Shown in pieces: positions 1 through 64,000 of a stretch of DNA of 64,000 bases; position 1 is the first letter of the stretch; each line of letters opens with the position of its first letter. The notes below the pieces were generated by a model. The model made no database searches and was not told where the DNA came from. It worked only from the letters and a program-made list of their open reading frames with translations. Source of the stretch: Sphingomonas sp. (lineage in GTDB: Bacteria > Pseudomonadota > Alphaproteobacteria > Sphingomonadales > Sphingomonadaceae); assembly GCF_030145815.1 (NCBI RefSeq), contig NZ_JAIXHL010000002.1:1-64000 (forward strand), read 5' to 3'. The position numbers and the translations under genes were made by a program.

Positions 1-116
1 TGTTGGGGCCGTATGGGTAAAACAAAATTCCCCTATCCCCCTCTCCCCTTCCGGTGTGTGTGTTGGGTGTGGGGCATGAAGGGAGACAGCCCTGGAATGC
101 AGGCCCCTCTCCCCGA

Positions 117-140
117 CCCTCTCCCCTGAAGGGGAGAGGG
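117..140 (-). terminator. Hairpin just downstream of efp
   Basis: A perfect 10-bp inverted repeat (CCCTCTCCCC and GGGGAGAGGG) with a 4-nt loop lies six bases past the efp stop codon. The position suits a transcription terminator, but no T-run follows on the minus strand, so it could be an RNA-stabilising hairpin or a short intergenic repeat. The rest of positions 1-146 shows C-rich and GT-rich sequence and no gene. Confidence 0.4.
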
Positions 141-146
141 AGTTCT

Positions 147-710
147 TTAGTCCGCCCGGCGGACGTAGGTCTGTTCGTACACATCGACGACGATGCGCGT
201 GCCGCTGGCGATGTGCGGCGGGACCATGATGCGGACGCCATTGTCGAGAATCGCGGGCTTGTACGACGACGATGCCGTCTGGCCCTTCACCACCGCGTCG
301 GCCTCGACGATCGTCGCTTCGATCGTGTCGGGCAGCTGGACGCTGATCGCCTCGTCCTCATAGAGTTCCATGACCACGTCCATGCCGTCCTGCAGGAACG
401 CAGCCGCGTCGCCGAGCAGGTCGCGCGGGAGCGTGGTCTGGTCATAGGTTTCCTTGTCCATGAACACGAGCGAGTCGCCTTCAGGGTACAGGAACTGGAA
501 ATCCTTGGTGTCGAGACGGATGCGCTCGACCGTCTCGGCCGAGCGGAAGCGGACGTTGTTTTTGCGACCGTCGCGGAGATTCTTCATCTCCACCTGCATA
601 TAGGCGCCGCCCTTGCCCGGCTGGGTGTGCTGGATTTTCACCGCGCGCCAGATGCCGTTTTCATATTCGATGATGTTGCCGGGACGGATGTCCACGCCGC
701 TGATCTTCAT
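147..710 (-). CDS. efp: Elongation factor P
   Basis: EF-P binds between the P and E sites of stalled ribosomes and speeds peptide-bond formation at polyproline stretches. The 187-residue length and the opening [14 protein letters not shown] are typical of the family. An N-terminal KOW-like domain is followed by two OB-like domains. The tip loop PGKGGA has Lys33, the residue modified in many bacteria (E. coli Lys34). The C-terminal block around residues 150-180 ([19 protein letters not shown]) is the conserved third domain. I see no epmA/epmB modification genes nearby. The gene stands alone, with a hairpin right after its stop; 711-846 upstream is non-coding and must hold its promoter. Confidence 0.97.
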
Positions 711-846
711 GGGGATCGCCTACAGTGCTGAGAAAGACAAAGCCGTCGGGGTGTTCCCCAAAGGCCAAACAACGCCGCGGCCATTAGCGAGCTGTGCGCG
801 ATCCGGCAAGCGGGGGAGTAACAGTCAACGCTCGGCGCGGTTGACG

Positions 847-2289
847 CTAGGGCGTTCCCCCTAACGCCTGCCACAGCACGACCCGTGCGCGGGCGGCCCG
901 CCCCTCCGCTGCCACCGCGCGCTCGCGGCTGGCGAGTGCCTGCCGCCGTGCCTCGATCAGCGCCGTCAGGTCGGCAAGCCCGGCGCGCTGGCGCTGGGCG
1001 ATCAGCCGGACGGCGCGGTCGAGAGCGATCAGCTCGCGCCGCGCCGACATTTCCTCGCGGTCCGCCGCCGCGATCACGCCATAGGCCGCCTCGGCCTCGC
1101 CCAGCGCCATGTAGACCGCCCCACGATAGGCCTGAAACGCCGCGCGCTTGCCCGCCGCCGCGGCGTCGATATCCGCCGCGATCCGCCCGAAATCGAGCAA
1201 CGGCGCGGCAAGCGAGGCGCCCAGCGAGCCGACGACCGAGTCACTGTCGAACAGATTGCCCAGGCCGAATGCGAGCAGACCGAGCGACGCATCGAGCCGC
1301 AGCGCTGGAAAGCGCCGCCGCGCCGCCGCCGCCAGTTCGGCATCCTGCGCCTCCAGCGTCGCTGCCGCTGCGAGAATATCGGGCCGGTTCTGCAACAAGG
1401 TCGCGGGCAGCGCGGGCGGTGCGGGATAGGTGATCGCTGCCGCTGGCGGCGGCAGGTCGGCCGCATCGACAAGCACCGGCTGCGGCGGCATGCGCAGCGC
1501 CGCGCGCACACGCTCCGCATCCTGCGCCGTGAGCGTCGTCAGCCGCCCGATCAACCGCGCCTCTTCGCTGGCCAGCGCCGCCAGCCGTGTCCGCGCGGTT
1601 TCTGCCAGTGCGCGCGCCTGCACCGGATCGAGGCCGGAAACGAGTCCCGCCCGCGCCCGGCTCCCGGCCAGCGCGCCCAACCGCTCCGCCGCCTCCAGAT
1701 CCTCGGTCAGCGCGTCGCGGCGCGCCGACAGCGTGCGCCAGTCGATCACGGACGCGGCGATTTCACCCACCAGCGCGATCCGCACCGCTTGTGCCGATGC
1801 CGTCGCAGCATCAAGCCGCGCCTGTGCCGCGCGCTGCTGCGCCCGCACGCGTCCGAACAGGTCGATGTCCCATTGCGCGGTCAGGTTGGCGGCATAGCTG
1901 GCGCGCTCGGCGGCGATCTCGACACCGGGGGGCAGGCTGGCGCCGAACTGGTCGGGGTTACTGCGCGTGCCGGTCACCGCGCCATTGGCGCCGATGGTCG
2001 GCAGCGCCTCCGCCCGCGCCCGCCCGAGCCGCGCGCGCGCCTCGTCAATCCGCGCCAGCGCTTCGCCCAGCGTCGGCGCGCTCGCCAGTGCCTCACGCGA
2101 CAGCCGCAGGAACCCCGGATCGCTGTTCGGCAACAGGTCCGCAACGGCTCCGCCCGTCTCGGGCGGGATCAGCGCGAAGCGCGCGGGCAGTTCGGGCGCT
2201 GGCGTCGCGATCTCGGGCGCAGGCCCCGCCACGCAGCCCGCGAGCGCGGCCGACAAGGCCAGCCCGGCAAGGCGCTTACCTCCGCTCAT
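847..2289 (-). CDS. Outer-membrane efflux lipoprotein (NodT/TolC-like)
   Basis: This is a 480-residue outer-membrane factor of the NodT type, which forms the exit duct of tripartite efflux pumps. The N-terminus has a lipoprotein signal with an LAGC lipobox (Cys19). The rest is Ala/Arg-rich helix in two repeats, as in TolC-like proteins; motifs such as AQWDIDLFGRVRAQ and LDFGRIAADIDAA fall at the usual repeat positions. It is the last gene of a four-gene minus-strand operon and its ATG overlaps the stop of the adaptor gene (ATGA). The partners are an ABC permease and ATPase, so this duct probably serves an ABC-type exporter, not an RND pump. The substrate cannot be read from the sequence. Confidence 0.9.
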   Translation of the reverse strand: MSGGKRLAGLALSAALAGCVAGPAPEIATPAPELPARFALIPPETGGAVADLLPNSDPGFLRLSREALASAPTLGEALARIDEARARLGRARAEALPTIGANGAVTGTRSNPDQFGASLPPGVEIAAERASYAANLTAQWDIDLFGRVRAQQRAAQARLDAATASAQAVRIALVGEIAASVIDWRTLSARRDALTEDLEAAERLGALAGSRARAGLVSGLDPVQARALAETARTRLAALASEEARLIGRLTTLTAQDAERVRAALRMPPQPVLVDAADLPPPAAAITYPAPPALPATLLQNRPDILAAAATLEAQDAELAAAARRRFPALRLDASLGLLAFGLGNLFDSDSVVGSLGASLAAPLLDFGRIAADIDAAAAGKRAAFQAYRGAVYMALGEAEAAYGVIAAADREEMSARRELIALDRAVRLIAQRQRAGLADLTALIEARRQALASRERAVAAEGRAARARVVLWQALGGTP

Positions 2290-3263
2290 TTGCCGTCCTT
2301 GCGCGCCGGGATGAACGCGTCGACCTGTTGCCCGACGCGGAACCCGCCATTGGTTTCGGGCAGCGCGTAGATCAGCTGAAGCACGCGCACATCGACCCGC
2401 TCCTGCGCGCTGTTGGTCAGCGATCGCTTGGGCACGATCAGCGGCTCGGCGCGGACGAAGCGCGCTTCGACCTGCCGCCCCGCAGCGCCGCGCGGCGACA
2501 CGATTGCGGCGGCACCCAGCGCGACGCGTGGCGCCTGTTCCTCATCGATGTCGATGCGGACATGCAGCGGGTCGGTCGCGCCCATCTGGATAAAGGGCTG
2601 GCTGGTCCCGCCCATGGTCGAGACATATTCGCCGGGGCGGATGTTGACGGTCAGGATTTCGCCCGCGATCGGCGCGCGCACGGTCAGCCGCCCGATCTCG
2701 GTCCGCGCCGTGCCGGCCCGCGCCTGTGCTGCGGCGAGGCGGGCGCGGACGAGCGCGACGCGCTGCGCGGCGGCGCTGGCCTCACCCTCGACCCGCACGA
2801 TTTCCGCGCGCGCCACGGCGGCAGGGTCATCGACCGCGCGGTACAAGGCAAGCTGACGCTCCGCCGTCGCTCTCGCGCTCTGCGCCTCCGCAATCGCGGC
2901 GCGCGCTTCGCCGATCGCGGCCAGCGCCTCGGTCAGCTGGGCGCGGACCGCGCGGTCGTCGATGGTGAAGAGCGGCTGGCCCGGCACTACGCGGACGCCG
3001 GGGCTCACCGCGACGTTCATCACCAGCCCGGACAGCGGCGCGCCGATGTCGATCGTCTCGCTCGACGGCTCGACCACCCCGGCCCCGGCCACGCGTTCGG
3101 CATTGGCGAGCGCGGGCGGCGCCTTGGCCGGTTCGCGCTGTGGCGCGCTGGGGCTGCGGTCGGGCAAACCGCCCCAGATGAACAGGGCCGCCAGCACCAG
3201 GCTCGCCACCGCGATCAGCGGCAGGATGGTCCGGGCAAAGCTCAGCTGTTTCCAGTCGGGCAT
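2286..3263 (-). CDS. HlyD-family periplasmic adaptor of ABC exporter
   Basis: This is a 325-residue membrane fusion protein. It has one membrane anchor near residues 11-31, a lipoyl-like half (GLVMNVAVSPGVRVVPGQPLF), a long Ala/Arg coiled-coil hairpin around 100-190, the second lipoyl half (VRAPIAGEILTVNIRPGEYV) and a beta-barrel domain. Such adaptors join the inner-membrane transporter to the outer-membrane duct. The chosen ATG at 3263 overlaps the TGA of the ATPase gene by one base; a TTG one codon upstream is possible. The permease-ATPase-HlyD set resembles the DevABC type of exporter, but the substrate is unknown. Confidence 0.9.
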   Translation of the reverse strand: MPDWKQLSFARTILPLIAVASLVLAALFIWGGLPDRSPSAPQREPAKAPPALANAERVAGAGVVEPSSETIDIGAPLSGLVMNVAVSPGVRVVPGQPLFTIDDRAVRAQLTEALAAIGEARAAIAEAQSARATAERQLALYRAVDDPAAVARAEIVRVEGEASAAAQRVALVRARLAAAQARAGTARTEIGRLTVRAPIAGEILTVNIRPGEYVSTMGGTSQPFIQMGATDPLHVRIDIDEEQAPRVALGAAAIVSPRGAAGRQVEARFVRAEPLIVPKRSLTNSAQERVDVRVLQLIYALPETNGGFRVGQQVDAFIPARKDGK

Positions 3264-3982
3264 CAATGGTCCTCCGGCATCTGCGCGCCGTCATGGGTGA
3301 TATGGCCATCCTCCAGCCGGAGGATGCGGTCGGCGAGATCGAAGATACGGTTGTCGTGGGTGACGATGATGCAGGCGCGGTCGGGCGCGACCGCCACCTC
3401 GCGCAGCAAGTCCATCACGCGCCGACCGGAGCGTGCGTCGAGCGCCGCAGTCGGCTCGTCGCACACCACCAGCCGGGGGCGATGGACCAGCGCGCGGGCA
3501 ATCGCCACGCGCTGCTGCTGTCCGCCCGACAGCTGGTTGGGCAGTTTGTCGGCTTGATCGGCGATATTGAGCGCGGCGAGCATCTCGACCGCGCGCTCCC
3601 GCGCCTGCGCCCGTGGCACCCCTTGCGCGATCAGCGGCACGGCGGCGTTGCTCGCTGCGTCGATCGACGGGATCAGGTTATACTGCTGGAAAATGAAGCC
3701 GATGTTGCGCAGCCGGAATGCGACCAACTCCGCGTCCGACAGGCGGTAGATGTCGGTGCCGAACACCGCGACCTCGCCCAGCGTCGGGTAGAGGATGCCG
3801 CACATGATCGAAATCAGCGTGGTCTTCCCCGACCCGCTCTCGCCGACCAGATAGGTCAGCTCGCCCGCGCGAATATCGACATCGATGCCGTGCAGCACGG
3901 TGATCGCCTGGCTCCCCGCCATGAAATCGCGAGTGACTCCCCGCGTGCGGATCGCGGGCTGGCTGGGGGCGGCTACGCTCAC
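3263..3982 (-). CDS. ABC transporter ATP-binding protein (LolD/MacB/DevA-like)
   Basis: This is a 239-residue ABC ATPase that should power the permease encoded just upstream. Walker A (GESGSGKTT) is at about residues 47-55, the Q-loop at FQQ near 98-100, the signature LSGGQQQ near 151-157 and Walker B (LVVCDE) near 171-176, with the H-loop at THD. All motifs are intact, so it should be active. Sequence and neighbours fit the MacB/LolD/DevA subgroup, which works with FtsX-type permeases. It starts with GTG, coupled by a 4-bp overlap (GTGA) to the permease stop. Confidence 0.95.
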   Translation of the reverse strand: MSVAAPSQPAIRTRGVTRDFMAGSQAITVLHGIDVDIRAGELTYLVGESGSGKTTLISIMCGILYPTLGEVAVFGTDIYRLSDAELVAFRLRNIGFIFQQYNLIPSIDAASNAAVPLIAQGVPRAQARERAVEMLAALNIADQADKLPNQLSGGQQQRVAIARALVHRPRLVVCDEPTAALDARSGRRVMDLLREVAVAPDRACIIVTHDNRIFDLADRILRLEDGHITHDGAQMPEDH

Positions 3983-5115
3983 CGGAACACCGCCACCGGT
4001 TCGGTCTTGAGCACGCGGCGCAGCGCGACCCAGCCCGTGAGCGCGAGGATCAGCACGACTGCTGCAAGGCTGATCAACGGGATCTGCCAGGGGATGTAAA
4101 AGCCCTTGAAGGTCGGGACGGCGGAGAAGCTCCAGATGAACGCAATCGTGCCGAGCACGCCGAGGCCATAGCCGATCAGCCCGACCAACGCCGCCTGCGC
4201 CGCGACCATGCGGCGGATCGTGCCATTGGCGACGCCGATCGCCTTCAGCGCGCCGAACTGCTTGATATTGTCGCGGATGAACAGGCTGAAGGTCAGCCCC
4301 ACGATGGCCACCCCGACGACGAAACCCAGCGCCACGGTGATCCCGAAATTGAGCGGAATGCCGGTATTTTCGACGATGAAGTCGATGCCATCCTGCGCAA
4401 ACTGGTCCCGGGTGCGGGCGCGCAGGCCCGTCTCGGCCTCGATCCGCGCCACGAGCTGCTGATGATCCACGCCCGGCGCGGCCCCCACCAGCACGAAGGA
4501 CAGCCGGTTACGCGTCCCGGGCACATAGCGCAGCGCCTGGCTGTATTTGGTGTAGAGCGTGACCTGGCTGGTAAAGCTCGGCACCGCGTCGGCGATGCCG
4601 CGGATCACCGCGCGCTGGTCGTTGAGCTCCAGCCGCTCGCCGATCGGGCTGCGGCCATCCTCGAACATATTGGTCGTGCCGACATCGTCGATGATCACCG
4701 TATCCGGGCGCGACAGCACGTCGATGCTGCCCTGCGCCATCCGTCGCGGCAGGCCGATCAGCGTCGCGTCATCGACCCCGACGATCGCCACGCCCTCCAG
4801 ATCGCCCTCCCCGGTGCGCACCGATGCGGTCGCGCGCAGATGCGGCGCGGCCCATTCGACGCCGGGGACCGACCGCACCTTGTCGAGCGCGGTGCTGGGC
4901 ATCGGATAGGCGACATCGGTGGTGCGGCTGACGCGGTCCATCACCCAGATATCGGCCGACGGCACGTTGAACACCGCACTCGCGCCGCGTTCGAGCAGAT
5001 TGACGAAAATGGTGAGCTGTTGGGTGATGAGCAGCGTCGAAAAAGCGATGCCGAACACCAACCCATAGAATTTCTGGCCGTCGCCGGTGAGCATGCGGAT
5101 GGCAATCCAGATCAT
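3979..5115 (-). CDS. FtsX-type ABC transporter permease (DevC/MacB-like)
   Basis: This is a 378-residue inner-membrane permease. It has one N-terminal membrane helix (about residues 16-38), a large periplasmic domain, and three C-terminal helices (around 255-280, 305-330 and 345-368), the arrangement of MacB/FtsX-type permeases. The start MIWIAIRML at 5115 is preferred because the upstream extension is low-complexity and crosses the operator region. It is the first gene of the operon, which continues with ATPase, HlyD adaptor and outer-membrane factor. It diverges from a TetR gene, and the inverted repeats at 5161-5195 between them point to repression by that protein, with derepression by a toxic or signalling ligand. 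Confidence 0.88.
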   Translation of the reverse strand: MIWIAIRMLTGDGQKFYGLVFGIAFSTLLITQQLTIFVNLLERGASAVFNVPSADIWVMDRVSRTTDVAYPMPSTALDKVRSVPGVEWAAPHLRATASVRTGEGDLEGVAIVGVDDATLIGLPRRMAQGSIDVLSRPDTVIIDDVGTTNMFEDGRSPIGERLELNDQRAVIRGIADAVPSFTSQVTLYTKYSQALRYVPGTRNRLSFVLVGAAPGVDHQQLVARIEAETGLRARTRDQFAQDGIDFIVENTGIPLNFGITVALGFVVGVAIVGLTFSLFIRDNIKQFGALKAIGVANGTIRRMVAAQAALVGLIGYGLGVLGTIAFIWSFSAVPTFKGFYIPWQIPLISLAAVVLILALTGWVALRRVLKTEPVAVFR

Positions 5116-5160
5116 GCGACACTGCCCCCTGCTTGCGCCACGGCATCGACTCAGGCTATG

Positions 5161-5195
5161 TTGAACGCTGTCGTTCAAATGAACGGGACCGTTCA
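5161..5195. promoter_or_regulatory. Tandem phased operator for the divergent TetR regulator
   Basis: Two abutting inverted repeats lie between the exporter operon and the tetR gene. The first is TTGAACG-CTGT-CGTTCAA (5161-5178). The second is TGAACGG-GA-CCGTTCA (5180-5195). The core half-sites GAACG (5163, 5181) and CGTTC (5172, 5190) alternate every 9 bp, so the region could hold two repressor dimers in register. The site is 46 bp from the permease start and 48 bp from the tetR start, well placed to control both. Confidence 0.75.
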
Positions 5196-5242
5196 CTCTG
5201 TCAAGCGAAACCCTTACGCGTGCGCAACGCTCGATCGACCCG

Positions 5243-5833
5243 GTGAAACGCCAGGCGATCCTCGACGCCGCCAGCCGATCCTTTTTCGACCATGGCTTTG
5301 CCGCGACCGCGATCGAGCAGGTGGCGGCCGACGCGCATGTTTCCAAGGTCACGATCTATAATCAGTTCGGCGACAAGCGCGGGCTGTTCGCTGCGGCGAT
5401 CGAACGCGAATGTGAGCGCATGGGCGAGCATTTTGCAATTCCACCGATGCCGGAGCTACCGCTGCGGGCCCGGTTGGAGGCGATCGGAACGGCGATGACG
5501 GCCTTTATGTCGCGGCCGGAGATGATCCAGTTCGACCGCCGGATCGCGGCGGAGACCGAAGCCGATCCAGCGATCGGCGCCGCCTTCCTCGAAGCGGGGC
5601 CGCGCCAGATGCTACGCGCGTTTACCGCCTTGCTCCGCTCGCTCAACGCAGCCGGGGAGATCGCTGTGGCGGATCCGGAACTGGCGGCGGAACAGTTCGT
5701 CGCGATGTGCAAGGGACTCGGCGATCTTGAACGCCGCTTTGGCTGCGCGAACGACCCCGAGCGAAACGCCCGACGCATTTCCGCTGCAGTCGATACTTTT
5801 TGCCGGGCGTTTGCCGTCTCCAGCGCCGACTGA
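5243..5833 (+). CDS. TetR/AcrR-family transcriptional regulator
   Basis: This 196-residue protein has the TetR layout: an N-terminal helix-turn-helix domain (about residues 1-50; ILDAASRSFFDHGFAATAIEQVA, then the recognition helix VSKVTIYNQFGDK) and a helical ligand-binding domain of the AefR-like kind. It starts with GTG at 5243. By position it should repress the divergent exporter operon and itself through the inverted repeats at 5161-5195. The ligand is unknown; a substrate of the exporter is the natural guess. Confidence 0.93.
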   Translation: MKRQAILDAASRSFFDHGFAATAIEQVAADAHVSKVTIYNQFGDKRGLFAAAIERECERMGEHFAIPPMPELPLRARLEAIGTAMTAFMSRPEMIQFDRRIAAETEADPAIGAAFLEAGPRQMLRAFTALLRSLNAAGEIAVADPELAAEQFVAMCKGLGDLERRFGCANDPERNARRISAAVDTFCRAFAVSSAD

Positions 5834-5867
5834 ACCGGCTTACGTCAGCGCGTTTGCCCGTGTCACG

Positions 5868-6464
5868 TCACCGTCGAACAAGCAGCGGATAGGGGTCGAT
5901 CGGCGTCCCCTGATGCCAGCGCTCGCCGGGTGCCATCCGCGACACCCCGAAATGAAGGTGGTAGTTGCCCATCCCGGCATTGCCGGTGTCGCCGACATAG
6001 CCGAGGACGTCGCCGGCCCGGAGGCTCCTGCCCTCCGCAATTCCCGGAGCATAGCCGGCAAGATGGGCATAATAGTAGATCCACCCGCCGTCCGCCGAGC
6101 GCTGATAGAGGGTGATCCCACCGCCGCCGTTGGAATAGAACAGCTTTTCCACCCGCCCATCCGCCGCCGCAATCACCGGCGTGTTGGCGGGAGCCATGAT
6201 GTCGAGCCCCTGATGCGCCCGCGTGCCGCCACCACGCGCCTCCCCCCAATTGCTGCGCAGCCTATCCGCACGCACGCCCTGAACGGGGACGATCAGGCCC
6301 GGCGCATCCACCAACGCGACCTGAGGTGGGGCCGGCACGGGAAAGGACGCGGGCTGAGCGTCGGCGGCGCTCGGCTCGACCACGCGGATCGTCGCGGCGA
6401 GGAAGGCGATCAGCGCGACCGCGCAACCGCCCATCACCCACAAGACGATCCGCAACCGGCTCAT
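5868..6464 (-). CDS. M23 family metallopeptidase (LytM domain), membrane-anchored
   Basis: This is a 198-residue protein with an N-terminal membrane segment (about 5-27) and a periplasmic LytM domain. The zinc ligands are present: HxxxD (His84, Asp88 in HQGLDIMAP) and HxH (169-171 in YHLHFG), plus His134. It should therefore be an active peptidoglycan endopeptidase, unlike the degenerate EnvC/NlpD types. The ATG at 6464 overlaps the stop of the L,D-transpeptidase gene by 4 bp, so a peptide cross-linking enzyme and a cleaving enzyme are made together. Confidence 0.9.
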   Translation of the reverse strand: MSRLRIVLWVMGGCAVALIAFLAATIRVVEPSAADAQPASFPVPAPPQVALVDAPGLIVPVQGVRADRLRSNWGEARGGGTRAHQGLDIMAPANTPVIAAADGRVEKLFYSNGGGGITLYQRSADGGWIYYYAHLAGYAPGIAEGRSLRAGDVLGYVGDTGNAGMGNYHLHFGVSRMAPGERWHQGTPIDPYPLLVRR

Positions 6465-7489
6465 TCCTGAAAGATCACCGGCGTTCCCGGCGACACCATC
6501 AGCGCCAGCCGCGCCGCGTCCCAATTGGTCAGGCGGATACAGCCATGGCTCTCGCTCCGCCCGATCAGATGCGGCTCGGGCGTGCCATGGATGCCGTAAT
6601 GCTCTTTGCTGAGGTCGATCCACACCACCCCGACGGGACTGTTCGGACCGGGCGGGAGCAACGCGTCGGGCTTCTTATCGCTGACGTCCCAGAACAGCTT
6701 GGGATTATAGTGAAACTCGGGGTTGGTCGCGACGCCGTTGATCTTCCAGCTGCCGATCGGCAGCGGATCGCGCTTGCTCCCGGTGGTTACGTTGAACTGA
6801 GCGGCGAGCAGCCCCTTGGCGTCGAATACGCGCAGCACGCTGTCCGACTTGTCGACGACGACGCGCGCCGCCTTGGGCTGCACCGCATTGACGTTGAGGT
6901 CGGTCAGCGTGCGCCGCCACTCGGGCTTGATATCGGCGGGATAATCGCTCGACGCGGGAATCGCGTTCGGCACCTCGACCGGCACACCCGCCGCCAGCCG
7001 CGTGTCGGCGCTGTTGAGTTCGATCAGTACCTGCGGCGTCGTGTGAAACATCTCCGCCAGTTTTTCGAGCGCGCTGCGATAGCCCATCGTCTTGAGCTTC
7101 GCCTGCGCCTGCGGATCGCGTGGCCACGGGCGGACGTACGGTCCGGCGAGCATCTCGGGGGTGAGACGCACGATCCGCGTCGGGCGGATCGCGCGATGCG
7201 GGTGCAGCGCCTGCAACGTCCGTGCGTCGGTCTTACCGGTGACCGGGATCTGGCGCGTGATCTGAAACGCCTTGAGCGCCGCGGTCAGCCCCTGCCCCTC
7301 ACGCCCGTCGAGCGGACCGGGCGGAAAGCCGAGCTGGTCGAGGATCGCCTGAACATGCAGGATGTCGCGGCTTAGCGCTGGCTTGGCCGGCGCCGCTTTC
7401 TGCGTGGCCCCGTTCTGCGCCTGCACCGCCACCGCGCCACCCGACGCAATCGCAACCGCCGCGATCAATCCTGCAACACCCTTACGCAC
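6461..7489 (-). CDS. L,D-transpeptidase with peptidoglycan-binding domain
   Basis: YkuD-fold L,D-transpeptidase, 342 residues from the GTG at 7489. That start has a GGAGA box six bases upstream and gives a clean signal peptide; a GTG at 7531 would add 14 residues. A PG_binding_1 domain (about 40-95) precedes a linker and the catalytic domain (about 205-342), with the HGTPEP motif near 301 and the active-site SHGCIRLTNWD with Cys317. The enzyme makes 3-3 cross-links or attaches proteins to meso-DAP. It forms an operon with the downstream LytM peptidase. Confidence 0.92.
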   Translation of the reverse strand: MRKGVAGLIAAVAIASGGAVAVQAQNGATQKAAPAKPALSRDILHVQAILDQLGFPPGPLDGREGQGLTAALKAFQITRQIPVTGKTDARTLQALHPHRAIRPTRIVRLTPEMLAGPYVRPWPRDPQAQAKLKTMGYRSALEKLAEMFHTTPQVLIELNSADTRLAAGVPVEVPNAIPASSDYPADIKPEWRRTLTDLNVNAVQPKAARVVVDKSDSVLRVFDAKGLLAAQFNVTTGSKRDPLPIGSWKINGVATNPEFHYNPKLFWDVSDKKPDALLPPGPNSPVGVVWIDLSKEHYGIHGTPEPHLIGRSESHGCIRLTNWDAARLALMVSPGTPVIFQE

Positions 7490-7500
7490 ACGCACTCTCC

Positions 7501-7526
7501 GTCTCGTTACAGCGGGATAACGAGAC
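7501..7526. promoter_or_regulatory. Inverted repeat ahead of the L,D-transpeptidase
   Basis: A perfect 9-bp inverted repeat, GTCTCGTTA and TAACGAGAC with an 8-nt spacer, lies just ahead of the chosen transpeptidase start and after the previous gene's stop at 7545. It could be an operator, an RNA hairpin in the leader, or an intercistronic processing site. If the longer GTG start at 7531 were used, it would be coding. Confidence 0.45.
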
Positions 7527-7544
7527 AACACCGGCGCGGTTGCA

Positions 7545-7952
7545 TCAATAGCGGTTGCGCAGCCGATCGACCGTCGCGGCGGGATGCGCTTCGGTATCCA
7601 CGCTGCACTCTAACTCGATCCGGGCGCGGATGGCCTCGATCTCGGTGTCGCTGCGATGTTCGATGCCGATGAACTCGTTCCGCGCCCCCTCGACCGCGCG
7701 GATCAATTCGTCGAGCTTGGCCTGCAGCGCCGCCGCGTCGCGATTCTGCGAATTCTGGATCAGGAACACCATCAGGAAGGTGACGATGGTGGTCGATGTG
7801 TTCACGATCAGCTGCCACGTGTCCGAAAAGCCGAATACCGGCCCAGTCAGCCCCCAGCCGATAATCAGCAGCACCGCGACGATGAACGCCACCGGCTGCC
7901 CCGCCAGCGCGGCGATGCGACCGGCAACGATCGTGAACATCCGGTCGAGCAT
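7545..7952 (-). CDS. Low-affinity iron permease family protein
   Basis: This 135-residue protein matches the small bacterial 'low affinity iron permease' family (PF04120). Two membrane helices (about 18-38 and 48-66) carry the conserved stretch around WQLIVNTSTTIVTFLMVFLIQNSQNRD, and a soluble helical tail ends in DTEAHP. The family name comes from fungal Fet4, but iron transport has not been shown for the short bacterial members, so the function is uncertain. It sits between thiE and the transpeptidase on the same strand. Confidence 0.8.
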   Translation of the reverse strand: MLDRMFTIVAGRIAALAGQPVAFIVAVLLIIGWGLTGPVFGFSDTWQLIVNTSTTIVTFLMVFLIQNSQNRDAAALQAKLDELIRAVEGARNEFIGIEHRSDTEIEAIRARIELECSVDTEAHPAATVDRLRNRY

Positions 7953-7970
7953 CTGCCTGTCCCCCTATGA

Positions 7971-8660
7971 TCAGCGCGCCGCGTTCAGCACGGCGTCGAA
8001 CGCGCGCACCGCCGCCGCCTCGTCCCCGTTCCACACCGCGCCCGACACCGCGATGAAGTCGGCTCCCGCACTAACCAGAGGAGCCGCGTTGTCGGGCGTG
8101 ATCCCGCCGATCGCGACGCATGGAATCTCGAACACCGTCGTCCACCAGGACAGGATCGCCGGGTCAGGGCGGTGCGTCGTCGGCTTGGTCGTGGTCTGGT
8201 AGAAGGCACCAAACGCGACATAATCCGCGCCAGCCTCACCCGCCTCCATCGCCAGATGGCGGCTGTCATGACAGGTCACGCCGATCTGCGCTGCCGGGCC
8301 AAGCACGCTGCGCGCCTCCCGCGGGTCGCCATCGCCCTGCCCCAGATGCACGCCATCCGCGCCGAGGCGCTTGGCGAGGCTGACGCTGTCATTGACGATG
8401 AACGCGACCTCGCGGTCGGCACAGATGCGCAGCAACGGGTCCGCCAGCCGCGCCGCTTCGTGCTGGTCGACATCCTTGACGCGGAACTGGAACGCCGCGA
8501 CCGGGCCGGCATCGAGCGCGCGGGCCAGCCGGTCGGGGAAGTCGCCATCCACGTCGAGCGGCGAAATCAGATAGAGCTGGCAGGGCGGCCGTTTGTCGTC
8601 GCGCTTGAACTGGGCGGCGAATTCGGGGCCAAGCGGCGGGAGGTCGTCATCATCGATCAT
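7971..8660 (-). CDS. thiE: Thiamine-phosphate synthase
   Basis: This 229-residue TIM-barrel protein joins the thiazole and pyrimidine halves of thiamine. Family motifs are visible: FQFRVKD (pyrophosphate-binding strand), FIVNDSVSLAKRLGADGVHLGQGD, GVTCHDSRHLAMEAGEAGADYVAFGAFY and the C-terminal IGGITPDNAAPLVSAGADFIAVSGAVW. The N-terminal 25 residues extend beyond typical ThiE. No other thiamine genes and no TPP riboswitch are visible in its flanks. Related TenI-type proteins share the fold, but the motif set favours ThiE. Confidence 0.88.
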   Translation of the reverse strand: MIDDDDLPPLGPEFAAQFKRDDKRPPCQLYLISPLDVDGDFPDRLARALDAGPVAAFQFRVKDVDQHEAARLADPLLRICADREVAFIVNDSVSLAKRLGADGVHLGQGDGDPREARSVLGPAAQIGVTCHDSRHLAMEAGEAGADYVAFGAFYQTTTKPTTHRPDPAILSWWTTVFEIPCVAIGGITPDNAAPLVSAGADFIAVSGAVWNGDEAAAVRAFDAVLNAAR

Positions 8661-8700
8661 GTCGCGCTGATAGGCCGCGATGCGCCGGACGGGAAGCCCG

Positions 8701-9741
8701 TCAGCGCGTCCCCGCCATCACCTCTGCCTGGCGCGTGTGGACGGCATCCAGCTCAACCCGCGTCGCGCGCAATGCCAGCATCACCGTGTTGAGGTGATCC
8801 AGCGTGAGCGGCGCCTGGCTGGCGCGCCTGGCGGCGGTGCGAAGTGCAGCGCTGTAGCGCCCAGCGATCGCGAAACTGTCGCGGTACATGCCCATCGCAG
8901 AGTGCGACTTGGTAAGGATTGCCTTGGCGCTCCGCCCTTCAGCGTCGGCGCCGGTCTCCAGCGTCAGCGCCATCAACTTGGCCTGGCCGGTCTCGACCGA
9001 GGCGTTCCCGGTGGCGATCACCTTGTCCATATCATCGGCAATGCGCAGCATGTCAGCGGCAAACACCGGATCGCGCCGGCGTAGAGATACATGCTCGGTC
9101 GCAGTCATCAGGCGCGATGCCGAGCGGAAAAAGAGCTGTTCGAACTTCATCGCTTCGCGACCGGGATCGTCCGCCTCCAGCGTCGCCATCCATACGCCAG
9201 CCAAGGTTTCCTGCGCTCGAAACAGCGTCTTGGCCGACCCGACCATTTGCGTCATCGCCGTCTCTGCCGCCTTCATATCCTTGCGGGCCAGCGCCCTGAG
9301 CACCGGGGGAAAGGAATCGAGCACCGCGTCGAGCTGATCCAGCGTCCGCGCCATTTCCGCTTTCACTGCCGCCGGCTGAATCTCTGGCGCCAATTCAAGC
9401 GTCGGGAAGTCGGGACTGGGCAGTACCGCCAGCTTTTGGCGGGCGTCGGCGATGGCGCGCTTGGCCTTGGTGAGCACCGGCAGGAAGCGGGCTTCGGCGG
9501 CAACGAAATTGCCCCCCCGGGTCGCAGCCTGCCATTCGGGGCTCAGGGTGCGGACTTCGTTCATCGCCGGGGTCACGGCGCGGTCGAGTGCCAACACCCA
9601 TTCGCCATAAGCGACGAATTCGCGGTGCGCGGTTTCGGCCTCCCCGGCGGCCGCCACCTTGGCATCGCCGCGGTCTGCCGCAACCGCGCCGCCGAGCGGC
9701 ACCGAGACGAGGCACAGCCCCGCCGCCCATAGCTTCAACAC
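8701..9741 (-). CDS. Exported protein of unknown function
   Basis: I do not recognise this 346-residue protein. From the GTG at 9741 it has a clear signal peptide (LKLWAAGLCLVSVPLGGAVAA), followed by an almost wholly helical Ala-rich body with many charged heptad-like stretches, suggesting a periplasmic helical bundle. A TTG at 9747 is an equally possible start. It lies between the aldolase gene and thiE on the same strand, but nothing ties it to either pathway. Confidence 0.75.
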   Translation of the reverse strand: MLKLWAAGLCLVSVPLGGAVAADRGDAKVAAAGEAETAHREFVAYGEWVLALDRAVTPAMNEVRTLSPEWQAATRGGNFVAAEARFLPVLTKAKRAIADARQKLAVLPSPDFPTLELAPEIQPAAVKAEMARTLDQLDAVLDSFPPVLRALARKDMKAAETAMTQMVGSAKTLFRAQETLAGVWMATLEADDPGREAMKFEQLFFRSASRLMTATEHVSLRRRDPVFAADMLRIADDMDKVIATGNASVETGQAKLMALTLETGADAEGRSAKAILTKSHSAMGMYRDSFAIAGRYSAALRTAARRASQAPLTLDHLNTVMLALRATRVELDAVHTRQAEVMAGTR

Positions 9742-9814
9742 GTTCAAATTGCCCCCGAATCGCAAGTTTCGGGGGCAGAGTGTTGCCTTGGCCGCCAAAG
9801 GTCGAGCGGAAACG

Positions 9815-10720
9815 TCAGGCGGTGGCCATCGCCTTGGTCGTCGATGCCGCATGGATCGCGTCGATCGCCTCGCCCAGCGCACCGTCGAATTCGTCGGCGG
9901 TCATACCGTGGCGCAAGTCTTCGAGCAGCGCGCGGCTGAAGCTCGCGATCATGCCGCGGTTCTTGGCGAGTTCGGCGCAAGCCTCGGGGCGCTTGAAGCC
10001 GCCGGACAGGGCGACGACGCGGAGCACCTTGGGGTGGTCGACCAGCGGGTCGAACAGGCCGGGGGTCGCGGGGATCGACAGCTTGAGCATCACCTGCTGC
10101 CCCGCGGGCAGGGCGTCGAGCGCCTTCAGAATCTCGTCGCGCAGGATCGCGTCGGCTTCGGCACGCTCGGGCGACTTGATGTTCACCTCAGGCTCGATGA
10201 TCGGCATCATGCCATGGCTGAGCACCTGGGCGCCAATTTCGAACTGCTGCTTCACCAACGCCGCAATCCCCTCGGCATTGGCGAGGTTGACCACCGAGCG
10301 CTCCTTGGTGCCGAAGACGCCGAGCGCCTTGGCCTTCACCAGCAGCGCGTCGAGATCGGGCATCGGCTTCATCAGCTGGACGCCATTTTCCTCGGCTTCC
10401 AGCCCCTTGTCGATCTTGATGAAGGGGACGACGCCGCGCTCGATCAGCGCCGCCGGGGTCGGCTTGCCATCGACCAGCCCGTCCATCGTGCGTTCGAACA
10501 GGATCGCGCCGATCACCTTGTCGCCGCTGAAGCACGGCGAGGTGATGATGCGGCTGCGCATGGCGTGGATCAGGCCGAACATCTCCTCTTCGGTCGACCA
10601 GGCATCGTCCGACACGCCATAGCCGGCCAGCGCCTTGGGCGTCGAACCGCCCGACTGGTCGAGCGCGGCGATGAAGCCGTTACCCTCGGCGATCTTGGCG
10701 GTCATTTCGGCGGTGTTCAT
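9815..10720 (-). CDS. Fructose-bisphosphate aldolase, class I
   Basis: This 301-residue class I (Schiff-base) aldolase cleaves fructose 1,6-bisphosphate to triose phosphates. Visible landmarks are ALDQSGGSTPKAL near the N-terminus, IKIDKGL, SHGMMPIIEPEVN and QVMLKLSIP with the probable Schiff-base lysine. The ATG at 10720 is preferred because AGGG lies nine bases upstream; an ATG at 10729 would add three residues with almost no room for a ribosome site. It follows pgk on the same strand, part of a tkt-gap-pgk-fba carbon-metabolism run. Confidence 0.93.
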   Translation of the reverse strand: MNTAEMTAKIAEGNGFIAALDQSGGSTPKALAGYGVSDDAWSTEEEMFGLIHAMRSRIITSPCFSGDKVIGAILFERTMDGLVDGKPTPAALIERGVVPFIKIDKGLEAEENGVQLMKPMPDLDALLVKAKALGVFGTKERSVVNLANAEGIAALVKQQFEIGAQVLSHGMMPIIEPEVNIKSPERAEADAILRDEILKALDALPAGQQVMLKLSIPATPGLFDPLVDHPKVLRVVALSGGFKRPEACAELAKNRGMIASFSRALLEDLRHGMTADEFDGALGEAIDAIHAASTTKAMATA

Positions 10721-10821
10721 CGCTGGCATCCCTGTTCCGACACTTTGTTGCGCGGCCTATTGCAGCGCGGCAACGCGCTGAAAAGCCTGACAACGATAGC
10801 CAACCGGTCGAAAAAATGCCG

Positions 10822-12012
10822 TCAGCGCGTCAGCGCGGCGACGCCGGGCAGTTCCTTGCCCTCCATCCATTCGAGGAACGCGCCGCCGGCGGTGGAGACG
10901 AAGGTCATGTCGCCCGCAACCCCGGCCTGGTTGAGCGCGGCGACGGTGTCCCCGCCCCCGGCGACCGACACCAGCGACCCTTCCTTGGTCAGCGCGGCGA
11001 CGGTGTGGGCGAGTGCCATGGTCGCGGTGTCGAACGGCTTGGTTTCGAACGCGCCGAGCGGGCCATTCCAGACGAGCGTGCGGCAATTCTTGAGCACGTC
11101 CGCCAGCGCCTCGCTCGCCGCCGGGCCGATGTCGAGGATCATCTCGTCGGCGGCGACTTCATGGACGTTGCAGGTGCGCAAGCTGGGCGGATTGGCGGCG
11201 AATTCCTTCGAAACCACGACGTCATAGGGCAGATGGATGGTGCAGTTCGCCTTGTCCGCCGCGTCGAAGATTTCTTCGGCGGTGCCGGTCAGCTCATGCT
11301 CGCACAGCGACTTGCCGACATCGACGCCGCGCGCGGCGAGGAAGGTGTTGGCCATGCCGCCGCCGATGATGAGGTGATCGACCTTACCGACCATTGCCTT
11401 GAGCACATCGAGCTTGGTCGAGACCTTGGCCCCGCCGACCACTGCGGCGACGGGATGGTCAGGATTGCCCAGCGCCTTGTCGAGCGCGTCGAGTTCGGCC
11501 TCCATCTGGCGACCGGCGAAGGCGGGCAAACGGTGCGCCAGCCCCTCGGTCGAGGCATGGGCGCGGTGTGCGGCGGAGAAGGCGTCGTTGACGTAAAGGT
11601 CACCCAGCGCGGCGAAGCGATCGATCGTCGCGGGGTCGTTCTTCTCCTCACCACCGAAGAAGCGGGTGTTTTCGAGCAGGGCGATGTCGCCTGGCTGAAG
11701 CGTCGCGGTGGATTCGGCGTCGCCCTCCCAGTCGATGTAGCGCACCTCGCGGCCCAGAACCTGGCTGAACGGGCGGGCGAGCTGCGCGGTCGAGAGTTCG
11801 GGGCTCGGCACCTTGGGGCGGCCGAAATGGGCGAGGATCAGGACGATGGCGCCCCGGTCGGCGAGTTCGGCGACGGTCTGCACCGCAGCGCGGAAGCGGT
11901 TGTCGTCGGTGACCGCGCCATCGGCCATCGGCACGTTCAGGTCTTCGCGCACCAGCACGCGCTTGCCGGTGATGTCGCCCATATCGTCGAGGGTCTTGAA
12001 GGCTCGGGTCAT
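10822..12012 (-). CDS. pgk: Phosphoglycerate kinase
   Basis: This 396-residue enzyme transfers phosphate between 1,3-bisphosphoglycerate and ADP. N-domain substrate motifs are intact (VREDLNVP near 21-28; AHFGRPK; LLENTRF), as are the C-domain nucleotide motifs (VVGGAKVSTK; IGGGMANTF; WNGPLGAFE; the terminal SVAGGGDTVAAL). Length is normal. Its ATG overlaps the stop of the MOSC gene by 4 bp, so the two are translationally coupled, and aldolase follows downstream. Confidence 0.98.
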   Translation of the reverse strand: MTRAFKTLDDMGDITGKRVLVREDLNVPMADGAVTDDNRFRAAVQTVAELADRGAIVLILAHFGRPKVPSPELSTAQLARPFSQVLGREVRYIDWEGDAESTATLQPGDIALLENTRFFGGEEKNDPATIDRFAALGDLYVNDAFSAAHRAHASTEGLAHRLPAFAGRQMEAELDALDKALGNPDHPVAAVVGGAKVSTKLDVLKAMVGKVDHLIIGGGMANTFLAARGVDVGKSLCEHELTGTAEEIFDAADKANCTIHLPYDVVVSKEFAANPPSLRTCNVHEVAADEMILDIGPAASEALADVLKNCRTLVWNGPLGAFETKPFDTATMALAHTVAALTKEGSLVSVAGGGDTVAALNQAGVAGDMTFVSTAGGAFLEWMEGKELPGVAALTR

Positions 12013-12464
12013 TCTTCGATCCTGATGCTGTCGCCGACGGCAATGGTGCCGGGCGTGATGACTTTGGTGAGCGCGCCGCCGCGCCAGTCGGGAGTGAGCG
12101 CGGCGCGGAGCCCTTCGGCCAGCGCCTCCATCCGCTCACAGGGTTCGGTTTCGCAGGTGATTTCGAGGACGACGTCCGCGCCGATGCGGATTCGGGTGCC
12201 GGGGGTCTGGGGCAGGTCGAACCCTTCGACCAGCAGGTTCGCGCGACGCTGTTCCCAGGGGATCGAATGGCCGACCTGCGCCATCGCGGCGTCCCAGTCG
12301 TTCGCTTCGATCAGGCTGACCTGACGCTTGTAGGGCTTGCCCTTCATCGCCCCGCGGAAGTCGCCGCCGATCCCGCCTTCGAGGGTGACGGTGGCGTGGT
12401 CGATCGTCTCCATCGGCCCCTTGGGGATCGCGTGGCGGGCGATGCCGGCGATGCGCCCGGTCAT
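12009..12464 (-). CDS. MOSC domain-containing protein
   Basis: This 151-residue MOSC-fold protein belongs to the family related to molybdenum-cofactor sulfurase C-termini, YiiM and mARC. The motifs GDFRGAMKGKPYKRQVSLIE and the Cys-containing CETEPCERM (the family's sulfur-carrying cysteine lies in such a position) are visible, as is RRANLLVEGFDLP. Unlike full Moco sulfurases it has no PLP domain. It is the first gene of a segment with pgk and overlaps it, an unusual partner for a glycolytic enzyme. The start at 12464 is chosen because upstream sequence is poorly coding. Confidence 0.85.
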   Translation of the reverse strand: MTGRIAGIARHAIPKGPMETIDHATVTLEGGIGGDFRGAMKGKPYKRQVSLIEANDWDAAMAQVGHSIPWEQRRANLLVEGFDLPQTPGTRIRIGADVVLEITCETEPCERMEALAEGLRAALTPDWRGGALTKVITPGTIAVGDSIRIEE

Positions 12465-12678
12465 GCGATTGCTCCGGCTTTTCGGGTAGCGGGATACCCG
12501 TTCCGGACAATCCGGACGTTTTTGCGCATGTGTGAGGGCGTGTCCGGCTGGCAGTCGGCGCTGCCAGTTGGGTTCGGAAGGGGGTGACGCTGCGTCATGG
12601 TTTGACCCTAACCGAAAGGGGCAGTTGTAGGAAAGCGGGTCGCCCCGCCTTTGAGACGCATCGACACTCGTTTCCAAT

Positions 12679-12806
12679 TCCTCCCCCGGAGGGGGAGGTG
12701 GCAGTGCGCAGCACTGACGGAGGGGTAGTTTCGGCAAGCGGCGTCGCCAAGAGTTGAACTACCCCTCCACCAGCTTCGCTGGTCCCCCTCCCCCTCCGGG
12801 GGAGGA
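12679..12806. repeat. Cloverleaf-type inverted repeat, copy 1
   Basis: This 128-bp element lies between gap and the MOSC gene. Outer arms (12679-12698 and 12787-12806) are perfect 20-bp inverted repeats. Inside are three further inverted repeats: CAGTGC-GCA-GCACTG (12702-12716), a 12-bp stem GGAGGGGTAGTT/AACTACCCCTCC (12719-12730 with 12757-12768), and ACCAGC-TTC-GCTGGT (12769-12783). The same layout recurs at 21107-21235 and, altered, at 30138-30272. It encodes nothing obvious. The remaining intergenic sequence 12465-12678 shows no gene. Confidence 0.9.
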
Positions 12807-12821
12807 CGATTGGTGCCAGCA

Positions 12822-12839
12822 CCTCCCGCAAGCGGGAGG
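12822..12839 (-). terminator. Hairpin downstream of gap
   Basis: The perfect 8-bp stem CCTCCCGC/GCGGGAGG with a 2-nt loop begins nine bases past the gap stop codon. It lacks a T-run, so terminator activity is only possible. The same kind of hairpin follows the DUF2218 gene at 30324-30345. Confidence 0.35.
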
Positions 12840-12847
12840 GGAGCCTG

Positions 12848-13855
12848 TCAGCCCAGCTTGGCCATGGTGCTGGCGGTGTCGACCATGCGGTTCGAGAAGC
12901 CCCATTCATTGTCGTACCAGCTGACCACGCGGACGAGCTTGCCGTCGATGACGGCGGTTTCGAGGCTGTCGATGGTCGACGATGCCGGGTTATGGACGAT
13001 GTCGATCGAAACCAGCGGCTCATCGCTGAATGCGAGCACGCCGACCAGCGGGCCGCTCTCGGCTGCCGCCTTGAGGATCGCGTTGACCTCTTCCTTGGTG
13101 GTGTCGCGCTTCGGCGTGAAGGTCAGGTCGATCAGCGAGCCGTCCGGCACGGGGACGCGCACCGACGACCCGTCGAGCTTGCCCTTGAGCTCGGGCAGCA
13201 CCTCACCCACCGCACGGGCAGCGCCGGTGGTGGTCGGGATCATGCTCATCGCCGCAGCGCGGGCGCGGCGCATGTCCGAGTGGATCTGGTCGAGGATCTT
13301 CTGATCGTTGGTATAGGCGTGGATCGTGGTCATCAGGCCACGCTCGATCCCGATGCTGTCGTTCAGGACCTTGGCGACCGGGGCGAGGCAGTTGGTGGTG
13401 CACGATGCGTTCGAGACGATCGTGTGGCCAGCCTCAAGCTTGTCGTGGTTGACGCCATAAACGACGGTCAGGTCGACATTCTTGCCGGGTGCCGAGATCA
13501 GCACCTTCTTTGCGCCGGCATCGATATGCTTCTGCGCGCTTTCACGGTCGGTGAAGAAGCCGGTGCATTCGAGGACGAGGTCGACGCCGTTGGCAGCGTG
13601 CGGCAGGTTCGCGGGATCGCGCTCCTTGGTCACCTTGATCCGCTTGCCGTCGATAATCAGGTCATCGCCATCCGCCGACACGGTGCCGGGATAGCGGCCA
13701 TGGACGCTGTCGCGGCTGAACAGCCATGCGTTCGACTTGGCATCGGCCAGGTCGTTGATCGTGACCAGTTCCAGACCGCTATCGGGGCGCTCCAGGATGG
13801 CGCGCGCCACCAGGCGTCCGATGCGTCCGAATCCGTTGATCGCAACCTTCGTCAT
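12848..13855 (-). CDS. gap: Glyceraldehyde-3-phosphate dehydrogenase, type I
   Basis: This 335-residue enzyme oxidises glyceraldehyde 3-phosphate using NAD(P). The Rossmann motif [15 protein letters not shown] is at the start, the catalytic cysteine lies in [12 protein letters not shown] (about residue 153), and the C-terminal [14 protein letters not shown] is intact. Residues after the first strand ([14 protein letters not shown]) fit an NAD-dependent type. The ATG at 13855 gives the canonical N-terminus; a TTG 30 bases upstream is not needed. It follows tkt by 10 bp and is surely cotranscribed with it. Confidence 0.98.
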
Positions 13856-13865
13856 TTGTCTCTCC

Positions 13866-15830
13866 TTAAGCGGCAAGCCGTGCAATAATCTGTGGGGCGA
13901 TCGCGTCGGCGGTCAGCCCGAAATGCTTGTACAGGTCTTCGGCCGGACCCGATGCGCCGAAGCCGTCGATGCCGAAGTTGAGGCCGTCGAGGCCGGTGTA
14001 ACGCTGCCACCCGAAGGTGCTTCCTGCCTCGATCGACACGATCAGCGCGTCGGCGGGCAGGATGTCGGCGCGATAGGCCGCGGGCTGGGCGTCGAACGCC
14101 TCGGTGCAGGGCATGGACACGACATCGGCACCGATGCCCTGTGCTTCAAGGGCGGTACGGATATCGGCGGCGATTTCGACCTCCGAACCGGTGGCGAGCA
14201 GCACGACCTTGCGCGCGGCCTGCGCCGACTGGAGGCGATAGCCACCCTTGGCGATGTCGGCGACCTGGGTTTCGCCGACCAGCGGGCGGAGATTCTGGCG
14301 GGTCAGCACCAGCATCGACGGGCCGTCGGCGGTGCGCAGCGACAGATCCCATGCCGCCGCCGTCTCGACCGCATCGCACGGACGCCACACGTTGAGGTTG
14401 GGCATCGCGCGCAGGCTCGGCAGATGCTCGATCGGCTGATGCGTCGGGCCGTCTTCGCCCAGGCCGATGCTGTCATGCGTCATCACATGGACGACGCGCG
14501 CACGCTGCAGCGCCGAGAGGCGGATCGCGCCACGGGCATAGTCCGAGAAGACGAGGAAGGTGCCGCCATAGGGGATGATGCCGCCATGCAGCGCCATGCC
14601 GTTCATCGCCGCGGCCATGCCGAATTCGCGGATGCCGTAATAGACATAGCGGCCGGCATAGTTTTCGGCGGTGAGCGGGCCGGTCGCCTTGGTCTTGGTG
14701 TTGTTCGAGCCAGTGAGGTCGGCCGAGCCGCCGATCAGTTCGGGCAGATTCTCGGTCAGCGGCTCGAGTGCCATTTCGCTCGACTTGCGGGTTGCGACCT
14801 TGGGCGGGTTGGCGAGCAGGTCGGCGATATAGCTATCGAGGTTGAAGGCGGGCAGGTCGCCGGCCATGCGGCGCTCGAATTCGGCGCGGTCGGTGTGCGC
14901 GGCGAGGCGTGCCTTCCAGTCGGCATGGGGGGCGGCGGCGCGCTTGCCCGCGTCGAGCCAGGCGGCGCGGATGTCGGCGGGAATTTCGAACGCGGCGTGG
15001 TTCCAGCCGAGCGTTTCGCGGGCAGCGGTGACTTCGTCTGCGCCGAGCGGCGAGCCGTGGACCTTGCTCGTCCCGCCCTTGTTCGGGGCGCCCTTGCCGA
15101 TCACGGTCTTGCAGCGGACCAGCGACGGGCGCGGATCGGCGATGGCGGCGTCGAACGCGGCGGCGATGCTGGCGGGATCATGCCCGTCGCAGGCGACGAC
15201 GTGCCAGCCGGTCGCTTCGTAGCGGGCGGGGATATTCTCGCTCGACGACAGCGACACCTTGCCGTCGATGGTGATGTCATTGTCGTCCCACAGCACGATC
15301 AGGCGACCGAGCTTGAGGTGGCCGGCAAGGCCGATCGCTTCGTGGTTGATGCCCTCCATCAGGCAGCCGTCGCCCGCGATCACCCAGGTGCGGTGGTCGA
15401 CGATGCTGTCATCGAACACGGCGTTGAGGTGCCGTTCGGCGAGCGCCATGCCGACCGCCATGGCGAGACCCTGACCCAGCGGGCCGGTGGTGCATTCGAT
15501 GCCGGGCAGCTCGAAATTCTCGGGGTGACCAGCGCAGGGGCTGCCAACCTTGCGGAAGTTGCGGATGTCGTCGAGCGTCGGGCGGGCATAGCCGGTCAGG
15601 TGCAGCAGCGAATAGATCAGCATCGATCCATGGCCCGCCGACAGCACGAAACGGTCGCGGTCGGCCCATTTGGGGTCGGCGGGATCGTACTTCAGATAAT
15701 CGCTGAACAACACGGTCGCGACATCGGCCATGCCCATCGGCATGCCCGGATGGCCCGAATTGGCGGCTTCGACTGCGTCCATCGACAGGGCGCGAATGGC
15801 ATTGGCGCGGTCGGCGAATGAAATGGTCAC
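13866..15830 (-). CDS. tkt: Transketolase
   Basis: This 654-residue thiamine-diphosphate enzyme of the pentose phosphate pathway moves two-carbon units between sugar phosphates. The N-terminal [20 protein letters not shown], the [13 protein letters not shown] diphosphate-binding motif, the pyrimidine-domain [21 protein letters not shown] and the [18 protein letters not shown] segment are all present. The start is GTG at 15830, with an AGGGGA box six bases upstream; upstream in-frame sequence is not conserved. It heads the tkt-gap pair. Confidence 0.97.
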
Positions 15831-15976
15831 GGCATATCCCCTTTCGGGCCTGCGCGCGGTGCGTTGAGTCTCGCCACGGCCCGGCGAATCGAAGTTGGCG
15901 TGCCAATGGGGCGCGCGGGCGCAGTCGTCAACCGCGCGGGGTTGCGGCTTGGGTAAAGCCTCCCTATCCACCCGGC

Positions 15977-16162
15977 ATGGCGGATGCGGAACCCTCCGCG
16001 CTCGATCGGATCGAGCGCGCGCTTACGCGGATCGAAGCTGCGGCTGCGCGCCGGGCGTTCGACGCCGAACGGCTGGAACATCGGCACGCGGTGCTGCGCG
16101 GCAAGGTCGAGCAGGCGATCGCCGCGCTCGACGCTTTGATCGCGCAGGAGGGCGAGGACTGA
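15977..16162 (+). CDS. Small coiled-coil protein upstream of zapA
   Basis: This 61-residue acidic, helical protein of unknown function (MADAEPSALDRIERALTRIE, then long helices) is probably a coiled coil. Its stop overlaps the zapA start (TGATG), so the two are made together. The setting suggests a helper in division-ring assembly, comparable in size and shape to ZapB, but that is inference from position only. Confidence 0.75.
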   Translation: MADAEPSALDRIERALTRIEAAAARRAFDAERLEHRHAVLRGKVEQAIAALDALIAQEGED

Positions 16163-16464
16163 TGGGTCAGGTCACGCTCACCATCGCCGGACGCAGCCAT
16201 GCAATCGCCTGCCGCGATGGCGAGGAGCTGCATCTCGAACGGCTCGGTGCCTTGCTGGAGAAGCATGCCGAAACCGCGGTGCGCGCGTCCGGGGGCCTCA
16301 GCGGCGAGCGGACGATGCTGTTCCTGGCGCTGATCCTGGCCGACCAGCTGGATGAAGCGGAGCGCAATCCGCCCGGCGGCGTGTCGCCGGTGCTGCTCGA
16401 CAATCTGGCGGACCGGCTGGAGGCGGTGGCCTTGGCACTTGAGGAACCCGCGCCGAACGCCTAA
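16162..16464 (+). CDS. zapA: Cell division protein ZapA
   Basis: This 100-residue ZapA-type protein binds FtsZ and promotes bundling of protofilaments. The N-terminal beta strands (QVTLTIAGRSHAIACRDGEE) followed by HLERLGALLEKHAE match the family, with a C-terminal helical dimer region. Its neighbours are a small coiled-coil gene upstream and 6S RNA then a formyltetrahydrofolate cyclo-ligase gene downstream, the standard proteobacterial order. Confidence 0.92.
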   Translation: MGQVTLTIAGRSHAIACRDGEELHLERLGALLEKHAETAVRASGGLSGERTMLFLALILADQLDEAERNPPGGVSPVLLDNLADRLEAVALALEEPAPNA

Positions 16465-16469
16465 ATCGG

Positions 16470-16637
16470 TGGTGGCGGGTACTGCCCGGTGCGAGCTTTA
16501 GCGATTATCCCTGAGGCGATTCATCATCCATGGGGGCTGTCCCTGCTCAGACCCTGGTCTGTGGCACATGGTCCCCACCTGACGTAAACGGCGTCAGAGG
16601 ATATTCAAGCACACGGCCCATGGTGGTCCCGCCAACG
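16470..16637 (+). ncRNA. ssrS: 6S RNA
   Basis: The roughly 170-nt gap between zapA and the 5-formyltetrahydrofolate cyclo-ligase gene is the classic site of 6S RNA, which binds and sequesters housekeeping RNA polymerase holoenzyme. The ends pair: GGCGGG at 16474-16479 with CCCGCC at 16628-16633, plus flanking pairs. Inner segments (ATTATCCCTGAGGCGATTCA and CACGGCCCATGGTGGTCCC) are compatible with the usual long imperfect hairpin with a central bubble. Ends are approximate, and no covariance search was done. Confidence 0.75.
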
Positions 16638-16683
16638 GATTTAGTCAGCGAGGCCGCGGCTTCGCATAGTGCGAAGCGCAAAT

Positions 16684-17238
16684 ATGGCTGACGACAAACG
16701 GACCCTGCGCGCCCGGATGCGCGCGCTGCGCGACGAGTTCGCGATGACCATCGGGGGTGTGATCGAGCCGCCCCCTGCCCTGCTCGCGCGGTTCGGGCCG
16801 GGGATTACCGTTTCATCTTACATCCCCGTCGGGAGCGAGGCCGATCCGACCGCGATTGCCTGGACCGCGCGGGAGGCGGGGTGCCGGATCGTGCTGCCGC
16901 ATGTCACCAGCCGCGAGTCGCCGGTGCGCTTCTTTGCGTGGGAGCCGGAGCATGCGCTGGTCGATGGGCCGCTCGGCCTGCGCCAGCCGGACGACAGCGG
17001 CGTCGAGTGCGATCCCGATATCGTGCTGACCCCCTTGCTCGCGTTCGATGCGGCGATGAACCGGCTGGGCCAGGGTGCTGGGCATTATGACCGGGTGTTC
17101 GAGCGGCTGCCCGATGCGTGGCGGATTGGCATCGCCTGGTCGGTGCAGCAGGTCGAGGCGCTGGCCACCGACAGTTGGGACATGCCGTTGCACGGCGTCG
17201 TCACCGAGGCCGCCGCATATGGCGAGGCCGCAGCGTGA
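16684..17238 (+). CDS. 5-formyltetrahydrofolate cyclo-ligase
   Basis: This is a 184-residue enzyme of the YgfA/MTHFS family that converts 5-formyl-THF to 5,10-methenyl-THF using ATP. The KRTLRARMRALRD N-terminus, VSSYIPVGSEADPTAIA, CRIVLPHV and the signature LLAFDAAMNRLGQGAGHYDRVFE (ATP and substrate loop) are present. I chose the ATG at 16684; a GTG at 16669 would add five residues. It is coupled by GTGA to the DUF2842 gene. Confidence 0.95.
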   Translation: MADDKRTLRARMRALRDEFAMTIGGVIEPPPALLARFGPGITVSSYIPVGSEADPTAIAWTAREAGCRIVLPHVTSRESPVRFFAWEPEHALVDGPLGLRQPDDSGVECDPDIVLTPLLAFDAAMNRLGQGAGHYDRVFERLPDAWRIGIAWSVQQVEALATDSWDMPLHGVVTEAAAYGEAAA

Positions 17239-17453
17239 CCCCGAGCTGGCGCAAGCCCGCCGGGGCGTTCGCGATCGTCGCGCTGATCATCATCTGGTGC
17301 GTCGCGGTGGCGAGCCTGTCGCGCATCGTCGGCGAATGGCCGGTCCTCATCCAGCTGGTCTTCTACGTCTTCACGGGGATCGTATGGATCCTGCCGCTGA
17401 AGCCGCTGCTGCTGTGGATGGAGACCGGCCGCTGGCGCGTGCCGAAGGACTAG
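17235..17453 (+). CDS. DUF2842 small membrane protein
   Basis: This 72-residue protein has two membrane helices (about 9-29 and 35-58) and the conserved end LKPLLLWMETGRWRVPKD, matching the alphaproteobacterial DUF2842 family. Function is unknown. It starts with GTG overlapping the preceding stop by 4 bp. Its TAG stop overlaps the stop of the convergent PRC-barrel gene within a CTAG. Confidence 0.85.
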   Translation: MTPSWRKPAGAFAIVALIIIWCVAVASLSRIVGEWPVLIQLVFYVFTGIVWILPLKPLLLWMETGRWRVPKD

Positions 17454-17812
17454 AGCGCGGGGACGCCGTAATAGGCGTAGACCTCTTCGCCATAAGCGCG
17501 GTCATAGGTCGGTTCGTCACCCTCGCGATCGTAGTTCGGCGCGTTTTCGAGCTTTTCGCGGCTGAGCGACACGACATAGCCGTCCTTGTCGGTGTCATAG
17601 GTCAGCGCCTGCCATGGCACCGGATAGTGGCGGTGGCCAATGCCCAGAATGCCGCCGAACGCCATCACGGCATATTCGGCGCGGCCCGAGACCTTGTCGA
17701 CCATGAAGCGCTCGACATGGCCGAGCTTTTCGCCGCTGGCGTCATAGACGCTGGTGCCTTCGACCCGGTCGGAAGCGATCAGGCGGTTGGGGCTGTCGAT
17801 GGTGGTGTGCAT
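17450..17812 (-). CDS. PRC-barrel domain protein
   Basis: This 120-residue protein consists mostly of one PRC-barrel (about residues 10-80): LIASDRVEGTSVYDASGEKLGHVERFMVDKVSGRAEYAVMAFGG. A Tyr- and acid-rich tail (YDREGDEPTYDRAYGEEVYAYYG) follows. Related proteins are often stress-linked in alphaproteobacteria, but the role is not known. The ATG at 17812 follows an AGGAGA box. It is monocistronic and faces the DUF2842 gene. Confidence 0.85.
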   Translation of the reverse strand: MHTTIDSPNRLIASDRVEGTSVYDASGEKLGHVERFMVDKVSGRAEYAVMAFGGILGIGHRHYPVPWQALTYDTDKDGYVVSLSREKLENAPNYDREGDEPTYDRAYGEEVYAYYGVPAL

Positions 17813-17901
17813 CGGGTCTCTCCTCGATTTTGCTGGATATTGCCTCAACGCATCAGGACCGCGCTTGTGCCCAACCCGCTGAAATCGTAGCAGTTGCTAC
17901 C

Positions 17902-19782
17902 ATGCGTATCCTGACCCTCGCAGCCCTGCTGCTCGCCTCCGCCGCCCCCGCGCTCGCCCACGCCCAGACTGCCAAGGTGGCGCCCGTCCTGACCACGCCC
18001 GAGGCGAAGGACGTGTGGACCTATGCCCGCCCGGCCGAGGCGCGGGTGACGCATGTCGACCTCGAGCTGAAGGTCGACTTCGACAGCAAGACGATCGGCG
18101 GCGTGGCCACGCTCGACGTGCTGGCGGCGAAGGGGGCGAAAGAGATCGTGCTCGACACGCTCGACCTCGAGATCGCGGTGGTCAGCGACGAACGCGGCGT
18201 GAAGCTGGCGCACAAGGTCGGGCCGAGCGATCCGCAGCTCGGCGCGCCGCTGACGATCGAACTGAACGGGGCGAAGCGCATCCGCATCGTCTATCGCTCA
18301 AAACCCGGTGCCCGCGCGCTGCAATGGCTGACCCCGGCGCAGACGCAGAGCAAGACCCTGCCCTTCCTGTTCAGCCAGGGGCAGGCGATCAACAACCGCA
18401 GCTGGATCCCGACGCAGGACAGCCCCGGCATTCGCCAGACCTGGGCCGCGACGGTGACGGTGCCCGAGGGCTTCGTGCCGGTGATGAGCGCGCAGATGAT
18501 CGACGGCGCGACCGGCACGCCCGCGCCGCAGGGACGCCGCACGTTCCGCTTCAAGATGGACAATCCGGTCCCGCCCTATCTGATCGCGATCGCGATCGGC
18601 GACCTCAAGTTCAAGGAAATCGGGCCGCGCAGTGGCGTATGGGCCGAGGCGGGGATGATCGACGCCGCTGTGTCGGAATTTGCCGATGTCGAGAAGATGA
18701 TCGACGCGGCGCAGGCACTCTACGGTCCCTATCGCTGGGGCCGCTACGACATGCTCGTCCTGCCGCCGTCCTTCCCCTATGGCGGGATGGAGAACCCCAA
18801 CCTCACCTTCTTCACCCCGACGATCATCACCGGCGACCGGTCGAACACCGATGTGCTGGCGCATGAGCTGGCGCATAGCTGGTCGGGCAATCTGGTCACC
18901 AACGCGACCTGGGCCGATGGCTGGTTGAACGAAGGGTTCACGACCTATTTCGAAAACCGGATCATGGAGGCGCTATACGGCAAGGAGCGCGCGGCGATCT
19001 ATTCCGACCTGGATTATGCCGGGATGCTCCGCGACGTGAAGAATGCCGGCGGCGATAGCGCGCCGTCCACGCGGCTGCATGGTGAGCCGGGCGACAGCGC
19101 GGGGCAACTGGATTATCTGAAGGGCAGCACCTTCCTGCGCACGATCGAATACGCGGTCGGGCGCAAGCGGTTCGATACCTATCTGCGCGGCTATTTCGAC
19201 CGCCACGCCTTCCAGCCGCAGACCAGCGCGGGATTCCTGGCGGATATCCGCACGCACCTGATCAAGGGCGACAAGGCGCTGGAGGCCAAGCTGCAGCTCG
19301 ACCGCTGGGTGTATCAGCCGGGTGTGCCGTCGAACGCGGTGCAGGTGAAGTCGGATACGCTGGCGAAGGTCGATGCGCAGCTGGCGGCGTTCAATGCGGG
19401 CGGGCCGGCATCGGCGATCGACACGGCGGGATGGCAGACCCAGCAGTGGCAGCGGTTGCTGGGTGGCCTGCCCCGCCAGCAGAGCGCGGCGCGGCTGGCC
19501 GAGCTGGACGCGGCGCTCAAGCTGACCGGATCGAAGAACGCCTATGTCCAGTCCGCATGGTTCGATCTGGCGATTGCCAACCGCTATGAACCGGTGACCC
19601 CGGCGCTGGAGGAGTATCTGACGCGCGTCGGCCGCAACCTGCTGGTCACGCCGCTCTATCGCGGGCTGAAGGCACAGGGCGATTGGGGGACGCCGATTGC
19701 CGAGCGCATCTTTGCGAAGGCCAAGCCGGGGTATCATCCCGTAACGGTCGGCGCAGTGAAGCGGATTTTGGAGGCGCGCTGA
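17902..19782 (+). CDS. M1 family zinc aminopeptidase, exported
   Basis: This 626-residue peptidase has a signal peptide (about 1-22) and resembles the leukotriene-A4-hydrolase/aminopeptidase B branch of family M1. The exopeptidase motif GGMEN is at 294-298. The zinc site HELAH is at 321-325, with the third ligand Glu344 in NEG, 18 residues later as the family requires. A helical C-terminal domain follows. All catalytic residues are intact, so an active periplasmic aminopeptidase is likely. The gene stands alone. Confidence 0.93.
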   Translation: MRILTLAALLLASAAPALAHAQTAKVAPVLTTPEAKDVWTYARPAEARVTHVDLELKVDFDSKTIGGVATLDVLAAKGAKEIVLDTLDLEIAVVSDERGVKLAHKVGPSDPQLGAPLTIELNGAKRIRIVYRSKPGARALQWLTPAQTQSKTLPFLFSQGQAINNRSWIPTQDSPGIRQTWAATVTVPEGFVPVMSAQMIDGATGTPAPQGRRTFRFKMDNPVPPYLIAIAIGDLKFKEIGPRSGVWAEAGMIDAAVSEFADVEKMIDAAQALYGPYRWGRYDMLVLPPSFPYGGMENPNLTFFTPTIITGDRSNTDVLAHELAHSWSGNLVTNATWADGWLNEGFTTYFENRIMEALYGKERAAIYSDLDYAGMLRDVKNAGGDSAPSTRLHGEPGDSAGQLDYLKGSTFLRTIEYAVGRKRFDTYLRGYFDRHAFQPQTSAGFLADIRTHLIKGDKALEAKLQLDRWVYQPGVPSNAVQVKSDTLAKVDAQLAAFNAGGPASAIDTAGWQTQQWQRLLGGLPRQQSAARLAELDAALKLTGSKNAYVQSAWFDLAIANRYEPVTPALEEYLTRVGRNLLVTPLYRGLKAQGDWGTPIAERIFAKAKPGYHPVTVGAVKRILEAR

Positions 19783-19805
19783 CCGAATCTTCACACTCCA
19801 CCCTG

Positions 19806-19818
19806 TAGAATTACGCAT
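19806..19818 (+). promoter_or_regulatory. TAGAATTACGCAT promoter-like element
   Basis: This 13-bp AT-rich element, 27 bp ahead of the GAF-EAL start, resembles elements ahead of the chemoreceptor gene (TATAATTACACAT, 50422-50434 minus) and the sigma-like gene (TGGAATTACGTAT, 59577-59589). It may be an extended -10 region. Confidence 0.35.
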
Positions 19819-19845
19819 GTGATGGTTCGACGGGGTGGAGGCGAG

Positions 19846-21105
19846 ATGACGGTGGACGGCGAAACGCTGGGCGCGACGGCGCTGCGCGAGATCATTTCCT
19901 CCGCGAGTAGCAATGGCAGTTCGGACGCGATTATCGCCCGCGCGTTGCAGGCGGTGCGCGCGCATCTGGGCCTGCAGGTCGCCTATGTTTCCGAATTCGT
20001 CGGGAATGATTCGGTGTTTCGCGTGGTGGACGCGCCGGGGCTGGAGCACCTCGCCAAGGCGGGCGATGTCCATTCGCTCGACGATGTCTATTGCCGCCAC
20101 ATCCTGGCCGGGCGGCTGCCCGAGCTGATCCCCGATACTGCCGCCGAACCGATTGCCGCTGGCATGCCGATCACGGCGGCGGTGCCGATCGGCGCGCATG
20201 TCAGCGTGCCGATCCGCCTGTCGGACGGGCGGACCTATGGCATGTTCTGCTGCCTTGGTCCCTTTGCGAGTCCCACGCTGAACCCGCGCGACCTGGGCAT
20301 GATGCGCGCCTTTGCCGACTTGGCCGCGTTCGAGATCGAGCGCGATCTGGGCAATCGTGAAGAAGCGGCCGCATCGCGCAGCGCGATCGAGCAGGTGATG
20401 GCCGAAGGGCTGATGGACATTCACTATCAGCCGATCTTCAGCCTCTCCCAAGGGCGGCCAGCGGGCTATGAAGCGCTGGCACGGATCACGGTCGAACCGT
20501 ATCGCTCGCCGGACAAATGGTTCACCCAGGCGGCGTTGGTCGGCATGGGCGAGGCGTTCGAGCTGTTCGCGATCGACCGCGCGCTGCAGGGGCTGTCGCA
20601 GCTTCCTGACCATGCCTATCTGTCGGTCAATGCCAGCCCCGCGACGGCGATGTCGTCCGATCTGCTCCCGATCCTGCGCCGGGCGCCGCTGGACCGCGTG
20701 GTGCTGGAAGTCACCGAGCATGACCGGGTTTCGGATGTGTGCACGCTGCTCGACCGGCTTGCGCCGCTGCGCGCCGATGGGCTCAAGATCGCGGTCGACG
20801 ACGCGGGGTCCGGCTATAGCGGGCTGCAACAGATCATCCAGATGCGCCCCGATCTGGTGAAGCTCGACCGCTTCCTGATCGAGGATATCCAGCATGATCC
20901 GGGCCGCCGCGCGCTGGCCGCCGGGCTCATGATGTTCGCTCGCGATACCGGCAGCCGGTTGATCGCCGAAGGGGTCGAGCGTGAGGATGAACTGGCGGTG
21001 CTGCGTGCGCTGGGGATCGACCTGATCCAGGGGTATCTGCTGGGGCGGCCGCAGCCATTGGCGGCGATCCGGGGTGCGGCGGCGGAGTTGCGGGCGGCGG
21101 GCTGA
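19846..21105 (+). CDS. GAF-EAL cyclic-di-GMP phosphodiesterase
   Basis: This 419-residue cytoplasmic protein has an N-terminal GAF sensor domain (about 10-165) and a C-terminal EAL domain (about 175-410) that should hydrolyse c-di-GMP to pGpG. Catalytic features are intact: EAL in YEALARI (about 209-211), the Asn of SVNASP, Glu of VLEVTEHD, the DD pair of AVDDAGSGYSG, Lys of VKLDRF, Glu of AEGVERE and QGYLLGRP. There is no GGDEF domain. The ATG at 19846 has GGAGG five bases upstream. By lowering c-di-GMP it would favour motility; the flagellar cluster lies 20 kb away. Confidence 0.93.
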   Translation: MTVDGETLGATALREIISSASSNGSSDAIIARALQAVRAHLGLQVAYVSEFVGNDSVFRVVDAPGLEHLAKAGDVHSLDDVYCRHILAGRLPELIPDTAAEPIAAGMPITAAVPIGAHVSVPIRLSDGRTYGMFCCLGPFASPTLNPRDLGMMRAFADLAAFEIERDLGNREEAAASRSAIEQVMAEGLMDIHYQPIFSLSQGRPAGYEALARITVEPYRSPDKWFTQAALVGMGEAFELFAIDRALQGLSQLPDHAYLSVNASPATAMSSDLLPILRRAPLDRVVLEVTEHDRVSDVCTLLDRLAPLRADGLKIAVDDAGSGYSGLQQIIQMRPDLVKLDRFLIEDIQHDPGRRALAAGLMMFARDTGSRLIAEGVEREDELAVLRALGIDLIQGYLLGRPQPLAAIRGAAAELRAAG

Positions 21106-21106
21106 A

Positions 21107-21235
21107 CAATCCTCCCCGGAACGGGGAGGTGGCAGCGCGCAGCGCTGACGGAGGGGGCCCGAGGCAACGGAATCCCTTGCCTCGGGCCCCCTCCACCAGC
21201 TTCGCTGGTCCCCCTCCCCGTTCCGGGGAGGATTG
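21107..21235. repeat. Cloverleaf-type inverted repeat, copy 2
   Basis: This 129-bp element begins right after the GAF-EAL stop codon. Perfect 23-bp outer arms (21107-21129, 21213-21235) enclose CAGCGC-GCA-GCGCTG (21133-21147), an 18-bp stem (21150-21167 with 21177-21194) and ACCAGC-TTC-GCTGGT. Relative to copy 1 at 12679 several stem bases differ on both sides, so that pairing is kept. Confidence 0.9.
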
Positions 21236-21256
21236 AGAATCGACGCACCCGTGCCG

Positions 21257-21421
21257 CTACAGGCTCCGCTTGCCCTTGGTTCGCCCGGTCAGGTGAAAGC
21301 CGAAACAGCGGTCGCAGCGATAGGGGCGCAGGGTGATGGTCGCTGCGAGTGCGACGGCCATTGCCTCACCCTCATCCGCGAACCTGCGCTTGCGCCGACA
21401 GACGCTCAGCCGCGTGCGCAT
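21257..21421 (-). CDS. Small CxxC protein of unknown function
   Basis: This 54-residue basic protein has a single CxxC in a conserved-looking C-terminus (LRPYRCDRCFGFHLTGRTKG). It resembles short sphingomonad proteins seen in many genomes and may bind zinc or nucleic acid. Start choice is uncertain: no strong ribosome site is visible at the ATG, and a TTG at 21442 is possible. Confidence 0.5.
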   Translation of the reverse strand: MRTRLSVCRRKRRFADEGEAMAVALAATITLRPYRCDRCFGFHLTGRTKGKRSL

Positions 21422-21422
21422 T

Positions 21423-21689
21423 CTATTGCAGGCACCCGCCAAAGGTCAGATGTGCCAGAACCTCACTGAGAAAAAGGGCAGGCAACAGGCCGATCAGCGA
21501 CAGCCCCGCGCCCGCAACGCGTTCAATGGGCGCGCGGAGGAGCACCAATGGCGTCGCGACCCCCGCGCCCAAAGCGAATAGCATGAGATAAACGGTAGGG
21601 TGAGGCGAGAGGAAGCCTAGCCAAGGCGCCAGCGTCATCGCGGCACCTGTCAAAGCCGCAACTAGCCATTTCCGGCGGGTATTGGTCAC
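21423..21689 (-). CDS. Small membrane protein of unknown function
   Basis: This 88-residue protein starts at a GTG that overlaps the DUF423 stop (4 bp). It has three probable membrane helices (about 9-28, 33-53 and 61-82) and a short basic N-terminus. No family is recognised. Its coupling to DUF423, itself a small membrane protein, suggests a shared role. Confidence 0.65.
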   Translation of the reverse strand: MTNTRRKWLVAALTGAAMTLAPWLGFLSPHPTVYLMLFALGAGVATPLVLLRAPIERVAGAGLSLIGLLPALFLSEVLAHLTFGGCLQ

Positions 21690-22027
21690 TGCCCGTTGCG
21701 ACCCAAAGCGTGCCATGCCAGCCACAGCCAGCCGATGATCAGCGCGGTGCCGCCGATCGGGGTGATCGCGCCGAGCCAGCGCGGGGCGCCGAATGCCATG
21801 GCGTAGAGCGTGAAGGCAAAGATCGCGGCCCCGGCGACGAACAGCCAGCCCGCGCTGCGTGCGCCCATCTGCACCGCGACCAGCGCGGCGACGACATGGA
21901 TCAGCTGATAGGTTGCGCCGGTGCGGAGCCACTCCGCCGCCTTGCCCTCCGCCCCATGCGCGCCGAATGCACCGGCGCCGACAGCAATCGCGCCGGACAG
22001 CGCGGCGAGGACGACCAGCGCGTTCAT
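21686..22027 (-). CDS. DUF423 family membrane protein
   Basis: This 113-residue protein has four membrane helices and the family's signature N-terminus (GAIAVGAGAFGAHGAEGK), then TGATYQLIHVVAAL and the C-terminal GWLWLAWHAL. DUF423 proteins (YgdD/YwdK type) are conserved inner-membrane proteins of unknown function. The ATG at 22027 overlaps the antiporter stop by 4 bp. Confidence 0.9.
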   Translation of the reverse strand: MNALVVLAALSGAIAVGAGAFGAHGAEGKAAEWLRTGATYQLIHVVAALVAVQMGARSAGWLFVAGAAIFAFTLYAMAFGAPRWLGAITPIGGTALIIGWLWLAWHALGRNGQ

Positions 22028-23844
22028 CCGCACTCGCTCCCGGTGGCAGGTTTCGGCTCCAGCGGATCGGGCGCGTCGCGCCGGCCGGGGCGCCAGTCGA
22101 GGTCGGGGTCGCCGATGATCGCCTCCCGCGCGGCGATCAGGCTGCCGGCTTCGTGCTGGATGCGCAGCCGTTCACGGTCGCGGCGGCGGTAGAGATCTTC
22201 GGTGCGCTCGATCTCCTCGATATCGACGCCGACCGCAGCCATCGCCTTGCGCGCCATGACGATTGCGGATTCGAGCACTTCGCGCACCACGCCGGCCGCC
22301 GGGGTGGCCTTGAGCTTGAGCAGTGCGCGGCGGTCATAGGCGCGCACGAAGATCGATGCCTGGGGGAAGGATTCGTGGACCGCCTCGACCAGCTCGGGCT
22401 CGATCTTATCGCCGTCGAGGCAGAACAGGATCAGCTGCGCCTCGGCCGCGCCCGCCTGACGCAGCATGTCGATGCGGGTGCCGTCGCCATAATAGACCTT
22501 CGCCCCGAACTGGCCGGCGATGTCGATCATCTCGATATCGGTGTCGATCAGCGTCACGCCAATGCCCTGCGCATTCAGCATCTGGCCGACCGTCTGGCCG
22601 AAGCGGCCATAGCCGACGATCAGCGCGTTCGATCCGTCCGACACCGGCCCTTCGCGCTCACCCTGAGCCTCGACCGCGTCGGCACGGAAGCGCTGGGTGA
22701 ACATCATCAGGAACGGGGTGGTGGCCATCGACAGGGTGACGACCGCGCTGAACACGCTGACCGCTTCGGGGGCGATCAGCAGGGCGTTTTGTGCCTGCGC
22801 GAACAGGACGAAGCCGAACTCGCCGCCCTGGCTGAGTAGCATGCCGAGGCCCAGCGCCTGCCGCCACGGCATGCGGAACGCCATGGCGAGGCCAGTGATG
22901 ACGATGGTCTTGGTCGCGATCAGCGCTGCGGCCATGCCGAGCACGAAGACCGGACGTTCGGCGATGGCGCTGAGGTCGAGCATCATGCCAACCGAGAGGA
23001 AGAACAGGCCAAGCAGGATCGAGCGGAAGGGTTCGATATCCGCCTCCAGCTCGTGCCGGTACGGGCTGTCGGCGAGCATCACGCCCGCGATGAATGCGCC
23101 GAGTGCGGTGGACAGGCCGATCGACTGCATCAGCGCGGCGGCACCGACGACGGTGAACAGGCCGGCGAACACGAACAATTCGCGCTCGCCCCAATTGCCG
23201 ATCAGCTTGAACAGCGGGCGGAGCAGGTAACGGCCGGCCAGCACCAGCCCGGTGATCGCAGCGACGGTGTAGATCGCGAGCAGCCAGCCCGGAGGCCCCT
23301 CCGCGTCCGCCGGATTGCGGCTGAGGATTGCGATAATCGTGATCAGGGGGACGATCGAGATGTCCTGGAATAACAGCGTGGAGAAGGCGCGTTCGCCGAA
23401 CGGAGTGCGCAGGCGGCCGGCGCTTTGCAGCATCGGGAGCACCTGCGCGGTCGAGGACAGAGCGAGCGGGAGGCCGAGCGCGAGTGCGGCGGAGAGCGAG
23501 AAATTCGCGCCGAAGCCGATCACGAGGCTGAGTGCGATGCCGCACAGCACGACCTGAAGCAGGCCGAAGCCGAAGATGTCGCGCTTCATCCGCCACAGCC
23601 GCGACGGGCTGAGTTCGAGGCCAACGAGGAACAGCAGCAGGGCGATGCCGAATTCGGCGATGCCCATCTTGCTCTCCGCGCCGCCGACCAGACCCAGGAC
23701 TTGCGGCCCGACCAGCGCGCCAGCGACGAGATAGCCCAGCGTGGCGCCCAGCCCCATGCGGCGGAAGATCAGGACGAACAGCAGCGCGAAGCCGAGCAGC
23801 GGGGCGCTTTCGGCGACGAAACTATGCGCGGCACCGTGATCCAT
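22024..23844 (-). CDS. CPA2 cation:proton antiporter, KefB/KefC-like
   Basis: This 606-residue protein has a 12- or 13-helix transport domain (about 10-390) with the CPA2 motifs GYLVAGALVGP, FLVGLELSPSRLW and LSSTAQVLPML, and the conserved FSTLLFQDISIVPLI. A cytoplasmic TrkA-N (RCK) domain follows (about 405-520), with the nucleotide-binding GYGRFGQTVGQML and a downstream Asp. Such proteins exchange K+ (or Na+) for protons and in KefB/C are gated by glutathione adducts. No KefF/KefG partner is adjacent. The gene is in an operon with a NifU-like gene upstream and DUF423 downstream. Confidence 0.93.
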   Translation of the reverse strand: MDHGAAHSFVAESAPLLGFALLFVLIFRRMGLGATLGYLVAGALVGPQVLGLVGGAESKMGIAEFGIALLLFLVGLELSPSRLWRMKRDIFGFGLLQVVLCGIALSLVIGFGANFSLSAALALGLPLALSSTAQVLPMLQSAGRLRTPFGERAFSTLLFQDISIVPLITIIAILSRNPADAEGPPGWLLAIYTVAAITGLVLAGRYLLRPLFKLIGNWGERELFVFAGLFTVVGAAALMQSIGLSTALGAFIAGVMLADSPYRHELEADIEPFRSILLGLFFLSVGMMLDLSAIAERPVFVLGMAAALIATKTIVITGLAMAFRMPWRQALGLGMLLSQGGEFGFVLFAQAQNALLIAPEAVSVFSAVVTLSMATTPFLMMFTQRFRADAVEAQGEREGPVSDGSNALIVGYGRFGQTVGQMLNAQGIGVTLIDTDIEMIDIAGQFGAKVYYGDGTRIDMLRQAGAAEAQLILFCLDGDKIEPELVEAVHESFPQASIFVRAYDRRALLKLKATPAAGVVREVLESAIVMARKAMAAVGVDIEEIERTEDLYRRRDRERLRIQHEAGSLIAAREAIIGDPDLDWRPGRRDAPDPLEPKPATGSECG

Positions 23845-24281
23845 CAGGCGGCCTTTTCGGTGCTGGCGTGCGCGGCGGCTTCGGCCACAGCCTCAAACGC
23901 GAGGCGGATCGAGGGATGGCGCGCGCTGTGCGGGAGTGCGGGGGTGAAGATGTCGAGGCCGGGCCAGTCGGGCGGCGTGTCGCCCTCCCCCGCCAGCCAG
24001 CGGGTCAGTGCGGCGCGGGTGGCGTCGAGTTCGGCGGGGGTGCGACCGATCGCGTGGGCGCCCATCAGTGATGCTGCGGCCTGTCCCAGCGCACAGGCAC
24101 GGACCTGCATGCCAAGCGCAGCGACGCGGCCCGATCCGTCGAGATCGACATCGACGGTCACGCGACTGCCGCACACGGGTGAGCGTTTCTCGACACTCGC
24201 CATCGGGTTGGGCAGGCGCTGATGATGCGGGATGCTGGCGGCGAGCCGCAGGATTTCGGTGTTATAGAGCGGAGCCGTCAT
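23844..24281 (-). CDS. NifU-like iron-sulfur scaffold domain protein
   Basis: This 145-residue protein is related to the NifU N-terminal/IscU fold. It has LPNPMASVEKRSPVCGSRVTVDVDLDG and ACALGQAAASLM, with two cysteines (about 37 and 63) at positions matching IscU cluster ligands; the third canonical cysteine is not obvious. It may be a cluster scaffold or a degenerate relative. Its stop overlaps the antiporter start (TGATG). The gene order cvpA-NifU-like-KefB seems to be one minus-strand operon. Confidence 0.82.
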   Translation of the reverse strand: MTAPLYNTEILRLAASIPHHQRLPNPMASVEKRSPVCGSRVTVDVDLDGSGRVAALGMQVRACALGQAAASLMGAHAIGRTPAELDATRAALTRWLAGEGDTPPDWPGLDIFTPALPHSARHPSIRLAFEAVAEAAAHASTEKAA

Positions 24282-24853
24282 GGCTCCGATGTAACCTGCT
24301 CCGACCCGTTCGCAAGCGCATCGGCGTCGGTTTCGTTGCCGAATACCGGTTCGCCGCGACGGCGGCGGTCGACAAATTCGGCGATGCTGGCGCTAGTCGC
24401 GTTGAGCAGCGGATAGGTACGGCCGGCGGTCATCCATTCGGGACGCTGGGCCGGGCCGCCGCTGACCGTATCGACCGCGAGTGCGACGACAAGGAAGGCG
24501 AGGCTGGCGAGGATCAGCCCCTTGATCGCGCCGAAGCCAAGGCCCAGCGCGCGGTCGACAGGACCGAGAAACCCCGAGCGGGTGCGCGACCCGATCGCAT
24601 TGGCGACGATCCGCCCGCCGAAATAGGCGATGCCGCCGAGCAGCGCGAAGGCAAGCACCGCCGCGCCCTGCACCGTTCCGACCGGTTCGGCCAGCGCGGC
24701 GGCGACGGGGGTATGGAGAAAGCGGATCGCAGCGACGACGAGCAGCCACGCCATCAACGACAGCACTTCGGTGACGAAGCCGCGCATCGCGCCGGTGATC
24801 GCCGCCGCGCCCACACCCAGTAGCACCAAGATGTCGATTGCCGTCAGTCCCAT
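24278..24853 (-). CDS. cvpA: CvpA family membrane protein
   Basis: This 191-residue protein has four membrane helices (starts TAIDILVLLGVGAAAITGAMRG, typical of CvpA) and a charged tail. CvpA was linked to colicin V production and, more recently, to envelope resistance to bile and similar stress. Its usual partner radA lies about 1.4 kb away on the same strand, but two opposite-strand genes lie between them here. The stop overlaps the NifU-like start by 4 bp. Confidence 0.9.
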   Translation of the reverse strand: MGLTAIDILVLLGVGAAAITGAMRGFVTEVLSLMAWLLVVAAIRFLHTPVAAALAEPVGTVQGAAVLAFALLGGIAYFGGRIVANAIGSRTRSGFLGPVDRALGLGFGAIKGLILASLAFLVVALAVDTVSGGPAQRPEWMTAGRTYPLLNATSASIAEFVDRRRRGEPVFGNETDADALANGSEQVTSEP

Positions 24854-24955
24854 CGCGCGCCTCCCCGCCCTGCCCGCCTCATAGCCGCGACGCGCGGCTT
24901 GTCGAAGCCCCGATTTGTGCGCATGGCCGCTTCGCACTGCCATCGGGAGCCCCGC

Positions 24956-25837
24956 ATGACTGCCCATCACCCGCTCCGTGGCGCTTCGCTCTTCATGTTC
25001 GGGCTGTTGCTGTTCGCGTGCCTCGACGTCACCGTCAAATATCTGGCGGCGCGGTACGACGTGCCGATGATCGTCGCGATCCGCTATGCGGGCAATCTGG
25101 TGCTGATGACCGCGCTGCTTGCGCCGCGCCGTGGTCCCGAGACGCTACGCACGCAGCGCACCGGATGGGTGATCGCGCGCGGGCTGGCGCTGTCGATCGG
25201 CTCGCTGTCGATCGGCCTTGCGCTGCAGCGGATGCCGGTGGCGGAGACCAGCGCGATCTTGTTCTTTGCCCCCGTCGTCGTGATCCTCGCGGCCGGGCCA
25301 CTGCTTGGCGAGAAGGTCGGCATGGCCGGGATCGGTGCGGCAGCGCTAGGCTTCATCGGCGTGCTGTTCATCGTCCGGCCCGGGGGCGGGCTCGATCCGG
25401 TCGGCGTGCTGCTCGCCGGGGTCGGGATGGTGACCACGAGCATCTACCAGCTGTTGTCGCGCAGCCTGGCGCGGACCGAGAGCACGATCGCGATGCTGTT
25501 CTACACCACGCTGACCGGGACGGTGATCTTTGGCGCGATGGCACCTTGGTTCATCCCGGATCGGATGCCCGGCGGGTTCGACCTGCTGCTGTTGCTCAGC
25601 CTGGGCGTCTATGGCGGTCTGGGCCATTTCCTGTTTACCGCGGCCTATCGCGATACGCCGGCATCGGTGCTGGCGTCGCTCAACTATCTGCAATTGCTGT
25701 TCGTGGCGCTGCTTGGCTGGCTGATCTTTGCGCATATCCCGGATCGCTGGAGCCTGACCGGCATGGCGATCATCGCGGCGTCGGGCATGCTCGCCGCATG
25801 GCGCACGCGGCGGCCGCCGGTGAAGCGGAGCGTGTGA
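24956..25837 (+). CDS. EamA-type DMT transporter
   Basis: This 293-residue protein has ten membrane helices in two EamA repeats (about 8-135 and 145-285), as in RhaT/YdcZ-type metabolite exporters or importers. The substrate cannot be told. The ATG at 24956 follows GGGAGC. It diverges from cvpA and is followed by the VanZ-like gene. Confidence 0.9.
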   Translation: MTAHHPLRGASLFMFGLLLFACLDVTVKYLAARYDVPMIVAIRYAGNLVLMTALLAPRRGPETLRTQRTGWVIARGLALSIGSLSIGLALQRMPVAETSAILFFAPVVVILAAGPLLGEKVGMAGIGAAALGFIGVLFIVRPGGGLDPVGVLLAGVGMVTTSIYQLLSRSLARTESTIAMLFYTTLTGTVIFGAMAPWFIPDRMPGGFDLLLLLSLGVYGGLGHFLFTAAYRDTPASVLASLNYLQLLFVALLGWLIFAHIPDRWSLTGMAIIAASGMLAAWRTRRPPVKRSV

Positions 25838-25887
25838 CGGGCAGATCGGCTTTGGATAACGGCGGCGCGCGCCCTATCTCAAGCCAC

Positions 25888-26301
25888 ATGACCCTGGTTC
25901 GTCGTTTCTTCGTGATCGCCTTTTGGGCGACGCTCATCTTCGCTTTCGTGATGGCCGTGTTGCCCAAGCCGCCGGCATTGCCCGGAGAGCCGGGGGACAA
26001 GGTGCAGCATATCATCGCGTTCGTCGTACTGACCGGACTGGCGCGGCTCGCCTATCCGCGTGCGCGGGCGCTGATCTTGCTGCTGGCCTTTGCGCTGTTC
26101 GGGGCGCTGATCGAGCTGACCCAGATGTTGCCCGCGCTGGGGCGGACGGCGGCGCTGGACGACTGGCTGGCCGATGTTGCCGCGACGATCGTCGTCCTGG
26201 CAGTGCTCGATCCCGCACGGCACTTGCTCGCGCGGCGGCGGAAGCGCTCAGCGCCCGAGCATATGGTCGACAAAGCCGGCGAGGTTGCGGAAGCCGGTTA
26301 G
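25888..26301 (+). CDS. VanZ-like family protein
   Basis: This 137-residue protein has four membrane helices and VanZ-like motifs (GDKVQHIIAFVVLTGLARLAYP, LFGALIELTQMLPALGRTAALDDWLADVAA). The name derives from teicoplanin resistance, but chromosomal relatives have no known role. Its last 54 bases overlap the 3' end of radA on the other strand. Confidence 0.85.
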   Translation: MTLVRRFFVIAFWATLIFAFVMAVLPKPPALPGEPGDKVQHIIAFVVLTGLARLAYPRARALILLLAFALFGALIELTQMLPALGRTAALDDWLADVAATIVVLAVLDPARHLLARRRKRSAPEHMVDKAGEVAEAG

Positions 26302-27615
26302 CGCGACGCTGCCTTCCTTCGGCTGAGCCGAAGGAACGAGCGCTCGGGTGAAACCGAGCTTGCCCGCTTCCTTGAGCCGCAGCGCGCCGTGCGCGACCGG
26401 GCGGACCTCCCCAGATAGTGCGATTTCGCCGAACGCGACCATATCGGTCGCCACCGGGCGTTCGGACAAAGCAGAGATCAGCGCCGCTGCGACTGCCATG
26501 TCCGCCGCCGGGTCCTGCACGCGATAGCCGCCGGCGATGTTGAGATAGACTTCGCTGGTCGCGAAACTGAGGCCGCAGCGTGCCTCCAGCACCGCGAGGA
26601 TCATCGCAAGGCGGCCGCTGTCCCAGCCGACCACCGCGCGGCGCGGGGTCGCGCCGCTGGCGAGGCGGACGACCAGTGCCTGAATCTCGACCAGCACCGG
26701 GCGCGTACCCTCCAGCGCGGGGAAGACGACGGTGCCGCTGACGCTTTCATCGCGGCTGGTGAGGAACAGCGAGGACGGGTTGCCGACTTCGGTCAGCCCC
26801 TCGGTCTGCATCGCGAACACCCCGATCTCGTCGGTGCCGCCGAAGCGGTTCTTGACCGCGCGCAGGATGCGATACTGGTGGCTGCGCTCCCCCTCGAACG
26901 CCAGCACGGTGTCGACCATATGTTCGAGCACGCGCGGGCCGGCGAGGCTGCCATCCTTGGTGACATGGCCGACCAGCACGAGCGCGGTGCCGCGTTCCTT
27001 GGCGAAGCGGATCAGTTCCTGTGACGATGCGCGCACCTGACTGACCGTGCCGGGCGCGCCCTCGATCAGGTCGCTGTGCATCGTCTGGATCGAATCGATG
27101 ATGAGCAGATCGGGCGGGGTCGCGCCGCCCAGCGTGGTGAGGATGTCGCGCACGCTGGTCGCCGAGGCGAGCTGGACCGGGGCATTGCCAAGGCCGAGGC
27201 GACGCGCGCGGAGGCGAACCTGATCCGCCGCTTCCTCGCCCGAGACATAGGCGACGCTCTTGCCCGCCAGCGCCATCTTTGCCGCCGCCTGCAGCAGCAA
27301 GGTCGACTTGCCGATACCGGGATCGCCGCCGATCAGCGTCGCCGACGCCTCGACAAAGCCGCCGCCCAGCGCGCGGTCGAGCTCGGATATGCCGGTGCCC
27401 ATCCGCGCGGGCAACGGGACGTCGGCGTCGAGCCCCGACATCAGGATCATCCGCCCGCCGCCCTGCAGATTATGCTTCGCCTGAAACGGCGTGACGACCG
27501 CGCCGGCATCCTCCACCAGCGTGTTCCACTCGCCGCAATCGGCGCATTGCCCCGCCCATTGCGACGTTACCGAGCCGCAGGACTGACAGACGTAGCGCTT
27601 CTTGGGTTTGGCCAT
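26248..27615 (-). CDS. radA: DNA repair protein RadA (Sms)
   Basis: This 455-residue branch-migration helicase is involved in recombinational repair. It has an N-terminal C4 zinc finger (CQSCGSVTSQWAGQCADCGEW), a RecA-like ATPase with Walker A GGDPGIGKSTLL near residue 95 and LLIIDSIQT, the RadA-specific KNRFG motif (VKNRFGGTDEIGVF), and a Lon-protease-like C-terminal domain (PAADMAVAAALISALSERPV). Complete and of normal length. The 3' end is overlapped by the convergent VanZ-like gene. Confidence 0.97.
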   Translation of the reverse strand: MAKPKKRYVCQSCGSVTSQWAGQCADCGEWNTLVEDAGAVVTPFQAKHNLQGGGRMILMSGLDADVPLPARMGTGISELDRALGGGFVEASATLIGGDPGIGKSTLLLQAAAKMALAGKSVAYVSGEEAADQVRLRARRLGLGNAPVQLASATSVRDILTTLGGATPPDLLIIDSIQTMHSDLIEGAPGTVSQVRASSQELIRFAKERGTALVLVGHVTKDGSLAGPRVLEHMVDTVLAFEGERSHQYRILRAVKNRFGGTDEIGVFAMQTEGLTEVGNPSSLFLTSRDESVSGTVVFPALEGTRPVLVEIQALVVRLASGATPRRAVVGWDSGRLAMILAVLEARCGLSFATSEVYLNIAGGYRVQDPAADMAVAAALISALSERPVATDMVAFGEIALSGEVRPVAHGALRLKEAGKLGFTRALVPSAQPKEGSVALTGFRNLAGFVDHMLGR

Positions 27616-27674
27616 AATGCGTGCCTAACCCGAGCGGAACGAAAAGGGAATATGCGTTTAGAAAGGCGCGTCGG

Positions 27675-27965
27675 TCACTGCGGCGTGGAGGTGCTTTCCG
27701 GCGCGGGCGTGGTTGGCTGCGTTCCACCGCTGGCCGGGGCTGGGCCGCGGCCGCCCTTGTTCCGGCTCGACCGGGCGGTGTTGTGGTTTGCCGTGGCATC
27801 ACCCGTCTTGACGGCGGGACCATCCGGTGCAGCGATGGTCGATTTGTTCGAGCGCGCGGTGTTGTGGTTGGCCTTTTCATCCCCCGTTGCCCCGCCGGAC
27901 GGGCGGTCGGTCTGCATCGCGGCGGGCAGCAGCAGTGCGGCGAGCGACAGTGCGAGAACGGACAT
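27675..27965 (-). CDS. Small exported protein with two ANHNTARS repeats
   Basis: This 96-residue protein of unknown function has a signal peptide (about 1-18) and then low-complexity sequence. Two copies of a repeat, GDEKANHNTARSNKS and GDATANHNTARSSRN, lie about 27 residues apart, followed by a Pro/Thr/Ser-rich tail. It has no cysteine and no predicted fold. It lies between radA and the glutathione transferase gene, with intergenic space on both sides (27966-28070 shows nothing further). Confidence 0.6.
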   Translation of the reverse strand: MSVLALSLAALLLPAAMQTDRPSGGATGDEKANHNTARSNKSTIAAPDGPAVKTGDATANHNTARSSRNKGGRGPAPASGGTQPTTPAPESTSTPQ

Positions 27966-28070
27966 CGAAACCCTCCCTGAAACGGTGTAGCACGCGGAAC
28001 AGGCCGACCGTCTCAGGGCGACAGATGCATTATTCGTTTCGGTGGTGAATGCGCAATGAATTGCGCCGTA

Positions 28071-28766
28071 TCACCCTTTCGCGGTGACGAGCAGCCCGCG
28101 CTGAACCGCCGGGCGGGCCAGGCCGCGGTCGAGCCACGCCGCGACGTTGGCGAAGGCATCGAAGCCGACCAAATCGCGCGCCTCGTAAAAGCCGATCAGG
28201 TTGCGGACCCAGCCGAGCGAGGCGATGTCGGCGATTGAATAGTCTCCCATGATCCAGTCGCGGCCCTTCAACTGCGTGTCGAGCACGCCGAGGAGGCGTT
28301 TGGATTCGGCGACGTAGCGGTCGAGCGGGCGCTTGTCGGCGATCTCGCGCCCGGCGAATTTGTGGAAATAGCCGAGCTGGCCGAACATCGGGCCTAGCCC
28401 GCCCATCTGCCACATTACCCAGCCGATCGTTTCATAGCGCTGCGCCGGATCGAGGAACTTGCCGGTCTTGTCGGCGAGGTAGAGCAGGATCGCGCCGCTT
28501 TCGAACAAGGCGAGCGGGCGGCCGTTCGGGCCGTCGGGGTCCAGGATCGCGGGGATCTTGCCGTTGGGATTGAGGTTGAGAAATTCGGACGTCTTCTGGT
28601 CGTCCGCGCCGATGTCGATCAGATGCGCCTCATAGGGCAGCCCGGTCTCCTCGAGCATGACCCCCGCCTTCACACCATTGGGGGTATTGAGGGAATAGAG
28701 CTGGATGCGGTCCGGGTGGTGGGCCGGCCAGCGGGTGGTGATCGGAAAGGCGGACAGATCGGCCAT
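28071..28766 (-). CDS. Glutathione S-transferase, YfcG/YghU-like disulfide reductase
   Basis: This 231-residue protein has a thioredoxin-fold N-domain (about 20-105) and an all-helical C-domain (110-225). LYSLNTPNGVKAGVMLEE, NPNGKIPAILDPDG and FESGAILLYLADKTGKFL match the YfcG/YghU class, in which an Asn of the TPNG motif replaces the usual Ser/Tyr/Cys and two glutathiones are bound. The probable reaction is GSH-dependent disulfide reduction. The ATG at 28766 has AAGGAG upstream; an ATG at 28793 is less likely. Confidence 0.92.
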   Translation of the reverse strand: MADLSAFPITTRWPAHHPDRIQLYSLNTPNGVKAGVMLEETGLPYEAHLIDIGADDQKTSEFLNLNPNGKIPAILDPDGPNGRPLALFESGAILLYLADKTGKFLDPAQRYETIGWVMWQMGGLGPMFGQLGYFHKFAGREIADKRPLDRYVAESKRLLGVLDTQLKGRDWIMGDYSIADIASLGWVRNLIGFYEARDLVGFDAFANVAAWLDRGLARPAVQRGLLVTAKG

Positions 28767-28786
28767 CGGGGACTCCTTGTTGGGTT

Positions 28787-28911
28787 GCGGCACCGGCCCG
28801 CTCCCCCAACCCGGCCACCCACAGAATACACTGTCGTTGGGTGGCCGGGTGCGGGTAGCCCCGCAAAGTAGTACTTTGCGGGGACCCCGTGGGGGAGCGG
28901 GCCGGTGCCGC
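28787..28911. repeat. 125-bp nested inverted repeat with two inner palindromes
   Basis: Perfect 22-bp outer arms (28787-28808 and 28890-28911) enclose two hairpins. One has 13-bp arms ACCCGGCCACCCA/TGGGTGGCCGGGT (28809-28821, 28838-28850). The other is an almost perfect palindrome of 12-bp arms around one central base (28859-28883, core AAAGTAGTACTTT). Folded, it would make a three-way junction. It lies between the divergent GST and glycosyltransferase genes and differs in sequence from the repeat family at 12679 and 21107. No coding potential is seen. Confidence 0.9.
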
Positions 28912-28971
28912 CATCCGGCGCAGCCGGATCAAACATCGACTGCGACATAGTAACGCCGTAATCGGATCGCT

Positions 28972-30129
28972 ATGGGCGCGCCGATGACTCCGACCGATCT
29001 TCGCGTGGCGCTGTTCAGCGGCAACTATAACTATGTGCGCGATGGCGCGAACCAGGCGCTGAACAAGCTGGTGCGCCATTTGCTGGACGCGGACGTGCAG
29101 GTGCGCGTCTATTCGCCGACCGTCGAGAAGCCGGCCTTCGCGCCCGAGGGCGATCTGGTCAGCGTGCCGGCGCTGCCTGTCCCCGGCGGGCGGGGGGAGT
29201 ATAAGGTTGCGCTGGGCCTGCCGCGTGCGCCGCGGGAGGATCTGGAGGCATTCAAGCCGAACCTGGTGCATGTCTCCGCTCCGGAATTTCTGGGCCATGC
29301 CGCGGTCGCCTGGGCGCGCAAGAACGGGCTTCCGGCGGTGGCGTCGCTGCATACGCGGTTCGAGACCTATCCGCGTTATTACGGGCTGGGGTTCATCGAG
29401 CCGTGGCTGATCCGGCGACTGACGCGCTTTTACAACAAGTTCGACCGGGTGATGGTGCCGGGCAATTCGATCGCCGATCTGATCCAGAGCTGGGGCGTGA
29501 CCACGCCGGTCGGCATCTGGTCGCGCGGGGTGGATCATGCGCGGTTCAATCCGCAGCGGCGCGACCTCGCGTGGCGGCGGGAGTTGGGGATCGCCGACGA
29601 TGTGCCGGCAATCGGGTTTCTCGGGCGGCTGGTGCTCGAAAAGGGGCTCGACATCTTTGCCGAGGTCGCGCGCGAGCTGACCCGGCGCGGGGTGCCGCAC
29701 AAGGTGCTGGTGGTCGGCGAAGGCCCGGCGCGGGAGTGGTTCGCGGGGCAGGTGCCCGAGGCGATCTTTACCGGGTTCCAGTCGGGCGATGCGCTCGGCC
29801 GCGCGGTCGCGTCGATGGATGTGTTCTTCAACCCGTCGGTGACCGAAACGTTCGGTAATGTGACGTCGGAAGCGATGGCGTGCGGGGTACCGGTGGTCGC
29901 GGCGCGCGCGACCGGGGCGATGGACCTGGTGGTCGAGGGCGAGACCGGTTTTCTGGTCCCGCCGCGCGACGTCACCGCCTATGCCGACGCGATCGAGCGG
30001 CTGGCGCGCGACGCCGAGATGCGCGCGCGGTTCGGGGCGCTCGGGCACCAGCGGATGCAGGCGCAGGTGTGGCCGCAGGTCAATCAGGCGGTGCTGGATG
30101 CGTATCTTGAGGTGATGGCGGGGCGGTGA
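28972..30129 (+). CDS. Glycosyltransferase family 4 protein (MgtA-like)
   Basis: This 385-residue GT-B enzyme probably transfers mannose or glucose to a lipid or glycan acceptor. The N-domain carries GNYNYVRDGANQALNKLVRHL and HTRFETYPRYYG. The C-domain has FLGRLVLEKGLDIFAEVA, the donor-site FNPSVTETFGNVTSEAMACGVPVVA with the E-x7-E pattern, and GETGFLVPP. It resembles GDP-mannose-dependent alpha-mannosyltransferases of the MgtA/SqdX type; donor and acceptor are inferred. Start at 28972, or at 28984 four codons on. Confidence 0.9.
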   Translation: MGAPMTPTDLRVALFSGNYNYVRDGANQALNKLVRHLLDADVQVRVYSPTVEKPAFAPEGDLVSVPALPVPGGRGEYKVALGLPRAPREDLEAFKPNLVHVSAPEFLGHAAVAWARKNGLPAVASLHTRFETYPRYYGLGFIEPWLIRRLTRFYNKFDRVMVPGNSIADLIQSWGVTTPVGIWSRGVDHARFNPQRRDLAWRRELGIADDVPAIGFLGRLVLEKGLDIFAEVARELTRRGVPHKVLVVGEGPAREWFAGQVPEAIFTGFQSGDALGRAVASMDVFFNPSVTETFGNVTSEAMACGVPVVAARATGAMDLVVEGETGFLVPPRDVTAYADAIERLARDAEMRARFGALGHQRMQAQVWPQVNQAVLDAYLEVMAGR

Positions 30130-30137
30130 ATCCCACC

Positions 30138-30272
30138 AATCCTCCCCCGCAAGGGGGAGGTGTCGCCGAAGGCGGCGGAGGGGGAGGAAGGGTCACGGCT
30201 TCAGGCTTGAGGACATCGCCGTCCTCCCCCTCCGTCAGCTGCGCTGCCACCTCCCCCTGGCGGGGGAGGATT
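30138..30272. repeat. Cloverleaf-type inverted repeat, copy 3 (rearranged)
   Basis: This 135-bp element begins 8 bp after the glycosyltransferase stop. Its 23-bp outer arms pair with one central mismatch (30138-30160, 30250-30272). A 13-bp inner stem CGGAGGGGGAGGA (30176-30188) pairs with 30222-30234. Its right part (CGTCAGCTGCGCTGCCACC) is the reverse complement of the left part of copies 1 and 2, so this copy is inverted relative to them, and its other end has diverged. Confidence 0.85.
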
Positions 30273-30323
30273 ACAAGCCTTGTCCATTCGGGCCGCGTTG
30301 CGTGTTGACAGGCCCTCCCCTAG

Positions 30324-30345
30324 CCCCTCCCGCGAGCGGGAGGGG
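30324..30345 (-). terminator. Hairpin downstream of the DUF2218 gene
   Basis: The perfect 10-bp stem CCCCTCCCGC/GCGGGAGGGG with a 2-nt loop ends a few bases past the DUF2218 stop at 30349. No T-run follows; it is like the hairpin after gap. Confidence 0.35.
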
Positions 30346-30348
30346 GAC

Positions 30349-30663
30349 TTAGGACCAATCGTACTTCAGCCCGTCCTCGCGGAACGCGAAGCGGTCGAGA
30401 TGGCGTTCGATCGCGCCTTTCAGCCCTTCGGCCTGTTCAGGTGCGCTGGCGTCGATGCGGATCGCGATGCCGTCGGGTTTGGCGTCGAGCGTGACCAGCC
30501 CGTCGCCGGGCCAGTTCGCGCCGCGCGCGTCCTTCGGGAACACGATCGTTCCGTGGTCGGCGGTGTAGTCGACCTTGAGGTTATGCTCCCAATGCTTGCA
30601 CAGCTGTTGCAGGTAGCGCGACGCCTTGTCGGTCGCGGCAAAGCCGGTTGCGGTTGCGGTCAT
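30349..30663 (-). CDS. DUF2218 domain-containing protein
   Basis: This 104-residue protein covers the DUF2218 family (SRYLQQLCKHWEHNLKVDYTADHGTIVFP, then the DRFAFREDGLKYDW end). Such proteins are often annotated near iron or siderophore genes, but no function is established. Its ATG overlaps the PadR stop (TGATG), so it is the second gene of a PadR operon and probably a target of that regulator. Confidence 0.88.
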   Translation of the reverse strand: MTATATGFAATDKASRYLQQLCKHWEHNLKVDYTADHGTIVFPKDARGANWPGDGLVTLDAKPDGIAIRIDASAPEQAEGLKGAIERHLDRFAFREDGLKYDWS

Positions 30664-31259
30664 CAAAGGCGCTCCACCTTGCGCGCGGCGGCGTCGATGA
30701 TGTCGACGATCGCGTTGACGGTTTCCTGATCGGCCTCGCCGTCGCTCAGCCGCTGCATCACCGCCATTTTGAGGTTGCCCATGGCGCGGCGCACCGGACT
30801 GCGTCCGCTCTGTTCGCGCTGGGTGCCGAGTTCGGCGAGACGGCCCATCAGCAGCGTCACCTGTTCGGCGTTTTCATCGAGATGCGCCTGGCCGGTCGCG
30901 GTGATCGCGTAGAGCTTCTTCACACCCTCGGTGGCCTGTTCGGCGATATGATCCATGTCGGCGAGCAGGGTCAGCGTCGGATAGACCACGCCCGGGCTGG
31001 GGACATAGGCGCCGCCGGTCCGCTCCTCGATCTCGCGGATCAGGTCATAGCCGTGGCGCGGCTGATCGGCGATCAGCGCGAGCAGGACGAGGCGCAGCTC
31101 GTCCCCTGTGAAGATGCGGCGTCGCCCGCGACCTCCGCCGCGACCGCCGGTCGCTTCGGCGTTGATGTCCCATTCGACGGTGAACGGTCCCCATTGGCGG
31201 CGACCGCGGCTGGCGTGCATGCCGTGCGGCCCGTGGCCGCGATGATGTCCTCGAAACAT
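30663..31259 (-). CDS. PadR family transcriptional regulator
   Basis: This 198-residue regulator has a PadR winged-helix domain (about 52-125: LRLVLLALIADQPRHGYDLIREIEERTGGAYVPSPGVVYPTLTLLADMDHI) followed by a helical C-terminal domain (PadR-2-like). The first 45 residues are a His/Gly/Arg-rich extension (RGHHRGHGPHGMHASRG) that could bind metal. It is coupled to DUF2218. A near-perfect palindrome 26 bp upstream of its start is the likely operator and also faces rarA. Confidence 0.92.
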   Translation of the reverse strand: MFRGHHRGHGPHGMHASRGRRQWGPFTVEWDINAEATGGRGGGRGRRRIFTGDELRLVLLALIADQPRHGYDLIREIEERTGGAYVPSPGVVYPTLTLLADMDHIAEQATEGVKKLYAITATGQAHLDENAEQVTLLMGRLAELGTQREQSGRSPVRRAMGNLKMAVMQRLSDGEADQETVNAIVDIIDAAARKVERL

Positions 31260-31285
31260 TTCATATCCTTAAAATTCGAGTCTTG

Positions 31286-31313
31286 ATGCGTTTAAGATAT
31301 ATCTTGAACGCAT
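31286..31313. promoter_or_regulatory. 28-bp palindromic operator for PadR
   Basis: The sequence reads ATGCGTT, then T-AAGATATATCTT-G, then AACGCAT. It is a 28-bp palindrome with a single mismatched pair. It lies between the divergent padR (start 31259) and rarA (start 31362) genes, where PadR autoregulators usually bind. Confidence 0.75.
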
Positions 31314-31361
31314 TTTGACAAGCCCCTTCGCGTTGCGGCGCGTAATTCCTATATCGTCGCC

Positions 31362-32675
31362 ATGGCTGACCTGTTCGGCGGGACCGCACCCGCCGCCTCC
31401 CCTTCCGAACTTTCCGCCTCCGCGCCGCTGGCGGATCGGCTGCGTCCGGCGCGGCTGGACGAGGTGGTCGGGCAGGAACATCTGACCGGGCCTGAAGGCG
31501 CGATCGGGCGGATGGTGGCGGCGGGGAAGCTGTCGTCGATCATCCTGTGGGGACCGCCGGGGACGGGCAAGACGACGACCGCGCGGCTGCTGGCCGATGC
31601 GGTGGGGCTACGCTTCGTCGCGATCAGCGCGGTGTTTTCGGGTGTCGCTGACCTCAAAAAGGTGTTCGCGGAGGCGAAGGAACACGCGCGGATCGGCCAG
31701 CGCACCTTGTTGTTCGTGGACGAGATCCACCGCTTCAATCGCGCGCAGCAGGACGGGTTTCTGCCGTTCGTCGAGGATGGCACGGTGACATTGGTCGGCG
31801 CGACGACCGAGAATCCTAGCTTCGAACTCAACGCAGCGTTGCTCAGTCGCGCGCAGGTGCTGATCCTGCGGCGGCTGGACCATCCGGCGCTGAGCCAGTT
31901 GCTCGACCGTGCCGAGGCGATCGAAGGCCGCCCCCTGCCCCTCACCCCCGAGGCGCGCGATGCGCTGGTGGCGAGCGCGGATGGTGACGGGCGGTTCCTG
32001 CTCAATCAGGCGGAGACGCTTTACTCGGTCAGCTTCGACGCGCCGCTCGATCCGGCGGGACTGTCGGCGTTCCTGCAGCGCCGGGTGGCCGTGTACGACA
32101 AGGACCGCGAGGGGCATTACAACCTCATCTCCGCGCTGCACAAATCGCTGCGCGGGAGCGATCCGCAGGCGGCGCTCTATTACCTCGCGCGGATGCTGGT
32201 GGCGGGCGAGGAGCCGCTGTACGTGCTGCGGCGGCTGGTGCGGTTTGCGAGCGAGGATATCGGCCTGGCCGACCCGCAGGCGTTGGTCCAGTGCCTGGCC
32301 GCCAAGGACAGCTACGAGTTTCTGGGGTCCCCCGAGGGCGAACTCGCGATCGTGCAGGCGTGCCTCTATTGCGCGACCGCGCCCAAGTCGAACGCCGCCT
32401 ATATGGCGATGAAGGCGGCGTGGCGGTCGGCGAAGGAGACGGGATCGCTGATGCCGCCGCAGAACATCCTCAATGCGCCGACCAAGCTGATGAAGGAGAT
32501 CGGCTATGGCAAGGGCTATGCCTATGACCATGATGCGGAGGATGGGTTCAGCGGTGCCAATTACTGGCCCGAAGAGATGACGCCGCAGACCTTCTACACC
32601 CCGACCGATCGGGGGACGGAGAAGCGCATCGCCGAGCGGCTCGCATGGTGGGACGCGCGGCGGGGTAAGGACTGA
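31362..32675 (+). CDS. rarA: Replication-associated recombination protein RarA (MgsA)
   Basis: This 437-residue AAA+ ATPase acts at stalled replication forks. It has the clamp-loader-like N-terminus (LADRLRPARLDEVVGQEHL), Walker A GPPGTGKTTTA near 61-71, Walker B LLFVDEIHRFN, sensor-1 GATTENPSFELN, and the C-terminal tetramerisation domain (MLVAGEEPLYVLRRLVRFASEDIGLADP, then NYWPEEM). Complete. Confidence 0.97.
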   Translation: MADLFGGTAPAASPSELSASAPLADRLRPARLDEVVGQEHLTGPEGAIGRMVAAGKLSSIILWGPPGTGKTTTARLLADAVGLRFVAISAVFSGVADLKKVFAEAKEHARIGQRTLLFVDEIHRFNRAQQDGFLPFVEDGTVTLVGATTENPSFELNAALLSRAQVLILRRLDHPALSQLLDRAEAIEGRPLPLTPEARDALVASADGDGRFLLNQAETLYSVSFDAPLDPAGLSAFLQRRVAVYDKDREGHYNLISALHKSLRGSDPQAALYYLARMLVAGEEPLYVLRRLVRFASEDIGLADPQALVQCLAAKDSYEFLGSPEGELAIVQACLYCATAPKSNAAYMAMKAAWRSAKETGSLMPPQNILNAPTKLMKEIGYGKGYAYDHDAEDGFSGANYWPEEMTPQTFYTPTDRGTEKRIAERLAWWDARRGKD

Positions 32676-32677
32676 GC

Positions 32678-32704
32678 CGTCACCCCGCGAAAGCGGGGGT
32701 GACG
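32678..32704. terminator. Hairpin between convergent rarA and alginate lyase genes
   Basis: The stem CGTCACCCCGC pairs with GCGGGGGTGACG (one bulged G) around a GAAA loop, between two convergent stop codons. It could terminate transcription from both sides, although neither side has a long T-run. The sequence also looks like a common short genomic repeat. Confidence 0.45.
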
Positions 32705-32724
32705 ACCAGAGCAAGCCGGGGCCG

Positions 32725-33969
32725 CTACTCCACCCGATAGCGCAGCACCACATCGCCCTCGCCGCGTCGCTGCCACACGCCGGGCCATGCCACGTCGGCG
32801 CGGAGCAGCAGGGCGTCGAGGTCCGCGGTCGGCCACTTCAGCTCCTTGTGCGGCCAGTCCTTCGCCCGGTCGCGATAGCCGGCGACGAAATTGGTGGCGG
32901 CGCGGAGCGAGCGGCCTTTGCTGTCGCTCCAGCCATAGAGGTCGACGCCCAGGCACGCGGCGGTGTCGGCGACGTGATAGGCGGGGTCGATCGCGTAGAT
33001 CGAATAGTGGAAGCTGCGCGTGCGACTTAGTTCCTCGGGCATCGCGCCGCTGGGTTCGATCTGCGCCGCGATGCGTCTGGCGGGAAAGTCTGCGACGATC
33101 TTGCGAGCCAAGTCGGGGCGGCGGGCGAACAGGGCGAAGCGGCTGACCTGTGCGTCGTACCAGATGCCGTGATTGTTGTTCTTGGCCCCCTCGCCCTTGC
33201 CATTGGCGCTGGAGAGCATCCAGTCGAGATAGCGGCTGAACCAGCCCTCGAGTGCCTTGACCTCGTCCGCCGACAGCGCACCCGACGGCCCGGCGAGACC
33301 GACGGCGTCGATCACGCCGATGAACGCGGCAGTGTCGAGCACGCCTTCGGGTCGCCCGGTCGAATGGCCCGGCACCATCTGCGCATAGTTCATGTTGGGG
33401 TTCATCGCCGTTGCCGGATCGAGGAACCATGTGCGGACGATCGCAGCCAGCTGGTCGGCGTAGCGGCGATCGCCCGTGTAGTAATAGGCCAGCCCCAGCA
33501 CATCCGCGTCGCTCGCCATCCGCCCCAGCGCCATGCGATCGAAGCGGTCGGTATTGCGCTCCGGATTCACCTCGCCATCGCGGCGGATATAGGGGCCGGC
33601 GGGGTTGGCGGGATCGGGCCACCAATAGGGGGCGAGGCTGATATAGTCGCGGCGGTCCCCGCTCGGCGCGATCATGCTCTTGTCGAGCACGCTGCCCGAC
33701 TTGCGCGCGAGCGCCGCGTCGGCGCGCTTGAGCAGGTCGGCAAGCGCCGCCTTGGCCTTGGCATCGGTCGGCAAGGCCGCCTTGATCGCGGTCAGCTCGG
33801 CCGGTCGCAGGGTGAAGGTGCGGCGACCGTCGAACGCGGCGGCATAGCCCTCGACGCCGGTGCAGTGCTGCGCGGATGAAAAGGCCGCCGCCGGGGGTGA
33901 AGACCCCGCGGCGGCGGTGATGGCGAGGACCGAGAGAGGGATGGCCCAGCCGAGTTGCTGAAGGTTCAT
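32725..33969 (-). CDS. Alginate lyase family protein (PF05426)
   Basis: This 414-residue secreted protein (signal peptide about 1-29) has an alpha/alpha-toroid fold of the alginate lyase family. Conserved stretches include DYISLAPYWWPDPANPAGPYIRRDGEVNPE, NNHGIWYDAQVSRFALF (His/Tyr of the catalytic groove) and RTRSFHYSIYA. Members lyse uronate-containing chains, but many in this family are not true alginate lyases. Given the neighbouring unsaturated glycuronyl hydrolase, the substrate is probably another uronate polymer. Two GTATGACAA sites lie upstream (33997 and 34044). Confidence 0.88.
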   Translation of the reverse strand: MNLQQLGWAIPLSVLAITAAAGSSPPAAAFSSAQHCTGVEGYAAAFDGRRTFTLRPAELTAIKAALPTDAKAKAALADLLKRADAALARKSGSVLDKSMIAPSGDRRDYISLAPYWWPDPANPAGPYIRRDGEVNPERNTDRFDRMALGRMASDADVLGLAYYYTGDRRYADQLAAIVRTWFLDPATAMNPNMNYAQMVPGHSTGRPEGVLDTAAFIGVIDAVGLAGPSGALSADEVKALEGWFSRYLDWMLSSANGKGEGAKNNNHGIWYDAQVSRFALFARRPDLARKIVADFPARRIAAQIEPSGAMPEELSRTRSFHYSIYAIDPAYHVADTAACLGVDLYGWSDSKGRSLRAATNFVAGYRDRAKDWPHKELKWPTADLDALLLRADVAWPGVWQRRGEGDVVLRYRVE

Positions 33970-33996
33970 GGTGCCGGGTGCTCCGGGTTACGATGT

Positions 33997-34052
33997 GTAT
34001 GACAACTCGTGCGATGGTCGTCAACTAGCCGTTAGTCGTAGTTGTATGACAA
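33997..34052. promoter_or_regulatory. Two GTATGACAA sites upstream of the lyase gene
   Basis: GTATGACAA occurs at 33997-34005 and again at 34044-34052. The second sits in TTGT-ATG-ACAA (34042-34052), which fits the TNGT-N3-ACNA pattern of FadR-type GntR proteins; the first has one mismatch to it. They lie 28 and 75 bp from the lyase start; the second is within the last codons of the upstream gene. The regulator is probably the GntR protein at 38168. Confidence 0.5.
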
Positions 34053-35915
34053 AGCCCAACCTGTTTCCAGCGTTCGCAATGGCATGCCCTGACCTGCGCG
34101 CGCGCATTTGACCACAGTGGCAAAGGGTCCGGTGGGTGCCCGGTAGACCGGGTCGGTCGCGGGTTGCGCATCGCAGGCGCCATAGCCCGTGGTGGCGAAG
34201 CGTGTCACCGCGCCCCGCGCGAACTGGATGCCGGACCTGCCTTTTGCGGCGCTCTCCGAGAAGCTGGCAAACTCCATGTCGATCCGCGCGATTTTGACGC
34301 CCTCAGCCGGAACGATGCGGTCGCGGCGTTCGATCTTTCCCGGTGAGAAGCGGTAGTGCGTTTCGATCGACACGCGCGTGTCGAGCTGTGCGTCGTTGCC
34401 GCCCATGCGGTCGAGCGCGGTCTGGTGCCAGCGCACATCGGTCACCGCGCCGCGCCGGGTGACGCGGACATCCTTGAAGAACGCCAGCGGCATCAGCACG
34501 TCGCCATTGGCGAGTGTGATGCGCGGCAACAGCTGCGGGAAGGTCGCGTCCGCCGAGCCCGCGAGCATGCCGGGCGAGAAGGGAATCGGGAAATAGGGGT
34601 TGTTCATATGCTGCCCCTCCGCCCCGTTGATGATCGGGAGCGAGATCATCCGCTTCCCGTCGCGGATCGTCACAAGCCCGCGATCATGCACGCCGCGCGC
34701 AAACCAGGTCATGGTCGAGCGCGGCAGCGTGTCCAGCCAGCGTGCAAACCCCGGACCGGGCGCCTGACCGCGATAGCCGAGCCGGTTCCAGATCGCGTTG
34801 GTGTAGATGTGCTGGCGCGCGAGACTGAAATTCTCACCCAGGATGCGCCCTTCGCCGCGATAGACATCGGTGCGCCGCCCCTGCCCCCATAAGGTGCGGC
34901 CCCACAGGTCGACCGATCCGCTGACCGGATCGATCCAGAAATCCATGTAGCGCGCGGTGACGCGGCTGGAAAAGGCATAGGCCATGCGCTCTTCGACCGG
35001 GGTCATCACCTTGAGCAGCGCAGCGGCGGTCAGCACTTCGAGGAAGGCGGTGTCGCCATAGGTGCCGATGCTGCGACCGTACTCGAACCCCTCGCCATGC
35101 AGGTTGAAGCGCGGGAGCAGCAGGTCGACCGACTTGCGCAGCCACGCCTTGACCTCGTCGCTCGGCGTCATGCCGGTTTCGAGCAGGCGGTGCGCGATCT
35201 CGCCGATCAGCAGCACCGAATAGCGGTCGAACCGCCCCTTCCCCTCGGTCTCGTCGGCAAAGCCATATTCGCCCGAATATTTGCGATAATGGTCGATCAT
35301 CCGCGCGAGCAACTGGTCCCCCGCGCTGGCATCCTCCCAGCCGAGCAGGTGGCGGAAGCGCGCGATCGAGAAGGCGACGCCGTAATAATTGTTGGGCAGG
35401 TTGATCAGGCTGAGGTCCGGACGGACGAAGCGCCGCCAGTCGAGCCGCTGTTTGAGCGTGGCGAGCGTTTGGGGGCGCACCGCGCGTTCGAGCAAGCCGC
35501 GTGCGTGCAGGTCGTGCAGTGCGGCGATGTAGTAATAGAGGCCCCAGCTCTCATTGTCATTGGCGAGCGTGAGGTCGGCCATGTCGGCAAATTCGCGCAG
35601 TCGCTGATCGAGCCTGGGATCGCCGGGTTCGAGCGCGACGATGCGATGCGCCATGGTTGCGGCGATCTTGCCTGGCAGGAACTTGTCGCCGCCGCCGAAC
35701 ACCGCAACGCCGTCGATCTTCGTCGCCTTGCCATCGCGCAGCAGCTGTTCGACCAGCTTTTCGAGCTGGGGCGACAGCCGCGTCGTGACGCTCACGTCCA
35801 TCGGCGCGACGCTGTCGGCATAGACTGGACCCGCCGGGGCATCGGCGCGGCGATCGGCGGGGGCGGCCTGGGCCGCGACGGGGGCCGCGAGTGCCAACAG
35901 CAACAACGAACGCAT
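34032..35915 (-). CDS. Large secreted protein of polysaccharide locus, probable toroid plus beta-sandwich
   Basis: I do not recognise this 627-residue protein as a named family. It has a signal peptide (about 1-18). A helical region (about 45-400) carries aromatic/polar motifs typical of polysaccharide-binding toroids: SWGLYYYIAALHD, NLPNNYYGVAFSIARF near 173-188 and EGFEYGRSIGTYGDTAFLE near 275-294. A beta-rich C-terminus follows (about 400-627: WFARGVHDRGLVTIRDGKR, HYRFSPGKIERRDRIVP). This layout is shared by lyases such as heparinase- and alginate-type enzymes, so a lyase role is plausible. Its ATG overlaps the GH105 stop, and it lies just upstream of the alginate-lyase gene. Confidence 0.8.
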   Translation of the reverse strand: MRSLLLLALAAPVAAQAAPADRRADAPAGPVYADSVAPMDVSVTTRLSPQLEKLVEQLLRDGKATKIDGVAVFGGGDKFLPGKIAATMAHRIVALEPGDPRLDQRLREFADMADLTLANDNESWGLYYYIAALHDLHARGLLERAVRPQTLATLKQRLDWRRFVRPDLSLINLPNNYYGVAFSIARFRHLLGWEDASAGDQLLARMIDHYRKYSGEYGFADETEGKGRFDRYSVLLIGEIAHRLLETGMTPSDEVKAWLRKSVDLLLPRFNLHGEGFEYGRSIGTYGDTAFLEVLTAAALLKVMTPVEERMAYAFSSRVTARYMDFWIDPVSGSVDLWGRTLWGQGRRTDVYRGEGRILGENFSLARQHIYTNAIWNRLGYRGQAPGPGFARWLDTLPRSTMTWFARGVHDRGLVTIRDGKRMISLPIINGAEGQHMNNPYFPIPFSPGMLAGSADATFPQLLPRITLANGDVLMPLAFFKDVRVTRRGAVTDVRWHQTALDRMGGNDAQLDTRVSIETHYRFSPGKIERRDRIVPAEGVKIARIDMEFASFSESAAKGRSGIQFARGAVTRFATTGYGACDAQPATDPVYRAPTGPFATVVKCARAGQGMPLRTLETGWALSYNYD

Positions 35916-37084
35916 CAACGATACTCCTTCCGCGCGAGATCGGCCATCGCGGTACCGGCGAGCAGGAAGGCGCCCGCGCCATAGAATTGGGTTTCCTTCG
36001 CCGACACGCTGTCGGGTCGGTCGCCGACCTGCTGGACCCAGCCGAGCATGCCATCGGGCTGCACCGCGCGGACGATCGCGTCCCAGCCGCGGATCGCCGC
36101 AGGCTGATAGGTCGCGCGGTCGAGGAGACCGGCATCGATTCCCCAGGCAAAGGCATAGGTGTAGAATGCGGTGCCGCTGCTTTCGGGCGGCGTGCCTGGA
36201 TCGGTGTCGAGCAGCGAGGGCGACCAGTATCCATCGGGCTTTTGCAGCGTCAGCAGCCTTGCCGCCATGGCGCGGAACAACCCTTCATAATATGCGCGTT
36301 TGGGATCCTTGCGCGGCATCGCGTCGAGCATGCGGACGATGCCGGCCATCACCCAGCCGTTGCCGCGGCTCCAGAATTGCTTGCGGCCCTTGGCATCGCG
36401 CGTGTCGAAGAAGCGGCTGTCGCGGAAATAGAGCTTTTCGACCGGGTCGTAGAGATAGTCGGTGGTCGCCTTGAACTCTTCATGCGCGAACTCGGCATAG
36501 CGCTGGTCCCCGGTCTGGCGGGCGAGCTGAAGCAGGGTGGGCGGTGCCATGAACAGCGCGTCGCACCAGCACCAGCGGTCCGTACATTTCGACCAGCCCG
36601 CCCCCGGCGCACCGGGGATGAATTCGAGGCTGCCGGTCTGGCGGTTGGCGAGGACGTGGTCGAAATAGGCGATGGTCGGCGCGAGCGCCTCCTGCCCCGC
36701 ACCGTTGCGCGCGGCCCAGATCCACGCCTGTCCGATCAGTTGATCGTCGGCGTGAAAGGGATTGTCGCCGAGTTTCCACGCCTGCTCCCGCCCGAGTTCC
36801 ATCAGCGGCGGGGCGTAGCGCGCATCATATTTGGCCAGCTCGGTCAGCGCGATCCAGAAGGTCGCCTGCTGCCAGTCGCGCGGGTTCTGCACGCTCTTGC
36901 GCGCGGCGGGCATCGTTGCCCAGTTGGTGCGGTTGGCGAGCTGCCAGTCGGCAACGCGACGTACTTGCGCAAGGATCGCGTCCGGGCGGGGCAGCTGCGC
37001 GCGTGTCTCGACTGCCGCTGGCGACACTGTCGGAACCGCTGGAGCGGGAGCCGCCCCCGCAAGGGCGAGCAGGATCAGTGACAT
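35915..37084 (-). CDS. Glycoside hydrolase family 88/105 (unsaturated glycuronyl hydrolase)
   Basis: This 389-residue secreted (alpha/alpha)6-barrel enzyme has a signal peptide and resembles the YteR/GH105 group. These enzymes remove the 4,5-unsaturated uronic acid left by polysaccharide lyases, hydrating the double bond. The HADDQLIGQAWIW segment and the catalytic aspartate in WCWCDALFMAPPTLLQLA are present, as are FWSRGNGWVMAGIVRML and SSGTAFYTYAFAWGID. The start at 37084 has a GGAAGGAA box. First gene of a minus-strand operon with the large unknown protein. Confidence 0.92.
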   Translation of the reverse strand: MSLILLALAGAAPAPAVPTVSPAAVETRAQLPRPDAILAQVRRVADWQLANRTNWATMPAARKSVQNPRDWQQATFWIALTELAKYDARYAPPLMELGREQAWKLGDNPFHADDQLIGQAWIWAARNGAGQEALAPTIAYFDHVLANRQTGSLEFIPGAPGAGWSKCTDRWCWCDALFMAPPTLLQLARQTGDQRYAEFAHEEFKATTDYLYDPVEKLYFRDSRFFDTRDAKGRKQFWSRGNGWVMAGIVRMLDAMPRKDPKRAYYEGLFRAMAARLLTLQKPDGYWSPSLLDTDPGTPPESSGTAFYTYAFAWGIDAGLLDRATYQPAAIRGWDAIVRAVQPDGMLGWVQQVGDRPDSVSAKETQFYGAGAFLLAGTAMADLARKEYR

Positions 37085-37185
37085 CTCATTTCCTTCCGGC
37101 AGCAACGCGGCACGTGGCGGTCGCGCGCCCTCTCCTGATCACCCGGCGCGTCATTCCTGTTGACACCGGTGCCATAATCTTTCCA

Positions 37186-37205
37186 ATTGACGTCGAGCTG
37201 TCAAT
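37186..37205. promoter_or_regulatory. Inverted repeat in the GH105/DUF4861 divergent promoter region
   Basis: ATTGAC and GTCAAT form 6-bp arms around an 8-nt spacer. The repeat lies four bases before the GTTGTCACACAAC site, and both could bind the local GntR protein or mark the promoter region of GH105 and DUF4861. Confidence 0.4.
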
Positions 37206-37208
37206 AAG

Positions 37209-37221
37209 GTTGTCACACAAC
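37209..37221. promoter_or_regulatory. FadR-type GntR operator
   Basis: GTTGT-CAC-ACAAC is a perfect 13-bp palindrome and matches the TNGT-N3-ACNA consensus known for the FadR subfamily of GntR regulators. It lies 25 bp before the DUF4861 start and about 125 bp from the divergent GH105 start, next to a gene for such a regulator. Confidence 0.7.
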
Positions 37222-37245
37222 TAGACAATAGTCGAGGGAGATTGG

Positions 37246-38163
37246 ATGCCCGAAGCGCGAACAGGTCGCGGCGCCATTGCGGTTGGCGCGATTGCCCTGC
37301 TGGCCGCGCCACTGGCGTTGGCACAGGACCGCAAGCCATTGCGCCCGGCCTCGGCCGAAGAGCAGACCGCGCGTGCGGCGGTGTCGATCGCCGATTATCG
37401 TTTCGGTGACCTGTTGTTCGAGAATGACCGGATCGCGTTCCGCATCTATGGGCGCCCGCTTGAGGCGGCCGAGCCGCCCTCCTCCTCCGGTATCGACGCA
37501 TGGGGCAAGCGGGTGCGCTGGCCGTTCATGGACCGCCAGTTGCGCACCGGCGACCAGCATCAGGATCAGGGTGAGGGCGTCGATTTCTACAATGTCGGCA
37601 CCGGGCGCGGGGTCGGCGGGCTTGGCATCTGGCACGACAACAAGCTGTGGACCTCTCGCAACTATGTGAACCCGCGCATCGCGAGCGCCGGGCCGGATCG
37701 CGCGGCGTTCAGCGTCGACTATCCCGCCTGGCCGGTCGATACCGCGCGCAACGTGGCGGAGACGCGGCAGTTTGCGCTGGTGCCGGGCAGCAACTTCATC
37801 CGGATGACCTCAACGATCACGTCGAGCAGCGCCGAGCCGCTGACCGTTGCGGTCGGCTTGTCCAAGCGCGCGACCGGCACTGCTTTGGGCAAAGTGACCA
37901 AGGATGCCGAGCGGGCGCGACTGATCTGGTGGGGGCCGGAGGCGCCGGACAAGGGCGCCATGGCCGGCGCGGTGATGGTCGATCCGGCGGCGTTCGTCGG
38001 CTTTGCCGAGGATGCCGACAATTACCTGATCCTCGTCCGGGTCACGCCGGGCAAACCCTTTGTCTATTATGCCGGCGCGGCGTGGAGCGGCGGTCCCGAT
38101 TTCAAGCGCGAACCCGATTGGCACGCCTATGTCCAGCAGCAACAGCCTGATTTCAAACCCTAG
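37246..38163 (+). CDS. DUF4861 family secreted protein
   Basis: This 305-residue protein has a signal peptide (about 10-26) and the DUF4861 body: RFGDLLFENDRIAFRIYG, SSGIDAWGKRVRWPFMDR, DFYNVGTGRGVGGLGIW, and the C-terminal FVYYAGAAWSGGPDF. Families with this domain sit with pectin, ulvan or rhamnogalacturonan degradation genes, but their biochemistry is not settled. The ATG follows GAGGGAG. It lies between the GntR operator and the gntR gene. Confidence 0.88.
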   Translation: MPEARTGRGAIAVGAIALLAAPLALAQDRKPLRPASAEEQTARAAVSIADYRFGDLLFENDRIAFRIYGRPLEAAEPPSSSGIDAWGKRVRWPFMDRQLRTGDQHQDQGEGVDFYNVGTGRGVGGLGIWHDNKLWTSRNYVNPRIASAGPDRAAFSVDYPAWPVDTARNVAETRQFALVPGSNFIRMTSTITSSSAEPLTVAVGLSKRATGTALGKVTKDAERARLIWWGPEAPDKGAMAGAVMVDPAAFVGFAEDADNYLILVRVTPGKPFVYYAGAAWSGGPDFKREPDWHAYVQQQQPDFKP

Positions 38164-38167
38164 TCAC

Positions 38168-38929
38168 ATGGCCACGGGCAATGCTATCCGTGCCGTGATG
38201 ACGGTGACCAAGGCGGCATCGCTGGCCGACGATCTCGTCCAGCGGTTCGAGGAACAGATCGAACGCGGAGAGATGCCGCCCGGCTCGCGCTTCCCGACCG
38301 AGAAAGCGATTACCGAGAGTTTCGGGGTCAGCCGGACCGTGGTGCGCGAAGCCTATTCACGGCTCGCCGCGCGCGGGCTGCTCGTCTCGCGACGCGGATC
38401 GGGGGCCTATGTCGCCGAGGGTGCGCAATATCGCGCGTTCCAGGTGACGCCGGACGAGGTCAGCGCGATCGACGATGTGCTGCGCCTGCTCGAAATGCGC
38501 ATGGGGTTCGAGGCGGAGATGGCCGACCTTGCCGCCCAGCGCCGGACCGAGGCCGATCTGGAGGACATCCGCGCTGCGCTGGCCGCGATGGATGCCAGCA
38601 CCGAGGCGGAGGGATCGGTCGCCGCCGACGCGGCGTTCCACGCGGCAATCGCGCGCGCGACGGGCAATGCCTATTTCGTGCGCTTCACCCAGTTTTTGGG
38701 CGTGCGGCTCGTCCCTTCGCGCAAGCTGTATCTGCAGGGCAACGACCCGAAAAAGCACCAGCGCTATGCCCGGATGATCAACCGCGACCATGAGGCGATC
38801 TATGCCGCGATCGAGGCGGGCGATCCCGCGGCGGCGCGGCGCGCGGCACGGCGGCATATCCAGAAGTCGATCGACCGGCATGAGGCGCTGAAGGCCGGAC
38901 GGAGTGATGGCGAAGGCGATGAGGGGTGA
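38168..38929 (+). CDS. GntR-family regulator, FadR/FCD subfamily
   Basis: This 253-residue regulator has an N-terminal winged helix (about 13-80: SLADDLVQRFEEQIERGEMPPGSRFPTEKAITESFGVSRTVVREAYSRLAARGLL) and a C-terminal FCD effector domain with metal-binding residues (DAAFHAAIARATGN, near 155-170, and the later HxxxxxxI region). Its effector is likely a uronate or keto-sugar product of the locus. The ATG at 38168 is preferred over a GTG ten codons later. The gene follows DUF4861 by 4 bp. Confidence 0.93.
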   Translation: MATGNAIRAVMTVTKAASLADDLVQRFEEQIERGEMPPGSRFPTEKAITESFGVSRTVVREAYSRLAARGLLVSRRGSGAYVAEGAQYRAFQVTPDEVSAIDDVLRLLEMRMGFEAEMADLAAQRRTEADLEDIRAALAAMDASTEAEGSVAADAAFHAAIARATGNAYFVRFTQFLGVRLVPSRKLYLQGNDPKKHQRYARMINRDHEAIYAAIEAGDPAAARRAARRHIQKSIDRHEALKAGRSDGEGDEG

Positions 38930-38936
38930 CCGGCAC

Positions 38937-39326
38937 GTGAGCAAATGGAGCGTCTCCCTCGCGCTTTTGGCAGCCATTATGCTGACCGGTTGCGGAGACG
39001 CCGAGATGCTGAATGGCTCAACTCGATCGTCGCCGAACGATGTGCTCGCGCAGACCATTGAGCGGCAGGTTGCGGCTCAGGCTCCAGAACATGATCTTCG
39101 ACAATATGTCCGCCTCTACGTGCGCGGTGCCGAGGGCAATATTGACGCGACTTACCTGGTGGCGCACATGGGAGGCCTGCCTAGCACGTGGAAAGGTGGT
39201 CATTCCTATTGGGTCGCGTCAAGCGACGTCCCTAGGGTTTTGGACGGGGGCTGTGCGGTCATCAACGTGCTTTATCACGAGCCGACGAGTACGTTGGTCT
39301 CTGTGCATTGCAACGGCGACGCTTAG
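38937..39326 (+). CDS. Small lipoprotein of unknown function
   Basis: This 129-residue protein starts at GTG 38937, preceded by GAGGGG. Its lipoprotein signal ends in LTGC (Cys about 18). The mature part has no recognised domain; two cysteines (in GGCAVINVLYHEP and SVHCNGDA) could form a disulfide. An ATG at 38904 would overlap the gntR end. The sequence is less GC-biased than its neighbours. Confidence 0.6.
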   Translation: MSKWSVSLALLAAIMLTGCGDAEMLNGSTRSSPNDVLAQTIERQVAAQAPEHDLRQYVRLYVRGAEGNIDATYLVAHMGGLPSTWKGGHSYWVASSDVPRVLDGGCAVINVLYHEPTSTLVSVHCNGDA

Positions 39327-39448
39327 CGGTCGGAACCTCCGGTCGACCGCCGCCCCGCCTCACACGCGACTGAGCCGCTGGCGGAAGGGTGGATGCTGAA
39401 ACAAGTTCAGCATGACGGACGCTGAGAAACGCGCGTTCCAAACTGCAA

Positions 39449-39478
39449 CAAAAAAGGGGGAGGGTTTCTCCCTCCCCC
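39449..39478 (-). terminator. Rho-independent terminator of the flgF-flgG-flgA-flgH operon
   Basis: Read on the minus strand, a 10-bp stem AGGGGGAGGG/CCCTCCCCCT with a 5-nt loop is followed at once by TTTTTT. It lies about 120 bp past the flgH stop and is a good intrinsic terminator. Confidence 0.85.
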
Positions 39479-39511
39479 TCTTTGGAATGGCGGCGCTTCT
39501 GCGCTTCCCTT

Positions 39512-39576
39512 CCCTTTCCACGGCCCCCCGGCTGGGAAAGGGGCTGCCCGTCCACGGCCCCCCGGCTGGGACGGGC
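39512..39576. repeat. Twin hairpins with identical 15-nt loops
   Basis: Two adjacent stem-loops lie between flgH and its terminator. Hairpin 1 has stem CCCTTTCC/GGAAAGGG (39512-39519, 39535-39542). Hairpin 2 has stem GCCCGTCC/GGACGGGC (39546-39553, 39569-39576). Both share the loop ACGGCCCCCCGGCTG (39520-39534, 39554-39568). The remaining intergenic bases in 39327-39595 show no gene. Confidence 0.8.
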
Positions 39577-39595
39577 AATCCTGTTGACTGCCCGA

Positions 39596-40375
39596 TCAGA
39601 ACGGGAACAGCGCGTCGTAGATCTGCTGGCCCCAGCGTGCCTGCTGCGCGTCGGACAGCTGGCCGCGGCCGCCATAGCTGATGCGCGCTTCGGCGATCTG
39701 GCTGTGGCGCACCGAATTGTCGCGGCCGATATCCTGCGGGCGGACCACGCCGCTGACCACCAGTTCGCGCAACTCGTTGTTCACGCGCACTTCCTGACGG
39801 CCCCGGATGCCGAGATTGCCGTTGGGAAAGACGTTGGTGACGATCGCCGACATGGTCATGTTGATCGTTTCGGAGCGGCTGATATTGCCGCCGCCGCTCG
39901 ACTGCGATTTCGAATTGGTGCTGGCGAGGTTGGTCGGGTCGATCGACTTGGGCAGCAGGTTCTGGAGCCCGAGCAGCGACGCGATACCGGCGTTTTCAGA
40001 GCCACTGCGGTTGCGCGAGGTATTGTTGCCGACCTCGGCCTTGTCCGCGATGTTGATCTTGATCGTCAGGATATCGCCCATGCGGGTCGCACGCTGATCG
40101 CTGAGGAAGGCACCGGCACCCGCGCGGAACAGCGAAGCGGAGGCGGCCGGAGCCTGAACCGGGACGGCACCAGTCGGAGCCGGAGCACTGGCCACTGCCT
40201 GTGCAACGGTGCCGGGGCGATAGCCGGGATTGCCGATCGAGCGCTCGCCGCCCGGCATAGCCATCTCTTCGGGCGCGCTCATCTTCGGCGCCTTGCCGAT
40301 GCGGCCGAGGCGCTCGACCGAACCGCAGCCGGAAACCAGGGTCGCTGCGGTGACGGCAAGAATGATCTTCTTCAT
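39596..40375 (-). CDS. flgH: Flagellar L-ring protein FlgH
   Basis: This 259-residue outer-membrane lipoprotein forms the L-ring of the basal body. The signal ends in VSGC (Cys17). Family motifs are ASLFRAGAGAFLSDQRATRMGDILTIKI, the SGGGNISRSETINMTMSAIVTNVFPNGNLGIRGRQEVRVNNELRELVVSGVVRP block and the terminal AEARISYGGRG. The gene is last in the operon, after flgA. The P-ring gene flgI, its usual neighbour, is not in this window. Confidence 0.97.
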   Translation of the reverse strand: MKKIILAVTAATLVSGCGSVERLGRIGKAPKMSAPEEMAMPGGERSIGNPGYRPGTVAQAVASAPAPTGAVPVQAPAASASLFRAGAGAFLSDQRATRMGDILTIKINIADKAEVGNNTSRNRSGSENAGIASLLGLQNLLPKSIDPTNLASTNSKSQSSGGGNISRSETINMTMSAIVTNVFPNGNLGIRGRQEVRVNNELRELVVSGVVRPQDIGRDNSVRHSQIAEARISYGGRGQLSDAQQARWGQQIYDALFPF

Positions 40376-40388
40376 GGGGTTAACTCCC

Positions 40389-40856
40389 TCAATACAGGAT
40401 ACGGACCAGCCCGTTGCCCGCGACGAAGCCGTCGAGCGTGCGCTGGGTGGAGGTGGTGACGACGCGGACCGGTTCGCCCGCCCCCGCGCTGGCCAGGGCG
40501 CGGCCCTGGGTGGTGATTGTGAGCGCGCCGACCTTGTAGGCGATCAGCACCGGCTCGCCCCGGCGGACCAACCGCGGCGTGATCACGTCGCTGACCCGCA
40601 CGATCGATCCGGGCGAGAGCGGGCGCACCGCCTCCAGCCCCTTGGCGGCGTCCGCCTCGATCGCGCCGCGCCCCATATTGGGCGAACGCTTTTCGTAGAC
40701 GAAGTCGTCGGCGGACAGGATCTCGCCGCGCTGGACCGGGCGCGCGAGCACGGCGACCTCGACCTGCTCGGGGCCGACGCGGGTGGGTGCAGGCGTCTGC
40801 GCCGGTGCGGGGACCGGAACCAGCGCTGCGGCAATGAAGGCGATGCGGTAGATCAT
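40389..40856 (-). CDS. flgA: Flagellar P-ring assembly chaperone FlgA
   Basis: This 155-residue periplasmic chaperone helps FlgI form the P-ring. It has a signal peptide (about 1-19) and an SAF domain (VAVLARPVQRGEILSADDFVYEKR) followed by RGEPVLIAYKVGALTITTQGRALASAGAGEPVRV, as in FlgA C-termini. It is shorter than E. coli FlgA (219 residues), having little N-terminal domain. Its ATG overlaps the flgG stop by one base. Confidence 0.93.
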   Translation of the reverse strand: MIYRIAFIAAALVPVPAPAQTPAPTRVGPEQVEVAVLARPVQRGEILSADDFVYEKRSPNMGRGAIEADAAKGLEAVRPLSPGSIVRVSDVITPRLVRRGEPVLIAYKVGALTITTQGRALASAGAGEPVRVVTTSTQRTLDGFVAGNGLVRILY

Positions 40857-41638
40857 CAGCGCAGCTGGCTGGTCGTCGCCAGCATTTCGTCCGCGGTCTT
40901 CACGACGCGGCTGTTCATCTCATAGGCGCGCTGCGCGGTGATCAGCGCGGTGATTTCGGCGACCGGGTTGACGTTCGACGCCTCGACAAAGCCCTGTTGC
41001 AGCGTGCCGAAGCCCGGCTCGCCCGGATTGGCGAGCGTCGCTTGCCCCGATGCGGCGGTCTCCAGATAAAGGTTGCCGCCCTGCGCCTCGAGCCCGGCTT
41101 CGTTGATGAAGGTCGCGAGCTGAAGCTGACCGACATTCTGCGGCTCGGGCTGGCCGGCGAGGATCACCTGAACCTCGCCGGTCTTGGAGACCGTGACGTC
41201 CACCGCTTCGGCGGGGATGGTAATGCCCGGCTGGACCGGGAAGCCGTCGGCATTGACCAGTTCGCCCTGGTCCGACAGCTGGAACGAACCGTCGCGGGTA
41301 TAGGCGGTCTCACCCGACGGGAGCGTTACCGCGAAATAGCCGCGCCCCTGGATCGCCAGATCATAGCGATTGTCGGTCTGGCTCATCGCGCCTTGCGTGG
41401 CGATGCGATAGACGCCGCCGGTCTTGACGCCCGCGCCGATCTGAATGCCGGTCGGCACGCGGCTGTCGGGGCCGGATGCGCCGCCCGGCCGGGTCACCTG
41501 CTGGTAGAGCAGGTCCTGAAACTCGGCACGCTGGCGCTTGTAGCCGGTCGTGTTCATGTTCGCGATGTTGTTCGAGATCACATCGACATTCGTCTGCTGC
41601 GCGAGCATCCCGGTGCCGGCGATGGAGAGGGTACGCAT
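40856..41638 (-). CDS. flgG: Flagellar distal rod protein FlgG
   Basis: This 260-residue distal rod subunit has the N-terminal flg_bb_rod motif (MLAQQTNVDVISNNIANMNTTGYKRQRAEFQDLLYQ), the central VTRPGG and RGYFAVTLPSGETAYTRDGSF, and the C-terminal FVEASNVNPVAEITALITAQRAYEMNSRVVKTADEML. Length and motifs match other FlgG proteins. It follows flgF in the operon. Confidence 0.97.
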   Translation of the reverse strand: MRTLSIAGTGMLAQQTNVDVISNNIANMNTTGYKRQRAEFQDLLYQQVTRPGGASGPDSRVPTGIQIGAGVKTGGVYRIATQGAMSQTDNRYDLAIQGRGYFAVTLPSGETAYTRDGSFQLSDQGELVNADGFPVQPGITIPAEAVDVTVSKTGEVQVILAGQPEPQNVGQLQLATFINEAGLEAQGGNLYLETAASGQATLANPGEPGFGTLQQGFVEASNVNPVAEITALITAQRAYEMNSRVVKTADEMLATTSQLR

Positions 41639-41662
41639 GGGTCAGTCTCCGTGGAAAGGGGG

Positions 41663-42406
41663 TCAGCCGAAGCGGCCAAGCTTGTCGATCGCGGTCTTGC
41701 GCATGTCGCCAAGGGACTCGGACATTTTCATGCTGGTCTGATAGGCGCGCAGGATCTCGACCATGTTGGTGGTCTCGACGATCGCCTGGACGTTGGATCC
41801 TTCGACGCCGCCGCTCTTGAGCTTGGTATCGGCGGCGGCGAGTTCGCGTCCGCCGGTGCCGCTGAAGGTGCCGTCGCCGCGCGGATCGACCATGCGCTCG
41901 TCGTCAAACACGGTGACCGCCACGCGACCGACCTGCGCGTCGCCCGCGCTGACCGTGCCGTCCTTGCCGATGCTGACCTGTCCCGCCTGTTCGGGCGGGA
42001 TCGTGATCGGGCGACCACCTTCGCCGAGCAGGGTGAGACCGCCCGCCGTCTGCAAGGTGCCGTCTTCACCGACCCGCAGATAGCCCGCACGCGTATAGGC
42101 GGTGCCGCCCTCCGGAGTTTCGACCGTCAGGTAGCCCGCGCCGTCGATCATCACGTCGATCGGATTGCCGGTCGCCATGAACGCGCCTGCGCTCTGATCA
42201 TGCACCGCGCCATAATCGAGCACCATCGACGTCGTCTTGATCGGCGCGTCCGCACCGCCGCCGCTTTGCTCCACATATTCGCGGAACACCGGCGCTTCGC
42301 GCTTGAACCCGGCCGTCGAGATATTGGCCATGTTGTTCGCGCTCACGTCGAGCCGACGCCGCAGCGCCTGATTGTGACTCAGCAGCACATAGGATGAGAT
42401 ATCCAT
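41663..42406 (-). CDS. flgF: Flagellar proximal rod protein FlgF
   Basis: This 247-residue rod protein has the bb_rod N-terminus (MDISSYVLLSHNQALRRRLDVSANNMANISTAGFK) and the C-terminus VEGSNVQAIVETTNMVEILRAYQTSMKMSESLGDM. First gene of the flgF-flgG-flgA-flgH operon. The start at 42406 has a GGAGAG box upstream. A long open stretch upstream of this start is not coding for the protein. Confidence 0.95.
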   Translation of the reverse strand: MDISSYVLLSHNQALRRRLDVSANNMANISTAGFKREAPVFREYVEQSGGGADAPIKTTSMVLDYGAVHDQSAGAFMATGNPIDVMIDGAGYLTVETPEGGTAYTRAGYLRVGEDGTLQTAGGLTLLGEGGRPITIPPEQAGQVSIGKDGTVSAGDAQVGRVAVTVFDDERMVDPRGDGTFSGTGGRELAAADTKLKSGGVEGSNVQAIVETTNMVEILRAYQTSMKMSESLGDMRKTAIDKLGRFG

Positions 42407-42464
42407 CGCGACCGCTCTCCGAAAAAAATCGTCCAAGTTTTTTGCGGCTAGGCAAATGTTGCCG

Positions 42465-42481
42465 CCCCACTCCCCTATAAT
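42465..42481 (+). promoter_or_regulatory. Flagellar promoter-like element ahead of fliL
   Basis: CCCCA, then CTCCCC, then TATAAT lies 54 bp before the fliL start. It aligns without gaps to CCCCG-TCTCTC-TATAAT (46231-46247), CCCCG-CCCTTC-TATGAT (54948-54964) and CGCCG-CTCTCC-TATCAT (54859-54875, minus). No good -35 TTGACA is seen at 17 bp. Confidence 0.5.
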
Positions 42482-42535
42482 AGGAACATTCCGCCGGTCC
42501 GGTCGCGGATGGGCAAAGAGATTGGGACGCGAGAC

Positions 42536-43099
42536 ATGAGCGACGACATCATCGTCGAGGCCAAGGACGGCGAGGCGGCAGCCAAGCCCAAGGGCAGCAA
42601 GAAGAAGCTGATGATCATCATCGGCGCGGCCGTGCTGGTGCTGGGCGGCGGCGGTGGCGGCGCGGCGTTCTTCCTGATGGGATCGGACAAGCCGGCGGCA
42701 AAAACTGCCGAGGGCGAGCATGCCGACGCGGAGACCGAAGCCGAACCGGAGGCCGAAGGCGAAGGCGAAGGTGAGAAAGGCAAAGACGGCAAGAGCGCTG
42801 CCTATCTCGACGTGCCCCCGCTGGTCGTGAACCTGCGCAGCGCCGATGGTGCGGCCCGCTTCCTGAAGGTCCATTTCGTGCTGGTGCCCGGCAAGGCGAG
42901 CTCGGTCGAGAAGCTGCAGGGCAAGCTGCCGCTGCTGATCGATGCCTATCAGCCATTCCTGCGCGAATTGCGCCCCGAGGACCTGAACGGGTCGGGCGCA
43001 GTCTATCGCGTCAAGGAAGAGCTGCTGGTCCGCGCCACCCAGACGCTGGGTCCGGACGCGGTCAAGGATGTTCTGATCCAGGATCTGGTGCAGCAATGA
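42536..43099 (+). CDS. fliL: Flagellar basal body-associated protein FliL
   Basis: This 187-residue protein has one membrane helix (about 26-46) and a periplasmic FliL domain. A long Glu/Lys/Ala linker (EGEHADAETEAEPEAEGEGE) precedes PPLVVNLRSADGAARFLKVHFVLV and the terminal DVLIQDLVQQ, a standard end. FliL surrounds stators and stabilises torque generation. The ATG at 42536 is preferred over one at 42509. Overlaps fliM by 4 bp. Confidence 0.95.
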   Translation: MSDDIIVEAKDGEAAAKPKGSKKKLMIIIGAAVLVLGGGGGGAAFFLMGSDKPAAKTAEGEHADAETEAEPEAEGEGEGEKGKDGKSAAYLDVPPLVVNLRSADGAARFLKVHFVLVPGKASSVEKLQGKLPLLIDAYQPFLRELRPEDLNGSGAVYRVKEELLVRATQTLGPDAVKDVLIQDLVQQ

Positions 43100-44115
43100 G
43101 CGACGATTTCGACGATTTCGAGCTTCCCGAGCCGCCCAAGTTCGATTCCGACGCGGAAGCGTTGCTCGATCAGGCAGGCATCGACGCGCTGTTTGGGCAG
43201 GTCGGCGGGTTCAGCCAGCCGAAGGAAGGCCTGCGCGCGGTCATCGAATCCAACGTCATCAGCCGCGAGCGGCTGCCGATGCTGGAGGTCGTGTTCGACC
43301 GCATGGTCCGCATCTTTGCGACCTCGATGCGCAACCTCACCTCCGACGCGATCGACGTCAGCCTTGAGGAAGTGACCTCGATCCGCTTTGGCGACTATCT
43401 CAACCACATCATGCTCCCCGCGATGATCGGCGTGTTCCGCGTCGAGGAGTGGGAGAATTACGGCCTGGTCTCGGTCGATTCAGGCCTGATCTATGCCGTG
43501 GTCGACGCGCTGCTGGGCGGACGGCGCGGCGGTGGCGAGCAGGTGATGATCGACGGGCGCGGGTTCACGACGATCGAAACCGACCTGGTTTCGCGCATGC
43601 TGGGCCATGTGCTGAGCGATCTGTCGACATCGATGGCACCGATCACCCCGACCACGATCGAGCTGGAGCGCGTCGAGAGCAGCCCGCGCTTCGTCGCGAT
43701 TGCCGGCACCACCAACGTCTGCGCCGTCGCCACTTTCCGCGTCAGCATGGACGAGCGCGGCGGATGTTTCAGCATCCTGCTGCCCTATGCGACGATCGAG
43801 CCGGTCCGCCATCTGCTCAACCAGCGGTTCATGGGCGAAAAGCTGGGCCGCGACACGATCTGGGAAGTGCATATGGCGTCGGAGGTCCGCAAGGTCGACG
43901 TGACGCTGGACGTGGTCCTGGGCGAACGCGACATGCCGCTCGGCACCGTGCGCGACTTCAAGGTCGGTCAGACGATCCCGCTGTTCGCCGACCCCGACCA
44001 GCCGCTCGACATGCAATGCGGCGGCGTAACCATCGGCCGGGCCCAGATCGGCCAGCGGTCGAACAAGATCGCGGTGCGGCTGGTATCCGACATCGCCAAG
44101 GAGATGCGCGCATGA
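43096..44115 (+). CDS. fliM: Flagellar motor switch protein FliM
   Basis: This 339-residue C-ring protein binds phosphorylated CheY. The N-terminal DFDDFELPEPPKFDSDAEALLDQAGIDALFG carries the acidic CheY-binding peptide and LDQ-type motif. The middle domain (about 45-230) has RISN-like ESNVISRERLPMLEVVFDRMVR and GGRRGGGEQV. The C-terminal SpoA domain (about 255-325) ends the protein. Coupled to fliL and DUF6468 by 4-bp overlaps. Confidence 0.96.
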   Translation: MSDDFDDFELPEPPKFDSDAEALLDQAGIDALFGQVGGFSQPKEGLRAVIESNVISRERLPMLEVVFDRMVRIFATSMRNLTSDAIDVSLEEVTSIRFGDYLNHIMLPAMIGVFRVEEWENYGLVSVDSGLIYAVVDALLGGRRGGGEQVMIDGRGFTTIETDLVSRMLGHVLSDLSTSMAPITPTTIELERVESSPRFVAIAGTTNVCAVATFRVSMDERGGCFSILLPYATIEPVRHLLNQRFMGEKLGRDTIWEVHMASEVRKVDVTLDVVLGERDMPLGTVRDFKVGQTIPLFADPDQPLDMQCGGVTIGRAQIGQRSNKIAVRLVSDIAKEMRA

Positions 44116-44450
44116 CTTATTCGCTGATCGCGAACGTGCTCACCATGTTGTTCTGTACGGTGGTGATCGTTCAGAGCATGCGCATGATGCGTGCGCTCAA
44201 CGCCCTGAAGCGCAACGATCTGGCGCAGGTCGTCTCGACGCTCGATCAGGCAACGGTGCAGGCGCGGCTGGTGCTGTCCGAACTCAAGGGCACGCTGACG
44301 CAATATGCGCGCGGCACCCATGACGCCGCCCGCGCCAAGGCAGTCGCCGACGAATTGCGGATGATGATCGAGATTGCAGATTCGACCGCCGAACGACTGG
44401 TCGAATCCGCCGCAGCCGCACGCCGCGTCGAGCCGGTGGACCGCTACTGA
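44112..44450 (+). CDS. DUF6468 protein of the flagellar cluster
   Basis: This 112-residue protein has one N-terminal membrane helix (about 4-24) and a helical cytoplasmic tail. It matches the DUF6468 family that lies between fliM and motE in alphaproteobacteria. Function is not established, but conserved linkage points to motor assembly. ATGA overlap with fliM, TGATG with motE. Confidence 0.85.
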   Translation: MTYSLIANVLTMLFCTVVIVQSMRMMRALNALKRNDLAQVVSTLDQATVQARLVLSELKGTLTQYARGTHDAARAKAVADELRMMIEIADSTAERLVESAAAARRVEPVDRY

Positions 44451-45034
44451 TGCGCATCCCCTTTTTGCTGATCACCGCCGCCGTGGCGACTGTGGGCGCG
44501 GTGGCGAATGGCGTCGATGCGGCCGTGGCCGTCGGCGAATCCGTGGTGCCCAAGACGCGGCTTGGCAGCCAGATCGAGGGCGAACTCAGCGCCGCCCAGC
44601 GCAAGGAGGCCGAACGCCGCCGCGCGCTCGACCTGCGCGAACAGGCGCTCAAGGCGGCGCGGCTGCGCATGGAGCGCCAGCAGAAGGATGCCGAAGCCAA
44701 GGCCGTAGCCGAGGGCAAGGCCGATGCGCAGGCGGGCGCTGCCGCCGCGCCGGGCGGGGCACCCGCCGCCGAAGAGAAGCGGTACAGCGACCTGGCCCGC
44801 ATCTTTCAATCGATGAAGCCTGCCAAGGCCGCGCCGGTGTTCGAGAAACTAAGCCCCGATGTGCAATTCCAGGTGGCGCAGCGGATGCGCGATCGCAACG
44901 CCGCGCTGATGATGCAGGCGATGTCGCCCGATGCCGCCGCGACCCTTGGCATGGCACTGGCCCGTGGTGGCATGACGCAGCCCAAGTCTGCGGCTGCCAC
45001 ACCGGCGAAGGGTGGCCGCACCGCGCCGCGATGA
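44450..45034 (+). CDS. MotE-like flagellar motor chaperone
   Basis: This 194-residue exported protein has a signal peptide (about 1-24), a long charged coiled coil (about 45-90) and a MgtE_N-like segment (RYSDLARIFQSMKPAKAAPVFEKLSPDVQFQVAQRMRDRNAALMMQAMSP). It matches the MotE family; in rhizobia MotE is the periplasmic chaperone of MotC. No motC is visible here, so its partner is uncertain. It closes the fliL-fliM-DUF6468 operon. Confidence 0.85.
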   Translation: MRIPFLLITAAVATVGAVANGVDAAVAVGESVVPKTRLGSQIEGELSAAQRKEAERRRALDLREQALKAARLRMERQQKDAEAKAVAEGKADAQAGAAAAPGGAPAAEEKRYSDLARIFQSMKPAKAAPVFEKLSPDVQFQVAQRMRDRNAALMMQAMSPDAAATLGMALARGGMTQPKSAAATPAKGGRTAPR

Positions 45035-45127
45035 GTGGGCACCGCCTTACTGTAATACTACAATACTGACAGAAGCACTCAGCTAAGATCATCTTGCAAT
45101 AAGCGGGGTTCTTTGGCGGAGACTGCA

Positions 45128-45778
45128 GTGACGATCCCCGACACGGACGAGGGGCCTTTGTCGAGCGAAGATGCGCTGCGTCGAGCAGCGCTTTTTGCAT
45201 CCGGCTTGCTCGCCCTGCGCGAATCGCCCCGCTTCAACGACCTGGTTCAGGATCTGAGCCGCACGATGGACGTGCCGATCGCGGGCGTCAGCGTGGTCGA
45301 TAGCGGATTTTGCTGGCTGCCGGTGCTGCACGGAGTCGATCTCGACTCGATCCCCCTGTCCGAATCGCTGTGCGCCGGGGTGGTCGAAACCCAGATCCCG
45401 ATGACCGAGACCGATCTTCCGGCAAATCCGAAATTCGCCGATAACCGCTTCGTCGCGGGACCGCTCGCGCTGCGTGCCTATGCCGCCGTGCCGATGTGCG
45501 GCGTGCAGGGGGCGAAACTGGGTAGCGTGTTCATCGCGGACCAGCGTGTTCGACCCGATTTCGCCAGTCGCGCCATTCCGCAGCTGGAGCGCACGACCGT
45601 GCGCATTTTGGAAGAGGCCTCCTCGCCGCATCATATGCGCCGCGTCGGTCGCACCACGGTTGAGGGGCTGGAATCGCTGATCCGACGGGCCACCCGCAAC
45701 GGTGATGACGCGCTGGTCACCGCAATCGATCGCGTGATGCGCGACGTGCTGCCGCTGACCGGGATGCGCGGAAATTAG
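45128..45778 (+). CDS. GAF domain protein
   Basis: This 216-residue cytoplasmic protein is nearly all one GAF domain (about 20-170: LSRTMDVPIAGVSVVDSGFCWLPVLHGVDLDSIPLSESLCAGVVE, then PLALRAYAAVPMCGVQGAKLGSVFIADQRVR). It has no output domain, so it would act through a partner. The GTG at 45128 has GGAG six bases upstream; a TTG at 45113 would add five residues. It lies 93 bp after motE, probably transcribed separately. Its GAF resembles that of the GAF-EAL protein at 19846. Confidence 0.82.
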   Translation: MTIPDTDEGPLSSEDALRRAALFASGLLALRESPRFNDLVQDLSRTMDVPIAGVSVVDSGFCWLPVLHGVDLDSIPLSESLCAGVVETQIPMTETDLPANPKFADNRFVAGPLALRAYAAVPMCGVQGAKLGSVFIADQRVRPDFASRAIPQLERTTVRILEEASSPHHMRRVGRTTVEGLESLIRRATRNGDDALVTAIDRVMRDVLPLTGMRGN

Positions 45779-45779
45779 G

Positions 45780-46190
45780 TCAGGGCGCGCCGCGCGCGGG
45801 GCTGGTGCGTACTTCGAGGATCAGCACATGACCCGCCTGCGGATCGGCGGCGTGCGCGGCGGCATCCAGCATATGGGCCAGCGCCTCGGCATCGACCGCG
45901 ACGCGGGGTGACGCGTTCAGCTGAGCAAAATCGAGCAGCGCCGACAGCATCGCCGCGCGCAGCGCCGGTTGCGCCGTGCCAAGCACGCCCGCATCGACCC
46001 CGTCTGCCGGGGTGATGGCCAGCTCAAGCTCGAGGTCGCCGTCGAGCCGTCCGGCATCGATGATCGGCACGCGAAACTTGCCCAGCGGAACGACGGCGGC
46101 ATCCCCCCCGCCCCCACCCGCGGCGCCGGCCGGCGCGGCCACGGCAAGCAATGCGGCGGCAGCAGTCAAGCGGGCAGCGGTTCTGCGCAT
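45780..46190 (-). CDS. Exported protein of unknown function in flagellar cluster
   Basis: This 136-residue protein has a signal peptide (about 1-24), a Gly-rich stretch and a compact domain (VVPLGKFRVPIIDAGRLDGDLELELAIT, then AMLSALLDFAQLNASPRVAVDAEALAHML). The strand-loop pattern recalls the periplasmic FliL fold weakly, but I cannot assign it. Its stop lies two bases from the convergent GAF gene. It diverges from the gene at 46291. Confidence 0.65.
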   Translation of the reverse strand: MRRTAARLTAAAALLAVAAPAGAAGGGGGDAAVVPLGKFRVPIIDAGRLDGDLELELAITPADGVDAGVLGTAQPALRAAMLSALLDFAQLNASPRVAVDAEALAHMLDAAAHAADPQAGHVLILEVRTSPARGAP

Positions 46191-46230
46191 GCGGTCTCCA
46201 ATCAAAGGCGTGCAGCGGGACCGCACGCGA

Positions 46231-46247
46231 CCCCGTCTCTCTATAAT
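46231..46247 (+). promoter_or_regulatory. Flagellar promoter-like element ahead of the 46291 gene
   Basis: CCCCG-TCTCTC-TATAAT, followed by AGG, lies 43 bp ahead of the 46291 start. It has the same layout as the element ahead of fliL. Confidence 0.5.
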
Positions 46248-46290
46248 AGGTTGAAAACCGCGTGTTGGGACTTGCCCCGTTGGGATTTGA

Positions 46291-46512
46291 ATGAGCCACG
46301 ATCAAAAGCCCGCACGCGTTCGCGTCATCGGTGGCAATGCCGCCGACCGCCGCCTGCGCGGCGGCTTTGCCACCGGCCCCGCCCCGCGCCGCGCCGCTAA
46401 GCCCCGCCCGGTCGTCAAGCCGGGCTTGGGCCGCGCGCTGATCGCATTCCTGTTTCTGTCCGCAGCGTTGGTCGGCGGCGTGGTTCAGGCCTGGTTGCTG
46501 CTGCGCGCATGA
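46291..46512 (+). CDS. Small single-pass membrane protein
   Basis: This 73-residue protein has a basic N-terminal half (residues 1-48, Arg/Pro-rich) and one membrane helix (about 50-70). Its stop overlaps the next start (ATGA), and it has a promoter-like TATAAT upstream. No family recognised. It is probably an inner-membrane partner of the exported 592-residue protein that follows. Confidence 0.65.
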   Translation: MSHDQKPARVRVIGGNAADRRLRGGFATGPAPRRAAKPRPVVKPGLGRALIAFLFLSAALVGGVVQAWLLLRA

Positions 46513-48287
46513 CCCGGCCCCGATCCATCCTCGCACTGGTGCTGCTCGCCGGGAGCGCCAGCGCCGCGATGGCGGCGGGCGACGCCAAGTACGCCGCCCC
46601 AGCACATGGCACGCCCCCGCCGGCTGCAGCCAAAGCCGCGCCCGGCGGCGCCGTTGCCAAGCCGCAGCCTTTTGCCGCCCAGCTTGCCGAATTGCCGCGA
46701 TCCGCGCCCGGCGCGCGCGCCGCGATCGACATCCCGCTCGCCTGGTCGCTGATCGCCCGCAGCACGGCGGAGACGCGCCAGGCCGCGCGCTGGAAGCTGG
46801 CGACCGCGCTGATCGACGCGCGGCGCGGCGCCGACGCGCTGGGCGTGCTCGAAACAATGCTGCGCGATGACAGCGCACTCGAACTGGTACCCGCGTGGCG
46901 GCTGGCGATGGGCAAGGCGACCGCCATGGCCGGTCGCGACAGCGCCGCCCTGACCTGGTTCAATGCGCCCGAACTGCTGGCCGATCCCGAGGCATGTGCG
47001 TGGCGTATCCGCGCCGGTGCAGTGATCGACGGCCCCGCCGGCAGTGCGCTGCTCAAATGCGCGGTGCCCGCCATCCTTGCGCACCATGGAGCGGATCGGA
47101 TCGCGTTCCTGCTCGATGCCGCGGTGGGCCTCAGCCGATCGGGACATCATGACCGCGCCTTGCGCTTTCTGGCCGCGATCCCCGACCAGCATGTCGCCGC
47201 CAATCTGCAGCGCGGGATCGCGTTGCTGGCAACCGGCCAGCCCGAAGCGGGCAAGCTGCGGCTGGAGCGCGTGCTACTGTCCGGCACCCCGGCCGAGCGC
47301 GCCGCCGCCGAGCTGGCGCTGATCCGCGATGCGCTGGCGCGCGGGACGGTCAAGCCGGGCGAAGCGGTGAAGCGGCTCGACGCCCTCACCTTTCGCTGGC
47401 GCGGGGGCGAGGTCGAACGCGCCGCGCTCGAACTCAAATGGCAGATTGCCGAGCGCGCGCATGATCCGGTGACGGCGCTGGTCGCATCTGCGACCTTGTT
47501 CCGCCACTTCGACCTTGGCGCGCAGACCGGACCCACGCTGACACGGATCCAGGCCGACCTGCAGACGCTGGTCAACGATCCCAAACGCCCGATCGCGCAG
47601 GCGGCGGGGCTGTTCTGGGAGTATCGCGACCTGTCGCCGACCGGCGCGCCGGGCGATTTGCTGGTCAGCACGCTCGCGGACCGACTCTCTGCGGCCGGAC
47701 TGCATGTCCGCGCCGCCGAATTGCTGCAGCATCAGATGCAGAACCGCGCGATCGACATTGCCAAGGGGCCGCTGTCGATCCGCATCGCGCGCCTGCTGCT
47801 GCTCGCCGACAAGCCCGATCAGGTGCTGACGACCCTGCGTCGCAGCGACGGCCCGGACTATCCCGCGCCGATCGCGGCGGATCGTCAGCGGATGCAGGCG
47901 ATCGCCACCTGGCGCATGGGCCGGCGCGGCGACGCGCTGGCGATGCTCGGTCAGGTCGAGGCGGCGGACGATCTGCGCGCCGAAATGCTGTGGCAGGCAC
48001 GCGACTGGGCGCGCTTTGCGCAGGCCAATCGCGCCGTGCTCGCCCCCGCCCGCACGGCGGCGGTGCTGCGTCAGGCGGTCGCGCTGGTAATGCTGGGCGA
48101 CGAGCCCGGCCTTGCCGCGCTGCGCAAACGCTACCTCCCCGCACTGCGCGGGACCAAGGCGGGCGAGGCGCTCGGCGCGCTCGCGTCGCCCAACGGCACG
48201 GTGAACCCCGCCGCACTCGACGCCGCCATGGCGGGCGTGTCCGAGACCGCCGCCGACGGTGACCTGCTGCTGCTCGCGCGCGGCTAA
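46509..48287 (+). CDS. Exported helical-repeat protein in flagellar cluster
   Basis: This 592-residue protein has a signal peptide (about 1-22) and an Ala/Leu/Arg-rich body of about 30-40-residue helical pairs resembling degenerate TPR/SEL1 repeats (RWKLATALIDARRGADALGVLETML, HHDRALRFLAAIPDQHVAANLQRGIALLATGQPEAGKLRLERVL). It is coupled to the small membrane protein upstream. Its place among flgF/fliL/flgE operons suggests a motility or envelope role, but no function is known. Confidence 0.7.
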   Translation: MTRPRSILALVLLAGSASAAMAAGDAKYAAPAHGTPPPAAAKAAPGGAVAKPQPFAAQLAELPRSAPGARAAIDIPLAWSLIARSTAETRQAARWKLATALIDARRGADALGVLETMLRDDSALELVPAWRLAMGKATAMAGRDSAALTWFNAPELLADPEACAWRIRAGAVIDGPAGSALLKCAVPAILAHHGADRIAFLLDAAVGLSRSGHHDRALRFLAAIPDQHVAANLQRGIALLATGQPEAGKLRLERVLLSGTPAERAAAELALIRDALARGTVKPGEAVKRLDALTFRWRGGEVERAALELKWQIAERAHDPVTALVASATLFRHFDLGAQTGPTLTRIQADLQTLVNDPKRPIAQAAGLFWEYRDLSPTGAPGDLLVSTLADRLSAAGLHVRAAELLQHQMQNRAIDIAKGPLSIRIARLLLLADKPDQVLTTLRRSDGPDYPAPIAADRQRMQAIATWRMGRRGDALAMLGQVEAADDLRAEMLWQARDWARFAQANRAVLAPARTAAVLRQAVALVMLGDEPGLAALRKRYLPALRGTKAGEALGALASPNGTVNPAALDAAMAGVSETAADGDLLLLARG

Positions 48288-48376
48288 TTCAAAGGACCTG
48301 CTGCATTAGCGCTGCTTCCTGAATGGGAGCGGGCGTGCGCGTGCGCGCGTCCGAACGTCCCCATCTTCGACGGACA

Positions 48377-48410
48377 AAGAAAAGCGGCGGTGCCGGGGAG
48401 GCACCGCCGC
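48377..48410 (-). terminator. Rho-independent terminator of the chemoreceptor gene
   Basis: Read on the minus strand, a perfect 11-bp stem GCGGCGGTGCC/GGCACCGCCGC with a 5-nt loop is followed by TTTTCTTTG. It is about 45 bp past the stop of the chemoreceptor gene, a strong intrinsic terminator. Positions 48288-48376 hold no gene. Confidence 0.85.
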
Positions 48411-48453
48411 GAAGGTCAAACCGTCCGGGGGGAATGTCCGGCCGGCTCGGGGA

Positions 48454-50400
48454 TCAGAATTCGTCCCAGGCGTCGTTCTTGCGCACCAGCGACGAGATCG
48501 CCGCAGCTGGCAGCGGCTTGATCGGCGACTGATAGACATGCTCGCTCGACTGGCGCTCGGACTTTGCCGCGACCTTGGGCGCGGGCGCGGCGGCGCGCGG
48601 CTTGGCCGGAGACTTGGTCACCGGGCGCGGCGCGCGGACCGGCGCCGATGCGGGCGCTGCCGAGCTTGCGGACGTGCGGAAGCTGTCGGCGCGTTCGCCG
48701 AGCACGCGGACCTCGGAGTTGAGGCTGCGCGCCGCTGCCGAGGTTTCCTCGACCATCGCCGCATTCTGCTGCGTCGATTCGTCCATCGTGGTGATTGCCG
48801 AAGCGATCTGCTGCACCGCTGCTGCCTGTGCCTGGTTGTCCTGCGCGAGGCCGTTCAGCATTTCATGCACCGCCGACACGTCGGACGAGATGCCGACCAG
48901 CGCGCCATCGACGCGTTCGACCGCGCCGACCGCGATTTCGACGTCATTCTGCGTCGCGGTGAGCTGTTCACGGGCGCGCTTGGCCTCTTCTTCCGAGCGC
49001 ATTGCCAGCTGACCGACCAGATCGGCGACGACCGCAAAGCCACGGCCCGCTTCGCCGGCACGACCGGCTTCGACCGCCGCGTTCATGGCAAGGACGCGGG
49101 TCTGGAACGCGATCTTGTCGAGCCCTTCGATGACGCTGTCGATGCCCTTGGCGCTGTCGGCGACGCGACCCATGGCCGATACCGCTTCCTCCGCCGTACC
49201 GCGACCGGTGCCGACCGTGACCATCGCCTGATCGGCGCGACCGACCGTGCGGGTCGCCGCTTCGGCGCCGTTGCGCAGGCGATCGTTGATCTGAGCGACC
49301 GCGGCCGAGGTTTCCTCAAGCGACGCAGCGGCGCTTTCGGTGCGGCGGGCAAGGTCTTCCGACGCCGCCTCGATCTCGGTCGAGCCCGAGCTGATCGAGC
49401 GGACGCTTTCCGTGACCGACTGGATCAGGTCGCTGAGCGACTTGAGCGCGCCGTTGAAATTGTCCTTGAGCACCGCATAGGAACCATTGAACTCGGCGTT
49501 GATCGGCCGGGTCAGGTCGCCCTGCGCCAGTGAGTCGAGATGGCTGGACAGGGTGTCGATCACCATCTTCTGCTCGGCATCGGCCTCTGCCTTGGCAGCA
49601 GTCAGGCGCTCCTGTTCCTGGGCATTGTCGCGGAAAACCAGCACCGCCTTGGCCATTGCGCCAACCTCGTCACCGCGATCGGTGCCGTTGACGTCGATGC
49701 GGTTATTGCCTTCGGCCAGCGTGCGCATCGCGCCCTCAACGCCCGCCAGCGGGGCGATGATCGTGCGGCGGGCGACGAAGATGCCGAAGCCGACTGCAAG
49801 GACGACACCCAGCAGGCCGGTGACGAGCATCGACGTGGACGCGCTGGCTGCCATTTCGGACAGCTCGGCATTCTTCTTGGTCGCCGCGTCAGAGCGTACA
49901 GTGGTGAACCGCCGGAGTTCGGCACGGATCGCCTTGGCCTTCGGATCCGCTGCGGCCAGCGCCTTGCCCGCTTCTTCGTTGCGATCGGCCTGACCCAGTT
50001 CGATCGCGCTGCGGGTAAGCTTATGCAGCTCGTCGAGATCGGCCAAGATGGGATCAATCGACTTGGCGGTATCTGGTTCCGACTTTACAATGGCCGCAAG
50101 GCGCGCCTTGGCGTTCTTGTAGGATTCGAGTTCGGACGCGACCGCCTCGCGGTTTCGCGCGCTTCCACCCGGATAGTACATCACCTGATAACCGGAGAGG
50201 GTCATGTCGATCACGCCCTGATAGGACCGGGCGAGCTCGGTATTGTTGGGGAGAGTGGTTTCGGCGATCGCACTGTATTCCTTGTCGATATGCTTGAGCG
50301 TGCTGACGCTGTTCAGGACGAGGGCAAGAGTCACGGCACCGAGCATCAGCATCAGCGCTGCAATCTTGTAGGCGATTTTAAGGTTCGTGAAGGCCTTCAT
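48454..50400 (-). CDS. Methyl-accepting chemotaxis protein
   Basis: This 648-residue chemoreceptor has membrane helices at about 8-28 and 190-212 flanking a helical periplasmic sensor (about 30-190). A HAMP domain (about 212-265), a second HAMP-like segment and a signalling coiled coil follow, with a tip around GLDKIAFQTRVLAMNAAVEAGRAGEAGRGFAVVA. The protein ends in AWDEF, a WxxF tail like the CheR/CheB docking pentapeptide NWETF. The ATG at 50400 has GGGGA upstream. Confidence 0.93.
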   Translation of the reverse strand: MKAFTNLKIAYKIAALMLMLGAVTLALVLNSVSTLKHIDKEYSAIAETTLPNNTELARSYQGVIDMTLSGYQVMYYPGGSARNREAVASELESYKNAKARLAAIVKSEPDTAKSIDPILADLDELHKLTRSAIELGQADRNEEAGKALAAADPKAKAIRAELRRFTTVRSDAATKKNAELSEMAASASTSMLVTGLLGVVLAVGFGIFVARRTIIAPLAGVEGAMRTLAEGNNRIDVNGTDRGDEVGAMAKAVLVFRDNAQEQERLTAAKAEADAEQKMVIDTLSSHLDSLAQGDLTRPINAEFNGSYAVLKDNFNGALKSLSDLIQSVTESVRSISSGSTEIEAASEDLARRTESAAASLEETSAAVAQINDRLRNGAEAATRTVGRADQAMVTVGTGRGTAEEAVSAMGRVADSAKGIDSVIEGLDKIAFQTRVLAMNAAVEAGRAGEAGRGFAVVADLVGQLAMRSEEEAKRAREQLTATQNDVEIAVGAVERVDGALVGISSDVSAVHEMLNGLAQDNQAQAAAVQQIASAITTMDESTQQNAAMVEETSAAARSLNSEVRVLGERADSFRTSASSAAPASAPVRAPRPVTKSPAKPRAAAPAPKVAAKSERQSSEHVYQSPIKPLPAAAISSLVRKNDAWDEF

Positions 50401-50421
50401 GTCGGTCCCCATTCGGTTCGG

Positions 50422-50434
50422 ATGTGTAATTATA
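50422..50434 (-). promoter_or_regulatory. TATAATTACACAT element ahead of the chemoreceptor
   Basis: On the minus strand a perfect TATAAT is embedded in TATAATTACACAT, 22 bp before the chosen start codon. Similar 13-mers lie ahead of the GAF-EAL gene and the sigma-like gene. Confidence 0.5.
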
Positions 50435-50468
50435 GATGCGGCGTCGTCAGCGCGGGCGCGCGGCGCCG

Positions 50469-51371
50469 TCAGCGCATGTAATTGAGCAGGCTGAGTTCAT
50501 TGAGCTGAGTGAAGACCGAGTAGCTGGCTTCCAACGTGGTCTTGTGCATCGCGAGGTCCATCGCGACCTGCGCCAGATCGGCGTCTTCGTTACGGCTGAT
50601 CACATCTTTTAGGACGAGCGCGCGCTCATTGGCGCGATCGACCAATGTGTCTGTTTGCGCGAGCCGCCGACCATTTTCGGCGTTCAGGCGACGAATGCCG
50701 CTCACCGCGTCGTCGAGCTGAATTTTGATATCGGTCAGCGCCGTCTTCTGCGCATCGGTCAGCATCTCGCCGAACGGGCCGGCTTCGACCAGACTGCGAT
50801 AGACCTTGGTCATTTCGAGACCGAGTTCGGAAGCGGTGATGCCATAGTTGAGGTCGAGCCCGTCGCCCACGCGCGCGCGCGCGATCGCCTCGCCATCATT
50901 GAACTGCGCCGATGCCGCGACGCCGACCAGATCCTCGATCTTGGACGGCGCATAGGGGTCGGTGGAGATGCCGCCGCCGAACAGAGGCAGCCCGCCCTCG
51001 CTGGTGTTGAGCATCGAGCGGAACTGGTCGAACGCGGCCGAAATGGCTTCGCCCAGCCCCGCCGCCTCGCCTGTACCGACCGCCAGCGACAGGCGGTTGC
51101 CGAGGTCCATCGAACCGTTCTCGATCGCGGTGATCGAGGTTTCGTACAGGCTGAGCGTCGTGCCGAGCCGCGTCGCGGTCTGAGCGTGCGCCTCCTGCTT
51201 GGCGAGCAGGGTATGGGCCGACAGCGTGCGCACCGCTTCGCTGCCCAGGGCGGCGAGGTCGGGAGCCTTTTTGCCGGTCGAGAGCTGAGCCTGGGTGACC
51301 GACAGCTTTTCCTGCGCACGCTGGATCGAGATCGCGGTGGTCTGTTGCAGGGGGATGGTGGCGACGCGCAT
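50469..51371 (-). CDS. flgL: Flagellar hook-associated protein 3 (FlgL)
   Basis: This 300-residue hook-filament junction protein has the flagellin-like N-terminus (QRAQEKLSVTQAQLSTGKK) and the C-terminal coiled coil (RNEDADLAQVAMDLAMHKTTLEASYSVFTQLNELSLLNYMR). It sits directly after flgK (11-bp gap) on the same strand, as is usual. Confidence 0.92.
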   Translation of the reverse strand: MRVATIPLQQTTAISIQRAQEKLSVTQAQLSTGKKAPDLAALGSEAVRTLSAHTLLAKQEAHAQTATRLGTTLSLYETSITAIENGSMDLGNRLSLAVGTGEAAGLGEAISAAFDQFRSMLNTSEGGLPLFGGGISTDPYAPSKIEDLVGVAASAQFNDGEAIARARVGDGLDLNYGITASELGLEMTKVYRSLVEAGPFGEMLTDAQKTALTDIKIQLDDAVSGIRRLNAENGRRLAQTDTLVDRANERALVLKDVISRNEDADLAQVAMDLAMHKTTLEASYSVFTQLNELSLLNYMR

Positions 51372-51382
51372 CTATTCAATCC

Positions 51383-53488
51383 TCAACCAACAGTCCCGAG
51401 CAGGTCTTTGTACATTTCATCGGCCACGCGAATGACGCGGGCGGCGGCGGAGTAGCTGTTCTGCAGGACGATCATCATCGACAGTTCCTCGTCGATGTTG
51501 ACGCCGGAATAGGAATCGCGCCGGGTGATCGCGTCCTGGCTGCGCGCGGTTGCGTCTTCGTAACGGGTCTGGGCATTGGCCGCGCTGGTGCCGGTCTCGC
51601 CGAGGATCAGCGAGGCGTAGCGCTCCAGCGAGATATTCCCCTCCTTACCAAGGTCGTTCACCTGGCCGAAGCTGTCGGTATAGAATTGCGCGGCACGGGT
51701 GTCGGACGCGAGCACGCCACGTTCGCCGACGGCAGCATCCGTGTTGAAAATGGCGAGCGGCAGCTTGCCCGGGCTGTTGCGCAGGTCCGGCGCGACGCCG
51801 CCGGCCGCTAGCCCGCTGACATTGCCGGTCAGACCCGACAGCGCCGAGAAGGAGATGCCCGTGCCATAGCGCCCGGTCGAGTCCGACGGGATCGAGATCG
51901 AGGTGCCGGTCACGCCCGCCGCCTGATCAAAGCGGAAGCGACCGCTCGTGTCGATCGAGAAGGTGCCAAAGCCGCCCAGTTCGCTGGCGTTGAGCTGCGT
52001 GACGAGGTCGCCCATCGTCCCGCCCGCTGACGCCGTCATCGTCGTGCGGGCAATCACCCGGCCCGAAGAATCGCGCAGCATGATGTCGCTGGTGCTGCCT
52101 GCGGCAAAGCCGTGCGGATCGCCCGCCGCGAAGCCCGGAGGCACCATCAGTGCGCCTTCGGTCCGCACCACGTCGTTGAGGCCGAAATACTGGCTGAACC
52201 CGACGCCGCCGCGATTGGACGGGGCCACCGGGTCATCGCCAACCGCGACTCCGCGACCTACGCCCACCGCATCGATCGTCAAGCGCCCATCGGCGAAGCT
52301 GGCGGTGCCCGCGCCACCCAGGCCGGCGTTGATCGCTGCGACCGCGTCCGCAACGGTCGCGCCTGATCCCAGTGCGTCGAAGTCGACGCGGGTCCGCGCG
52401 ACGATCGACCCGTCCGATCCCATCACCGCGAACACCGCGGCCCCGGTGAAGCCGAGACGATCGCTGGTCGCCAGTGCCGTGGTCGATCCGTTCAGACGGT
52501 TGGGTGGCGGCATCGAGCTGGCGGCATTGGACGCACCGTTGATAGCGCGGGCGAGACCGGTGAACAGCGTGCCGAGCTGATCGCGGAACCCCGGCAACGT
52601 CCGGTCGCGCAGTTCGAGCAGCCCGCCGAGCTTGCCCCCAACCGCCGAGGATTCGATGCGGTCGCCCGTCGCTGCACCCAGTGCGCCCGAGTCCGTCGCG
52701 AACCGGATGTCGATGCCGGGATATTCGGCCAGCGCCGCGCCGGAACCCGACTTGGAGGTCGGGTAGGACAACAGCCGCATCCGCGTATCGAGCAACGGCG
52801 CGCCGCCGGCGGTTTCGATGAGCAGGCGCCCATTCGGCTGTTCGCGCACGTTCACGGCGATCAGGCTGCTGAGCTCCTGAACGGCATTGTTGCGCTGATC
52901 GGCGGTGCCCGCCGCGCTGCGCCCCAGCCCGTCGAGCCGCGAGACCGCGTCGTTGAGCGAGTGGATCTGCTTGAGCAGCGCATTGATGCGCTCGACCGTC
53001 AGGCCGGTTTCGGCGTCAACGTCGCCGGTCAGCATCGAGATATCGGTATCGAGCCGCTGCAGCGTGCCGATTGCGTCTGTCGTGCGGGCGATGAAGTCGG
53101 CCGCATTCTGTTCGGCACCCAGTGCGCCGGTCATGGCGATCGCCGCGCTGTTGATCGCGTTGAGCCGCGCGGGAATGCCCGATTCCGATCCCGGCGCACC
53201 GAGCAGCGTCTGCATGCGGTCGAGATAGCTGGCCGTCACCTCCGAATTGCCAAGGTCGTTGGCGCGGCGATAGACGGCAGCTTCCAGGAATTTGTCGGCG
53301 ATGCGCGTCGGCTCGCCGACCACGACGCCGGTGACCCGGCCGCCATGGATGGCAGCGGACTGGTTGGCGCGCTCGCGGGCATAGCCGGGGGTGCCGACAT
53401 TGGCGATGTTGGTCGACACCGTCTTGAGTCCGGCCTGCGCCGCGCTCATGCCGGATACGGCAGCCCCCAAAATCTCCCCGATCGACAC
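51383..53488 (-). CDS. flgK: Flagellar hook-associated protein 1 (FlgK)
   Basis: This 701-residue junction protein has an N-terminal bb_rod motif (SAAQAGLKTVSTNIANVGTPGYARE) and a C-terminal motif (SGVNIDEELSMMIVLQNSYSAAARVIRVADEMYKDLLG). Its central part (about 290-560) is longer than in enteric FlgK and includes two D2-like repeats with PPGFAAGDPHGFAAGSTSDIML. First of the flgK-flgL pair, following flgE. Confidence 0.95.
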   Translation of the reverse strand: MSIGEILGAAVSGMSAAQAGLKTVSTNIANVGTPGYARERANQSAAIHGGRVTGVVVGEPTRIADKFLEAAVYRRANDLGNSEVTASYLDRMQTLLGAPGSESGIPARLNAINSAAIAMTGALGAEQNAADFIARTTDAIGTLQRLDTDISMLTGDVDAETGLTVERINALLKQIHSLNDAVSRLDGLGRSAAGTADQRNNAVQELSSLIAVNVREQPNGRLLIETAGGAPLLDTRMRLLSYPTSKSGSGAALAEYPGIDIRFATDSGALGAATGDRIESSAVGGKLGGLLELRDRTLPGFRDQLGTLFTGLARAINGASNAASSMPPPNRLNGSTTALATSDRLGFTGAAVFAVMGSDGSIVARTRVDFDALGSGATVADAVAAINAGLGGAGTASFADGRLTIDAVGVGRGVAVGDDPVAPSNRGGVGFSQYFGLNDVVRTEGALMVPPGFAAGDPHGFAAGSTSDIMLRDSSGRVIARTTMTASAGGTMGDLVTQLNASELGGFGTFSIDTSGRFRFDQAAGVTGTSISIPSDSTGRYGTGISFSALSGLTGNVSGLAAGGVAPDLRNSPGKLPLAIFNTDAAVGERGVLASDTRAAQFYTDSFGQVNDLGKEGNISLERYASLILGETGTSAANAQTRYEDATARSQDAITRRDSYSGVNIDEELSMMIVLQNSYSAAARVIRVADEMYKDLLGTVG

Positions 53489-53513
53489 GCTCAGTCCCCC
53501 GCCGTCTCAGCGA

Positions 53514-54818
53514 TCAGCGCTTGAGGTTGCTGACTTCGGCCAACATGTCGTCGACCGTTGTGATGATCTTCGACGCCGCGCTGTAGGCGCGCTGGAAGCG
53601 GATCATGTTGCTGAACTCCTGCGCCAGATCGACGGTGGAGGCCTCCAGCGTGCTCGAGCGGATCTTACCCGCGCCGAGCGCACCGGCGATGTCGATCGAG
53701 GCATTGCCCGACCGGTCCGACAGCAGGTAGGCGTTGCCCGAAATGCGGGTCAGCCCGTCCGGGTTCGGGAAGGTCGCGACTGGGAGCTGGAAGACAGGGC
53801 GGGTCACGCCATTGTCGAACACCGCGCTGAGCACACCCGCTTCCGACACCTGGATCGAAGCGATGTTGCCGAGGACGCCGCCATCGGTGGTCGCCGCGAT
53901 CATCGCCGATTCCGAACCGAACTGGCTGAGGCCGCTGATCGTGCCATTGTCGCCAAGGCCCAGGCGCAGCGGAACCGATCCCGCGCCATTGGACCAGGTG
54001 ATCGCAACCGGATCGAAAAAGCCCGAGGTGTAGACGGCATCGTCCCGGATCAGGCTGCCATCGGGGTTGAAGCGCAGTTCGCCACTGGCGAGCACGCCAT
54101 TGGCGGCGGTGACGTCGGTCGCCGGCTCGGCGTACAGCTCACCCTGCCACGTGTTCGCGCCGGTGCGGACATAGGCCATGGTCACGCGGTGCGACGTGCC
54201 CTGCGCGTCGTAAATGTCGAACGAGCGGCTGAAGCTCGGCTCGACCGTGCCGTTAGCGATGTCGCCCGACGCATAGGCGCCAGTGTGCATCGGCGCGGTC
54301 GACTGAAGGTTGGCGCGGATGTCGATCTTGGTCGACGGCGCGGCGGCGCCGGTCAGGTCGCTGACGCGCACCGGAGTTAGTGCCGCCACATTGCCCGTGT
54401 TGGTGAACTCGCCAAAGCTGTCGAGACGCCAGCCCTGCAGATACATGCCGGCGGCATTGCGCAGGAAGCCGAACTCGTCCGGGCGGAACGAACCGGCGCG
54501 GGTGAAGGCAACGTCATTGCCGTCCAGCGTTTCGCGCACGACGAAGAAGCCGCCGCCCTCGATGCCCAGATCGGTGGTGTTGCTCGACGCCTGCAGCAGG
54601 CCCTGTTTCGAGATCAGCGCCTGCGGAGCCGCCATCACGCCGCCGGCGGTATAGGCCGACCGGGCGCGGCCATCGCTAACCAGCGTGCGGAACTGAATGT
54701 CGTTCCCCTTGTACCCGATCGTATTGATGTTGCTGATGTTGTCGGCAACGACGGCCATCGCAGTCGCTTCGGCGCCGAGACCGGCGACACCGGCATAAAG
54801 TGCGGAATAAAGGCTCAA
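53514..54818 (-). CDS. flgE: Flagellar hook protein FlgE
   Basis: This 434-residue hook subunit has the N-terminus LSLYSALYAGVAGLGAEATAMAVVADNISNINTIGYK, the central FlgE D2 domain and the C-terminal STLEASTVDLAQEFSNMIRFQRAYSAASKIITTVDDMLAEV. The start is a TTG at 54818 with GGAGA six bases upstream; no ATG gives the conserved N-terminus. It heads the flgE-flgK-flgL run (25-bp gap to flgK). Confidence 0.94.
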   Translation of the reverse strand: MSLYSALYAGVAGLGAEATAMAVVADNISNINTIGYKGNDIQFRTLVSDGRARSAYTAGGVMAAPQALISKQGLLQASSNTTDLGIEGGGFFVVRETLDGNDVAFTRAGSFRPDEFGFLRNAAGMYLQGWRLDSFGEFTNTGNVAALTPVRVSDLTGAAAPSTKIDIRANLQSTAPMHTGAYASGDIANGTVEPSFSRSFDIYDAQGTSHRVTMAYVRTGANTWQGELYAEPATDVTAANGVLASGELRFNPDGSLIRDDAVYTSGFFDPVAITWSNGAGSVPLRLGLGDNGTISGLSQFGSESAMIAATTDGGVLGNIASIQVSEAGVLSAVFDNGVTRPVFQLPVATFPNPDGLTRISGNAYLLSDRSGNASIDIAGALGAGKIRSSTLEASTVDLAQEFSNMIRFQRAYSAASKIITTVDDMLAEVSNLKR

Positions 54819-54858
54819 GGACTGTCTCCGGTTCGTGCCCCTGTGGGCTGACATGGCC

Positions 54859-54875
54859 ATGATAGGAGAGCGGCG
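54859..54875 (-). promoter_or_regulatory. Flagellar promoter-like element ahead of flgE
   Basis: On the minus strand: CGCCG-CTCTCC-TATCAT, 40 bp ahead of the flgE TTG. It has the same spacing as the fliL, 46291 and flbT elements. Confidence 0.45.
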
Positions 54876-54947
54876 ACCCGATCGGTCCGCAGGGGCGCGC
54901 AATTTTTGCTGGGCGGCAATTTTTTCCGGGTGCGGGACCGCGCCCTC

Positions 54948-54964
54948 CCCCGCCCTTCTATGAT
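54948..54964 (+). promoter_or_regulatory. Flagellar promoter-like element ahead of flbT
   Basis: CCCCG-CCCTTC-TATGAT lies 29 bp ahead of the flbT ATG. It diverges from the flgE element. Between them are two related AT-rich stretches (AATTTTTGCTGGG and AATTTTTTCCGGG) that could bind a shared activator. Confidence 0.45.
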
Positions 54965-54993
54965 GCAGCAACGCACTAGATGAGGACGTGACG

Positions 54994-55389
54994 ATGCTGC
55001 GAATTTCCCTGCGCGATGGCGAGGCGCTGGTGGTCAACGGGGCGATGCTGCGCGCAAAGGGCCGCACCGAACTGGTGATCGAGAACAAGGTCGCGCTGCT
55101 GCGCGGTCGTGAGATCATGGCGCCGGAAGAGGCGACGACCACCGCGCGGCGCCTCTATTATGCGACGATGATGGCGTATCTCGGCGACGATCCCGAAGCG
55201 CACAAGAACCAGGTCATCGATGAGCTGACGCTGCTGATCCCGGCGATGGCGACCGACGAGGGCCGCGCCGCATGCGTGCGCTTTGCCCGGCAGGTTGCCG
55301 AGGGCAGCTTTTACCGCGGTCTCATCACCTGCCGTGCCCTGATCGAGCTTGAAGACGCGGCCACAGCCCCGGCGAACGAAGCGGCCTGA
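54994..55389 (+). CDS. flbT: Flagellar biosynthesis repressor FlbT
   Basis: This 131-residue protein matches FlbT, which in Caulobacter and Brucella controls flagellin mRNA stability and translation. Its body MLRISLRDGEALVVNGAMLRAKGRTELVIENKVALLRGREIMAPEEATTTARRLYYATMMAYL fits the family. The usual partner flaF is not adjacent. The ATG at 54994 has GAGGA seven bases upstream. It heads the fliI operon. Confidence 0.9.
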   Translation: MLRISLRDGEALVVNGAMLRAKGRTELVIENKVALLRGREIMAPEEATTTARRLYYATMMAYLGDDPEAHKNQVIDELTLLIPAMATDEGRAACVRFARQVAEGSFYRGLITCRALIELEDAATAPANEAA

Positions 55390-55399
55390 GAGCAGACCG

Positions 55400-56737
55400 G
55401 TGCACAACCTGTCCTCCACCGCCCGAACGATTGCCACGCTGCCGCTGGAAACGCGCTATGGCCGCGTGACTGCGGTGCGCGGCGCGCTGATCGAGGTCGA
55501 GGGCCTGGCCGGCGCGGCACAGATCGGCGCGCGGATCGACATCGACACGCCCGACGGGATGATCCCGTCGGAGGTGACGGGCATCGAAGCCGGGCTGGCG
55601 CAGTGTATGCCATTCCGCGAGCCACAGGGCCTGAAGTCGGGCACGATCGCCTGGCTGCACCCCGGTGCGCTGTCGCTGCGCCCGTGCGACGCCTGGCTCG
55701 GCCGCATGGTCGACGGCCTGGGCCGTCCGGTCGATGGCAAGGGCGAATTGCCGCTGGGCGCCACTCGCCAGCCGATCAAGGCACCCCCGCCCCCGGCCGC
55801 GTCGCGCGCGCGGGTTGGCGACCGGATCGAAACCGGCGTGCGCGCGCTCGACCTGTTCGTGCCGTTGTGCACCGGCCAGCGGCTCGGCCTGTTCGCCGGG
55901 TCGGGCGTCGGCAAGTCGGTGCTGTTGTCGATGCTGGCGCGTTGGACCGAGTGCGATGTCGCGATCATCGGGCTGATCGGCGAACGCGGCCGCGAGGTGC
56001 AGGAGTTCGTCGAGGATGATCTGGGGCCGGAGGGCTTGGCGCGCAGCATCGTCGTCGTGGCGACGTCGGACGAACCCGCGCTGATGCGGCGTCAGGCGGC
56101 CTGGACCACGCTCGCGCTGGCGGAGCATTTCCGCGACCGGGGCCTGCGCGTGCTGTGCCTGATGGACTCGGTCACACGTTTTGCGATGGCGCAGCGCGAA
56201 ATCGGTCTTGCCAATGGCGAGCCGCCCGCGACGCGCGGCTATACCCCGACCGTCTTTGCCGAGCTGCCGCGCCTGCTCGAACGTGCCGGTCCCGGCCTGC
56301 CCGGACAGGGGTCGATCACCGGACTGTTCACCGTACTGGTCGATGGTGACGACCATAACGAGCCGGTCGCCGACGCAGTGCGCGGCATCCTGGACGGTCA
56401 CGTCGTCATCACCCGACGCATTGCCGAGCGCGGACGCTATCCCGCGATCGACCTGCTCAAATCGGTGTCGCGTACCCTGCCCCGCTGCTTGAACGAGGAT
56501 CAGAACGCGACCCGTCTCGCCGCGCGGCGCGTGCTCGGCACCTATGCCGATATGGAAGAGATCGTCCGGCTTGGCGCCTACAAGGCGGGATCGAACGCCG
56601 AAGTCGATCGCGCCGTCGCCATCGCCCCGCAGATCGAGGCGATGCTGACCCAGACCAAGGGCGATCGCGGTCATGCCGACCAGGCGTTCGCGGATTTGGC
56701 TGCACTGGTGGAGGAAACGCATGCGCACGCCCTATGA
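55400..56737 (+). CDS. fliI: Flagellum-specific ATPase FliI
   Basis: This 445-residue export ATPase has an N-terminal domain with PLETRYGRVTAVRG, Walker A GLFAGSGVGKSVLLSM (about 155-170), LIGERGREVQEFVEDDLG, Walker B LRVLCLMDSVTRFAMAQREI and the ARG-type TRGYTPTVFAELPRLLERAG. The start is GTG at 55400, 10 bp after flbT. It overlaps fliJ by 17 bp. Confidence 0.96.
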   Translation: MHNLSSTARTIATLPLETRYGRVTAVRGALIEVEGLAGAAQIGARIDIDTPDGMIPSEVTGIEAGLAQCMPFREPQGLKSGTIAWLHPGALSLRPCDAWLGRMVDGLGRPVDGKGELPLGATRQPIKAPPPPAASRARVGDRIETGVRALDLFVPLCTGQRLGLFAGSGVGKSVLLSMLARWTECDVAIIGLIGERGREVQEFVEDDLGPEGLARSIVVVATSDEPALMRRQAAWTTLALAEHFRDRGLRVLCLMDSVTRFAMAQREIGLANGEPPATRGYTPTVFAELPRLLERAGPGLPGQGSITGLFTVLVDGDDHNEPVADAVRGILDGHVVITRRIAERGRYPAIDLLKSVSRTLPRCLNEDQNATRLAARRVLGTYADMEEIVRLGAYKAGSNAEVDRAVAIAPQIEAMLTQTKGDRGHADQAFADLAALVEETHAHAL

Positions 56738-57158
56738 CGCCGCGCTGCGCGCGCTCGATCGCGACATCGATGCGCTCAAGACGCTGATCGTCGATGCGAC
56801 GATCCGGCTGGACGAGATGCAGTCGTTGCACGAAGCACTCAGCGCCAAGATCGTGCGCGAGCGCGAACTGAGCGCAATGGACTGGCAGCTTTATGCCGAA
56901 TCCTATCTCGACCGCGCGCGCGCCGAGCGCCGCCGGCTGGAGCAGCTGCGCCACGATGCCGAAGTCGAACTGACCTTGCTGCGGCGTCAGGCGGCTCAGC
57001 AATATGCGTCGATGAAAGCGATCGGCAATGCCGCCGACCAGTATCGCGCCGACGCCGAGCGCGTCGCGCAGACCGCCGAACAGGCGATGCTCGACGATCT
57101 CACCGCCGCGCGCTTTGTACGCCGCGCCCGCGACCTGCGCAGGAGCAATCGCACATGA
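56721..57158 (+). CDS. fliJ: FliJ-like flagellar export chaperone
   Basis: This 145-residue protein is one long coiled coil, typical of FliJ, the stalk-like partner of FliI. Primary similarity in this family is low; the call rests on position after fliI, length and the coiled-coil pattern. GGAGGA lies five bases before the ATG. Overlaps the muramidase-like gene by 4 bp. Confidence 0.8.
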   Translation: MRTPYDAALRALDRDIDALKTLIVDATIRLDEMQSLHEALSAKIVRERELSAMDWQLYAESYLDRARAERRRLEQLRHDAEVELTLLRRQAAQQYASMKAIGNAADQYRADAERVAQTAEQAMLDDLTAARFVRRARDLRRSNRT

Positions 57159-58114
57159 CGATCCAGACCCGTCCGCTCGGCTCGCCCGATACCGCCGCAA
57201 CCGCCGCCGCGATCCATCGCAACGCGCTGGGATCGGCGCAGAAGCGTTTGTGGCAGGCCGCGATCGGGACGATGGCCCCGGACGCTGAGGCCAAGCTGCC
57301 GCAAAATCCCGACATGGAGAAGCTGGACCTCGACACCCTGCTCGAACTGTCGGGTCAGGCGACGCAGCCGCGTCCAATGGCAGCGATCCTGCACAGCCCG
57401 GAATTCCGCGACATCGACTTGCGCAGCCTCGAAGCCAGCCAGCCTGAAGCCCCCGACGCGGCAACGCTCGATCCAGCACGGCTCGGCGCCAATGCGCGCC
57501 ATGCGCCGGCGCTGGAGCGCGCTGCCGAGCGCACGGGCATTCCCGCCACCGCGCTGGCCGCCATCGTCAATGCCGAGGCGGCAAAGGATTCCGCCGGCCA
57601 GTGGAATACCTATTCGCGCAACAGCCGCTCGTCAGCTGCCGGGCTGGGCCAGTTTCTCAGCCGGACGTGGGAAGGCATGGCAGAAACGCGCGGCACCTGG
57701 CTCAACCAGACGGCGCAAGCCAAGGGCTGGCTCGACCGGTCCGGACAGGTGCGCACGGCGGCGCGCGCCGAGCTGCTGCAGCTGCGCTACAACGCGACCG
57801 CGTCGATCGAGACGACGGCCGATTATGCGCGCGTCAATCTCAAGACACTGCAACGCTCGGGCGTGCCCACCGGCGAGGATCCATCCGCCGTCGCGCGAAC
57901 TGCCTATCTCGCTCACCATCTGGGCGCGGGTGACGCGATCAGATATCTCAAGACCGGATTGACCGATGAACGCGCGAGCATGCTGCTGCGCGCCCAGATC
58001 GGCGGCGGCCGCGCCAGTCAGGCCATCGCCCGCACAGGCGACGCCAGCGCCGCGCACCGCGCCTGGTTGGACAATTATGTCGGCACCCGCGTGCGCCCGG
58101 AGCGCTTTGCTTAA
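57155..58114 (+). CDS. Muramidase/transglycosylase-like protein in flagellar operon
   Basis: This 319-residue protein has an acidic N-terminal part (about 1-105) and a lysozyme-like domain (about 110-220) with the probable catalytic Glu141 (IVNAEAAKDSAGQWNTYSRNSRSSAAGLGQFLSRTWEGM). No signal peptide is visible, so it may be exported by the flagellar apparatus and, like FlgJ, open peptidoglycan for the rod. It is coupled by 4 bp to fliJ. Confidence 0.8.
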   Translation: MTIQTRPLGSPDTAATAAAIHRNALGSAQKRLWQAAIGTMAPDAEAKLPQNPDMEKLDLDTLLELSGQATQPRPMAAILHSPEFRDIDLRSLEASQPEAPDAATLDPARLGANARHAPALERAAERTGIPATALAAIVNAEAAKDSAGQWNTYSRNSRSSAAGLGQFLSRTWEGMAETRGTWLNQTAQAKGWLDRSGQVRTAARAELLQLRYNATASIETTADYARVNLKTLQRSGVPTGEDPSAVARTAYLAHHLGAGDAIRYLKTGLTDERASMLLRAQIGGGRASQAIARTGDASAAHRAWLDNYVGTRVRPERFA

Positions 58115-58200
58115 CAGCTACGTAAGAACGCAGTACCGACCAACCCTCCAGTATTTCTCCTATATGAGTAAGGAACGAAGTTGGGATGGAAGTTCCTGCC

Positions 58201-59547
58201 ATGAGCGTCAGCGCTGAACTTATCGAACGCCTTGCCTTTGCCGGTTTCACGGACAGCCAGCGCGCGACATTGACCAAGTTCGGCCCCACGCTCGAGCGCG
58301 AGCTGCCCGGGATTCTCGACAAATTCTACACCAACCTGCGCGGCTGGCCGCAGCTGGCAGCGATGTTCAAGGGTAGCGACGCTATGCCGCGTGCCGCGAA
58401 CGCCCAAGCCGAGCATTGGAAGATGCTGTTCAGCGGCCGGTTCGATGACGCCTATGTCGCGTCGGTCAAGAAAATCGGCCTGATGCACAGCAAGATCGGG
58501 CTCGACCCGCAATGGTATATCGGCGGCTACACCTTCATCCTGCGCCATTTGTTCGAGCTGGCTGCACAGAGCAGCGGACGCAGCCTCAGCCCCGCCGCCG
58601 CGCGCCGGACGGCGGAGCTGTGCACCGCGATCAACATGGCGGTGATGATCGATATGGACCTCGCCATCTCGGGCTACATTGTCGAGAACAAGATCACCTA
58701 TGACGAGAAGCTCGCCCGGCTGGCGGAAGACTTCCAGGCCCAGGTCGCCGGTCTCGTCGAACAGCTGAGCGTTGCGTCGAACGAGCTGGAAGCCAGCGCC
58801 CAATCGATGACCAGCAATACCGGTCAAGCCAATCAGCGCGCGCTCGCGGTCGCTGCAGCGGCGGAACAGGCGAGTGCCGGGGTGCAAACCGTCGCATCGG
58901 CTGCGGAGGAACTGTCGGCGTCGATCCAGATGATCGCTGGACGGGTGACCGAATCCGCCCGCACCACCGAGCGCGCGGTGACCGACGCCCAGCAAACCGA
59001 CCAGACGGTCCGTGCGCTCGATGAGGCTGCGGAACGGATCGGTACGGTCGTTGGTCTGATCGGCCAGATTGCGGGCAAGACCAACATGCTGGCGCTCAAC
59101 GCCTCGATCGAGGCGGCCCGCGCGGGCGAAGCGGGCAAGGCCTTCGAGGTCGTCGCCGCCGAGGTGAAGGCGCTCGCCAGCCAGACCGAGCGGATGACCG
59201 AAGAGGTCGAGGCCCAAGTGCGCGAGATTCAGCAAGCGACCCGGCAAGCGGTCACGGGCCTGAGCAACATTACCGAAACGATCGGGAAGGTCGCCGAGAT
59301 CAGCACGAGCATCGCGAGCGCCGTTAACCAACAGAACAGCGCCACCGCCGACATCAGCCGCAACATCCAGCAAACCGCACAGGCGGCGCATGAAGTGTCG
59401 GCCAACATCGTCGGGGTCAGCCAGGCGTCGGAAGCTACCGGAAGCGCAGCGAGCCAGATATTCTCCTCAGCCAGCGCGCTGTCGGGACAGGCCAGCACCC
59501 TCTCCGATCAGGTCCATCGGTTCGTCGATCAGGTGCGCGCGGCCTGA
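58201..59547 (+). CDS. Globin-coupled chemotaxis sensor (HemAT-like)
   Basis: This 448-residue soluble protein has an N-terminal protoglobin domain (about 1-165) with the probable proximal His96 in [20 protein letters not shown], then a methyl-accepting signalling domain (about 200-448) with [46 protein letters not shown]. It should sense oxygen or another gas via heme and signal to CheA. The ATG at 58201 has GGAAG upstream; an ATG five codons earlier is also possible. Confidence 0.93.
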
Positions 59548-59576
59548 GACAGAATCACCGTAGATTTACCATATTG

Positions 59577-59589
59577 TGGAATTACGTAT
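59577..59589 (+). promoter_or_regulatory. TGGAATTACGTAT element ahead of the sigma-like gene
   Basis: This 13-mer resembles those ahead of the chemoreceptor (TATAATTACACAT) and the GAF-EAL gene (TAGAATTACGCAT). It lies 92 bp before the start codon; an AT-rich leader with TTTAATCC follows. Confidence 0.35.
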
Positions 59590-59681
59590 AGGAGCAGTTT
59601 AATCCTATTTACCGCAATCGGCGATCATTCCCCTGCAGCCGGAGCAGACATCGCGACGGCAAGACGATCGAGGGGACGATC

Positions 59682-60716
59682 ATGTCGAACACCACTGCCG
59701 CGCTTGAAGTTGCCGTTGCCGCCGTTATCGAGAACATGGCGAAGGACGGCCAGCCGCAGACCAACCGCCAGCGCGTGTATGGCGAGCGCGCCTTCGCCCA
59801 GGTGCTGAAGCTGCTGGCGCCGCGTATCCGCCACTTCATCCGCCAGTATGGCCTTGCCGCCCATTGGGACGACGCCGAACAGTGCTGTGCGATCGGTGTC
59901 CACCGCGCGATCCAGGCCTATGACTCCGAGCGTGCGCAGTTCACGACCTTCGTCAACTGGCAGCTGCGCGGCGAACTGCAGAGCCTGCGCTTCCGGGTCA
60001 TGACCGACCAGCGCCCGTCGGCGAAGAAGGTCGAGGCGACCACCGTCTCGCTCCATGCGATGAGCCTGGGCGCGGAAGGCGAGGCCAATACGCTGGAGAG
60101 CATGATCGAGGACGAATTTGCCCTGGAGCGCACCGAAGCGGCGGCCGGCGAGCATCTCGCGGTCAAGACCCGCGAAGCACTGCTCGACGCCTATGTCGAT
60201 CATCTGCGCGGCGTGGCGATGGAACAGCTCAAGCGCCGTGCCCGCAACACGCGGTCGGTGCAGGTGCAGGACCCCCGCCTCCCCCGCTACCGCGCCGGTG
60301 CCGCGATCATCGATCCCGCCGAGATCGCTGAGCTGGAGGAGAAGCTGGAGGCACAGCGCCGCACCGTCGCACGCCGCCTGTCCGATGATGCCGCCGATAT
60401 CGAGCTGGAAGCCGATCCGCAGGAGCGCGAACGCCAGCGTCAGGTCGCCAAGCGCGCCGCCAAGACGATCGCCGACATCGCCGCCAACGACCCGCGTTTC
60501 GGCGGGATGTTTGAACGGCCCAAGGCGGCCCCGCGTCGTCGGGCGACCGATCTTCCCGCCGCTGCGCCGGTCGGCGTACTGCCGGATCACAACGCACCGC
60601 ATAATCGCCTGAGCCGCGTGATCGCGGTCGATCCGGTCGCAATCGAGGAGACCCCGGCGGTCGAGCAGGACGCGCGCGAACCCGCGCTGGTCCGCGGCAC
60701 CACCCGTTCGCACTGA
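59682..60716 (+). CDS. Atypical sigma-70 family protein with region 2 only
   Basis: This 344-residue protein has sigma region 2 (about 38-106): LLAPRIRHFIRQYGLAAHWDDAEQCCAIGVHRAIQAYDSERAQFTTFVNWQLRGELQSLRFRV, which matches the core-binding and -10-recognition helices. No region-4-like helix-turn-helix is seen after it; instead a charged helical segment (about 150-285) and a disordered, Pro/Ala-rich tail follow. It could bind RNA polymerase and recognise -10 elements without -35 contact, or act as an anti-/pseudo-sigma. It is followed by a 159-residue unknown gene. Confidence 0.75.
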   Translation: MSNTTAALEVAVAAVIENMAKDGQPQTNRQRVYGERAFAQVLKLLAPRIRHFIRQYGLAAHWDDAEQCCAIGVHRAIQAYDSERAQFTTFVNWQLRGELQSLRFRVMTDQRPSAKKVEATTVSLHAMSLGAEGEANTLESMIEDEFALERTEAAAGEHLAVKTREALLDAYVDHLRGVAMEQLKRRARNTRSVQVQDPRLPRYRAGAAIIDPAEIAELEEKLEAQRRTVARRLSDDAADIELEADPQERERQRQVAKRAAKTIADIAANDPRFGGMFERPKAAPRRRATDLPAAAPVGVLPDHNAPHNRLSRVIAVDPVAIEETPAVEQDAREPALVRGTTRSH

Positions 60717-60744
60717 GCATCACCCCGTGATCCGCGAGAGCATC

Positions 60745-61224
60745 ATGACCGCTCAGAGCAGCGCCGACGGCCTTATGCCGTTCATCGATCCGGGCCTGGA
60801 CGACCTGACCCGGGAATTCTGTCACGCCGCCCGCTACTGGTTCGACCAGTCGGGGCATCTGGTCGCCGTTTGGGGCGTCGGGACCAATGGACATTTCGGG
60901 GTCAGCTGGGACCGCTGGCTGAAGCGCCAGGACATCGCCCCGCTGCGCGCCGCGCGGAGCTGTGAGCGCCTTGCCGGGCAGTTGCTCGAACGGGTGCGCC
61001 AGCGTTGGCCGCTGGGCATGGCCCCGCACAGCATCGGGCTGATCACCGATGGCAGCGGCGTTGCCGTTGCCCCCGAAGATCCCTGGCCGCTCGCGCCGGG
61101 CTGGCTCGACCGCCGTATCGCGCGTCCCGGCAGCCTGGTCGCGCTGCGCCGTTTCGATCCCGCCGGCAACTGGGCGCTGATCTCCCAGCCGTCGCGTTCA
61201 GTCGCCGCACGCCGGGCGAGCTGA
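60745..61224 (+). CDS. Protein of unknown function next to sigma-like gene
   Basis: This 159-residue protein is not recognised. It looks soluble and is Trp-rich (about 8 Trp), with LTREFCHAARYWFDQSGHLVAVWGVG and GHFGVSWDRWLKRQDIAPLRAARS. It lies 28 bp after the sigma-like gene and is probably cotranscribed. An upstream GTG at 60727 would add six residues. No catalytic motif is obvious. Confidence 0.7.
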   Translation: MTAQSSADGLMPFIDPGLDDLTREFCHAARYWFDQSGHLVAVWGVGTNGHFGVSWDRWLKRQDIAPLRAARSCERLAGQLLERVRQRWPLGMAPHSIGLITDGSGVAVAPEDPWPLAPGWLDRRIARPGSLVALRRFDPAGNWALISQPSRSVAARRAS

Positions 61225-61268
61225 CCACGGCGCGGCTAAAGGGCTGGAAATATTCAGGATGCATGCTA

Positions 61269-61292
61269 TCCTATACCAAAATGGGTATAGGA
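61269..61292. promoter_or_regulatory. Inverted repeat over the ribosome-binding region of the Xre gene
   Basis: TCCTATACC and GGTATAGGA form perfect 9-bp arms around a 6-nt spacer. The right arm overlaps the TAGGAG box that precedes the Xre-type regulator ATG at 61302. It could be the regulator's own operator, or an RNA hairpin hiding the ribosome site, or both. Confidence 0.65.
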
Positions 61293-61301
61293 GATCGGGG
61301 C

Positions 61302-62399
61302 ATGGACGCGCCCGTCATATTGCGGCCTGGCGTTGCTTCAGGGTCGGTCCCGATCGACCCCTATCGCGCGTTCATCTTTCCCAACGCGATCCGCGAACTG
61401 CGTCGGCGGGCCGGGTATCAGAAGCTGATCGGCCTTGCCCACCGCCTTCCGGGGCTGACCTATATCCGGCTGTCCAAGATCGAGCGCGGCGAGGTTACGG
61501 CCCGCGCGCATGAACTGACCGAAGTCGCTGCGGTGCTTGGCGTCGCGCCGGAAGCCTTGCTGGTCGATGTCGATGCACCGGGTTTCTCGATCGAGCAATG
61601 GGCAATGCCCTTCGTCAGCGCGCCGATGCTGGACCTGGAGCGCGAAGAGTTCGCCGTCCTGCTGGCCGCCGCAGTGCGCCACCTGCGCTCCACCGACCGC
61701 GCGCTGACGATTCAGGCGATCGGTGAACGGCACGGCATCGCTCCGGTCAACCTGTCGCGCATCGAAAATGCACAGCGCAGCTTTGAAGAATGGAACGCGC
61801 CGACCCGGTTGGCGATCGCCGCGCTGTTCGGTGCCCCAACCGAAGCGGCGTTGCGCGCGCGGATCGACCAGCTGCACCGCGCGGGCGATCTTGGCCCATG
61901 GATGGCATCGGTCAGCGATCCCGAAGCGCGGATGCGGCGGACACGCGAACGGATTGCGGCGTTGCGCGCGGAGCTGCGCGGCGAGGCGACCGTTGTTCCG
62001 GCCGCGCCAACCGCGATTGCCATGGTCGGCGATCCCACTGCGACCATTCCCGTCCGCGGGGTCGCTGGAGCCGATGGGCTGGTCATCGACCAAGAAACCG
62101 GTGAGCGCATCCCGCCCCCGCCCGGATGCGGTGCACAGGTCATCGCGTTGCGGCTGTGTCGCGCCACGCTCGGCGCCGGGCTGCCCGGTCAGGCAATCCT
62201 GTTCATCGACCCGGATCGTTATCCTGTTGCGGGCGGGCTTGCCGCAGTGCGCGAACCGGGCGGCTTTCGCATTCTGGCCGTCGCAGTGGGCATGGACGGC
62301 GCGCTGGTGGGACACAGCCAATCGCCGCAGAAGTCTCTGCCGCTCAATGACATGACGCAGGATGAGGTGCATGCGGTCGTCGCCGCGCGTTTCGTCTAA
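61302..62399 (+). CDS. Transcriptional regulator with two Xre-type helix-turn-helix segments
   Basis: This 365-residue protein has a first helix-turn-helix (about 29-88: RELRRRAGYQKLIGLAHRLPGLTYIRLSKIERGEVTARAHELTEVAAVLG) and a second (about 123-180: TIQAIGERHGIAPVNLSRIENAQRSFEEWNAPTRLAIAALFG). A C-terminal region (about 225-365) carries no known domain. The ATG at 61302 has a TAGGAG box; in-frame starts at 61263 and 61281 are possible. The palindrome at 61269-61292 suggests autoregulation. Confidence 0.8.
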   Translation: MDAPVILRPGVASGSVPIDPYRAFIFPNAIRELRRRAGYQKLIGLAHRLPGLTYIRLSKIERGEVTARAHELTEVAAVLGVAPEALLVDVDAPGFSIEQWAMPFVSAPMLDLEREEFAVLLAAAVRHLRSTDRALTIQAIGERHGIAPVNLSRIENAQRSFEEWNAPTRLAIAALFGAPTEAALRARIDQLHRAGDLGPWMASVSDPEARMRRTRERIAALRAELRGEATVVPAAPTAIAMVGDPTATIPVRGVAGADGLVIDQETGERIPPPPGCGAQVIALRLCRATLGAGLPGQAILFIDPDRYPVAGGLAAVREPGGFRILAVAVGMDGALVGHSQSPQKSLPLNDMTQDEVHAVVAARFV

Positions 62400-62497
62400 C
62401 CGGTTGTAACGTCATTCATTATGGGTAAACTCGGTATTAGGAACCGGGTAGCGGCCGTAATGGGGGGAGCGTGGCACCAGGCCGTCTCTGGTTTCCG

Positions 62498-64000
62498 ATG
62501 GAATCGATCCGCGGACGACTGGCCGCCAGTTGCTTCACCCTGGCCGCGCTGGTTTGTCTGGCCGGTCTTCTTGGCTGGGTCCTGAACTACCCGCCCCTGC
62601 GCACTACCCTTGTTGGCTTTCCGTCAGCCTGGCCGCCTACCCTTGCCGCAAATCTAGTTCTCGCCGTGACGCTGGTTGCCGCCAGCCTGCCCCGGGCGTT
62701 GCCCCGGCGTCGTGCCGCAGTCGTCGGAAGCGGCGTTGCGGCGGTCGCGTTGGCCCTGCTCGCGATGTCGATGTTGAGCGAGCAGGGCGGCAGCCCGGTG
62801 TCGTGCCTGCTCATCCTGCTGCTGGGAATTACCACGCAAATCCTGTTCCGCAGCGACCGCGATGGCGCACCGATCGCGGCGATGATTGCGGCGCTGGTGA
62901 TCAGTTTTGCGCTGCTGATGCTGGCTGGCCAGATCCTGGCCACCGAGGTCCGCGGCGGGGCGGTCCAGCCCTGGCACATTCCGATCCTGACCAATGTTGC
63001 CGAGCTGCTGCTGGGACTCGGCCTGCTATTGACCGCGACCGACCGGACGCTGGCGGAATATCGGGCCAGCGGCGACGAACGCTGGCCGATGCCGCTGCGC
63101 GCAGTGCCGGCGCTGATGGTCGCGCCGGCCCTGGTGCTTGCTGCCGACCTGATCCTGTTCGGCAGTCCGGAGTTTCCCGAGACGACCGAAATCTGGGGCA
63201 TGCTGGCGAACACGCTGATCGTCGGGTCGGTGCTGTTATGGGCGATCGCGCGGCTGACGCGTCAACGCTCGACGCTGCGCATGTATGCCGCGACGCTCGA
63301 CGCCCAGCCGATCGTGATGACCGACCGCGCGGGGCGGATCATTCACTGGTCGCGGGGCTGCGCGGACCTGTTTGGCTTCACCGCCGAAGAAGCTTTGGGG
63401 AAGGTCAAGGCAGAGCTGCTGCAGACCCGGCCGGTCGAGGGGGTTACCGAAGATGCGCTGGCCGCAGACACCAGCGGCGTTTGGCGCCAGCGGCGGTGGG
63501 TTGAAACCGCGCGCGACGGCGGCAGGGTACAGGTGCTCGAGCACGCCCATGAGGTCGAGGATCGCGAGCATGGCAGCGTCACCGTGCTGTCCATCACCGA
63601 CCTTGGCCCGATGCTACGCGCACAGAGTGCCATTGCGGAGAGCGACGATTGCCTACTCCTGGCCGCCGAAGCGCACAAGATCGGCATCTTCGAATGGGAT
63701 GTGGCGTCGGGCAAGCTGACCTGGTTTGCGAATACGGAGCCGCTGCTGGGCGTGCCGCTGGGCACGCTCACGGACTATGCGTCGTGGCAGGAGGTCGTAT
63801 TTCCCGAAGATCGCGACCTGATGGCCAAACGGCTGGACGCGGCGGTGTGGAGCAAGGCCGACCAAATCAGCCTGTCCTACCGTTTGCGCCTGCCCGACGG
63901 GTCGATACGCGCGATCGAAGGGTCGGCGCGCTGCTTCTATGACGAAGCCGGGGCGCTGATCCGCACGGTCGGCGTCAATATCGACGTCACCGACCGCGTG
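62498..64000 (+). CDS. Membrane PAS-domain signalling protein (cut by window end)
   Basis: The open frame runs from ATG 62498 (or GTG 62471) to the window end, 501 codons with no stop. Seven or eight membrane helices (about 8-255) are followed by a PAS domain (about 262-370: AATLDAQPIVMTDRAGRIIHWSRGCADLFGFTAEEALG) and a second PAS domain of the PAS_3 type (about 383-501: GIFEWDVASGKLTWF, then RLRLPDGSIRAIEGSARCFYDEAGALIRTVGVNIDVTDR). The output domain (kinase or GGDEF/EAL) is beyond the window. Confidence 0.8.
   Translation, partial: MESIRGRLAASCFTLAALVCLAGLLGWVLNYPPLRTTLVGFPSAWPPTLAANLVLAVTLVAASLPRALPRRRAAVVGSGVAAVALALLAMSMLSEQGGSPVSCLLILLLGITTQILFRSDRDGAPIAAMIAALVISFALLMLAGQILATEVRGGAVQPWHIPILTNVAELLLGLGLLLTATDRTLAEYRASGDERWPMPLRAVPALMVAPALVLAADLILFGSPEFPETTEIWGMLANTLIVGSVLLWAIARLTRQRSTLRMYAATLDAQPIVMTDRAGRIIHWSRGCADLFGFTAEEALGKVKAELLQTRPVEGVTEDALAADTSGVWRQRRWVETARDGGRVQVLEHAHEVEDREHGSVTVLSITDLGPMLRAQSAIAESDDCLLLAAEAHKIGIFEWDVASGKLTWFANTEPLLGVPLGTLTDYASWQEVVFPEDRDLMAKRLDAAVWSKADQISLSYRLRLPDGSIRAIEGSARCFYDEAGALIRTVGVNIDVTDRV

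Follow-up and report, generated by a model that had tools for sequence, protein, structure and literature searches.

Flagellar promoters of the sigma28 (FliA) type read TAAAGTTT-n11-GCCGATAA, with 19 bases from TAAA to GCCGATAA (PMC2859248), and in E. coli sigma70 the residues R584, E585 and R588 are reported to set specificity at positions -31 and -33 (PMC2613000). Among sphingomonads, a ‘FliA family transcriptional regulator’ is named in a table of a Sphingomonas screen (PMC11340318), and the flagellar set of Sphingopyxis includes fliA and flgM (PMC6472365). A 2026 preprint describes two independently acquired flagellar gene sets in Sphingomonas that are differently expressed (PMC13015449); the part of its text open to word search mentions neither sigma nor FliA.

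The genome analysed here resembles these dual systems in that it carries two flagellar gene sets. One is represented in the window, by which we mean the whole 64,000-nucleotide stretch of DNA that was analysed, and the other, on contig C8, includes another fliI together with a standard FliA (198.5 bits against the FliA_WhiG model, TIGR02479). Here we describe a sigma-70-family protein of the first set, hereafter SIG, which we believe to be a FliA-like, autoregulated flagellar sigma factor with a re-specified region 4, the GACCG promoter code of its flagellar genes most likely being read by SIG itself; this is the explanation that we consider probable. Among the papers listed in searches of the openly licensed PMC literature, titles and abstract openings yielded neither SIG nor GACCG promoters, and the link of SIG to this promoter code and its remodelled region 4 did not appear there. 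Of four public plasmid records with a SIG relative, one leaves it unannotated and three call it a sigma factor or a sigma factor-like protein, and the kind of protein is therefore not unknown.

SIG has a divergent region 2 and a flagellar setting

The open reading frame that an earlier note on this DNA placed at 59682-60716 lies on the plus strand and encodes 344 aa, and the sigma region 2 which that note saw in it is present, though divergent. Pfam Sigma70_r2 matches residues 45-100 (59814-59981, plus strand), the putative core-binding and -10-reading helices, with E 0.0015 and 18.7 bits against a cut-off (gathering score) of 24, and the top NCBIfam match is a sigma-70 model (residues 37-102, E 5e-5). 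In an alignment of 12 family members including the window protein, Sigma70_r2 was found in all 12 at E<=1 (best E 1.4e-5), with one of the eight members whose scores were shown lying above the gathering score (L012, 25.3 bits vs 24). SIG shares with the SigB/SigF/SigG group weak profile matches in region 2, and with S. aureus SigB a structural match: residues 5-107 of its AlphaFold model align to 8x6g_H with Z 11.4 and an rmsd of 1.9 over 89 residues, a score to be read with the aligner’s warning that the arrangement of helices by itself can take helical models to Z 13. VIA-align covers residues 1-280 only at an rmsd of 16-21 and is therefore informative on region 2, not on region 4. Foldseek with the SIG model returned nothing at E<=0.001, sigma chains topping its list with a best E of 0.032. 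With RpoS the family shares weak profile matches in regions 2 (a partial alignment) and 4. SIG differs from RpoS and from the SigB/SigF/SigG group in its flagellar setting and in falling far below the curated NCBIfam cut-offs.

We rejected a classification of SIG as FliA, although we infer that it works like FliA. A FliA_WhiG search of the own genome at E<=1 gave six places, none of them at 59682, and the curated cut-off of 189.6 bits, which the FliA on contig C8 passes, was not reached by SIG; a profile comparison of the SIG family with that FliA as a single sequence gave a probability of 0.4%. ECF-named models were absent from the NCBIfam and Pfam matches of SIG, and in its AlphaFold model regions 2 and 4 are separated by about 100 residues that include a long helix (147-195).

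The flagellar setting that had been described for this gene holds, with FlgK, FlgE, FliL, FliM, FlbT and a FliI-type ATPase recognised by Pfam together with the cluster members FlhA and FliF; the names fliN, flgI, fliK, fliG and motA are those that we presume from reading the translations rather than from profiles. Upstream of SIG lie flbT (54994-55389, plus strand; Pfam FlbT, E 2e-30) and the fliI ORF (55349-56737, plus strand, its true start uncertain; Pfam ATP-synt_ab and T3SS_ATPase_C). SIG occurs in 12 of the 61 genomes searched (own included), all of one genus code, and window-type fliI (71-100% identity) occurs in exactly these 12 and in none of the other 49. At E<=0.001 the family profile matches 30 of the 61 genomes, the 18 without SIG matching only its region-4 part at 19-23 bits, presumably through other sigma factors. 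A family scan limited to one genome for each species found 117 relatives; the best 80 were kept (81 sequences with the window), all from sphingomonads except one from an uncultured bacterium. Among these best 80 of 117, fliI and an slt-like gene lie upstream of SIG in 73 loci; the seven others are L064 (at a contig end), L087, L092, L098, L099, L100 and L107. The copies in L092, L098, L099, L100 and L107 lie away from fliI, and for four of these five the genome has another copy. No SIG or slt relative was found in eight 8-9 kb stretches from other families of the order, seven of which start in fliI (about 55-63% identity), while the remaining one begins just behind that gene.

Region 4 is diverged yet conserved within the lineage

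The earlier note held that the protein has no region 4. For the single sequence this raw observation was correct, because no Pfam region-4 profile matches SIG alone at E<=1. It does not extend to the family, where a recognisable Sigma70_r4, the very finding that the note had named as refuting its view, is present in the same columns in 6 of the 12 members (best E 2.7e-7), and these columns are conserved in the window lineage. The family thus joins a region 2 to a region-4-homologous stretch, as expected of sigma-70 proteins, and since SIG alone passes no region-4 profile, its own membership in this respect follows from homology and not from its own score. A region-2 protein without detectable region 4 at first sight recalls RsoA/SigO of Bacillus subtilis, which is a split sigma. 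SIG differs in having its region 4 in the same chain, as its relatives show; an RsoA-like arrangement with region 4 supplied by a partner was rejected, the region-4-homologous stretch sitting in SIG’s own chain.

The diverged region 4 comprises residues 212-273 (60315-60500, plus strand). In relatives these columns read, for example, TLDDLSLETGVTKERVRQITKRAAK, and several of the 12 members show RRVFQTATLDDLSLETGVTKERVRQITKRAAKVIAEIA C-terminal to a long helix where the window protein reads ARRLSDDAADIELEADPQERERQRQVAKRAAKTIADIA. The alignment indicates that the hydrophobic first helix and the turn of the region-4 helix-turn-helix (HTH) are gone from the window protein, which has also lost region-4 columns that its relatives conserve; what the window lineage retains is the ERxRQxxKRA helix (residues 250-259). 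Across the 12 members E250, R251, R253, Q254, K257, R258 and A259 do not vary, and neither do R253, Q254 and A259 across 58 family members. A profile built from the 12 matches RpoS chains, its best stretch (positions 219-269) aligning to region 4, with E 4e-4 for the whole sequence and 0.058 for that stretch alone. AlphaFold predictions, which drew on 58 and 41 of the 81 family sequences, have helices at 212-233, 237-240 (short) and 246-269 in the window protein (mean pLDDT 79.4, pTM 0.44) and at 211-232, 238-245 and 249-269 in an intact ortholog (mean pLDDT 74.9, pTM 0.39). From the intact to the diverged model the first HTH helix thus shrinks from eight residues to four, with the recognition helix kept, the packing of the domains in the SIG model being unsure because of its pTM. 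The putative -35 recognition helix, from alignments and model, would span residues 246-269 (60417-60488, plus strand) and include R249, E250, R253 and Q254.

A simple motif rule, which calls L109 eroded and L108 intact against their look, assigns the intact form of region 4 to 57 and the diverged form to 23 of 80 rows (drawn from the best 80 of 117 relatives, with the window included and L117, whose frame is broken at 93 aa, dropped from tree and counts). On a quick tree the distribution of the two forms needs six changes, at least four of them by starred branches.

Comparison of the window protein with its close relatives L049 and L050 gave dN/dS values of 0.022 and 0.009 for region 4 (212-273), 0.083 and 0.008 for residues 1-110, 0.046 and 0.105 for residues 111-211, and 0.204 and 0.285 for the tail (274-344); against the more distant L051 the values are 0.288 for region 4 and 0.694 for the tail. 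Within the lineage, purifying selection acts strongly on regions 2 and 4, and the gene is not decaying. The C-terminal tail, which had been noted as disordered, is indeed variable and poorly modelled, with a mean pLDDT below 60 in residues 281-300 and 321-344 and of about 70 in residues 301-320. As judged from sequence comparison, the best reading of region 4 of SIG is that it has been re-specified rather than lost.

A GACCG element at fixed spacing in flagellar promoters

The flagellar promoters of the window lineage have in common GACCG-N15-TYCTATVA. Searched as GACCG-N16-YCTATVA, the pattern has seven matches in the own genome (4.66 Mb), six of which fall in the 58-kb flagellar cluster (binomial P 2.5e-11, with the bounds of the cluster set by our own gene calls), and the reversed control pattern has two. 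With a spacer one base longer none of five matches lies in the cluster, and with one base less, one of 14. The broader GACCG-N16-YCTAYVA has seven matches in the same genome against eight for its reversed control, so the signal lies in place, not in the total; a scan of the window allowing two mismatches showed no excess over chance (6 vs 3.55 expected, a number reached by 16 of 100 shuffles). The canonical FliA promoter, TMA-N16-GCCGATA, has 21 genome matches vs 14 for the reversed pattern and forms no group on the flagellar set of contig C8.

The six exact sites stand just upstream of flgE, flbT, a 73-aa ORF at 46291, fliN, flgI and a fliK-like gene. Specifically, GACCG-N15-TCCTATCA precedes flgE (54860-54887, minus strand), and GACCG-N15-TTCTATGA (54936-54963, plus strand) precedes a row formed by flbT, fliI, fliJ, the slt-like gene, a globin-MCP gene and SIG, an order suggestive of an operon and of autoregulation. 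The promoter of the 73-aa ORF is GACCG-N15-CTCTATAA (46219-46246, plus strand), and an imperfect one, GACCA-N15-TCCTATAT (58138-58165, plus strand), lies upstream of the protoglobin-MCP gene, where the relative G015 has the exact form, GACCG with TCCTATAA. Exceptions in this slot in the own genome are motA (GTCCG), fliF (AAACC), fliL (CAAAT) and the gene at 84781 (GTCGG). The link between a sigma-70-type protein and flagellar genes with a shared promoter element, drawn in the earlier note, stands up, and its remark that these elements have no clear -35 does so in part: it fits fliL, where the slot falls inside a palindrome (GGCAAATGTTGCC, 42451-42463, a possible regulator site), and does not fit 46291, where GACCG stands at the fixed spacing of 15 bases before the -10, which makes GACCG the -35 that had seemed to be lacking at this promoter.

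A comparison of seven flagellar promoters of the window lineage shows GACCG (once GACCA), N15 and a CTAT-type -10, and not the TAAA and GCCGATAA of FliA promoters. SIG and FliA are alike in their link to flagellar genes, in an 8-base -10 and in a nearly equal spacing (20 bases from GACCG to the -10, against the 19 reported for sigma28); they differ in the letters of both elements and in that SIG is encoded in the flbT-fliI gene row.

Promoters of relatives with intact and diverged region 4

The flgE-flbT interval was usable in 66 of 81 sequences, and in this set both divergent promoters have TCCTATAA-like -10 elements; the listing of intervals is without L117 and near-duplicates (15 names, 14 in the set), and the residue-249 and promoter counts, which include near-duplicates, cover 65 rows for flbT and 64 for flgE, the best -10 of L119 having scored under 9. 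Exact GACCG stands 15 bases before the flgE -10 in 15 of 23 diverged rows and in one row labelled intact (L108), and TTTGG or TTGGG occupies the flgE -35 slot in 18 of 41 intact rows. Because promoters were partly found through GACCG, column statistics on them are biased. Where sites were picked by the -10 alone (score >=9), exact GACCG was found in the window clade at 7/15 sites in the own genome (G000), 8/13 in G015 and 7/15 in G026; in other diverged genomes at 2/11 in G029, 3/8 in G034 and 0/11 in G022, even though G022 has a diverged region 4 and R249; and in intact genomes at 0/33 (G002 0/5, G023 0/3, G011 0/12, G031 0/3, G017 0/10). G004, on a short contig, is absent from this count, and some of the picked sites fall inside upstream genes.

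The -10 elements at these sites behave differently from one group to another. Perfect TCCTATAA occurs at 0/15, 2/13 and 1/15 sites in G000, G015 and G026, at 5/8 in G034, 4/11 in G029 and 1/11 in G022, and, among intact genomes, at 7/12 in G011, 6/10 in G017, 1/5 in G002, 1/3 in G023 and 1/3 in G031. A relaxed -10 with a strict -35 thus marks the window clade and does not hold for diverged forms in general. Of the GACCG-N16-YCTAYVA matches in each genome, those that lie on the contig of SIG and no more than about 60 kb from it are 6/7 in G000, 7/8 in G015, 6/9 in G026, 4/6 in G034 (three of them at flbT, flgE and motA) and 3/6 in G029 (two of them at flgE and motA), and within 100 kb of SIG none was found in G022 or in six genomes with intact region 4. 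In the best-sampled genomes with a textbook region 4, G011 and G017, the same genes have a mostly perfect -10 and no clear common -35, and the window clade therefore seems to have shifted promoter information from the -10 to the -35. The several GNCCG-like slots of the intact G017 make a weak ancestral -35 of the GNCCG kind possible. We also considered TTKGG as the general -35 of species with intact region 4 and rejected it in the six genomes searched: it occurs at flgE in G002, G023, G004 and G017, the last of which has one further match on that contig, and elsewhere in the genome it turned up in none but G011 and G031, on other contigs.

Residue 249 and promoter specificity

Aligned by hand, R249, E250 and R253 of SIG appear to be the counterparts of R584, E585 and R588 of E. 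coli sigma70. At position 249, 56 of 80 rows (from the best 80 of 117 relatives) have K and the other 24 have R. GACCG with at most one mismatch is found at flgE in 18/23 R249 rows vs 2/41 K249 rows, and at flbT in 16/24 vs 2/41; because the rows are related, with only two to four independent pairs, a sign test on these differences cannot reach significance. In Novosphingobium, exact GACCG is present at flgE in L108, L112 and L113 (R249) and not in L111, L114, L120, L124 and L126 (K249); the R249 misfits are L102 (GTCCG), L122 (AACCG) and L121, which shows no fit. R249 together with GACCG looks, from these alignments, like a second origin in this genus. Tentatively, and with more doubt than confidence, we suggest a natural specificity switch in which the flagellar promoters gained GACCG where the first HTH helix of region 4 had eroded and residue 249 had changed from K to R, at least twice (on the window/Stakelama side and in Novosphingobium), most strictly in the window clade, whose -10 became relaxed as well, with textbook-region-4 relatives lacking a clear -35.

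Proposed mechanism and alternatives

In sphingomonads, we propose, SIG acts as an alternative flagellar sigma factor that would serve one of the two flagellar sets of its genome, the other having the ordinary FliA. Region 2 would read an 8-base FliA-like -10, YYCTATVA here and TCCTATAA in many relatives, and the diverged region 4, through its retained recognition helix, would read GACCG 15 bases upstream. The holoenzyme, assuming that SIG binds core polymerase, would transcribe flgE, the putative operon flbT-fliI-fliJ-slt-globinMCP-SIG, fliN, flgI, the fliK-like gene, the 46291 gene and probably motA; since SIG sits downstream of its own flbT-fliI promoter, it may amplify itself. In the window clade, promoter information would have moved to the -35 while region 4 was rebuilt.

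The main rival holds that SIG reads the -10 alone and that GACCG is bound by an activator, such as the HTH protein at 61308 or the FlbD-like sigma-54 activator encoded in the cluster. A sigma-54-type activator does lie in the cluster, a recurrent palindrome (GGCAA-N3-TTGCC) suggests another regulator at these promoters, and the region-4 HTH is shortened in the model. However, GACCG is short, non-palindromic and held at one exact distance, a shift by one base in either direction losing the flagellar enrichment, whereas the palindrome varies in its distance; region 4 is under purifying selection, and residue 249 covaries with GACCG. We consider an activator at GACCG improbable, though it deserves to be kept in mind. 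Less probable still is the view of the earlier note, in which SIG would have no region 4 and would guide polymerase to promoters with nothing but a -10, a view which draws on the missing profile match of the window protein and on the mostly perfect -10 elements without clear common -35 in G011 and G017, but which conflicts with a homologous and conserved region 4 and with the strict GACCG at fixed spacing in the window lineage. That SIG is a decoy, as the earlier note alternatively suggested, an anti-activator or a gene decaying towards its loss is the least credible reading, and we rejected decoy and decay because, despite the fast tail (dN/dS 0.20-0.29) and the loss of region-4 columns conserved in relatives, purifying selection on regions 2 and 4 is strong within the lineage and the gene and its flagellar set occur together in 12/12 genomes.

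If SIG, with its re-specified region 4, does read GACCG, the family would be one in which sigma region 4 and the -35 element change together, with dozens of natural variants, and its flagellar regulon would be predictable from sequence. A sigma with a region 4 beyond the reach of profiles could then depend more, not less, on its -35, which would caution against declaring region 4 absent on a missing HMM match. SIG would also be a candidate regulator for one of the two differently expressed Sphingomonas flagella described in PMC13015449.

Other features of the flagellar cluster

A FlbD-like protein with a sigma-54 activation domain and a Fis-type HTH is encoded within the cluster (L149:15579-16865, contig C2 91579-92865), so sigma-54 may act there too. 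The palindrome GGCAA-N3-TTNCC recurs in the window at 42451-42463 (fliL) and 54915-54927 (flgE/flbT), and relatives have it too, its distance from the -10 being variable; the window has it at three places with four strand matches vs 0.35 expected, the third place, 8911, not being flagellar. It is possibly the site of an FlbD-like activator. Downstream of SIG, 61308-62399 encodes a protein with two XRE-type HTH stretches, a candidate co-regulator, which has a match within 10 kb in 45 of 80 loci (best 80 of 117), those of L112 and L122 lying far off on the other strand. The ORFs at 45113-45778 (221 aa) and 46291-46509 (73 aa) have no Pfam match at E<=0.001; the latter, with its exact GACCG promoter, has relatives in other species that begin much like it (MSxDQ). 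Between slt and SIG, 58186-59547 encodes the protoglobin-MCP chemoreceptor, adjacent in only 5 of 80 loci (best 80 of 117), an apparent oxygen sensor which certain lineages have taken into the row of flagellar genes.
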